Origin: Alphaproteobacteria bacterium
GTDB taxonomy: Bacteria > Pseudomonadota > Alphaproteobacteria > UBA6615
Assembly (NCBI GenBank): GCA_018666195.1
Contig: JABJAG010000123.1
Location: forward strand, 1-34,222
Direction of reading: 5' to 3'
Length of the DNA stretch: 34,222 nucleotides
This document shows, piece by piece, positions 1-34,222 of this stretch. The position numbers were made by a program, and so were the translations under genes. Position 1 is the first letter of the stretch; each line of letters starts with the position of its first letter. The notes beneath the pieces are model-generated. The model did not search any database and was not told the DNA's origin. It saw only the letters and a list, made by a program, of their open reading frames with translations.

Positions 1-1
1 C

Positions 2-811
2 CTGCCCCATGACGAGAAAATGAAGTTGAAGGTCGATGAGCATCAAAGCGGCTATGTCCCGGTGGGGCTGTCGTTGAACAAGAATAGTTCTGTCGATGGC
101 ACGAAGGGCCTGAAAACCAATGCGATGGAGAATTTGACCTACTATCAGGATCGTGCGCCCGACGACCCTAAAGTTCTGTCGGGAGAGAGATTCCGCAGTA
201 TGAACCGTTGGCCCGACCCGGCGATTGCCCCGGGCTTCCGGGAATCCCAGATGTATTTTCACAGCATGATGACCGAACTTGGCTATCGAATGTTGCCCGT
301 GATAGCGCGTGCGCTTGAGATGCCGGCCGACTATTTCGATGACTATTTCAAGGACCCCTCTGTGGTCGTCCGGATGGTCAAATATCCAGCCATGGGGGAC
401 CTTCGTGACGTTCAGTTTGGTTCCGCTTCGCACACGGATGCTGGATTTATGACTATGTTGCCCCAGAGCAATCAACCTGGACTGCAGATCAAAACCCCCG
501 ATGGTGAGTGGGTCGACCATCCGACCATGGAGAAGGGGGTTATCGTCAATTCGGGCAATATGTTGCGGCGCTGGTCGAATGATCGCTTTCTGGCCTCGCC
601 CCATCGGGTGACCGCGGCAACAGACGCAGATCGCTATTCGTTGGCCTTTTTCTTCAATCCCGATCTTGATGACGTGATTGTTCCGGTCGAAAGCTGCTGT
701 ACCGAAGAAAACCCCCGCAAATATGAGCCGTTGGAATACGGAACCTACTTCGCAGACTATCTTGCCGGGGCGTACAGCAATCAAAAGGGTGCTGCGCAGG
801 CAGCGGAGTAG
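2..811 (+). CDS. Isopenicillin N synthase-like Fe(II)/2OG oxygenase, 5' partial
   Basis: This is the C-terminal part of a non-heme Fe(II) dioxygenase of the isopenicillin N synthase/2OG-Fe(II) superfamily, a soluble enzyme that hydroxylates or desaturates a small molecule. The frame is open to the left edge (LPHDEK precedes the first visible ATG at 20), and the family normally has an N-terminal DIOX_N region of about 80-100 residues, so the true start lies outside the window. Counting from the ATG at 20, the metal ligands are H138 and D140 in SASHTDAG and H195 in SPHRV; the co-substrate-binding R-x-S is R205-Y-S207 in RYSLAFFFNP. The family is well supported but the substrate is not identifiable. 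It is followed on the same strand by a GlcG-like gene after a 145-bp gap in which I see no clear signal. Confidence 0.88.
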   Translation: MPHDEKMKLKVDEHQSGYVPVGLSLNKNSSVDGTKGLKTNAMENLTYYQDRAPDDPKVLSGERFRSMNRWPDPAIAPGFRESQMYFHSMMTELGYRMLPVIARALEMPADYFDDYFKDPSVVVRMVKYPAMGDLRDVQFGSASHTDAGFMTMLPQSNQPGLQIKTPDGEWVDHPTMEKGVIVNSGNMLRRWSNDRFLASPHRVTAATDADRYSLAFFFNPDLDDVIVPVESCCTEENPRKYEPLEYGTYFADYLAGAYSNQKGAAQAAE

Positions 812-956
812 CCGAAAAAAATCCGCAGATGCCTTCATTGCGCGGGTCTTTTTGAAATGACCGTCCTGAATCCGGGCTGAGCGCTCTGGCATTCGGTTCG
901 GTGTCTCGGTAGTCTGCGCGCCTTATTCAAACAGCAGCAAACCGGGGTAATTCCAC

Positions 957-1385
957 ATGGCTAAGGTCACACTTGAACAGGCAAACACCATCATCTCAGC
1001 CGGTCAGGCCAAGGGGCGTGAGATGGGCATTGGCCCGCTGACGATCGTCGTACTGGACGATGGCGGACATCTTGTGTCGATGCAGCGCGAAGACAAGAGT
1101 GGTATTCTGCGGTTCGAGATTGCCTTTGGCAAAGCCTGGGGTGGTCTGGCGATTGGCCGTTCTTCCCGTGCCAATGAGGCAGATATTTTGACTCGTGAGC
1201 ATTTCGGTGTGGCTCTGGCTGCGGCCTCAAACGGGCGCATTATCCCTGTTGCGGGTGGTGTCCTGATCCTTGATGACGAGGGTCTTGTCGCAGGCGCTGT
1301 TGGTGTGACGGGTGACTCATCCGACAATGACGAAGCTTGTGCCGTCGCGGGCATCGGAGCTGCCGGTTTGTCACCGAAAGTCTGA
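957..1385 (+). CDS. GlcG/HbpS-like (DUF336) protein
   Basis: A 142-residue protein of the GlcG/HbpS (DUF336) family, the usual length for a single-domain member. It shows the family pattern: an N-terminal helix (TLEQANTIISAGQAKGREMG), a strand with VVLDDGGHLVSMQRED, then a glycine-rich C-terminal half with PVAGGVLIL and VAGAVGVTGDSSDNDEACAVAGI. Family members are cofactor- or heme-binding proteins, often beside oxidative catabolic genes; their biochemical role is poorly defined. There is no signal peptide, so it is probably cytoplasmic. It lies 145 bp after the IPNS-like oxygenase on the same strand and may be co-transcribed with it. It converges on the MFS gene to its right. Confidence 0.85.
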   Translation: MAKVTLEQANTIISAGQAKGREMGIGPLTIVVLDDGGHLVSMQREDKSGILRFEIAFGKAWGGLAIGRSSRANEADILTREHFGVALAAASNGRIIPVAGGVLILDDEGLVAGAVGVTGDSSDNDEACAVAGIGAAGLSPKV

Positions 1386-1391
1386 TGCTTT

Positions 1392-1425
1392 GCCGGCCGC
1401 GGCCTTATCGGGTGACGCGGCCGGC
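1392..1425. terminator. Strong GC hairpin between convergent genes
   Basis: Perfect 10-bp inverted repeat, GCCGGCCGCG (1392-1401) and CGCGGCCGGC (1416-1425), with a 14-nt loop, just after the GlcG-like stop and overlapping the last codons of the convergent MFS gene. There is no T-tract on either side, so it is either a weak bidirectional terminator or an mRNA 3'-end stabiliser. Confidence 0.55.
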
Positions 1426-2598
1426 CAGCAGCACAGCAAACACAAATACCAATAACGCTGCTACAGTCGTGCCCGTTTGCGCGATACCCATAGGCAGTGA
1501 AGATGTGTGCACCAGTCCTGCCACAAGCAGGGAGAGTACGCAGGCCCAGCCCTGGTGGAAGAAACCACCCATTGCAGACGCCGCACCGGCGAAGGATGGC
1601 GTGACCGTACTCAGAGCTTGGGCGTAGCAGTTGGCAAAGACGAGCCCTGTGCCGAAATTCGAGATGAACACCGACGCCACAATCAAGGGCGGTGTTGCCA
1701 GTCCTGAAATGGCCAGAAACGCCTGCATCAATCCTCCGGTAACGCCGAAGATGCAGCCCGCGAGAATGATCATATTCAGCGGGACCCGGTTTGCCAGACG
1801 ACCGGAGACGAAACTGGCGAGAATGAAGCCGGTGGGGATCACCATCACATAGAGGCCGAAGAGCTGCGGTGTCACGCCCATCACTGTGATCAGAACAATC
1901 GGTGATGCGGTGATGAACACTTGGAACGTGCCGCTTTCGAAAGCGATGGCCAGACTGTAGCCCACGAACTTTCGGTGCCGGAGCAAAGTGAGGTAGCCCA
2001 TGATCAATGCACCGGGACCAAGTGGTCGTCGCGCTTCGAGGGGAAGTGTCTCGGACAGAATGCGGAATGCGAAAAACAGTACGAGCGCGCTCATGACAGC
2101 CGTGGCGTAGAAGCTCGACCGCCAGTCAAAAAATTCCAGCAGGAGCCCTCCGAAGAATGGGGCCATTGCCGGGCCAACGCCCAGTGCCATGGCGAGGTAG
2201 GACATCGCGCGTGCCGCGCTTTTCCCTTCGCTCGTGTCGCGGATAATGGCGCGGCCGACCACGATGGTTGTGCAGGCGCCCGCCGCCTGAACAAACCGAG
2301 CGCCAAGCAATTGCCACAGATCAGTGGAAAGGGCGCAGGCCAGACTCGCGAAGAAAAACAGAGCGAGCCCCGACAGAATTACAGGACGTCGCCCGAACGC
2401 GTCGGAGAGGGGGCCAGCGACCAGCTGCATGAAGGCGAATGCGACAAGATATGCCGGGATCATCAGCTGGACCTGGCCGAGGCTCGCGTCGAACTCGGTT
2501 GCAATGTCCGGGACAGAAGGCAGATAGATCGTAAGTGCCAGTTGACTGGCAAACATCATGGCGAAGAGGGTCGCGATTGTGCGCCAGCCAGCACCCAT
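1405..2598 (-). CDS. MFS drug-resistance transporter, Bcr/CflA type
   Basis: A 397-residue inner-membrane major facilitator with about 12 predicted hydrophobic segments, the normal size for Bcr/CflA-type proton-coupled exporters. The signature after TM2 is visible as AGPLSDAFGRRPV (MFS motif A), and the first helix carries SQLALTIYLPSVPDI, typical of the Bcr/CflA subfamily. It is the last gene of a minus-strand run, starting 5 bp after the stop of the ketopantoate reductase-like gene. No good Shine-Dalgarno is seen, so translational coupling is likely. In this context it probably exports a metabolite or toxic intermediate handled by the upstream amidase and reductase; the substrate is unknown. 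Confidence 0.88.
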   Translation of the reverse strand: MGAGWRTIATLFAMMFASQLALTIYLPSVPDIATEFDASLGQVQLMIPAYLVAFAFMQLVAGPLSDAFGRRPVILSGLALFFFASLACALSTDLWQLLGARFVQAAGACTTIVVGRAIIRDTSEGKSAARAMSYLAMALGVGPAMAPFFGGLLLEFFDWRSSFYATAVMSALVLFFAFRILSETLPLEARRPLGPGALIMGYLTLLRHRKFVGYSLAIAFESGTFQVFITASPIVLITVMGVTPQLFGLYVMVIPTGFILASFVSGRLANRVPLNMIILAGCIFGVTGGLMQAFLAISGLATPPLIVASVFISNFGTGLVFANCYAQALSTVTPSFAGAASAMGGFFHQGWACVLSLLVAGLVHTSSLPMGIAQTGTTVAALLVFVFAVLLAGRVTR

Positions 2599-2603
2599 AG
2601 CGG

Positions 2604-3578
2604 CTAGTACAATCCTGCGAGGCGCGCGCGGCCTCGCAACAGGGCCAATAGGGTATTGATCGTGGGGGTGGGAACGCAGGCAATTTCCCCAAGCTCAGCA
2701 ACAACTGTCACCAGTGCATCAATCTCCATCGGGCGACCGCGCTCAAGATCCTGCAGGATTGACGGTTTGAATTCACCGAGTTCGGCACCAAGATCAATTC
2801 GTGCCTCAACACCCATGGTCATGGGCAGTCCCAGCACCTCACCGACATTCATGGCTTCCTGCATCATGGCGGCTGCGATTGGGCGTACATCCATATCGCG
2901 TGCAATTCCGGCCAGTGTTGCCCCTGTGAGGGCACTGATGGGGCCCATACCCATATTGCCGATCAGTTTCATCCATATTTCACCGTGGATATCGTCCGAT
3001 GTAACGCCGGTCAGGCCAGAACGGGTCAGGGCGTCAGCAAGGATTGCAGCTTCCGGTGATGCGGTACGGTTCGAGCTGCCAACAATGAAATGATCCCCGG
3101 CGCTGTGATCGATCAGTCCAGGTTCAGGTACTGAAGACCCCGCATGCACCACGCAACCCAGCACAGGATCCTGAGGAAAGGCGTCTGAAAGTGTGTCATC
3201 CGGGTCCACGGAGCGAAGCGACCGCCCTTTGAGAGGAGCGGGCAGGGATTGGCTGAACCACCAGGGAATTCCGTTCATGGCAGAGACAATGGAGGTTCCG
3301 GCGTGACACAAGGGTGCCAATGTGGGGGCAATTTCAGGGAGGGAAGGCGCTTTGACGGTTAGAATGACAAAGTCATGGGGGCCCAGATCGGCCGGCTTAT
3401 CCGATGCCCTGATGTGGGCAACAAAATCCAGATCGGATCCACGGTAGCGCAGACCACCTTCCTGGATCGCTGTCAGATGTGGCCCACGCGCGATGGCGGA
3501 GACTTCGCAGCCTGATTTTGAAAGGCGTGCGGCGAGCAATCCACCGATTGATCCCGCGCCAACAACACACACCTTCAT
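2604..3578 (-). CDS. Ketopantoate reductase-like (PanE/ApbA) oxidoreductase
   Basis: A 324-residue NADP-dependent reductase of the PanE/ApbA family. The N-terminal Rossmann motif is VVGAGSIGGLLAARL (residues 4-18). The middle holds the family segments KAPSLPEIAPTL and SAMNGIPWW, and the C-terminal helical domain includes EIWMKLIGNMGMGPISALTG, where the conserved lysine of the K-x2-x-N pattern is retained. True PanE reduces 2-dehydropantoate to pantoate, but this family has many catabolic paralogs. Sitting between an amidase and an exporter with 5-15 bp gaps, it more probably acts on another 2-oxo acid. The ATG start at 3578 comes 15 bp after the amidase stop. Confidence 0.85.
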   Translation of the reverse strand: MKVCVVGAGSIGGLLAARLSKSGCEVSAIARGPHLTAIQEGGLRYRGSDLDFVAHIRASDKPADLGPHDFVILTVKAPSLPEIAPTLAPLCHAGTSIVSAMNGIPWWFSQSLPAPLKGRSLRSVDPDDTLSDAFPQDPVLGCVVHAGSSVPEPGLIDHSAGDHFIVGSSNRTASPEAAILADALTRSGLTGVTSDDIHGEIWMKLIGNMGMGPISALTGATLAGIARDMDVRPIAAAMMQEAMNVGEVLGLPMTMGVEARIDLGAELGEFKPSILQDLERGRPMEIDALVTVVAELGEIACVPTPTINTLLALLRGRARLAGLY

Positions 3579-3593
3579 GCGTCACGGTTCCGG

Positions 3594-4976
3594 CTAACTG
3601 AGGAGAGCATCATCAATCCAGGCGGTATGCGCGAACAAGTCTGCATCCTGGTTGTGGAAACCGACCAATTGCAGCCCGAGAGGTAGGCCGTCGGCTTCCA
3701 GAGCCGGTATCGTGATCGCAGGAGCACCCATACAGGAAGCCGGAGAACACATGATCGGGTGCCCGATATTCTCAAGCCCGACAGGTGCAACTTCGGGGGC
3801 TGTCAGCCCGATCACACCATCCACCTGCGTTGATAACGACTGGTAACGTGCGCGGAAGGCATCTTTCCAGTCGAGGGCCGTATGGTAGTCATCCAGCGTA
3901 ATCTGATGTGCGCGTTTGAACAGGTTTTCAATTCGGGCGTGGAACTCTCCGCCGGCCTTTTCATACTCAAAGAACGGCCAGCGCATTTCGAAAGCGGCGA
4001 TTTCCGCAATACACCAGTCGGACCGTGCGAAATCATCTTCGATGGACTGAAGCGCGGCCGAACTGGATGGCTCAACGATTTCTATGTCAGCATCAGAAAG
4101 CCTGTCGAGCGCTTCTTCGAAAGCGCCACGAACGGCCGCATCAGCCAGTTCCCAGCCAGGTGTATACATACGCATCAGGCGTTTGGGTTTGCGGGCCTCG
4201 GGGGTCTCTACAGGGCCAGTCAGTCCGCGCGAACCCGGAACGGGGCCAGCTTCGTGGGCAAGAAAGCGCAGCAGTTGCCAGGCATCCTCCAATGCGTGTG
4301 CGTGCGCACCCACATGTTCCCCGGAGGGTGAAAATGGATGAATGCCGTCCTGACGAATGGCGCCATATGTCGGTTTCACGCCCACATGGCCGCAATAACT
4401 TGCTGGCCGCATCACGGATGACATCAATTGCGTGCCGATCGCGACAGGCAGCATGCCAGCGCCGACAGCCGCCGCTGAACCGCTGGAGGATGTCCCTGGG
4501 GTGCGTTCAGGGTCATAGGGGTTGCGTGCTGGTGTGATCGCGCCATATGCGAATTCGGTGGTCGCTGTCTTGCCGATCATGACAGCACCACCTCGGTGCA
4601 AAGCTGCTGCGATAGCGGAATCCCGTTCGGCCTGCCAGTCTTTGAATATCGGGCTTCCCGATTGGGTTGGCAGCGTGGCGGTCTGGATAATGTCTTTCAG
4701 TGCCAGTGGCAGTCCGTCGATGGGTGAACGTGGATTTCCGTCCCGGTATCGGGTGCTCGACGCATCCGCTGCGCTTCGCGCAGCCTCAAGGTCGAGCGTC
4801 ACAAAGGCATGGAGGGAATCTTCCTGTCGTTCGATCTGATCCAGAAAGCGTTCCAGAAAGTCCCTTGGTGTGTCGTGACCACTCCCAAATGCATCCACGC
4901 CGTGTCGAAAGGACGCCGCATGTTCAGGGCCACATCCGTAGGATGGGCGCCGTGCATCAGGGAGGGGCAGACTCAA
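3594..4976 (-). CDS. Amidase signature-family hydrolase
   Basis: A 460-residue amidase-signature enzyme, predicted to hydrolyse a carboxamide to acid and ammonia in the cytoplasm. The Ser-cisSer-Lys triad can be placed by motif: K94 in LPLALKDIIQT, the cis-serine in GTSSSGSAAAV (about 164-165) and the nucleophile S187 in TQLMSSVMRPAS, followed by YCGHVGVKPTYG. The TQ-x-M-S-S-V version of the nucleophile loop occurs in a recognised subset of amidases, so it is not a defect. The start at 4976 is TTG and overlaps the TGA of the upstream arsC-like gene by 4 nt, implying coupling. A GTG at residue V27 is an alternative. The substrate is unknown. Confidence 0.87.
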   Translation of the reverse strand: MSLPLPDARRPSYGCGPEHAASFRHGVDAFGSGHDTPRDFLERFLDQIERQEDSLHAFVTLDLEAARSAADASSTRYRDGNPRSPIDGLPLALKDIIQTATLPTQSGSPIFKDWQAERDSAIAAALHRGGAVMIGKTATTEFAYGAITPARNPYDPERTPGTSSSGSAAAVGAGMLPVAIGTQLMSSVMRPASYCGHVGVKPTYGAIRQDGIHPFSPSGEHVGAHAHALEDAWQLLRFLAHEAGPVPGSRGLTGPVETPEARKPKRLMRMYTPGWELADAAVRGAFEEALDRLSDADIEIVEPSSSAALQSIEDDFARSDWCIAEIAAFEMRWPFFEYEKAGGEFHARIENLFKRAHQITLDDYHTALDWKDAFRARYQSLSTQVDGVIGLTAPEVAPVGLENIGHPIMCSPASCMGAPAITIPALEADGLPLGLQLVGFHNQDADLFAHTAWIDDALLS

Positions 4977-5338
4977 AGGATTTCCAGAACCGCTTCGGGC
5001 GGACGTCCGATACGTGCCTTGCTGGCTGTGACCACAATCGGGCGTTCCATCAGGATCGGGTTGTTTACGATGGCTTCGATAATCGCATCTTCCGACAAAG
5101 ACATGTCATCAAGCCCGAGTTCCTTATAGGGCGCTTCACCGGTGCGCAGCAGTTCGCGTGCTGGGATGGCGAGCAGATCCAGGATCTGGCGCAGTTCGAT
5201 ATCATCCGGCGGTTCCTTCAGATACTCGATCACCGAAACATCGATGCCGCGTTCCTCGAGAAGGGCCAGTGTTGCGCGTGATTTGCTGCACCGTGGGTTG
5301 TGATAGATGTCGACGCTTTGTTCTTCTTCTTCGTCCAT
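4973..5338 (-). CDS. Arsenate reductase-like protein, ArsC/Spx superfamily
   Basis: A 121-residue ArsC-family protein with a thioredoxin-like fold. The catalytic cysteine is C17 in YHNPRCSKSRATL. The other family landmarks LLRTGEAPYKELGL, NNPILMERPIVV and the C-terminal IGRPPEAVLEIL carry the usual arginines. Members use glutathione/glutaredoxin to reduce arsenate to arsenite, but YfgD-like relatives have no proven substrate. I chose the ATG at 5338 because it has an AGGA Shine-Dalgarno just upstream; longer in-frame starts would run through the divergent promoter and into the response regulator gene. It heads a four-gene minus-strand unit with amidase, reductase and exporter, with no arsenic genes nearby. 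Confidence 0.85.
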   Translation of the reverse strand: MDEEEEQSVDIYHNPRCSKSRATLALLEERGIDVSVIEYLKEPPDDIELRQILDLLAIPARELLRTGEAPYKELGLDDMSLSEDAIIEAIVNNPILMERPIVVTASKARIGRPPEAVLEIL

Positions 5339-5424
5339 GTCCTCATTCCAGATTGTTTGTCGTCTGTGGTCGCTCTTTATAAGCCTGGTTGCTGTTTGAT
5401 TGGTAAACGTCCTGAAATCGTTTG

Positions 5425-5460
5425 TTAACCAATTTTGGCGATAGTTTAACCATAGTTTAC
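5425..5460 (+). promoter_or_regulatory. Candidate CtrA-binding region upstream of the response regulator
   Basis: The divergent intergenic region contains TTAACC at 5425-5430 and TTAA-CCATAGT-TTAC at 5446-5460. The second is one base from the CtrA consensus TTAA-N7-TTAA and includes the half-site TTAACCAT. It lies 60-75 nt before the chosen response regulator start. The motif match is seen directly; CtrA control is inferred. Confidence 0.5.
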
Positions 5461-5519
5461 CGGAGATTTCCGCTTTGCGAGCGCAGGTCCGGGGTTTCCT
5501 TTTTGAAAGTTGTGTACTG

Positions 5520-6143
5520 ATGCCCGACGAAATGCTTTCTGATCTCCGCGTCCTGATTGTTGACGACAATGATCATATGCGTCGCCTGTTGCGCACCATT
5601 CTCGAAGCGCTTGGAATTCGCCAGGTGCGCGATGTTGAAAACGGGATGATTGCGCTCAATGATAGCCGCGTGAACTTACCCGATTTGATCATTACCGACA
5701 TGATGATGACGCCGATCGACGGGTTGGAGTTTTCTCGCATGTTGCGGGACGATCCGACCCATCCTGCGACCCATGTTCCGGTCATGATGGTTACCGGGTT
5801 TGCCGAGAAACACCATGTTGAAGCGGCCCGGGATGCCGGAATTACAGAGTTTCTGGCCAAGCCCGTGACGGTTGATGGTGTTGCTGCTCGTTTGCGCAGT
5901 GTTGTCGAAAATCCGCGTGAGTTTATCCGTTCAAGTTCTTTTGTTGGTCATGACCGCCGTCGTCGCCAATTGCCGTTGCCGGATGAAATCAAGCGCAGGG
6001 CTGAAGACGGCTCGGGCCAATCTTCAGCTGAACTGCGAGATGACACCGCAGTCAAAAAAATTCCCGCACCGCGAAATAACGCGATGCAGGAATATTTTGA
6101 ACTGGAAAACACCGGCGCCGAGAAGCGCCGGGTGCTTCGCTAG
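5520..6143 (+). CDS. CheY-like single-domain response regulator with basic tail
   Basis: A 207-residue response regulator. The receiver domain (about residues 9-130) has the acidic pair in VLIVDDND, the phospho-acceptor aspartate in LIITDMMM, the switch threonine in MMVTGF and the conserved lysine in FLAKPVT. There is no DNA-binding output domain. After the receiver comes a polar tail with FVGHDRRRRQLP, a motif that recurs after receivers in Alphaproteobacteria. It is therefore probably a CheY-like signalling protein acting by protein contact. The ATG at 5520 gives a normal receiver N-terminus; a TTG at 5475 would add 15 atypical residues. Its TAG stop shares the palindrome CTAG with the stop of the convergent DctM gene. 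Confidence 0.85.
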   Translation: MPDEMLSDLRVLIVDDNDHMRRLLRTILEALGIRQVRDVENGMIALNDSRVNLPDLIITDMMMTPIDGLEFSRMLRDDPTHPATHVPVMMVTGFAEKHHVEAARDAGITEFLAKPVTVDGVAARLRSVVENPREFIRSSSFVGHDRRRRQLPLPDEIKRRAEDGSGQSSAELRDDTAVKKIPAPRNNAMQEYFELENTGAEKRRVLR

Positions 6144-7555
6144 AGTGCCATCCCCGCGGTGCGCGGCAACCACATCACGATGTCCGGAACCAGTGTGATG
6201 AGGATCACCAGGAACAGTGTGAAGATAAAGAACGGCGCCACACCTTTGAATATTTTCACCAAAGGCACGTCTGGCGCCATTTTTGCCATCACATAAACAT
6301 TGATTCCCACTGGGGGTGTGATGAGCGCCAATTCTGCCATGATGACCGCGTAAACGCCGAACCAGATCGGGTCGTAACCGAGGGTCAGAATGATCGGCAT
6401 CGTGAACGGGATGGTCAGGATGAGCATGCCCCAGACATCGAGAACCATACCCAGCACGATGAACAGCAGGCTGATCATCAGCATCACCGTGAGCGGCGTG
6501 AACTGTGCCGCGGTGATCCAGTCAACAACACCTTCGGTCAGGCCGGTCAGGACAACGAATTTGCCCATCATGTGACCACCGATGATGATCACGAAGATCA
6601 TCGCCGATGTGTGCATCGACTTGAGCAGTGATTCCTTGAAGTTGGTGATGTTCAGACGACGCATGACGATCGAAATGAGCAGCAGCGCAAACACGCCCAC
6701 GCCCGCAGCTTCGGTCGGGGTGAAGATGCCCGAGTAGATGCCGCCGATAACCACGATGAAGGTCAGGAAGACCGGGGTGACCTTGGTCAGTGACCGTATC
6801 TTTTCACCCATGGTGAACTTTTCACCGATGGGGCCGAGAGCCGGATTGATCATGCACTTGACCATGATCGTCGCGGAATAGCCCATGGTCATCAGGATGC
6901 CGGGAATAATGCCCGCAATGAACAGAGCGCCGATCGAGGTCTCTGTCAGGATGCCATAGCCAATCATGATGATACTTGGCGGGATCAGAATGCCAAGTGT
7001 GCCCGCTGCACTGACGCTGCCAGTTGCGAGTGAATCATCGTAGTTGTAGCGGCGCATCGCAGGGATACACATGGGCGCCATGGTTGCGACGGCGGTGACA
7101 CTGCCACCGGAGACCGCACCAAAACCGCCACAGGCGACAACGGACGAAATCGCAAGGCCACCGGGAAGACGACCCAGCCAGCGATACACGCATTCATAGA
7201 GATCAGCGGCAATGTTTGTGCGCTGGACGATCTGTCCCATCATGAAATAGAGGGGCACAGCCACGAACACAAAGCTTGTGCCCTGCTCGATAAACGTGAT
7301 CGAGAGCTGGGTTTCCGCAAAATTCCCGCGACCGACGATGAAGAAGCCGGCAACGGCGGTTCCGAGCATGGCAAATCCGATGGGAACGCCCAGCACAATG
7401 AGGCCCATCATACCGGCAAAGGCGACCAGGCCGACGCCACTCTTGTCGAGGCCTTTGAGGGCTTCCAGTCCGCCAGTGTTGTGAAAGATTGCGGCAGCAA
7501 GAAGGATCAGTATCAGGACACCAAGTGCCTGGAAATTTATTGCTTTCGAGTTCAT
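6140..7555 (-). CDS. dctM: TRAP transporter large permease, DctM
   Basis: A 471-residue polytopic inner-membrane protein of the DctM/IT superfamily, the sodium-coupled transport subunit of a TRAP importer. Family landmarks include ISSVVACGGFGAVSGGS, GTLGILIPPSIIMIGYG, GIFTPTEAAGVGV and ITPPVGINVYVM. Typical DctM proteins have about 425-430 residues; this one carries an extra N-terminal hydrophobic segment of about 40 residues (ALGVLILILLAAAIF). The gene follows dctQ by 3 bp on the same strand and is last in the dctP-dctQ-dctM unit. It ends in a 4-nt overlap with the convergent response regulator gene. Confidence 0.93.
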   Translation of the reverse strand: MNSKAINFQALGVLILILLAAAIFHNTGGLEALKGLDKSGVGLVAFAGMMGLIVLGVPIGFAMLGTAVAGFFIVGRGNFAETQLSITFIEQGTSFVFVAVPLYFMMGQIVQRTNIAADLYECVYRWLGRLPGGLAISSVVACGGFGAVSGGSVTAVATMAPMCIPAMRRYNYDDSLATGSVSAAGTLGILIPPSIIMIGYGILTETSIGALFIAGIIPGILMTMGYSATIMVKCMINPALGPIGEKFTMGEKIRSLTKVTPVFLTFIVVIGGIYSGIFTPTEAAGVGVFALLLISIVMRRLNITNFKESLLKSMHTSAMIFVIIIGGHMMGKFVVLTGLTEGVVDWITAAQFTPLTVMLMISLLFIVLGMVLDVWGMLILTIPFTMPIILTLGYDPIWFGVYAVIMAELALITPPVGINVYVMAKMAPDVPLVKIFKGVAPFFIFTLFLVILITLVPDIVMWLPRTAGMAL

Positions 7556-7558
7556 CGC

Positions 7559-8080
7559 CTATTCCTCCATGCCGACTGATTCGGTCCGGCTGAATTCACT
7601 GAAGTTGAAGATCGTCGCGATCAGGCGCAGCAGGTAGTAGGCAATAAGAATGACGCACATGCCGAAGATAGCGAGATGATGGCCCCAGATCGGAAGCCGC
7701 ACGAATTCTGTAATTCGACCGAGTTCATAGTCGAACAGGAACTCTTCCCAGGCGTGGAAGCCCAGAAGGTAGAAAATGCTAATGGCGCAAACCACGTAAA
7801 CGACATCCATCGTTTCCTGGCTGCGCTTGGGCAGGTTTGCAATCAGCAACTCCATCCGCACATGGCCGTTCTGCCGCGTGCATTCGGGAATTGCGAACGC
7901 GAAGATCAGCATCAACATCCATTCATTGAATTCCAGACTCCATATCCAAGGGTCGTTCAATGCGTAACGTTTGAAAACATCGACGATCACAATGATCGAG
8001 ATCGCAGGTAGGACAAGGAGTCCGCCAAGCTTGTCGAGGTTGACGGAAATGAGCATGAAAGCTTTTTGAATGGAATTCAT
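7559..8080 (-). CDS. dctQ: TRAP transporter small permease, DctQ
   Basis: A 173-residue membrane protein with four predicted hydrophobic helices, the standard DctQ architecture. The DctQ signature appears as RYALNDPWIWSLEFNEW near residues 39-55, followed by LMLIFAFAIPECTRQNGHVRMELL. The subunit pairs with DctM to form the membrane part of the importer. The ATG at 8080 has an AAAGG Shine-Dalgarno upstream. It lies 70 bp downstream of dctP, and that gap holds a strong hairpin expected to reduce permease expression relative to the binding protein. Confidence 0.9.
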   Translation of the reverse strand: MNSIQKAFMLISVNLDKLGGLLVLPAISIIVIVDVFKRYALNDPWIWSLEFNEWMLMLIFAFAIPECTRQNGHVRMELLIANLPKRSQETMDVVYVVCAISIFYLLGFHAWEEFLFDYELGRITEFVRLPIWGHHLAIFGMCVILIAYYLLRLIATIFNFSEFSRTESVGMEE

Positions 8081-8110
8081 GTGTTGCTGCCTTTCTGAAA
8101 AACTAAGGGT

Positions 8111-8138
8111 TCAGCCGGCACCCGAAGGTGCCGGCTGA
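8111..8138 (-). promoter_or_regulatory. Intercistronic UUCG hairpin between dctP and dctQ
   Basis: Perfect 12-bp inverted repeat: arms 8111-8122 and 8127-8138 around a 4-nt loop. On the transcribed (minus) strand the loop reads UUCG closed by C-G, an exceptionally stable tetraloop. A run of five T follows 7 nt beyond the stem, so it may act as a partial terminator as well as a 3'-end stabiliser for dctP mRNA. Confidence 0.75.
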
Positions 8139-8150
8139 GTTTGTCCCTTA

Positions 8151-9344
8151 CTACTTCATGTCGTACACGCCCTGGACGGGATTGTTGATCGCGTCGAGCA
8201 TGACTTCGTTGGGGGTCATGCCAGCAAACTTGGCTGCATTCTTGCGAATGTCGGCCATGAATGCCGTGGCCGGAACGCCCTTCTTCTCGGCGTCAGCAAC
8301 CCAGGCTTTCTCAACACCGTCAACAGCGGCTTTCCACTTGTCGAGTTCTGCAGCACCCATATCAACGATTTCAAGGCCCTGAGACTTCATCTTCTCAACA
8401 TTGACCAGTCCACCGTAGTCATAGAAGCCAACAGCTTCGGCAATCGCCATCTGGCGACCCCAGTTGTTGACCACAACCTGCAGGTCAGCCGGCAGATCGT
8501 CGAACCAGTCAGCGGACATGCAATATTCGATGGTCAGAACGTTGAAGCCGTTTGCGGTGCGATACTTCGAGACTTCATGCAGCTTGAAGATCAAGGCTGC
8601 GGCGTCGTTGAAGTGGATCGCGTCGATCGTGCCGCGCTGCATGGCCGTGTAAGCCGATGCACCCGGCATGGAGACCTGGGTTGCCCCAAGTGCGCCAATG
8701 ATCTGAGCATGCGTGCCGCCACCAGCGCGGACCTTCATGCCCTTAACTTCTTCAAGCGTACGAACCGGCTTGTTGTTGTACAGATGGTACGGACCGGTGT
8801 GAGCTTCGCGCATCAGCTTCACGCGGAAACGCTCGAACTCTTTCTTCAGGTACTTCGGATAGAGTTGCTCTGCCGTTGCAACCGCCTCGTGGGAGTTGTT
8901 GAACAGGAACGGCAGGCCCAGACCACCAACGACGTTGTAATCGCGGGCGGTGTAGAGCGAGAAGCAAGGTGCCTGGTCAGACAGACCGGTGCGAACTGCC
9001 TTGCGACCTTCACGTACGCCATGAACAGTCTGGGACCAGGTCGTGCTGACCTTGATCTTGCCATTCGACATTTTCTCGAGCTGGTCGAAGCCCTGGATCT
9101 GCAGCTTGGCCAGACTGGAAACAGCCGGGATATGGCTGGACGAGCGGAATTCGATAACCGGGCCGTCATAGGTGACGTTGTTTTTCCCGTAATTGTCGAG
9201 TTTGCCATCAAGCCAGTCGAGGACAACCTGAGAATTGCCTTTGGCTTCATCGACAGTGTTGCCGAACGGGCCGGCGATGGCTGAGGTGACTGCCATCAGC
9301 GTGCCGACCGTCAGGCCCGTGGTTGCTAGTAATACTTTGCGCAT
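8151..9344 (-). CDS. dctP: TRAP transporter periplasmic binding protein, DctP
   Basis: A 397-residue DctP-family solute receptor. The start is set at 9344, where ATG has a GGGAGG Shine-Dalgarno and opens a clear signal peptide (MRKVLLATTGLTVG, then a hydrophobic core, probable cleavage near SAIAG). A longer in-frame extension to 9470 is rejected because it would bury this signal. The ligand-binding arginine region is visible as VKGMKVRAGGGTHAQ, followed by LGATQVSMPGASAYTAMQRGTIDAI, where the carboxylate of the substrate is normally bound. The mature protein delivers an organic acid to DctQ-DctM. Neighbouring enzymes suggest a hydroxylated carboxylate or related compound, but this is inference. 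Confidence 0.93.
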   Translation of the reverse strand: MRKVLLATTGLTVGTLMAVTSAIAGPFGNTVDEAKGNSQVVLDWLDGKLDNYGKNNVTYDGPVIEFRSSSHIPAVSSLAKLQIQGFDQLEKMSNGKIKVSTTWSQTVHGVREGRKAVRTGLSDQAPCFSLYTARDYNVVGGLGLPFLFNNSHEAVATAEQLYPKYLKKEFERFRVKLMREAHTGPYHLYNNKPVRTLEEVKGMKVRAGGGTHAQIIGALGATQVSMPGASAYTAMQRGTIDAIHFNDAAALIFKLHEVSKYRTANGFNVLTIEYCMSADWFDDLPADLQVVVNNWGRQMAIAEAVGFYDYGGLVNVEKMKSQGLEIVDMGAAELDKWKAAVDGVEKAWVADAEKKGVPATAFMADIRKNAAKFAGMTPNEVMLDAINNPVQGVYDMK

Positions 9345-9457
9345 TGGGTTCCTCCCTAGAGAAATGAGCGCTTTCACGCCCTTGTTAGAACTTTGCTGGG
9401 CACCCTGAATTGGGTCAAGTTTGCCCGTCACACACATCCGTGAGTGCATACTCTGGG

Positions 9458-9474
9458 ATGTACAGCACATACAT
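9458..9474. promoter_or_regulatory. Inverted repeat upstream of dctP
   Basis: ATGTA (9458-9462) and TACAT (9470-9474) form a 17-bp interrupted palindrome about 115 nt before the dctP start. A TTGACC hexamer on the minus strand (9418-9413) could be a -35 element, but I cannot find a convincing -10. Possible operator for an unidentified regulator. Confidence 0.3.
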
Positions 9475-9502
9475 GCAATCCCATGGCACCACGAAAGACT
9501 AA

Positions 9503-9526
9503 GGGGCGCTGACGAGTCAGCGCCCC
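9503..9526 (-). terminator. Hairpin downstream of the cyclase gene
   Basis: GGGGCGCTGAC (9503-9513) pairs perfectly with GTCAGCGCCCC (9516-9526), 5 bases beyond the cyclase stop codon. The minus strand continues TTAGTC, so the T-tract is poor. It probably ends or attenuates the tetR-cyclase transcript before dctP, which then needs its own promoter in the 187-bp gap. Confidence 0.6.
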
Positions 9527-9531
9527 CCTAA

Positions 9532-10515
9532 TTACTTAATCGCAAGCGGATTGACCGGTGAGCCCACCGCGCCTGTGATCGGAAGCGCCGGTGCCACGAA
9601 CATGAATTCGTACACTTTGTCTTCGGCGCAATCGTCGGCGATATCTTTGAGATAGAAGATTTCGCCCATCGTCAGCCCCAGGATCGGAATTGCGATCCAG
9701 TGCCAGGGCTGGTTGATGTTCTCGTCGGTTTCGCACGGGCGAACTTCGTTGCCCCACGTGTCCGATGCATAGCCTGCGATCTCTTTTTCGAAGATCCAGT
9801 CGAGGGTCTCGAACGCCATGCCAGCAGCATCGCCACCGGCATATCCGTCCCAGCTGCCATCGTTCAGGCAACGTTCCATCATGCCTGTGCGCAGCACCAC
9901 ATAGTCACCCTTGCGAACTTCGACGCCCTGATCTTCACAGGCTTCGTCGAGATCCTTGCAGGTGATCGGGTAGCCGTCTTCGAGGCATTCAATGCCCTTA
10001 ACGCGCGGAATGTCGAGGAAGACACCGCGGCCCGTCATTTTGTCCTTGGTCTTTTCGATACCGGCTTTCTGGGCGCCAGCGGAGGTGACTTCGCGGCATT
10101 CGTAGCCGTTCCACATGTGGTCCCAATAAAAGACATGGCCGAGACCATCCCACTGGGTGCCGCACTGCAGCGGCATCATGACCAGATCGTCCGCGCCGCG
10201 AATGCCGCGGTGGTCGAGCGTGCCAGCCCAAGCGTCGGTGCCGGTGCGGGTCATCATGTGGATCGGGTTGAACCGGCCCATGGCGGGGTAGGGAGTCTTG
10301 GCGCCCTGCGGACCGAACTGATCGTAGTTCAGGCCCATGGACATGACTTTGCCCTTCTTGACCAGCTGAGCTGCGGCAACAACGTCGTCTTCGGTGGTGT
10401 AATTGAGGGTGCCGATCTCGTCATCGGGGCCCCATTTGCCCCAGTTTTTGCATTTCTCGGCAAACTCTTCGAGAATTTCATGCGTCACGCGCATGTCGCT
10501 ATTGGGATTCGCCAT
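9532..10515 (-). CDS. Cyclase-family (kynurenine formamidase-like) hydrolase
   Basis: A 327-residue protein of the putative cyclase family, to which bacterial kynurenine formamidase KynB belongs; members hydrolyse amide or ester bonds using bound metal. The family's metal motif H-x-G-T-H-x-D-x3-H appears as Q117-C-G-T-Q121-W-D123-G-L-G-H127: both first histidines are glutamine while D123 and H127 remain. The GTQWD form recurs in longer (about 320-residue) members, so this is a subfamily trait, but metal use may differ. The ATG at 10515 has an AGAAGGAA ribosome-binding site and follows the tetR stop by 15 bp. The pair is probably co-transcribed and under TetR control. Confidence 0.83.
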   Translation of the reverse strand: MANPNSDMRVTHEILEEFAEKCKNWGKWGPDDEIGTLNYTTEDDVVAAAQLVKKGKVMSMGLNYDQFGPQGAKTPYPAMGRFNPIHMMTRTGTDAWAGTLDHRGIRGADDLVMMPLQCGTQWDGLGHVFYWDHMWNGYECREVTSAGAQKAGIEKTKDKMTGRGVFLDIPRVKGIECLEDGYPITCKDLDEACEDQGVEVRKGDYVVLRTGMMERCLNDGSWDGYAGGDAAGMAFETLDWIFEKEIAGYASDTWGNEVRPCETDENINQPWHWIAIPILGLTMGEIFYLKDIADDCAEDKVYEFMFVAPALPITGAVGSPVNPLAIK

Positions 10516-10530
10516 CGTGGTAGTTCCTTC

Positions 10531-11238
10531 TTACTTGGCTTGGATTGAATTGATGTCGTGAAGTGTCTCCGATGTCCTGGCAGGGGACATCGTCGGATTG
10601 CGGAAAAGCTGTGCGATCATCGGCACCAGAGTGTCGAGCGCCTGTCCGGGGTCGGACGGGTCGCAATCGCCGTTGCTGAGAATTTGAATGCGGCCCGGAT
10701 TGGCCAGCGTATAGACCATGGTGCCCAGCATAATGTGGAAACGCCAATGCAGGTCGTGGGATGAAAGATCCGGGAGCGCGTCTTGCAACGCATCCAGAAA
10801 TTGTCCGGTCGAATCGTTGAAATAGCGGGCGTAAAGTTCGCGGGTCTGTTCGGTGTTTTCGGCGAGCATGCGGCCGCGAAACCGTGCGAATCCGTTCCCG
10901 CCGTGTTGTCCGCGCATGCCTGGCTCAAGAAAAGCACGAACGATCTGCTCGAGTAGCGGCGGCCGTCCCGGCTCTGCGCGACAGTCTTGCAGCAGGGTTT
11001 CGCGTTCATCGGCGATGCCCGTTGCGTGGCGTGCGAAGACGGCCTCGAGAAGCCCCATCTTGGAGCCGAAATGATAATTGGCAGCGGCTGAGTTGGCACC
11101 GGCTTCGGCGGTAATGGCGCGCAGAGATACGCCGTTGCTTCCGTGTTCCGAAAACAACTTCTGCGCTGCGTCAAGAATGCGCTGGCGGGTCAACTCGCCT
11201 CGCGCTTCTCCGGCTTTCTCAAGCGGAAGTGCTGTCAC
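10531..11238 (-). CDS. TetR/AcrR-family transcriptional repressor
   Basis: A TetR-family regulator with an N-terminal DNA-binding domain: TRQRILDAAQKLFSEHG, then the helix-turn-helix region VSLRAITAEAGANSAAANYHF and GSKMGLLEAVF. A helical ligand-binding domain follows. I place the start at the GTG at 11238 (235 residues) because a strong GGAGG lies just upstream (11243-11247). Upstream in-frame starts at 11274 (ATG) and 11292 (TTG) have no ribosome-binding site, and the latter falls inside the promoter. A palindromic operator overlaps its own promoter, so it is almost certainly autoregulated and controls the downstream cyclase gene. The inducer is probably the pathway substrate or an intermediate. 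Confidence 0.9.
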   Translation of the reverse strand: MTALPLEKAGEARGELTRQRILDAAQKLFSEHGSNGVSLRAITAEAGANSAAANYHFGSKMGLLEAVFARHATGIADERETLLQDCRAEPGRPPLLEQIVRAFLEPGMRGQHGGNGFARFRGRMLAENTEQTRELYARYFNDSTGQFLDALQDALPDLSSHDLHWRFHIMLGTMVYTLANPGRIQILSNGDCDPSDPGQALDTLVPMIAQLFRNPTMSPARTSETLHDINSIQAK

Positions 11239-11280
11239 TTTTCCTCCCATGGCGTCCGTTGGCCGGATGCTCATGGGAAG

Positions 11281-11309
11281 ATATTCAATCAAGCGTTTGA
11301 TTGAGTCAA
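11281..11309 (-). promoter_or_regulatory. tetR promoter with embedded palindromic operator
   Basis: On the minus strand TTGACT (11309-11304) and GAATAT (11286-11281) are spaced by 17 nt, a good sigma-70-type promoter. A perfect inverted repeat TCAATCAA-N4-TTGATTGA (11285-11304) fills the spacer. Repressor binding here would block RNA polymerase directly, and transcription would begin near 11274, upstream of the GTG start at 11238. Confidence 0.8.
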
Positions 11310-11348
11310 TTGCTTGTCGAAACGCCTGTGTATGGAATTGGCGGCGCC

Positions 11349-12524
11349 TTACTTGGTGGTGCCACCCAGCACATCGGCCACCCAGTCGGTCATGTACTCA
11401 ACCGCGAGCGCGCCATGATCGACCTGGCAATGCTCGACCCCGCCATCGTCAGCCGTGAAGACTTTGAGCTCCGCGCGTGGACTTTTCACAGCTTCGCGGA
11501 TGGTTTTCTGGGCCATTTCCAGCGGGATTTGCCTGTCACCTTCGCCATGCACGACAAGCAGGGGACACTCGATATTGGGGACGGCCTCTTCCAGATTCAT
11601 CCGGTCGACGACCTCAAGAATCTCTTCGGCCGAATTGGTGCCGAACACCCAGTTCATATGCTCTTCCCAATGGGAGACCGACAGCTTGGTGCCGGTGCCA
11701 TCAAGACGGCCGCGGGTGATCTTGCCGTAATCGTTGATGCCGCCCCAGGCGACAGCGCATTTCAGGCGATGCTCGAAACCGGCGGCGCGCGGCACGTAGT
11801 AGCCACCCAGGCTGATGCCGGCCATGCCGATGCGGTCGGAATCCACATCCGGGCGGCCTTCCAGATAGTCGACAGCCGCGCCGGCGGGAACTTCGGTTTC
11901 CGGGAACAGTTTGAGATCGCGCAGGCGCAAGGCTTCGCCAACACCCGGGTGATCGATCAGCAGGGTGGAAATGCCACGCGCAGCATAGGCACGCGCGATA
12001 CCGGCGAGATAGAGGAACTCTTTCATCACATCCAGACCATCGAAATGGACGATGCAGGGTGCCGGGCCGTCGCCTTGCACGGCTTTCGGGTTGGCCGGGA
12101 AGAACAAGGCAGGCAGGCCCGTATCCTTGTAGGGGACCTCGACCCATTCGACCGGGCCGTTCTCGCGTTCGACGCCTTTGCGGAACATGTCGAGCATCTG
12201 CTTATAGGTCTCGATCCGAATTGGCGCTTCGGACTTACACATCCGTTCTGCCGTCATGTAGTAGACCGCTGCCCGTTTGTACTTGGCGCTGGCGCTGAGC
12301 CGGCGTCCGGCTGCGTCGTCTTCGTCGGCCAGACGTTCGCTGCGTTCGCCGAGCATCATCCAGCGTGCGTGCCAGGCGTCATTGGCCGCATCATCATTGG
12401 CGGCGGCAACGGGCTTGAGGGGTTCGAGCGCCTCATGCACTTCGGACAGAACGGCACCGGCATTGATCGCCATGACGGCAGCCATCGACCAGGGATAATT
12501 GTCAGGGAAATATTCGAACATCAT
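11349..12524 (-). CDS. Alpha/beta hydrolase, DHPON hydrolase-like
   Basis: A 391-residue serine hydrolase with a long helical N-terminal region (about residues 1-130) before the alpha/beta core, the layout of the 2,6-dihydroxypseudooxynicotine hydrolase/esterase group, which cleaves C-C or ester bonds. The nucleophile is S238 in GISLGGYYVPRAA. The acid is probably the Asp in VHGEGDRQIP and the base the His in GVEHCQVDH. It lies 54 bp after the tartrate dehydratase-like gene on the same strand, with a GGAG ribosome-binding site. A related enzyme with the same core motif is encoded at 26575-27645. It probably cleaves a pathway intermediate; the exact reaction is unknown. Confidence 0.85.
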   Translation of the reverse strand: MMFEYFPDNYPWSMAAVMAINAGAVLSEVHEALEPLKPVAAANDDAANDAWHARWMMLGERSERLADEDDAAGRRLSASAKYKRAAVYYMTAERMCKSEAPIRIETYKQMLDMFRKGVERENGPVEWVEVPYKDTGLPALFFPANPKAVQGDGPAPCIVHFDGLDVMKEFLYLAGIARAYAARGISTLLIDHPGVGEALRLRDLKLFPETEVPAGAAVDYLEGRPDVDSDRIGMAGISLGGYYVPRAAGFEHRLKCAVAWGGINDYGKITRGRLDGTGTKLSVSHWEEHMNWVFGTNSAEEILEVVDRMNLEEAVPNIECPLLVVHGEGDRQIPLEMAQKTIREAVKSPRAELKVFTADDGGVEHCQVDHGALAVEYMTDWVADVLGGTTK

Positions 12525-12578
12525 GATGGCGGTCTCCTTATTTCTGGTTCGTCGGGGTCTGACACCCCGTATTGCGAG

Positions 12579-13754
12579 CTAGTCGGACGAAAGTTTTGAC
12601 ATGACTTTGTACAGTTCGGCCTGTGCCTCAAATCCAATGCCCGGACGATCTTCGTCCAGGGTCAGGTATCCATCGATGACTTCCGCATCGTCGGCGAAAT
12701 CAGAGAACATGCCAAAGGTGTTGGGGTAGGATTCACAGAGCAGCATGCCAAGCCCGGCTGCGATGTGCAGGGACATCTGATTGCCGCCATGGGGCATCAG
12801 ACCATTTTCGGTCCAGCCATTCTCTTTCAGCATCTTGATTGTGCGCGTGACCGCCACAACGCCGTAGCTCTGGGGCGGATCGGTCTGCAGCACATCGTGA
12901 TCGGCGCGCATGCCGCCAAAGCGGACGAGGTTCTGTACATCCTGGGTCGAGAACAAATTCTCGCCGGTCGCCAGCGGCGCCTCGTAGACATCGGCCAGTT
13001 CGGCGAGCAATCCATAGTCGAGAGGATCGGTTGCCTCCTCGTACCAGCGAAGATTGTAGGGGGTCATGGCCTTGGCGTATTCGAAGGCAGCCTCACGGGT
13101 GAGGCCACAATTAGCGTCGACGGCCAGGTTCCAGCCATCATCGCCAACCAGTTTGAGAACCGCTTCAAGGCGCGACATGTCTTCGGCCACGCTGGCGCCG
13201 CCGATTTTCATTTTGAGCTGGGAGTAACCCATATCGAGATAACCGCGCATTTCGTCGAGCAGTTCGGGCGTTCCCTTACCTGGTGCGTACCAGCCACCGC
13301 CCACATAGACGAACATTTTCGGCTTGGCGCCGCCCGGATTGTAACGCGCCTCGATCGAGCGGAAGGCCGGCTTCTCTTCGATCTTCGCGATCGCGTCCCA
13401 GACGGCAAATTCGATGGTGCCAATCCCCACTGACCGATCCGAATGGCCACCGGGTTTCTCGCCCTGCATCATCACGGCGAGAATTTTCTCGGGGTCCAGA
13501 TTGTCCCGTTCCTCGTCAATCAGACTGTCGGGATCCGCATCGAGGATGCGCGGGATGAACCGCGCGCGCATCTGTGCACCACAGGCGTAGCGTCCTGTGG
13601 AGTTGAAGGCGTAACCGACGACGGGTTTTCCGTCGCGGATGACATCGGTGATGACAGCAACCACCGAGGTGGTCATTTGGCTGAAATCGAACACTGCATT
13701 TCGCAGTTTCAAATTCAGGGGGATCGCGATTTCGCGGATATCGGTAATGCGCAT
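12579..13754 (-). CDS. Enolase-superfamily dehydratase, D-tartrate dehydratase-like
   Basis: A 391-residue member of the mandelate racemase/muconate lactonizing group. It resembles the Bradyrhizobium D-tartrate dehydratase as I recall it, along the whole length (for example the MTTS, FNS-x-GRY, NLDP, EKPGGH, GEMRGYLD-like and PHGG-x-QMSL segments). Catalytic residues fall at the expected places: K181-x-K183 in LKMKIGG, metal ligands D213 (VDAN), E239 (WYEE) and E265 (ATGE), and H322 in PHGG. Such enzymes abstract the proton next to a carboxylate and eliminate water from a hydroxy acid to give a 2-oxo acid. It sits between the CoA ligase (46-bp gap) and the hydrolase. The precise substrate is inferred, not proven. 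Confidence 0.88.
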   Translation of the reverse strand: MRITDIREIAIPLNLKLRNAVFDFSQMTTSVVAVITDVIRDGKPVVGYAFNSTGRYACGAQMRARFIPRILDADPDSLIDEERDNLDPEKILAVMMQGEKPGGHSDRSVGIGTIEFAVWDAIAKIEEKPAFRSIEARYNPGGAKPKMFVYVGGGWYAPGKGTPELLDEMRGYLDMGYSQLKMKIGGASVAEDMSRLEAVLKLVGDDGWNLAVDANCGLTREAAFEYAKAMTPYNLRWYEEATDPLDYGLLAELADVYEAPLATGENLFSTQDVQNLVRFGGMRADHDVLQTDPPQSYGVVAVTRTIKMLKENGWTENGLMPHGGNQMSLHIAAGLGMLLCESYPNTFGMFSDFADDAEVIDGYLTLDEDRPGIGFEAQAELYKVMSKLSSD

Positions 13755-13800
13755 GATGGATAACTCTTACGATGGGAGGATGGCGTGCGCCAACTCCCGA

Positions 13801-15318
13801 TCAGTTTTTGGGTGTTGAAAACCTTTCGCGCACTTCGCGGCGCAGGACTTTGCCGACGGCGCTGCGCGGCAGGTCCGCGACAAGATGGATGTTCTTCGGG
13901 GCCTTCACCGACCCAAGTTGTTCCTTGGCATGAGCGATGATGTCTGCGGGGCTGGCTGTTGCCCCGTCGCGAAGCTGGACCGCGGCTTCAACCCGCTCGC
14001 CCCAATGATCGTCCTCGGCGCCGAAGACAACGCATTCATAGACATCGGGGTGTCTGACCAGCGCGCCTTCGACGTCACCGGGGTACACATTGAAACCGCC
14101 GGAAATAATCACATCGCGCAGGCGATCTTTCAGGAACAGATAGCCCCGTTCGTCGATCACGCCACCATCGCCGGTGTGGAGCCAGCCATCCTTGAAGGCT
14201 TCTGCGGTGGCTTTCGGGTTCTTGTAATAGCCGGTCATCGTCAGACCGCCGCGGACCACGACTTCACCCTGTTCGCCGGGTGGCAGGATGTTGCCGTCGG
14301 GATCCTTGATTTCGACCCGCATCAGCGGCGTGGCGCGGCCGACTGAGCCATTGTTTTCGTCCATCTCCAGCTCTGCCGAATTCATGGTTGTGCAAACCGA
14401 CGAGGCCTCGGTCTGGCCATACAGCGTTTCGAGTGCGTGCGGGAAAACCTCCTGGGCCTGGCGAACTTTTTCGGGCGGCATGGGGGCCGCACCGTAAATG
14501 AGGTGACGCAGTTTGGGGAATTTGCGTGCCGCCACGTCCGGCTCGGCCATGGTTTTGTAGATCATGGTGGGCGGCATGAAGATGGTGCTGGCATCACGTT
14601 TTTCAAACGCGTGCAGGATGCGATCCGGGTCCGGTGTGGGCAGCACGATGTTGCGGCCACCGGCTGCGAAAATCGGCAACATCAGGATGAAGGCAGCATG
14701 ACTGACCGGTGCGGCGGCGACCTGAACGTCGTCGGCGTTCATGCGAAACACCGAGAGCACCGTGCCGATCAGGGTGACACCCGTTCGGTAGGGCTGCATG
14801 ACGGCCTTGGGCAGGCCGGTCGACCCACCCGTGAATTTGATCGCCTGCAAATCCGTGTTGGGGTCGAGCAGATGGCGTACCGGGCGTTTGCCGCGAAAGG
14901 CATCAATCAGCCCGTCGATACTGTCATCTGCTGATGTGCGCCCGTCCGGACCAGCAATCACCAGGGGCGTATCACCGATATCGAACGCGTCGCGCGCCGC
15001 GTCATCAGCAAACATCATGTCGGGTTCAACCAGATTCATCAGCGCAGTGTTTTCGGCCTTGCCGCTGCGCGGGTTCACCGCCACCCAGATATGCCCGGCC
15101 AGTTGGGTGGCAAGAATGCCAATCACATGCTGCAGGTTGTTGAAGCCGCAGGCGCCGATCTTGGCCTGCGGCGTCGGGAATCGGGTCTGCAGGGCCGCGC
15201 CCAATGCTTCAACACGTTCCACCAGTTCGCGATAGGTCAGCTGGGTTGTGTCGTCTTCCAGAGCAATGCCATCCGGATTGATCTGGCGTCCGCGGTAAAG
15301 GCTGTCGATGGGAAGCAT
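13801..15318 (-). CDS. AMP-forming acyl-CoA synthetase
   Basis: A 505-residue class I adenylate-forming enzyme that activates a carboxylic acid with ATP to an acyl-adenylate and then the CoA thioester. Motifs in order: the P-loop FTGGSTGLPKAV near 165-176 (a slightly unusual form of the usual SSGTTGxPK), LYGQTEAS, the A8 hinge region DGWLHTGDGGVIDERGYL, GGFNVYPGDVE, and the catalytic lysine in the C-terminal PRSAVGKVLRREVR. It is the first gene of the minus-strand catabolic run and divergent from a Rid-family gene. The chain length or type of acid cannot be told from sequence. It could act on the product of the hydrolase or on the imported compound. Confidence 0.92.
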   Translation of the reverse strand: MLPIDSLYRGRQINPDGIALEDDTTQLTYRELVERVEALGAALQTRFPTPQAKIGACGFNNLQHVIGILATQLAGHIWVAVNPRSGKAENTALMNLVEPDMMFADDAARDAFDIGDTPLVIAGPDGRTSADDSIDGLIDAFRGKRPVRHLLDPNTDLQAIKFTGGSTGLPKAVMQPYRTGVTLIGTVLSVFRMNADDVQVAAAPVSHAAFILMLPIFAAGGRNIVLPTPDPDRILHAFEKRDASTIFMPPTMIYKTMAEPDVAARKFPKLRHLIYGAAPMPPEKVRQAQEVFPHALETLYGQTEASSVCTTMNSAELEMDENNGSVGRATPLMRVEIKDPDGNILPPGEQGEVVVRGGLTMTGYYKNPKATAEAFKDGWLHTGDGGVIDERGYLFLKDRLRDVIISGGFNVYPGDVEGALVRHPDVYECVVFGAEDDHWGERVEAAVQLRDGATASPADIIAHAKEQLGSVKAPKNIHLVADLPRSAVGKVLRREVRERFSTPKN

Positions 15319-15402
15319 GGAAAATCAGTCCGGTTGAATTTCAAACGTCGTGCATGGGTGCCGTCAGTTCGCGTAACATGAACCCTAACGAGCCGAGATT
15401 GT

Positions 15403-15417
15403 CACGCATCATGCGTG
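15403..15417. promoter_or_regulatory. Palindrome in the divergent CoA ligase/Rid promoter region
   Basis: CACGCAT-C-ATGCGTG is a perfect inverted repeat with 7-bp arms around one base, in the 130-bp region between the divergent acyl-CoA synthetase and Rid genes and about 30 nt before the Rid start. Its position suits an operator. It does not match the TetR operator at 11285-11304, so a different regulator would be needed. Confidence 0.4.
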
Positions 15418-15448
15418 TTCATTCGGTCTCACATTCTGGGAGAGAACC

Positions 15449-15874
15449 ATGCCGAAGAAAGTTGAACACTGCCACTGGCCCGACGCGCCCGATATCTGGA
15501 TGCCTTATGCTCCCGCGATCAAGGTCACAGGCGGGACGACCGTTTATCTGGCGGGTGTGACCGCGGCCCCGGTCTATCACAGCCATCCACACATCCCGGC
15601 AGAGTTCGCAGATATGCCCGATGATATGGATGGGCAGGCACGTGCGGTGCTGGAGAATATGCGCAAGGGCCTCGACGCCGTGGGTGCCACGTTTGAGGAT
15701 ATTGTCACGGCAGACCGCTTTCTGACTGACATGTCCCAGCAGGATACCCTCAACAAGGTCTGGGCCGAATATTTCGGGGACGCCAAGCCTGCCACCACAA
15801 CAGTTCAGATTGTTCAGCTCGCGACTGATCCGCGTTGTGTGCTCGAGGTCAATGCGATCGCGATCATCGACTGA
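15449..15874 (+). CDS. Rid-family (RidA/YjgF-like) protein
   Basis: A 141-residue Rid-superfamily protein with the typical fold: TTVYLAGVTAAPVY, MRKGLDAVGATFEDIVTADRFLTDM and the C-terminal VLEVNAIAII. Archetypal RidA hydrolyses reactive enamine/imine intermediates and depends on an arginine (Arg105 in E. coli) before the last strands. At that place this protein reads KPATTTVQIV, with no arginine by eye alignment, so it is probably from a Rid subfamily lacking that activity. A GGGAGAG-like ribosome-binding site precedes the ATG. It is divergent from the catabolic CoA ligase and ends immediately beside the stop of the convergent MFS gene (TGATCA). Confidence 0.88.
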   Translation: MPKKVEHCHWPDAPDIWMPYAPAIKVTGGTTVYLAGVTAAPVYHSHPHIPAEFADMPDDMDGQARAVLENMRKGLDAVGATFEDIVTADRFLTDMSQQDTLNKVWAEYFGDAKPATTTVQIVQLATDPRCVLEVNAIAIID

Positions 15875-17191
15875 TCAGGAGCCTGGCGACGGGTCCCGAT
15901 ATTTTCGGATCAACTCGTCCGGTTCCAGGCTGTCGACTTCGCGGAGTTTCGGGAACAGCCAGGCGAAGCTGACAGCCACGGTGACTGTGGCCGCCCCGCC
16001 GACAATGACGGCGGGGACGGTGCCCCACCAATGGGCGGTGACGCCGGATTCGAACTCGCCGAGTTCGTTGGATGCGCCAATAAACACCGCCGTGACGGCG
16101 CTGACCCGGCCGCGCATTTCGTCGGGTGTGATGATCTGCACAAGGTTCTGGCGGATGAAGACGCTGACCGAATCCGCCAGGCCCATGACCACGAGCGCGC
16201 CAAGCGACAACCAGAAGATTTCGGAAATACCGAACACGATCACGCCCAGCCCGAATATGCCGACGGCAAGCAGAAGTTTGATCCCGGCCTGTCTGGCGAC
16301 AGGGCGCTGGGTCATGTAAATCGCGCCCACGAAGCCACCAAAGGTGAAGGCCGAACGGAGAATACCAAATCCGTCCGCACCGACATTCAGGATGGTGGTT
16401 GCATAGACCGGCAACAAGGCGATGGCACCGCCAAACAACACGGCAAACAGATCGAGCCCGATCGCGCCAAAAATCACCTGCCGGGAAGCAATGAATTTGA
16501 AGCCAGCGAGGATGTTGCTGACACTGATTGGTACCTGACTGACGATCTGTACCGGTGAGCGCACCATCGCCGCCAGAATGGTGGCGAGCACGAACACCGC
16601 GACGGCGAGGACGTAGACAAAGAACTCATCTTCACCGCGCGCGGCACCAAAGGAGATCAGTAGTCCGGCGATGGTCGGGCCGATGATCCGGGCCATCTGG
16701 AACCCGGAGGATGACCAGGCGATGGCGTTGGCGAGGTCGTGACTGGGAACGAGGTTCGGCACGATGGCCATCTGCGCGGGGGCCTGGAAGGCCCGCGCCA
16801 CGCCGAACAGCACAAGAATGGCCAGAATGATTGTGAAGTCGATATGTCCTGACCAGGTACCCCAGAGCAATACGGCCGCGCAGACGGTCTGTAGAGATAC
16901 GCAGCCAAAAATGATCCGCATGCGGGGCAGGCGGTCCGCCGCTACGCCGGACACCAGAAAGAGCAGGGCGAAGGGGGCGAACTGCGCAAAGCCGATCAGG
17001 CCGAGATTCAGCTCGCTCGCGGTCAGTCGGTAAACCTGCCAGCCGACTGTTGTGACCAGCATCTCCGTGGCCAGAATGCCTGCAACCCGTGTCGCCCAGA
17101 AATACCGGAAATCCCGATGACTGAACGCGCGCATGCCCGCCAGCGCGCTTTTGGGCGCGGGGTCGGTGTCTGGAGATTGGGGAACGGACAT
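15875..17191 (-). CDS. MFS transporter, EntS-like (MFS_3)
   Basis: A 438-residue major facilitator of the enterobactin-exporter-like group, with about 12 hydrophobic segments. Landmarks are FSHRDFRYFWATRVAGILA at the first helix, GVAADRLPRMRII (motif A), VPNLVPSHDLANAIAWSS in the middle and IITPDEMRGRVSAV in the C-terminal half. The start at 17191 has AGGA upstream; the longer frame to 17257 would run through the tRNA-Thr gene and is rejected. Substrates of this group include siderophores and drugs, but no siderophore genes are near, so function is open. The gene stands alone, 21 bp downstream of the tRNA on the same strand, and could share its transcription. Confidence 0.87.
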   Translation of the reverse strand: MSVPQSPDTDPAPKSALAGMRAFSHRDFRYFWATRVAGILATEMLVTTVGWQVYRLTASELNLGLIGFAQFAPFALLFLVSGVAADRLPRMRIIFGCVSLQTVCAAVLLWGTWSGHIDFTIILAILVLFGVARAFQAPAQMAIVPNLVPSHDLANAIAWSSSGFQMARIIGPTIAGLLISFGAARGEDEFFVYVLAVAVFVLATILAAMVRSPVQIVSQVPISVSNILAGFKFIASRQVIFGAIGLDLFAVLFGGAIALLPVYATTILNVGADGFGILRSAFTFGGFVGAIYMTQRPVARQAGIKLLLAVGIFGLGVIVFGISEIFWLSLGALVVMGLADSVSVFIRQNLVQIITPDEMRGRVSAVTAVFIGASNELGEFESGVTAHWWGTVPAVIVGGAATVTVAVSFAWLFPKLREVDSLEPDELIRKYRDPSPGS

Positions 17192-17212
17192 ATGTCCTGA
17201 TCTTGAAAGAGA

Positions 17213-17287
17213 TGGTGCCGCCGGAGTGAATTGAACACTCGACCTCACCATTACCAATGGTGCGCTCTACCCCTGAGCTACGGCGGC
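17213..17287 (-). tRNA. tRNA-Thr (GGT anticodon)
   Basis: A full cloverleaf can be drawn on the minus strand: acceptor GCCGCCG/CGGCGGC, D-arm GCTC/GAGC, anticodon stem CACCA/TGGTG with loop TTGGTAA (anticodon GGT, + strand 17253-17255), T-arm GAGTG/CACTC with loop TTCAATT, discriminator A and an encoded CCA (17213-17215). It reads ACC/ACU threonine codons. The 3' end faces the left accessory block. Confidence 0.95.
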
Positions 17288-17409
17288 ACTATGTTCGAAA
17301 ACGCGCGCGTTATGCCATGTGTGTGAGGGCGCGGCAAGGACTGTGGTTGGACTTCCTTCAGCGTCATGCAAATATCGCAGCAATTGATCGCCCACGGGAG
17401 GTTTCGACA

Positions 17410-17844
17410 GTGCTTGAACGGTTTCGTCTTGAGCTACAACGACACAAGCAGCGCCCCTTCCTTGAAGCGGTGGCGGCAGCCTGCGCGCTTGTGGCAACGG
17501 CTGATGGTGAAGTCAGTTTTTCCGAGCGCGCGCGTCTGGATTCGGTGATCGAGAGCCTGTCCCAGTTACGCTTGTTTGACCCCCACGAAGTTGTGGATGC
17601 GTTTGATGAACATGTGGCGCGCCTTGCCGAAGATGAGAAGGGTGCGGCGTCCTTGCTCAAGGCCATTGTGTCGGGCACCCGTGCTGAGGGCGCGGCGGAT
17701 CTGCTGCTGCGAATCAGTGCGGCGATGAGCCTTGCCGACGGGCGTGACAGCGCGGATGAGCATGCGGTGATGGAGCAGATTTGCGCGGCACTGAAGCTGC
17801 CTGAGACGGCTGTTGAAGATGCTTATGGCGCGATCAAGGGATAG
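17410..17844 (+). CDS. TerB-like (tellurite resistance TerB/DUF533-type) protein
   Basis: A 144-residue, mostly helical acidic protein with the TerB-like repeat pattern: ALVATADGEVSFSERARLDSVIE near the N-terminus and SAAMSLADGRDSADEHAVMEQICAALKL near the C-terminus. Each copy is an ADG-x5-E module resembling a metal-binding loop. The start is GTG at 17410, with GGGAGG eight bases upstream; the longer open frame reaches into the tRNA-Thr gene and is rejected. TerB-like domains are linked to membrane-associated stress complexes, but stand-alone copies have no proven role. It precedes a Rid gene by 44 bp on the same strand. Confidence 0.8.
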   Translation: MLERFRLELQRHKQRPFLEAVAAACALVATADGEVSFSERARLDSVIESLSQLRLFDPHEVVDAFDEHVARLAEDEKGAASLLKAIVSGTRAEGAADLLLRISAAMSLADGRDSADEHAVMEQICAALKLPETAVEDAYGAIKG

Positions 17845-17888
17845 ATCGCACAAACACAGACCGCAGGATTATCAGGAAAGAGAAAACC

Positions 17889-18278
17889 ATGTTGAATTTC
17901 ATAAATCCGGACACGCTGGCCCCACCACCAAGCAATTTCAGCCACGTGGTCGATGTGCCCGACGGAACGCGCATGGCGTTCATTTCCGGTCAGGTTGGTG
18001 TCGATAAGGACGGCAGCAGCGTCGCGGATTTTGCCGGCCAGTGTCGTCAGGTTCTGCAGAATCTCGAACGGGCGCTCGAAGCTGTCGATATGGGGATCAC
18101 CGATATTGTGCGGCTGAATGCATTCATCACCGACGCCGCTGATGTGGGGGCCTTTCGCGATATCCGTGATGATTGGTCAGGCGGCCATCCGGCTGCATCG
18201 ACGCTTGTGGTTGTCAGCGCGCTGGCGGCACCAGGCTGGAAGGTCGAGATCGAGGCCGTGGCTGCGCGTGCAAAATGA
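17889..18278 (+). CDS. Rid-family (RidA/YjgF-like) protein, second copy
   Basis: A 129-residue Rid-superfamily protein, the classic length. Features: FSHVVDVPDGTRMAFISGQVGVDKDG, CRQVLQNLERALEAVDMGITDIVRLNAFITD and WKVEIEAVAARAK. At the position of the RidA catalytic arginine it reads HPAASTLVVVSAL, so by eye it lacks that residue, as does the copy at 15449. It is unlikely to be a standard imine deaminase. An AGGAAAGAG ribosome-binding site precedes the ATG. Its stop overlaps the next small gene by an ATGA, so the two are co-translated. The two Rid proteins are not close paralogs. Confidence 0.87.
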   Translation: MLNFINPDTLAPPPSNFSHVVDVPDGTRMAFISGQVGVDKDGSSVADFAGQCRQVLQNLERALEAVDMGITDIVRLNAFITDAADVGAFRDIRDDWSGGHPAASTLVVVSALAAPGWKVEIEAVAARAK

Positions 18279-18457
18279 CGGCTGAAAAGTCACCCGAACA
18301 AACCCGCACGGATGGCCGCAAATCATCCGAAAGTGAAAAGGCGCGTCTGGAACGCCAGTCGGCTGCACTGCGTGAGAATTTGCGCCGCCGCAACGCTCAG
18401 AGACGCGGACGGGAATCGGGTGAGAACGACTCCGGGATCACCCCGGAGAAGTCATGA
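18275..18457 (+). CDS. Small basic hypothetical protein
   Basis: A 60-residue, highly charged protein with a central helix rich in Arg and Glu (KARLERQSAALRENLRRRNA) and no hydrophobic segment. It begins in an ATGA overlap with the Rid gene stop, which supports its being translated. I do not assign a family. Small basic proteins of this look occur near dcd/murA in related bacteria, but I cannot confirm the link here. An inverted repeat (CTCCGGG/CCCGGAG, 18430-18448) lies within its last codons and could be part of a 3' hairpin. Confidence 0.65.
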   Translation: MTAEKSPEQTRTDGRKSSESEKARLERQSAALRENLRRRNAQRRGRESGENDSGITPEKS

Positions 18458-18476
18458 TCCTGTAAGCATCTGAATT

Positions 18477-18538
18477 CGCTTGTAAAAGGCACGGTGTTGC
18501 GCTGCGCTTGAGGGGGGATTGTCCATTCGTTACAAGCG
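18477..18538. repeat. Long-spaced inverted repeat in the dcd leader
   Basis: CGCTTGTAA (18477-18485) and TTACAAGCG (18530-18538) are perfect 9-bp inverted arms 44 nt apart, filling the gap before dcd. In RNA they could close a long stem-loop ending 33 nt before the dcd start; as DNA they could be paired protein sites. No family match is made. Confidence 0.4.
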
Positions 18539-18571
18539 GTTGTGAGTTAGCAGCGCCGTGGGGGCCCAAGA

Positions 18572-19126
18572 ATGTCGATTTTGCCTGATACCTGGATCCG
18601 CCAGAAGTCCCAGGAAGAGGGAATGATTGAGCCGTTTGTTGATGGGCAGACCCGCGAGGGCGTGATTTCCTACGGTCTGTCTTCCTATGGCTACGACGCT
18701 CGTGTCTCGGAAGAGTTCAAGATTTTCACCAATGTGGATTCCGCAACCGTCGATCCGAAAAACTTCAACGAGAAGAGTTTCGTCGACCGGACGACCGATG
18801 TCTGCATTGTGCCGCCGAACTCCTTTGTGCTGGCCCGCACGGTTGAGTACTTCCGTATTCCGCGCGACGTGCTGGTGATCTGCCTCGGCAAATCCACTTA
18901 TGCGCGGTGCGGCATCATTGTGAATGTCACGCCGCTCGAACCGGAATGGGAAGGCCATGTGACGCTGGAATTCTCCAACACCACACCCTTGCCCGCACGC
19001 ATCTATGCCAATGAAGGCGCCTGCCAGTTTCTGTTCCTCAAAGGGGAAGGCCCTCCGGAGGTCTCCTATGCCGACCGCAAGGGGAAATACATGAAGCAAC
19101 GCGGCATTACGGTTCCGAAACTCTGA
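18572..19126 (+). CDS. dcd: dCTP deaminase
   Basis: A 184-residue dCTP deaminase, which converts dCTP to dUTP and ammonia and so feeds thymidylate synthesis. It has the standard alphaproteobacterial sequence pattern: [35 protein letters not shown], the nucleotide-binding [29 protein letters not shown] with the catalytic glutamate, and the C-terminal [11 protein letters not shown] and [11 protein letters not shown]. The length is normal for the homotrimeric enzyme. It begins the housekeeping run that continues with murA. No strong Shine-Dalgarno is seen before the ATG, though the start matches the family. Confidence 0.96.
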
Positions 19127-19215
19127 CCCGGGTTCGGCGTTGAACGACATTTATTTGCCGCAATCGGTCCCTAGAGCCGGTTCCTGTCAGTCACCCAACC
19201 AATCGCAGATGACCC

Positions 19216-20511
19216 ATGGACAAGATTAGAATTCGCGGCGGCCAGCAACTCAACGGCACCATTCGTATTGGTGGGGCCAAGAACGCGGCCTTGCCCCTGA
19301 TGGCGGCCTGCTTGCTGACGGACGAGCCTCTTATCCTCTCCAATGTGCCCCATCTCGCCGATATCACGACGATGGCAAATCTGCTGGGCCAGCATGGCGC
19401 GCATGTTTCCCTTGAAGGACACGATACCGAGGGTGGCCATACGGGGCGGGTGATGTCGCTGACCGCAAAAGACATCACAAGCACGACCGCACCTTATGAC
19501 CTTGTTCGCCGTATGCGCGCGTCCGTGCTGGTGCTGGGTCCGTTGGTCGCGCGCGAAGGTGTGGCGACTGTGTCACTGCCGGGTGGTTGTGCCATCGGCA
19601 CGCGCCCTGTTGATATTCACCTGTCCGGTCTGGAGGCGCTGGGCGCCGAGATCGAGGTTGAGTCCGGTTATATCCGTGCCTCCGCACCCGGTGGATTGCG
19701 CGGTGCACGATTTGCCTTTCCCAAAGTGTCGGTGGGGGCCACCGAAAACCTGCTCCTCGCCGCCAGTCTTGCCGACGGCGTGACGACACTCGAGAACGCA
19801 GCCCGGGAGCCCGAGATCACGGACCTGGCGGAATGTCTGATCGCGATGGGTGCAAAAATCGAAGGTGTCGGGACCGATACCCTGGTGATTGAAGGCGTGG
19901 AAAGCCTGCATGGAGCGCGGCATGAAATCATGCCCGACCGAATTGAAGCCGGAACCTATGCGATGGCTGTCGCCATTGCCGGTGGCTCGGTTACTCTGGA
20001 GGGCGCCAGTCTTTCGCACTTTGATGCCGCGATGGCGCCGTTGCGGCGGACCGGAACCTCCGTTGAGGAAACCTCCAGCGGTGGTCTGATTGTCAGTCGC
20101 AATGGTGCGCGTCTGGATGCGGTGGATGTCGAGACCGATCCCTATCCGGGTTTTCCGACAGATTTACAGGCGCAGTTTCTGGCCATGATGACCGTTGCCG
20201 ACGGGGCATCGGTGATTACCGAAACCATCTTCGAAAATCGATTCATGCATGTTCCCGAACTGCACCGCATGGGCGCCAATATTACGCTGCAGGGACGATC
20301 TGCTCTGGTGCGCGGGGTCGAAAAGCTGGAGGGTGCACCGGTTATGGCGTCGGATCTGCGCGCCAGTGCGTCGCTGGTGATTGCCGGACTGGCTGCCGGT
20401 GGTGTGACCGAAGTGCGCCGGATCTATCACCTCGACCGTGGATATGAACGGCTTGAGGAAAAGCTGCAGCTGGTCGGGGCCGATATCGAACGTGTTGAGG
20501 ATACCGAATGA
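19216..20511 (+). CDS. murA: UDP-N-acetylglucosamine 1-carboxyvinyltransferase
   Basis: A 431-residue MurA, which transfers enolpyruvate from PEP to UDP-GlcNAc in the first committed step of peptidoglycan synthesis. Visible landmarks are the N-terminal [12 protein letters not shown] with the conserved K22-N23 pair, [13 protein letters not shown], and the active-site loop [16 protein letters not shown] with C125, the cysteine alkylated by fosfomycin in sensitive enzymes. The protein is complete, slightly longer than the E. coli enzyme (419). Its stop overlaps the DUF2948 gene start by ATGA, so the two are coupled. Confidence 0.97.
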
Positions 20512-20963
20512 GCGATCCTGCTCCGTTGCGAAAGCTGAAGGCGATTGGTGAGGATGACCTTGCGGTCATTTCCAGCGCCTTGCAGGACGCGATCATTCCC
20601 ATCGGGGATATCAGTTTTGAATCCGGGTCCGGGCAATTTGTCTTTGTTGCCAATCGTTTTTGCTGGGAGGCGGGGGCTGACGCGAATACATCCGTGCCGG
20701 CCTCGCGGATCAATTCTGGCGTGACATTTTCCAACGTGGTGGTCGTCAAGCAGCGCGGGATCAATTTTCGTGACCGCGGGGTCTTCCTGAACCTTTTGGC
20801 CGTCACCTGCACCAACCAGCCTGACCGTGATGGCCCGACCATCGAACTTGCCTTCTCCGGTGATACCGGAATTCGGCTGGAAACCACCGGACTCCTGTGC
20901 CATTTAGAGGACTTCGGCGAACCCTGGCCGACGCAGTGGCGGCCCCAGCACGCGGACGATTGA
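20508..20963 (+). CDS. DUF2948 family protein
   Basis: A 151-residue protein of the DUF2948 family, characteristic of Alphaproteobacteria and typically found between murA and hisG. Features seen: [26 protein letters not shown], a beta-rich middle with [30 protein letters not shown] and the C-terminal [18 protein letters not shown]. There is no signal peptide or membrane segment. Its function is unknown. It starts in a 4-nt overlap with murA, which implies co-expression, and is followed by a 74-bp leader before hisG. Confidence 0.85.
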
Positions 20964-20977
20964 TCTCGACCGTTATC

Positions 20978-21029
20978 CGAACCCGGTAAAATCACCGGTT
21001 TCGCGGCTGTTCCACGGGTTCGCGTGGAA
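20978..21029 (+). promoter_or_regulatory. Two hairpins in the hisG leader
   Basis: Hairpin 1: CGAACCCGGT (20978-20987) against ACCGGTTTCG (20994-21003), 9 of 10 paired. Hairpin 2: TTCCACG (21010-21016) against CGTGGAA (21023-21029). The 3' arm of hairpin 2 includes part of the GGAAGG ribosome-binding site of hisG, so it could mask translation. No T-tract follows either stem. Confidence 0.4.
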
Positions 21030-21037
21030 GGTGAATT

Positions 21038-21715
21038 GTGTCGACGAAGACTGAAAAATTGATTCTTGCCCTGCCAAAGGGCCGTATTCTGGGCGAGGTT
21101 TTGCCGCTGCTCGCACGCGCTGGTATCGAGCCGGAGCCCGAGTTTAGCGATCCCGAAACCCGCAAGCTGCGTTTCGATACGAGCGATCCGGGTATTGAGA
21201 TTATCCGGGTGCGGGCGTTTGACGTCGCAACGTTCGTGGCCTTCGGCGCGGCACATTTTGGTGTGGCGGGCAGCGATGTGATCATGGAATTCGACTATCC
21301 CGAACTCTATGCACCGCTCGATCTTGATATTGGCAAATGCCGTCTTTCGGTTGCCGCACCGCAATCCGTCGTTGCCGTCGACAACCCGACACGGTGGAGC
21401 CATGTTCGCGTGGCCACCAAATATCCGAACCTGACCCAACGTCATTTTGCGCGCCGCGGCGTGCAGGCTGAATGCATCAAACTGAACGGCGCCATGGAAC
21501 TGGCGCCGACCCTTGGCTTGTGTCGTCGGATTGTCGATCTCGTATCGACTGGCGGAACTTTGAAAGCCAACGGGCTGGTCGAGATTGAAACCATCGCCGA
21601 AATCAGTTCGCGTCTGGTGGTGAACCGGGCCGCGCTGAAGACCCGCGCGACCACGCTGACAGGCTGGATCGATCGCATTCGAGAGGCCACCGAAGGTGGG
21701 CGCGATGCCGCTTAG
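21038..21715 (+). CDS. hisG: ATP phosphoribosyltransferase, short form
   Basis: A 225-residue HisG, which joins ATP and PRPP in the first step of histidine synthesis. Motifs: [60 protein letters not shown] and the PRPP-binding region near [20 protein letters not shown]. The protein lacks the C-terminal regulatory domain of the long form (about 290 residues), so by family knowledge it needs the partner HisZ for activity and feedback inhibition; no hisZ is in this window. The start is GTG at 21038 with GGAAGG upstream. It overlaps hisD by 11 nt. Confidence 0.95.
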
Positions 21716-23015
21716 GCTCGAAGCCTCTCAGGACGGTTTCCACCAGTCATTCGAAACGTTTCTGGCTGAGCGGCGGGAAGCTGCCGTTGATGTGCGCGAT
21801 GACGTTGCGCGTATCGTGGCGCAGGTAAAGGCAGAGGGCGATGCAGCCCTGATCGCCCTGACCGCAAAGTATGATCGTCTGGAATTGTCTGCGGATCGTC
21901 TGCGGGTCAGCGCCGCTGAAATTTCTGCGGCACGTGACTCCTGCAGCGCCGAAGCCATCGCCGCGCTTGAAACCGCGCGCGCGCGGATCATCGCCTATCA
22001 TGAGCGCCAGAAGCCCGAAGACTTTGATTACGTCGATGACACCGGCGTGCGTCTGGGCAGCATCTGGCGCGCGGTCTCTGCTGCGGGGCTCTATGTGCCA
22101 GGCGGCACGGCGGCTTATCCGTCATCGGTTCTGATGAATGCGGTCCCCGCCCGCGTCGCGGGTGTGGAGCGTCTGGTCATGGTGGTTCCGTCGCCTGACG
22201 GTGTGCTCAACCCGTTGGTGCTCGCCGCCGCTGACATCGCGGGTGTCGACGAAGTGTATCGGGTTGGTGGCGCACAGGCCGTGGCCGCGCTGGCCTATGG
22301 CACCGAGACGATTGCGCCGGTCGACAAGATTGTCGGTCCCGGCAACGCCTATGTGGCTGAGGCCAAGCGCCAGGTGTTCGGTGTGGTGGGCATCGACATG
22401 ATCGCCGGCCCGTCTGAAATTCTGGTTGTCTCGGAAGCCGGCGCGGACCCCGAATGGATTGCGGCTGATCTGTTGAGTCAGGCTGAGCATGACCGGGTCG
22501 CCCAGTCGATTCTGATCACGGATGATGCGGGCTTTGCTGATGCGGTGGCCGAAGCGGTCGCGCATCAGATTCCAGAATTGCCGCGTCACGAGATTGCTCG
22601 CGAGAGCTGGGAAAAATATGGCTCACTTATCGTTGTCGACGATATGGAATCCGCGTTGCCGTTGATTGACCGGATCGCACCCGAACATCTCGAACTGGTG
22701 ACACCCGGTGCCGAAGCTCTGGCGGAACGAATTCGCAATGCCGGCGCGATGTTCCTGGGTCCTTATGCGCCCGAGGTTCTGGGCGATTATCTGGCGGGCC
22801 CCAATCATGTGTTGCCAACGTCACGGACGGCGCGGTTTTCCTCTGGCCTTGGCGTGCTCGACTTCATGAAACGCACTTCGATGTTCTCGGCCAATGCCGA
22901 GAGTTTCGGAAAGCTGGCACAGACAGCCATGACACTGGCCCGTGCTGAAGGTCTCGAAGCACATGCCCGGGCGGTTGAAATCCGCGTTGCCGGGACCGAT
23001 GATGAGCGACGCTAG
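21705..23015 (+). CDS. hisD: Histidinol dehydrogenase
   Basis: A 436-residue HisD, which oxidises L-histidinol to L-histidine in two NAD-dependent steps, the end of the pathway. Landmarks: [44 protein letters not shown], the zinc/catalytic region [12 protein letters not shown] and LLSQAEHD, and [10 protein letters not shown] prefer the ATG at 21705, which has AAGGTGGG upstream; a GTG at 21696 would add three residues. The gene overlaps both hisG and the following UPF0262 gene, so all three are likely to be one transcript. Confidence 0.96.
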
Positions 23016-23493
23016 CAGCCGGATTGCCCGTGTCGAAATCGACAACCCGGGGGTGGTTCGGTATCACCCGGATGTCGAGCGTGAACTTCAGGTCGCGATA
23101 TATGACCTGACCGATGAGAATTTCTTTCAACCCGACGCCACGCATTTCGAAAACATCCATGCTGGACCTTACGACCTGATTTTGCGGGTGCAGGGACGTC
23201 AGCTCGTCTTCGATATCGCGGCAGAGAACGGCACGGCGATTGGCGCGCTGCCCTTGCCGCTGACGCCGTTTCGCAAGACGATCAAGGACTACTTCACGAT
23301 TTGCGAAAGTTACTACGAGGCCATTCGCTCTGCCTCTCCGGCGCAGATCGAGGCGATCGATATGGGGCGTCGCGGGCTGCACAATGAAGGCTCGGATAAA
23401 TTGCGCGATCTTCTCGCCGGCAGGATCGACATCGACCATGGCACCTCGCGTCGGCTGTTCACGCTGATCTGTGCGCTGCACATCCGGGCCTGA
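23002..23493 (+). CDS. UPF0262 family protein
   Basis: A 163-residue protein of the UPF0262 family, common in Alphaproteobacteria next to hisD. Visible family blocks are [78 protein letters not shown] and DMGRRGLHNEGSDKLRDLL. It appears soluble. Function is unknown. The start overlaps the 3' end of hisD by 14 nt (an in-frame ATG also sits one codon earlier) and the stop is followed one base later by the ATG of the phosphatase gene, so it is translated within the his-infA run. Confidence 0.87.
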   Translation: MSDASSRIARVEIDNPGVVRYHPDVERELQVAIYDLTDENFFQPDATHFENIHAGPYDLILRVQGRQLVFDIAAENGTAIGALPLPLTPFRKTIKDYFTICESYYEAIRSASPAQIEAIDMGRRGLHNEGSDKLRDLLAGRIDIDHGTSRRLFTLICALHIRA

Positions 23494-23494
23494 A

Positions 23495-23941
23495 ATGCGC
23501 GCGCTGCCCGGAAGTGTCCTGTTTGCGTGTGATCGCAATACCATTCGCTCGCCAATGGCCGAGGCGATTTTGAAGCATCTGGTCGGCCATCGTATCTATG
23601 CCGACAGCGCCGGGGTACAGCCCGATGGTCGAGAGGTTGACGGGTTTGCCATCGCGACGATGCAGGAGATCGGGCTGGATATTTCAGGCCACAATCCCAA
23701 GAGCTTCGATGATCTGCGGGACATGTCGGTGGATTTGATCATTACCTTCACGCCGCAGGCACAGCACCGTGCGATGGAGTTCACCCGCACACTGGCCTGC
23801 GATGTGGAGTACTGGCCAACCATGCATCCCGGTGACGTTCCGGGCAGCCGGGAGGTTCGCCTGGAGGCTTATCGGAGTGCCCGCGATCAGCTTTTCGAGC
23901 GGATCCGAGACCGTTTTCCCTCGCCAGAGCGACATGCCTGA
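23495..23941 (+). CDS. Low-molecular-weight protein-tyrosine phosphatase-like protein
   Basis: A 148-residue LMW phosphatase/ArsC-thioredoxin-type protein. The P-loop C-x5-R-S is visible as CDRNTIRSP close to the N-terminus, followed by MAEAILKHL and YADSAGVQP. Such enzymes dephosphorylate phosphotyrosine or, in relatives, reduce arsenate. The C-terminal general-acid D-P motif of true LMW-PTPases is not obvious (MHPGDVPGS is the nearest), so substrate assignment is uncertain. It starts one base after the UPF0262 stop, and the position beside UPF0262 and before infA is a recurrent alphaproteobacterial arrangement. Confidence 0.83.
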   Translation: MRALPGSVLFACDRNTIRSPMAEAILKHLVGHRIYADSAGVQPDGREVDGFAIATMQEIGLDISGHNPKSFDDLRDMSVDLIITFTPQAQHRAMEFTRTLACDVEYWPTMHPGDVPGSREVRLEAYRSARDQLFERIRDRFPSPERHA

Positions 23942-23993
23942 TCTGCGTAAATCGTCGATGAATCGTGAAAAAGCTTGAGTTTCGCCGGGTTTT

Positions 23994-24014
23994 CGGGTTG
24001 CTTGCGCCAACCCG
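23994..24014 (+). promoter_or_regulatory. Hairpin between the phosphatase gene and infA
   Basis: CGGGTTG (23994-24000) pairs perfectly with CAACCCG (24008-24014) with a 7-nt loop, in the 112-bp gap before infA. There is no T-tract after it. It may end the hisG-phosphatase transcript weakly or be a leader structure of infA. Confidence 0.35.
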
Positions 24015-24053
24015 CAATGATGGGCACCTGAAAACAACAACGCGACGAAGTGT

Positions 24054-24272
24054 ATGGCGAAAGAAGACCTCCTCGAATTCTCCGGCACCGTGACCGAAAT
24101 CCTGCCCAATGCGATGTTCCGTGTTGAGCTCGACAATGGGCACGAAGTCCTTGCGCACACTGCCGGCAAGATGCGCAAGCATCGCATCCGTGTCCTGGCT
24201 GGCGACAAGGTCAATGTCGAGATGACGCCGTACGACCTGTCCAAGGGACGCATCACGTTCCGCTTTAAGTAG
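24054..24272 (+). CDS. infA: Translation initiation factor IF-1
   Basis: A 72-residue IF-1, the exact family length. The sequence is canonical: [70 protein letters not shown]. It is an OB-fold protein that binds the A-site of the 30S subunit with IF2 and IF3 during initiation. It lies 81 bp before maf, with an independent leader upstream. Confidence 0.98.
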
Positions 24273-24353
24273 CGACGTGGACCGGCGCGGTATGGCTCCG
24301 TGCCAGCGCCCGATGGGCGTGACCAATCAATCCTGCATCGTTGGAGGGCTGCG

Positions 24354-24935
24354 TTGAGCGCGCGCCTTATTCTGGCATCGGCTTCGCCGCGCCGACGTGA
24401 TCTGCTGTCCCAGATCGGTGTCGTGCCTGCTGACGTCCTGCCTGCCGATATTGACGAAACACCCCAGCCTCGCGAAGTGCCGGCCCAGCTCGCACAGCGT
24501 CTTGCGTCGGAGAAAGCGCAAGCTGTGGCTGCGCAACAGACCGACGCATTTGTCCTGGCTGCGGACACGGTGGTTGCGCTGGGACGGCGCGCCATCGGTA
24601 AACCGGAGAGCAAGGACGAGGCGCGTCGGTTTCTGAAGATGCTCTCGGGCCGGCGACATCGGGTTCTTGGCGGCGTGTCCGTGATTGCGCCCGATGGTCG
24701 TTCGTCCCACCGGCTTTCCACAACGCTCGTGCGGTTCAAGCGGTTGAGCGAGGCTGAGATTTCTCGCTACCTCGAAACAAGCGAATGGGACGGGAAGGCG
24801 GGCGGCTACGCCATTCAGGGCCATGCGGCCGCTTTTATTCCCGCGATCAGCGGGTCCTATACAAATGTGGTCGGTCTCGATCTGGCGATGACACGTCAGA
24901 TGCTTGAGGGCCTCGGATACGGGTTTGAAACATGA
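24354..24935 (+). CDS. maf: Maf-like nucleotide pyrophosphatase
   Basis: A 193-residue Maf/HAM1-type protein, which hydrolyses non-canonical or surplus nucleoside triphosphates to monophosphates. Motifs: the N-terminal LILASASPRRRDLL, the aspartate in VLAADTVVALG, RRAIGKPESKDEARRFL, LSGRRHRVLGGV and the C-terminal GGYAIQGHAAAFI. The start is TTG at 24354, chosen because GGAGGG lies upstream and the frame before it (from 24300) does not look like Maf. The stop overlaps the RNase gene start by ATGA, so the two are coupled, a common arrangement. Confidence 0.93.
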   Translation: MSARLILASASPRRRDLLSQIGVVPADVLPADIDETPQPREVPAQLAQRLASEKAQAVAAQQTDAFVLAADTVVALGRRAIGKPESKDEARRFLKMLSGRRHRVLGGVSVIAPDGRSSHRLSTTLVRFKRLSEAEISRYLETSEWDGKAGGYAIQGHAAAFIPAISGSYTNVVGLDLAMTRQMLEGLGYGFET

Positions 24936-26146
24936 GTGGATCGGCGATTCTTATCGAGGCCAGCCCGGGTGAAGTCCGCGGTGCCCTGATCCGCAATGGT
25001 GATGTCTGGGATGTTGTGCATCACCGGATCACCAGCCCCAGCATCATCGGCGCGACTTATCGCGGGCGGGTGCGTCGCGTTGACCCCGGGATCAATGGCG
25101 CTTTTGTGGATATTGGTGATGGTCCGGATGCCTTCATGCGCGCGCGTGATGCTTCGGTCCCCGGCGAGCGTGGCGCCCGGCGTGCCCGCATCGCCGAGAT
25201 GCTCCACGAGGGCGCGCAGATTGATGTCCGGGTTGTGGCCGATGGATTTGCCGAAAAAGGTCCACGGGTCGCACGGATCGCTCCTGATGAGAGCGTCAGC
25301 ACGAAGGGCGTGCCCGCCGTCCTCATCGAACCCCTTGACCCTGTTTCCTACATCCTTGAGCGCTACGCCGGGGATCGAGTCACCGCCGTGGTGTGCAGTG
25401 ATGCCACGACCGAAAATCAGGCACGCAGCTGGTGCAAGGCCAACCGGCGCGAACTCTTTGAACGCATCACGCGTGAACGTCTGGGATTGTTTGCCGAACA
25501 TGGTGTCGAAGATGCCATTGAAGCCGCTCTGGAACGGCGCGTTGCGATCCCCGGTGGGGCTGAGCTCGTTTTCGATCAGACCGAAGCTCTGTGTGTGATT
25601 GATATCAATTCGGCCTCTGACATTGGCAAGGCCGGGCGTGGGCCGCGCGACGTGAATTCCAAGGCCATGCCGGCTATTGCCCGGCAACTGCGCCTGCGGA
25701 ACATCGCCGGTGCGATCGTGATCGATGCATTGAAAATGGGGTCTGGTGACGACCGCAACCGGGTGCTCGTGCGCCTGCGTGAAACCCTGAAGGGTGATCC
25801 CGGCGCGTGCCATGTGCTGGGTATGACCAATCTCGGTCTGATCGAAGTCACCCGGACACGTATCGGCCCGTCGCTGGGTGAGCGCCTGCAGGGCGCCTAT
25901 GTCAGCCCGGCGCCCGCGGCTGAGGCTGTCGCGCTGGATGCCTTGCGCAAGGTTATCAGCACGGCCGCAGCGACTCCTGCGGGCGGGTATCGCCTCGCGG
26001 TGGCGCCCGTGGTGGCCGACCTGCTGGAAGGAGCCATGAAGGCCGCACTGGATGATGCCAGTCAGCATGTGGGTCAGTTGGTGCTTGTGCGCGAAGCCGA
26101 GCGCCGCCCCGACCGATTCGAGGTCATGCTAGGTTCGGGCTCGTAG
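24932..26146 (+). CDS. Ribonuclease E/G family protein
   Basis: A 404-residue RNase E/G-type endoribonuclease. An S1-like RNA-binding domain lies near the N-terminus (IIGATYRGRVRRVDPGINGAFVDIGDGPDAFM). The catalytic DNase I-like region carries two metal-ligand aspartate segments, CVIDINSAS and IVIDALKMGSGDDRN. The protein is short: no long acidic/proline-rich scaffold arm as in RNase E, and I see no CPxC zinc-link, so tetramer assembly may differ. Members mature rRNA and start mRNA decay. It follows maf with a 4-nt overlap and precedes yacG. Confidence 0.9.
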   Translation: MSGSAILIEASPGEVRGALIRNGDVWDVVHHRITSPSIIGATYRGRVRRVDPGINGAFVDIGDGPDAFMRARDASVPGERGARRARIAEMLHEGAQIDVRVVADGFAEKGPRVARIAPDESVSTKGVPAVLIEPLDPVSYILERYAGDRVTAVVCSDATTENQARSWCKANRRELFERITRERLGLFAEHGVEDAIEAALERRVAIPGGAELVFDQTEALCVIDINSASDIGKAGRGPRDVNSKAMPAIARQLRLRNIAGAIVIDALKMGSGDDRNRVLVRLRETLKGDPGACHVLGMTNLGLIEVTRTRIGPSLGERLQGAYVSPAPAAEAVALDALRKVISTAAATPAGGYRLAVAPVVADLLEGAMKAALDDASQHVGQLVLVREAERRPDRFEVMLGSGS

Positions 26147-26182
26147 CAGACGAAACACAGAAGACGAAACACGCAAGACGCC

Positions 26183-26365
26183 ATGAGCAAACCCTGCCCG
26201 ATCTGCGCCAAGCCCGTGCATGAAAAACATCGCCCGTTCTGTTCGGAACGCTGCGCGAATGTCGATTTGTCCCGCTGGCTCGGCGGCAATTACCGCATTC
26301 CTACCGATGAAGCACCGACGGTCTATGAAGGCGGTTTGAGTGATGCGGGAGACGAGGACGTCTAA
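26183..26365 (+). CDS. yacG: DNA gyrase inhibitor YacG
   Basis: A 60-residue zinc-finger protein of the YacG family, which binds GyrB and inhibits its DNA binding. The four zinc ligands are C5 and C8 in CPIC and C20 and C24 in FCSERCANVDLSRWLGGNYRIP, which is the family signature. The C-terminal tail is acidic, as usual. The gene follows the RNase gene by 36 bp and precedes tRNA-Phe, completing the conserved maf-rne-yacG order. Confidence 0.95.
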   Translation: MSKPCPICAKPVHEKHRPFCSERCANVDLSRWLGGNYRIPTDEAPTVYEGGLSDAGDEDV

Positions 26366-26431
26366 ATCCGGTTCAGGTGCTGGACAGCGCGACTGAATTT
26401 ACGTATATCCGCGCCTTCCAACTACCCATGT

Positions 26432-26507
26432 GCCCGGGTAGCTCAGTTGGTAGAGCACGCGACTGAAAATCGCGGTGTCGGTGGTTCGAATCCGCCCCCG
26501 GGCACCA
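26432..26507 (+). tRNA. tRNA-Phe (GAA anticodon)
   Basis: Complete cloverleaf of 76 nt: acceptor GCCCGGG/CCCGGGC, D-arm starting GCTC, anticodon stem CGCGA/TCGCG with loop CTGAAAA (anticodon GAA), T-arm GGTGG/CCGCC with loop TTCGAAT, discriminator A and an encoded CCA. It reads UUC/UUU. The 3' end faces the right accessory block. Confidence 0.98.
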
Positions 26508-26574
26508 TTTTCCCCGATAGATTATACTCTTCTCTCCGCGATCAATTTCGGTCGCGTATCTATGAGGCTGTCTG

Positions 26575-27645
26575 ATGACTGGTTCCGACGCACGCAAAGC
26601 TTTCGACAACGAAGTCTTCGAGTACTGGATTCCGCGGCTGGTGGCCGATGGGATGGATATCAATGATGTGCAGGCCGTGCGTCCGCAGGTCACGAGCTGG
26701 GATGACTGGCCGGGCGCATGGGAAACCGTGGGCGAGACCTATCTGGAGCTGGCGCAACAGCGACGTGGCGATGGCGCGGCTGTGACGGCGGGCGAAGCGT
26801 TCGTCCGGGCCAGTCTGTGTTTTCATGTGGGGCAGGTGGTGGCCAATCACATGCCGGATGTGAAGCGTGATTTGCAGCGCCGCAAGGAAGCCGCGTTCCG
26901 GGAGGCGGCACCGAATCTGGTGCCGCCGGCCGAGCGGGTTGAGGTCAGCCACAACGGCGTGACCCTGCCGGGTTATTTGCGATTGCCGCTGAGCGGTGAA
27001 GCACCCCATGCCTGCATGGTCCTTGTGCCGGGCCTCGATTCCACCAAGGAAGACTTCGTGACTCTGTCAGAGATGTGTGCGCGGCGCGGTCTCGCCAGCT
27101 TTGCCTTCGACGGCCCGGGGCAGGGTGAGGTGCATCCCCACGCACCACTGGAAGAAGGCTATGAGGATTCTGTCCTGACCGTCTTTGCGGCGATTGCGGC
27201 GCGGCCGGAGATCGATGCGGCTCGGATTGGCATGCTGGGGCGTAGTCTTGGCGGCTACTACATCCCGCGCGCCGCAGCTCTGGAGCCGCGCATCAAGGCG
27301 CTCGCGGTGTTCGGTGGTGCCTATGATCTGGGTGACTGGGACAGCATGCCGAAAACAATTCTCGATGGATTTCTCTGGGCGACCGGCAGCGCGACGATGG
27401 ATGAGGCGCGCACTCGGATGGGACCGGCCTCACTCGATGATTGCATCGACACTGTGCGTTGCCCGACCCTGATCGTCCACGGCAAGCGGGATGGCATCTT
27501 TCACTACACGCAGGCAGAGCGGATGGCCGAGGCCATTGGCGACAAGGCCGAACTCGTTATCGAAGAGAACGGTGTTCATTGCTGTCACAATTACGGATTC
27601 AAATACCGCACCATGATGATTGACTGGATGGCGCGAACGCTCTGA
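26575..27645 (+). CDS. Alpha/beta hydrolase, DHPON hydrolase-like
   Basis: A 356-residue serine hydrolase with a helical N-terminal region of about 120 residues before the core, as in 2,6-dihydroxypseudooxynicotine hydrolase and related esterases. The core shows VLVPGLDSTKEDF (oxyanion side), FAFDGPGQGE, the nucleophile S224 in GRSLGGYYIPRAA, the acid region LIVHGKRDGIF and the probable base in NGVHCCHNYG. It shares the distinctive S-L-G-G-Y-Y-x-P-R-A-A block with the enzyme at 11349-12524, so both belong to one subfamily, though they differ at their N-termini. It is first in a three-gene run with a cupin and an oxygenase, 67 bp after tRNA-Phe. Substrate unknown. Confidence 0.87.
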   Translation: MTGSDARKAFDNEVFEYWIPRLVADGMDINDVQAVRPQVTSWDDWPGAWETVGETYLELAQQRRGDGAAVTAGEAFVRASLCFHVGQVVANHMPDVKRDLQRRKEAAFREAAPNLVPPAERVEVSHNGVTLPGYLRLPLSGEAPHACMVLVPGLDSTKEDFVTLSEMCARRGLASFAFDGPGQGEVHPHAPLEEGYEDSVLTVFAAIAARPEIDAARIGMLGRSLGGYYIPRAAALEPRIKALAVFGGAYDLGDWDSMPKTILDGFLWATGSATMDEARTRMGPASLDDCIDTVRCPTLIVHGKRDGIFHYTQAERMAEAIGDKAELVIEENGVHCCHNYGFKYRTMMIDWMARTL

Positions 27646-27676
27646 CAATCAGGCGTCCAGCACGGAGGGGAAAGCC

Positions 27677-28006
27677 ATGTCGACAAAGTTAATGGAGAAG
27701 ACCGCTGACGTTGCCGCGGAACGAGACATCGCCACCCACCGGGTGTTGATGGAAGATGAGTCCATGATTGTGACCCATTGGGTCTTCAAGCCCGGTGAAC
27801 AGACCGGCTGGCATTTGCACGACCGCGACTACATGCCGATCCAGCTGTCGGATGGAAGATTGCGGTTTGAGTTTCCCGACGGTGAGACGAAGGAACTGGA
27901 CTATGTGCCGGGAACATCGTCACACGTGAAAGCGCCGGTTGAACACAACGCGATCAATATTGGCGATGTCGACATCGTTGCCATTGAGATCGAATTTAAA
28001 ACCTGA
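27677..28006 (+). CDS. Small cupin-domain protein
   Basis: A 109-residue single cupin. The first cupin motif is FKPGEQTGWHLHDRDYMPIQLSDG, with metal-ligand histidines in WHLHDRDY; the second is VKAPVEHNAINIGDVD with one further histidine. It therefore probably binds a divalent metal, but whether it is an enzyme or a ligand-binding protein cannot be told. The ATG at 27677 has a GGAGGGG ribosome-binding site; the open frame upstream to 27620 overlaps the hydrolase gene and is rejected. It lies 31 bp after the hydrolase and 37 bp before the oxygenase fusion. Confidence 0.85.
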   Translation: MSTKLMEKTADVAAERDIATHRVLMEDESMIVTHWVFKPGEQTGWHLHDRDYMPIQLSDGRLRFEFPDGETKELDYVPGTSSHVKAPVEHNAINIGDVDIVAIEIEFKT

Positions 28007-28043
28007 CCAAACAGGATCGCCCGTTCAGAGGATTGACCACCGC

Positions 28044-29111
28044 GTGACTTACAATATTGAAGATCCGATTGGCCCCGGAGATCGAGCACCCGACTTTGTG
28101 CTGTTCGATGGGGAAGGCAACCCCGTCAATTTGTACACCAGTGTGCGGGGCGGAATGCCGCTGGTCCTGTTCTATCCCGACCTGGCAACCTTGCAGGCCG
28201 AAACGGCGGGGCTTGCGGCCGTCACCGAGGAGTTGTCCGCGCTTCATGCGCATGTTTTCATCATCGTGGATGCCACGCCCGAGCAGCCTTTGCCGGAACT
28301 GGCAGCGCCGTTTTTTGTGGTCCGCGACCCGGGCCTGACGACGCTGACCGCCTGTGGCCTGCGCGCGGACGGTGCGGTTCTTGCGCTGCGATACGATCCG
28401 AATTTGCGCCTGACGGGGCTGCGCCGCAGCGGAGTCGAGGCGATCTGGCATTTTGTGGAGCAAGCCCGTGCACGACCGGCGCAGGATGCACCACGTCTGA
28501 TTCAGGAGCAGGCGCCGGTGTTGATCGTCCCGCATGTGCTCTCGCCATCCTTTTGCGCAGAGCTGATCCAGCTGCATGAGGAACAGGGGAATGTGCCCTC
28601 GACGGTGAATTACAACAAGGATGGGGTGGATGTGCAGGAGGTCTTTCCCGAGCACAAGATCCGCCATGACCACGACGTGGTGGATGCCGCGATCAATCGT
28701 CGCCTCGACGATGCGTTCGCGCGCCGGGTCAATCTGGAAGTCTGGAAGGCATTCAATTTTGAGGTGGCCGCCCGCGAACCCTTCAATGTCGCTCGGTATG
28801 CCGGCGACGAGAAAGGGCACTTCGCCGTCCATCGGGACAACACCACACCCACTTCAGCGCATATGCGGTTCGCTGTGACTGTGAACCTGAACCCCGATGA
28901 CTACGATGGCGGTGCCCTGCGGTTCCCGGAATATGGAAATGATCTCTATGCACCACCGCTGGGCGGCGCAATCGTGTTCTCCTGTTCGCATCTGCATGAG
29001 GCGACACCGGTGACCCATGGCACGCGCTATGCGTTGCTGGTGTTTCTGTTTGGCGCTCAGGGTGTGCAGCAACGCGCCGAGACCCTGAAGGCGCTCGGAA
29101 GTCAGCGCTAG
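28044..29111 (+). CDS. Peroxiredoxin-like/prolyl-4-hydroxylase-like 2OG oxygenase fusion
   Basis: A 355-residue protein with two domains. Residues about 1-145 look like an AhpC/TSA-type thioredoxin fold (GPGDRAPDFVLFDGEGNPVNL, LVLFYPD), but no peroxidatic cysteine is present where FYP-x-x-x-T-P-x-C would be expected, so it should be redox-inactive. Residues about 155-340 are a 2OG-Fe(II) prolyl-4-hydroxylase-like domain: ligands H263 and D265 in HFAVHRDN, distal H318 in CSHLHEATPVTHG and the 2OG-binding R328. The start is set at GTG 28044, since upstream residues do not fit the domain; SD-like AGAGGA lies about 11 nt upstream, so this start is only moderately sure. The reaction is presumably hydroxylation of a peptide or small molecule. 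Confidence 0.8.
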   Translation: MTYNIEDPIGPGDRAPDFVLFDGEGNPVNLYTSVRGGMPLVLFYPDLATLQAETAGLAAVTEELSALHAHVFIIVDATPEQPLPELAAPFFVVRDPGLTTLTACGLRADGAVLALRYDPNLRLTGLRRSGVEAIWHFVEQARARPAQDAPRLIQEQAPVLIVPHVLSPSFCAELIQLHEEQGNVPSTVNYNKDGVDVQEVFPEHKIRHDHDVVDAAINRRLDDAFARRVNLEVWKAFNFEVAAREPFNVARYAGDEKGHFAVHRDNTTPTSAHMRFAVTVNLNPDDYDGGALRFPEYGNDLYAPPLGGAIVFSCSHLHEATPVTHGTRYALLVFLFGAQGVQQRAETLKALGSQR

Positions 29112-29122
29112 GGGTTTTCTGA

Positions 29123-29162
29123 TTTTACACACTCAAGTGTGAAACCTGTAAAGGCGTTTACA
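29123..29162. repeat. Tandem inverted repeats after the oxygenase fusion gene
   Basis: Two adjacent palindromes: TTTTACAC (29123-29130) against GTGTGAAA (29137-29144), 7 of 8 paired, and TGTAAA-GGCG-TTTACA (29147-29162), perfect 6-bp arms. They start an AT-rich stretch in the 530-bp intergenic gap. The second resembles a LacI-type operator in outline. No T-tract, so not a clear terminator. Confidence 0.45.
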
Positions 29163-29286
29163 TCTAAACAATTGAAATAAAACGTAATAATTTCGATTCG
29201 GCTCATTTCGCCGTTAGGGTTTTTCTTGTCGCCGGATTATTCATCAGGCGGCGGCAAAACCTCAGCAGGCGAAAGGTGCCCAACCA

Positions 29287-29538
29287 ATGAACCAGATTTC
29301 CAAAGCAGCACGGCCCGATCTTCGCACCACGGAATACACATGGAGCGCCCCGGCCACCCCGTGATTGGAGTATGACAAGGATGGGAAGCCGGGCACTGTT
29401 GTTGTTGAGCTTGCCTGCACGGTGATGCCAACCCGCCGATTGAGTCCTGAAGCGCCGACACAGCGTGCATCCTGTTCGATTCCGCGCTCTTCCTTTGCGG
29501 AATACGACGATGGCGACCCGGGAACAATCCTCGTCTAG
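29287..29538 (+). pseudogene. Small ORF interrupted by one in-frame TGA
   Basis: From the ATG at 29287 (with GAAAGGTG upstream) the frame encodes 25 residues beginning MNQISKAARPDLRTTEYTWS, then a TGA at 29362-29364, then continues open for 57 more codons to a TAG at 29536. The downstream part contains EYDKDGKPGTVVV and, at its C-terminal end, EYDDGDPGTILV, an internal repeat that suggests real coding origin. I see no family. The simplest reading is a recently broken gene of about 83 codons; a short 25-residue peptide or chance are alternatives. No obvious selenocysteine hairpin follows the TGA. The rest of the 29112-29642 gap holds the tandem palindromes and a terminator. Confidence 0.4.
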
Positions 29539-29578
29539 ATATCCCCCGGTCATCTCTTAACCGACCGTCTTCCAATGA

Positions 29579-29612
29579 AAAAGCCCTTCTCCGTATCGGA
29601 GAGGGGCTTTGT
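29579..29612 (-). terminator. Rho-independent terminator of the TauD-family gene
   Basis: On the minus strand AAGCCCCTCTCCG pairs with CGGAGAAGGGCTT around a 3-nt loop (+ strand arms 29581-29593 and 29597-29609), followed by TTT (the stem plus tail give a run of five T). It lies 31 bp beyond the stop of the minus-strand oxygenase gene and is the best intrinsic terminator in the window. Confidence 0.8.
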
Positions 29613-29642
29613 CTTTTCGGTTTGGTCTGCGGCTCAGGCGGC

Positions 29643-30677
29643 TCAGGCGGCTTCGCGGGTTTTTGGAATGCCACCGGTCTCCACATAGCGATAGCGCTCC
29701 GCGAGAACAGGAGAGAGCAGACGGCGGCGGTGATCGGTCATGCCGATCCACATGCGCAGCAGACGGCGCTTGCGGTCCGGCTCGTCAAAATCCTCGTAGG
29801 CCTGACGGGCATGCAGGATCGAGTGGTTGTTGATGAACTGCATATCGCCTTCCTGAAAATCCATTTTCAGGCGCAGTTCTTCTCGGTTCGAGATTTCCTG
29901 GAACACATCCAAGGCTTCGGTTTGCGCGTCGCTCAGCGCCAATTCGTCGCCGTAGCGTGACACCGATTCCATGAACGAGCGGTTGGTGACGCGGGCCGCG
30001 ATCCGTCCGTCGCGCGCGGTCAGCATGGGCACGTCATACCAGGGCTGTTCGCCATCCGGATGGTCGCCGCGCCAGTCCACATGGAACGGTGCGTAGAGCA
30101 CGTCGAGAAGGTCGGGGCGCTCGTCGCGCAGCACATTGTGAACAGCTGGTGCACTGACCAGATAGCTGGTGCCACCGGACTTCGCTGTACGCAGGCAGAA
30201 CAGGCCGAGCAGGTCGACGGGCAACTGGTCACAATGGAAGTCCAGGCGATTTTTGGTTTGGTACCCGCGGGCGTTCGGGTCTGCCAGGGTCTTGCCTTCG
30301 TCGGTCACGTTACCAAGCAAATGACCGCGCGAGTTTTGTGAGACCGGGCGTCCCATATGGGCGCCAAGACCCCAGTAAATGAGGCCGCATTCTTCGTTGG
30401 TATAGCGTTCACGTGGAATGCCGCGAATCAGGATCACACCCAATCCGTCGGTGACCCGTGAAATCAGTTCGTCCAGCCGCGCCTTGAACGCCGGAATGGG
30501 GAATGCCTCTGCTGCGAACGGAATTTCGAGATTGGCGGATTTGGCCACCTGTAGCGCCGAATCGATCTCGGCAATTTCGTGGGCACTCAGTGTATAGAGC
30601 CAGCGATCATCGTCTTGAATATCAGGCCCGACCCATGCATCTGGCGCGGTGATTTTCTCTCGAATGATTTCGGTCAT
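29643..30677 (-). CDS. TauD/TfdA-family 2OG dioxygenase
   Basis: A 344-residue 2-oxoglutarate-dependent dioxygenase of the TauD/TfdA superfamily. The H-x-D pair is H148 and D150 in LDFHCDQLPVDLLGL, the distal histidine is in NNHSILHAR (most likely H289), and RKRRLLRMW supplies the 2OG-binding arginine. VILIRGIPRERY near residue 81 and SRGHLLGNVTDEG are typical of the branch. These enzymes hydroxylate an unactivated carbon in compounds such as amino acids, betaines or aromatic ethers. The ATG has GAGGGAA upstream. It is divergent from a TAXI-type importer, so its substrate might be the transported compound (inference). Confidence 0.9.
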   Translation of the reverse strand: MTEIIREKITAPDAWVGPDIQDDDRWLYTLSAHEIAEIDSALQVAKSANLEIPFAAEAFPIPAFKARLDELISRVTDGLGVILIRGIPRERYTNEECGLIYWGLGAHMGRPVSQNSRGHLLGNVTDEGKTLADPNARGYQTKNRLDFHCDQLPVDLLGLFCLRTAKSGGTSYLVSAPAVHNVLRDERPDLLDVLYAPFHVDWRGDHPDGEQPWYDVPMLTARDGRIAARVTNRSFMESVSRYGDELALSDAQTEALDVFQEISNREELRLKMDFQEGDMQFINNHSILHARQAYEDFDEPDRKRRLLRMWIGMTDHRRRLLSPVLAERYRYVETGGIPKTREAA

Positions 30678-30786
30678 GGATTTCCCTCACAACGATCTTG
30701 TCTCTGCGCTGACACTATCGGGATTGGTGGTTCACCTGCAACGGCCACAGATGCAGAATGCAAATGAAAAATTTTGCAATTTTGAG

Positions 30787-30802
30787 ATTTGTCAGGACAA
30801 AT
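30787..30802. promoter_or_regulatory. Palindrome between the divergent TauD and TAXI genes
   Basis: ATTTGTC-AG-GACAAAT is a perfect inverted repeat with 7-bp arms, centred in the 264-bp region between the divergent oxygenase and binding-protein genes, 109 bp from one start and 139 bp from the other. Its place suits a shared operator. A second small hairpin (GGACCC/GGGTCC, 30903-30919) lies in the TAXI leader. Confidence 0.5.
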
Positions 30803-30941
30803 TCACTTGATCTTGGCGGATGTCGCTGCCATCGTTTTGCACAGAACGAATGTCGGATCTGCGCCAACGGTATAGGTGCGGCAACCGGATCGATTTTTTT
30901 GTGGACCCAACAAGGGTCCTGTCCAACGGGAGGAACCCCAA

Positions 30942-31931
30942 ATGAGTTTTAAAAGCACCCTTGTGGCTGCAGTCAGCGTTGTCGTTCTTGCGACCTCCGC
31001 ACAGGCAGCCGAACAGTATCGTATTGGTGGCGGCCCCGCAGGCGGCGGCTGGCATCCTTCGGTCAGCGCTGGCGCACAGCTGCTGAACTCCGAACTCGGT
31101 GACAACTACAAGTTCAACTACTCGCCTTCAAACGGCTCGGTCGATAACGTCCGCCGCGTTGCTTATGGCAAGTTTGACACCGCATGGGGTCATGTCGGTC
31201 AGGTCTTCCAGGCCTGGAACGGCGTTGGCCTGTTCAAGGAAGATGGCGCGCTCAAGGATTTCCGCATCATCGCCAACGTGCGTAAGCAGACCCAGATCGT
31301 TGCGGTTCTTGCTGACAGCCCGATCAAGACCTACTCGGACATGAAGGGCAAGGTCGTCAATCTGCTGAACAAAGGTTCAGGCAGTAACGTGAACTGCAAG
31401 AACATCATGATTGGCGCCGGCATTATCGATCAGATCGATACGCGCAATCTTGGTTTCAGTGATTCCGCGCGTGCGCTCGGTGATCGTCAGATCGATGTGT
31501 TCTGCTCTGCAGGTGCACCGTTCCTGATCCCGGCTCTGACCCAGCTTTCGATTTCCAAGCCCGTTCGTTACATCAGCTTGTCTGATGCAGAGCAGGCTGA
31601 AGTGATCAAGAGCAGCCCGTTCTACTCCGCTGTCACCATTCCGGTGCAGGCCGACGTGAAAGGCATGACCGAACCGGCAAAGTCGATTGCGTATGACGTG
31701 TATTGGCTCGCCTACAAGACCATGTCGGACGAGGCGATTACCGCCATGCTGGAAACCACAGCTGATCCGGAAAATCTGAAGAAGCTTGCTGCTGTTGCTG
31801 GCTACTGGAAAACCTTGAATGGTGATTTCACCAATCTCAAGGCACTCGGTATTCCGCTGCATCCGTCAGCTCAGAAGTATTGGAGCAGCCGCGGCTTCGA
31901 CACTGCCGGTGTTCCGGTCGCTGCGTTCTAG
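30942..31931 (+). CDS. TAXI-family TRAP periplasmic binding protein
   Basis: A 329-residue TAXI-type (TRAP-associated extracytoplasmic immunogenic) solute receptor. It begins with a signal peptide (MSFKSTLVAAVSVVVLATSA, cleavage probably after AQA) and continues EQYRIGGGPAGGGWHPSVSAGAQLLN, the family's typical start. Other blocks are KVVNLLNKGSGSNVNCKNIM, IDVFCSAGAPFLIPALTQL and VTIPVQADVKGM. The ATG at 30942 has a GGGAGGAA ribosome-binding site; the frame open back to 30876 is leader. It works with the fused permease encoded next. TAXI receptors are known for some dicarboxylates and amino acids, and the ligand here is unknown. Confidence 0.92.
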   Translation: MSFKSTLVAAVSVVVLATSAQAAEQYRIGGGPAGGGWHPSVSAGAQLLNSELGDNYKFNYSPSNGSVDNVRRVAYGKFDTAWGHVGQVFQAWNGVGLFKEDGALKDFRIIANVRKQTQIVAVLADSPIKTYSDMKGKVVNLLNKGSGSNVNCKNIMIGAGIIDQIDTRNLGFSDSARALGDRQIDVFCSAGAPFLIPALTQLSISKPVRYISLSDAEQAEVIKSSPFYSAVTIPVQADVKGMTEPAKSIAYDVYWLAYKTMSDEAITAMLETTADPENLKKLAAVAGYWKTLNGDFTNLKALGIPLHPSAQKYWSSRGFDTAGVPVAAF

Positions 31932-31966
31932 TCCGGATTATCCGAACTAAAATTCTGTAAAGTGCG

Positions 31967-32002
31967 CGGGGCGCGAAGTGGGAAACCTCATTTCGCGCCC
32001 CG
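31967..32002 (+). promoter_or_regulatory. Hairpin between TAXI binding-protein and permease genes
   Basis: CGGGGCGCGAA (31967-31977) pairs perfectly with TTCGCGCCCCG (31992-32002), with further pairing possible inside the loop. No T-tract follows, so it should not fully terminate. It fits a 3' stabiliser or attenuator that keeps the binding protein more abundant than the permease, as at 8111-8138. Confidence 0.65.
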
Positions 32003-32070
32003 GTTCACTTGCGTATTAGATTAAGTATCGAGTTACGACGGGCAGACTGCTCTCGGGGGAGACATCGGCT

Positions 32071-34222
32071 ATGGCCATCACCACACTTTCAGTATTGACG
32101 AAGATCGGGATTATCGCCGACGAGATGACGCCACCGCGTGGTCTGGCTGGTGTCGTGCGCCCGTTCTTCTCCGTGATCGCGGTTGTTTACGCCTATTTCT
32201 TTATTCACATCTCGTTTTTCGGACCGCCGGTTGAAGAAGTCTTCCGAGGTACATTTATCCTCGGCACTGGCGTTATGTCGCTGCTCGCCTTCAAGAACCG
32301 GCATTATTCCATCCGTGAGCGCGTTGTCTGGCTCGACGAACTGTTCAGCATCACCAATCTGGCTATGGTCGGCGCGGCGATTGCCATCTGGATCCACTGG
32401 CAGATTTCCGATTCACCGAGACGATGGGACCAGTATTACAACGGTACCGTTCTCCTGGTCGGCTATATCGGTGGCGCACTGGGTGTTGCCCTCTATTTGT
32501 TCGAAGGCCTTCGTAAGAAGGTCGGCGATGGTTTTTCGATTTCCGACATTCTCTTCATCGGCTGCATCATCATTTCGGTCATCTGGTACATCGAGAATGT
32601 GCAAGCTTTGCGGGAGGCAACCGGTCGGCCGATTCCGGCGCTTCTGTTCATCTATGCCGTGATGATGGTGGCTGTCAGCCTTGAGATTGCGCGCCGCATT
32701 GTTGGTCCGCTGATCCCGCTGATCGGCTTTTTGTTCTTCATCTATTCCTTCGAGACTGTCGGCCAGGCCATGCCGGGCATTCTGAATCACCCCGGCTATC
32801 AGGCAGAGGAGGTCATGGACTTTCTCATTTCCTCGACCGAGGGCATGTTCGGCCTGATCACCAACGTCTTTGCAACCTTCATCGTCATCTTCGTCATTCT
32901 GGGGGCGTTCCTCGAGAAGACGGGCCTTGGCGCTGTTATCATCAATACGGCTTACCGTATGACAGGTGCCAAAACCGGTGGTCCGGGCCTTGCGGCCGTG
33001 ATCAGTTCCGGTCTGTTTGGCATGATTTCGGGCAGTGGTGTTGCCAATGTTATGACCACCGGGACGCTGACAATTCCGCTGATGAAGCGTGTTGGGTATC
33101 GCCCCGCTTTTGCTGGCGGCGTTGAAGCTGCTGCATCAACTGGTGGTGCCTACATGCCGCCGATCATGGGTGCAGGTGCGTTCCTGCTCGCAGAACTGAC
33201 CGAAACCCCGTATTTCGACATCGTCAAAATCGCGGTCATTCCGGCCATTCTTTACTATCTCTCGGTTGGGCTGATCGTATATTTCCGTGCCGTGAAAGAC
33301 CGTTTGCACGGCGTGCCAATTGAAGAGTTGCCACGTTGGGCCGATATCATTCCACGGCTGCATTTGTTGTTGCCGATCCCGGCGATGGTGTTCTTCCTGC
33401 TGATCGGCGATTCGCCTTTCCTGGCGGCAGCAAAAACGATCCTGCTGATCATGATGCTCAAACTGATCGATTTGCTGGTGTCGATTCCGACGGCCAAGTC
33501 GAAGACCTCATGGAAACCGTTTCTGGTGATCTCGATTGTCGTTGGCGTCCTTGTTTATTTCTTCGGCATGAAGATTGGCGCTCCGTTCTCATGGTTTGTT
33601 GAGGACTATGTGGGCATCGGCTTCGGTGATGCGGCCTATTGGGTTGTATTCTCGTTCATCGTTCTGAAGATCGCCGAAATTATGATCTACGGTCGGGATG
33701 AAGAGGCGGCCGCGGCTGCCGCGCTGGTGGAATCCAACCAGAACATGATTGCTGTCGATGAGAACGCAAAACCCATGACCGGGCTGCGCGATGTTCTGAT
33801 CGAGATGGGGCGTACCATCTGGGTCTCGCTTGAGGCCGGTGCGCGCAACACATTGGTGGTGAGTTGTATCGCCGGTGTGCTGGGCATCCTGCTGTCTGCG
33901 GCGACCAAGACCGATCTGCCAAGTACCATCGGTGGTGTTCTTATCTCGGCCAGTGGCGGCATCCTGCCGATCACGATCGTTCTGATCATCATCGCCGGTT
34001 ATATCATCGGCATGGGTCTGCCCATTGTGGCCAGCTATGTGCTGCTCGCGATCTTCTCGGTCGGCGCGCTGGTTGATCTGGGTGTGCCCGCTCTGGCAGC
34101 ACATATGATCAGCTATTGGGTGGCGGTTGTGAGTGCAGTGACACCGCCTGTTGCGTTGGCAGCCTTCGCGGCCAGTTCGATCGCGCAATCGGATCCTGTT
34201 GCGACCGGTAACCAGGCATTCA
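32071..34222 (+). CDS. TRAP transporter fused permease (DctQM-type), 3' partial
   Basis: An inner-membrane TRAP permease with small and large subunits fused, the usual partner of TAXI receptors. The window shows 717 residues and ends before the stop. The first about 220 residues contain several helices of the DctQ-like part. The DctM-like part has FATFIVIFVILGAFLEKTGLGAVII, GPGLAAVISSGLFGMISGSGVANVMTTG, STGGAYMPPIMGAGAFLLAE and, near the edge, SAVTPPVALAAFAASSIA. A cytoplasmic, charged stretch (GRDEEAAAAAALVESNQN) lies between helices at about 547-565. The ATG at 32071 has GGGGGAG upstream, 139 bp after the binding-protein gene, with a hairpin in between. Confidence 0.93.
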   Translation, partial: MAITTLSVLTKIGIIADEMTPPRGLAGVVRPFFSVIAVVYAYFFIHISFFGPPVEEVFRGTFILGTGVMSLLAFKNRHYSIRERVVWLDELFSITNLAMVGAAIAIWIHWQISDSPRRWDQYYNGTVLLVGYIGGALGVALYLFEGLRKKVGDGFSISDILFIGCIIISVIWYIENVQALREATGRPIPALLFIYAVMMVAVSLEIARRIVGPLIPLIGFLFFIYSFETVGQAMPGILNHPGYQAEEVMDFLISSTEGMFGLITNVFATFIVIFVILGAFLEKTGLGAVIINTAYRMTGAKTGGPGLAAVISSGLFGMISGSGVANVMTTGTLTIPLMKRVGYRPAFAGGVEAAASTGGAYMPPIMGAGAFLLAELTETPYFDIVKIAVIPAILYYLSVGLIVYFRAVKDRLHGVPIEELPRWADIIPRLHLLLPIPAMVFFLLIGDSPFLAAAKTILLIMMLKLIDLLVSIPTAKSKTSWKPFLVISIVVGVLVYFFGMKIGAPFSWFVEDYVGIGFGDAAYWVVFSFIVLKIAEIMIYGRDEEAAAAAALVESNQNMIAVDENAKPMTGLRDVLIEMGRTIWVSLEAGARNTLVVSCIAGVLGILLSAATKTDLPSTIGGVLISASGGILPITIVLIIIAGYIIGMGLPIVASYVLLAIFSVGALVDLGVPALAAHMISYWVAVVSAVTPPVALAAFAASSIAQSDPVATGNQAF

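Follow-up and report, generated by a model that had tools for sequence, protein, structure and literature searches.

A peroxiredoxin-like domain without peroxidatic cysteine fused to a prolyl-4-hydroxylase-like oxygenase in Alphaproteobacteria

The gene and its locus

The window, i.e., the whole stretch of DNA that was analysed, comprises 34,222 nucleotides, and the features discussed here are collected in Table 1. The gene under study encodes a two-domain protein, in which a peroxiredoxin (Prx)-like domain is followed by an oxygenase domain of the prolyl 4-hydroxylase (P4H) type. Its GTG start is also found in a copy of 89% identity from an uncultured alphaproteobacterial MAG (L032). As the first-pass annotation had described, the gene directly follows a gene for a hydrolase like the 2,6-dihydroxypseudooxynicotine (DHPON) hydrolase and a cupin gene: the three stand in tandem, with 31 nt between hydrolase and cupin and 37 nt between cupin and oxygenase. 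The next gene, coding for a TauD-family oxygenase, is convergent with ours and a terminator-like stem lies between the two, therefore they are not co-transcribed.

Table 1. Features of the two-domain gene, its neighbours and related loci (window coordinates unless a locus is named)
Feature	Position	Strand	Remarks
Alpha/beta hydrolase like DHPON hydrolase	26575..27645	+	PDB 2jbw, E 2.6e-55; at the locus in relatives without the oxygenase
Cupin_2 protein	27677..28006	+	Within the genus, present or absent along with the oxygenase gene; adjacency not conserved
Two-domain gene, pseudo-peroxiredoxin and P4H-like Fe(II)/2OG oxygenase	28044..29111	+	355 aa, GTG start
Peroxiredoxin-like domain (AhpC/TSA, BCP-type), residues 10-150	28071..28493	+	G12, P16, G36, D95 are conserved fold residues
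Position of Prx active-site motif PxxxTxxC, residues 45-54	28176..28205	+	P45, T49, A52, no Cys; stretch poorly conserved in family
P4H-like 2OG-Fe(II) oxygenase domain, residues ~156-345	28509..29078	+	
C171, invariant oxygenase-domain Cys	28554..28556	+	92/92 in family
HxD iron-ligand motif H263-R264-D265	28830..28838	+	92/92 in family
C314, four residues N-terminal of H318	28983..28985	+	Cys in 83/92
Distal iron ligand H318	28995..28997	+	91/92 in family
2OG-binding R328	29025..29027	+	92/92 in family
Terminator-like stem, 14 bp	29580..29610	.	Separates the oxygenase gene from the convergent TauD gene; a shorter match overlaps it on the opposite strand
TauD-family oxygenase (gamma-butyrobetaine-dioxygenase-like), convergent	29643..30677	-	Conserved at the locus in G744, G376, G746, G760
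TAXI-family TRAP transporter solute-binding protein	30942..31931	+	Conserved at the locus
TRAP permease	32071..34222	+	Runs off the window
Loci of the folC-trxA paralogue clade	L034-L037, L040, L256-L269		
Rare Cys-bearing members	L034 7629-8708 (+); L268; L091 1450-2586 (+)		Motif Thr not kept

The syntenic order at this locus is Maf, RNase E/G, a cargo, TauD and the TAXI-TRAP importer. Window positions 26432-34222 hold a tRNA-Phe gene, followed by the cargo that varies between RNase E/G and TauD in relatives: it consists of the hydrolase gene, of the hydrolase, cupin and oxygenase genes, or of an amidase-like gene with the oxygenase gene, and TauD (with TAXI-TRAP where the contig reaches that far) is constant. 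Two genomes of the same genus (G376 and G746) have the hydrolase, TauD and the downstream TAXI-TRAP genes there and neither cupin nor oxygenase. In G760, which belongs to another genus, an oxygenase orthologue of 62% identity is convergent with the same TauD gene, there is no hydrolase or cupin, and the contig ends before the importer. The orthologues of G208 and G756 are located elsewhere and adjoin neither hydrolase, cupin nor TauD, and the complete trio was found only in the window genome and one relative of 88-89% identity (L032/G744). Since TauD and TAXI-TRAP are kept across relatives while the cargo varies, they are the stable element of the locus.

Family-wide, the immediate neighbours are diverse: at about 37 loci from many families, 107 neighbours fell into 131 Pfam families, none of which was counted more than 4 times. 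As for a link to defence, PADLOC gave just a generic '2OG' CRISPR-associated model and no defence signs were seen nearby.

A peroxiredoxin fold joined to a 2OG-Fe(II) oxygenase

The assignment of the C-terminal half is clear. The Pfam model 2OG-FeII_Oxy_3 (PF13640) matches residues 248-335 with E 1.3e-12 and 48.9 bits, compared to a curated cut-off of 27, and the Fe(II) and 2OG ligands H263, D265, H318 and R328 are all kept at the positions named in the first-pass annotation. All 92 distinct two-domain members of the family have H263, R264, D265, N283, E296, G326 and R328, and all but one have H318. By its sequence, the protein thus belongs to the 2OG-Fe(II) oxygenase superfamily. Its nearest solved relatives in this half are LH3/PLOD and the PiuC-type PKHD hydroxylases. 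The best single-sequence match in PDB is LH3/PLOD (8zgc, 6fxk; E 3e-6), which is, however, eukaryotic and has glycosyltransferase domains where the window protein has the Prx domain. PiuC/YbiX and other 2OG-FeII_Oxy_3 proteins (9ghl, 3dkq) share the HxD...H...R core, the G-rich strand and the fold of the C-terminal half. Contrastingly, the window protein has the N-terminal Prx domain and a Cys at position 314, and its 34.4 bits are far below the cut-offs, 143 and higher, of the NCBIfam equivalog models for PKHD-type (PiuC/YbiX) proteins. No Cys is seen at the place of C314 in the LH3 or PiuC alignments; the alternation of residues along a beta-strand suggests that C314 is perhaps on the same side as H318, four residues on. 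Close relatives of the oxygenase half that consist of this single domain, with no Prx part, are found on viral contigs (L151 3001-3582, L152 3001-3540), therefore the Prx part is an added module.

For the N-terminal half the first-pass annotation had proposed an AhpC/TSA thioredoxin fold, which is borne out by the family profile and by modelling. A single-sequence search with the Pfam AhpC-TSA model covered residues 11-81 and stayed below the cut-off (E 1.9e-4), and a profile of 27 family members, compared with solved structures, recovered peroxiredoxins of the BCP/PrxQ type along residues ~10-156 (3drn, E 3e-15). The model of residues 1-151, built from a small alignment, has a pLDDT of 86.3, a pTM of 0.83 and the topology of a thioredoxin fold, and a Foldseek search of PDB with this model returned peroxiredoxins and ResA-like proteins (E ~5e-9, TM-score 0.65-0.72). 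The alignment took in four true peroxiredoxins, which may pull the fold towards them; hence the evidence from the model is only partly independent, and that from the profile match is independent. The domain was modelled alone after one full-length alignment with phage 2OG proteins and peroxiredoxins had misplaced the latter; the full-length model, from a three-sequence alignment, had a pLDDT of 39.

Compared to the BCP/PrxQ peroxiredoxins (PDB 3drn, 2ywn, 3hjp), the domain agrees in fold, in length and in the order in which the secondary structure elements follow each other, and the glycine, proline and aspartate residues of the fold are preserved (G12 in 91, D95 in 90, G36 in 89 and P16 in 86 of the 92 members). 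What differs is that the family lacks the peroxidatic Cys and the active-site Arg and is always fused to the oxygenase. When aligned to canonical BCP proteins, the peroxidatic motif P-x3-T-x2-C reads P45-x3-T49-x2-A52: the proline and the threonine remain, and alanine stands at the site for which the annotation had already noted the lack of a cysteine. This absence is a property of the family, as 90 of the 92 members have Ala, Gly, Ser, Leu or other residues in this column and Cys is present in two. The reading that the window copy is a lone mutant is thereby ruled out. The active-site Arg is lost in the window copy and, as far as the imprecise alignment can be followed, 11 of the 92 members have Arg at the aligned position. 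The sole cysteine of the domain, C104, is not a family feature: L032 has it and L003 does not. Most positions of the stretch 45-54 rank 82-118 of 141 columns in conservation and so belong to the less conserved ones of the Prx domain. Judged from these alignments, the N-terminal domain is a peroxiredoxin by fold only, not by function.

The exceptions with Cys at the peroxidatic position are a paralogue of genus g3 with the motif PTQKDPGC, found in G208 and, judged from its sequence, in G756, and one member from G356, with NPAC. In genus g3 the Cys codons differ between the two species (TGC and TGT), the motif Thr is replaced by Asp and the Arg is lost. In such isolated members the cysteine may have been either retained or regained.

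Distribution and divergence of the family

The first-pass annotation had suggested that other genomes be searched for the same architecture, and it was found in 84 of the 385 sampled genomes of the class (about one in five) and across many families; a single genome had at most five matches. In a phylum-wide sample every full-length match belonged to this class, and what matched outside it were ordinary BCP peroxiredoxins of a single domain. Single-sequence searches of genome contigs and of viral contigs gave L032 alone or no match. A contig catalogued as viral (L073) also carries a full-length member. The family is large, alphaproteobacterial and apparently undescribed. The full-text literature searched, which misses most subscription papers, so that an earlier mention is possible, held no description of the fusion or of Cys-less Prx-oxygenase proteins. 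Both folds are already known and, as far as this literature goes, the fusion is the new part.

In a tree made by a quick method, the window copy, L032 and G208 form a fully supported clade separate from the other subfamilies. Between the window copy and L032, dN/dS is 0.19 for residues 1-150 vs. 0.03 for residues 151-340, and the mean pairwise identity in the whole family is 24% for the Prx domain vs. 47% for the oxygenase domain. The Prx domain is thus constrained and yet diverges faster. Such a pattern is consistent with a surface for specificity or for a partner, and equally with a scaffold under loose constraint.

Of the 24 genomes in the window's family, most carry a paralogue of the two-domain protein between folC and trxA-addA, and these paralogues form a clade. 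Both folC and trxA flank the paralogue in 12 genomes, and in further ones either of the two is obscured by a contig end or by divergence. One genus in this clade has Cys at the peroxidatic position. In G028, from another family, the paralogue adjoins trxA-addA. A check of the linkage outside the window's family covered about 35 loci, and the trxA link is limited to a single bacterial family and one genome besides. We regard the folC-trxA linkage as a lead only, since vertical inheritance within one family could explain it without any functional reason. The window genome's own second copy (contig 259; L002/L037) reads TAG in frame ahead of the codons for the distal His and Arg, i.e., it is a broken gene or an assembly error.

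Possible role of the pseudo-peroxiredoxin domain

We propose, with moderate confidence, that the protein is an active 2OG hydroxylase, in which the retained pseudo-peroxiredoxin binds a substrate or a partner or serves oligomerisation. The oxygenase half would bind Fe(II) via H263, D265 and H318 and 2OG via R328, activate O2 and hydroxylate a substrate, an activity predicted from the conservation of these residues. In the Prx half the fold is kept and the catalytic motif is gone, so it should no longer be able to reduce peroxide; most likely it serves as a non-catalytic surface, which recognises a substrate or partner or holds a dimer. A role other than peroxide removal, as suggested in the first-pass annotation, is likely because the Cys loss is family-wide and the oxygenase is intact. 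A possible model for the Prx half is found in collagen prolyl 4-hydroxylase, the catalytic domain of which is held by the thioredoxin-fold domains of PDI, where the b' domain binds via a hydrophobic pocket in a tight contact (PMC9676403). We treat this enzyme as a works-like analogue, since it also combines a P4H-type catalytic domain with thioredoxin-fold domains (PMC9676403), and do not claim homology for the Prx part: in the collagen enzyme these are separate subunits with intersubunit disulfides, and PDI is not of the peroxiredoxin type. At the window locus the enzyme probably works beside the TauD-type oxygenase and the TAXI-TRAP importer in the metabolism of organic compounds. Because gene contexts differ across the family, the substrate would have to vary or be generic.

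The nearly invariant Fe and 2OG residues, the scarcity of the peroxidatic Cys, the preserved fold residues and the widespread architecture would support the proposed binding role. Against it, the faster evolution of the Prx domain would also be expected of a leftover scaffold under weak constraint, and two lineages have Cys at the peroxidatic position. One would argue from these lineages that a once-active peroxiredoxin had been fused to the oxygenase in order to remove H2O2 or to keep the iron reduced, and that it is now kept for folding or stability of the oxygenase. The nearest relatives of the N-terminal domain are indeed canonical BCP peroxiredoxins, genus g3 keeps the Cys with different codons (though with Asp for Thr and without the Arg), and one paralogue clade adjoins trxA, which encodes the reductant that peroxiredoxins usually employ. 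However, all 92 members keep the full fold and dN/dS is far below 1, and in the isolated Cys-bearing members retention is indistinguishable from regain, the change from Ala to Cys taking two base changes. We therefore consider such a vestigial function rather unlikely.

The trxA neighbourhood would also suit a redox or oxygen sensor, in which the Prx fold would serve to detect a partner such as thioredoxin, and a thiol switch of C171 and C314 near the iron would tune hydroxylation. In favour of a switch are the conservation of both cysteines and the position of C314 just before an iron ligand, where LH3 and PiuC have none; however, both may be buried and structural, and the trxA link is limited to the one family and the single additional genome. 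We regard a sensor as quite improbable. Least of all do we expect that hydrolase, cupin and oxygenase constitute one undescribed oxidative pathway, as the annotation had supposed of these possible partners. The genes are tandem and close-set in the window and in L032 and are followed by the terminator-like stem, but G376 and G746 keep the hydrolase at the syntenic locus without the other two, the orthologues of G760, G756 and G208 do not adjoin a hydrolase or cupin, and neither the rarity of the trio nor the diverse neighbours of the family fit such a partnership.

A broader form of the proposed binding role, which we consider unlikely, is a class of alphaproteobacterial protein hydroxylases with the pseudo-peroxiredoxin as the substrate- or partner-recognition domain, through which the paralogues diversified and by which the folC-trxA clade is tied to thioredoxin. 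If true, these hydroxylases would add to alphaproteobacteria a level of protein modification that depends on oxygen and has so far gone unrecognised. Retention of a redox fold over deep divergence, with the catalytic residue gone, would make the domain a clear example of a pseudo-enzyme put to a new use; deletion or swapping of the domain could offer a testable handle on the targets of bacterial P4H-like oxygenases. An AhpC/TSA annotation on such proteins does not imply peroxide defence. The database records covered here name the members just "2OG-Fe(II) oxygenase", and a few plasmid copies of the family are annotated in this way too. A named member with both domains and no peroxidatic Cys is WP_012760540.1 of Rhizobium leguminosarum WSM1325. 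On plasmid pR132503 of R. leguminosarum (L148 5671-6813) a two-domain, Cys-less copy is convergent with a DoxX / DUF692 / DUF2282 cluster, which starts 400 nt downstream.
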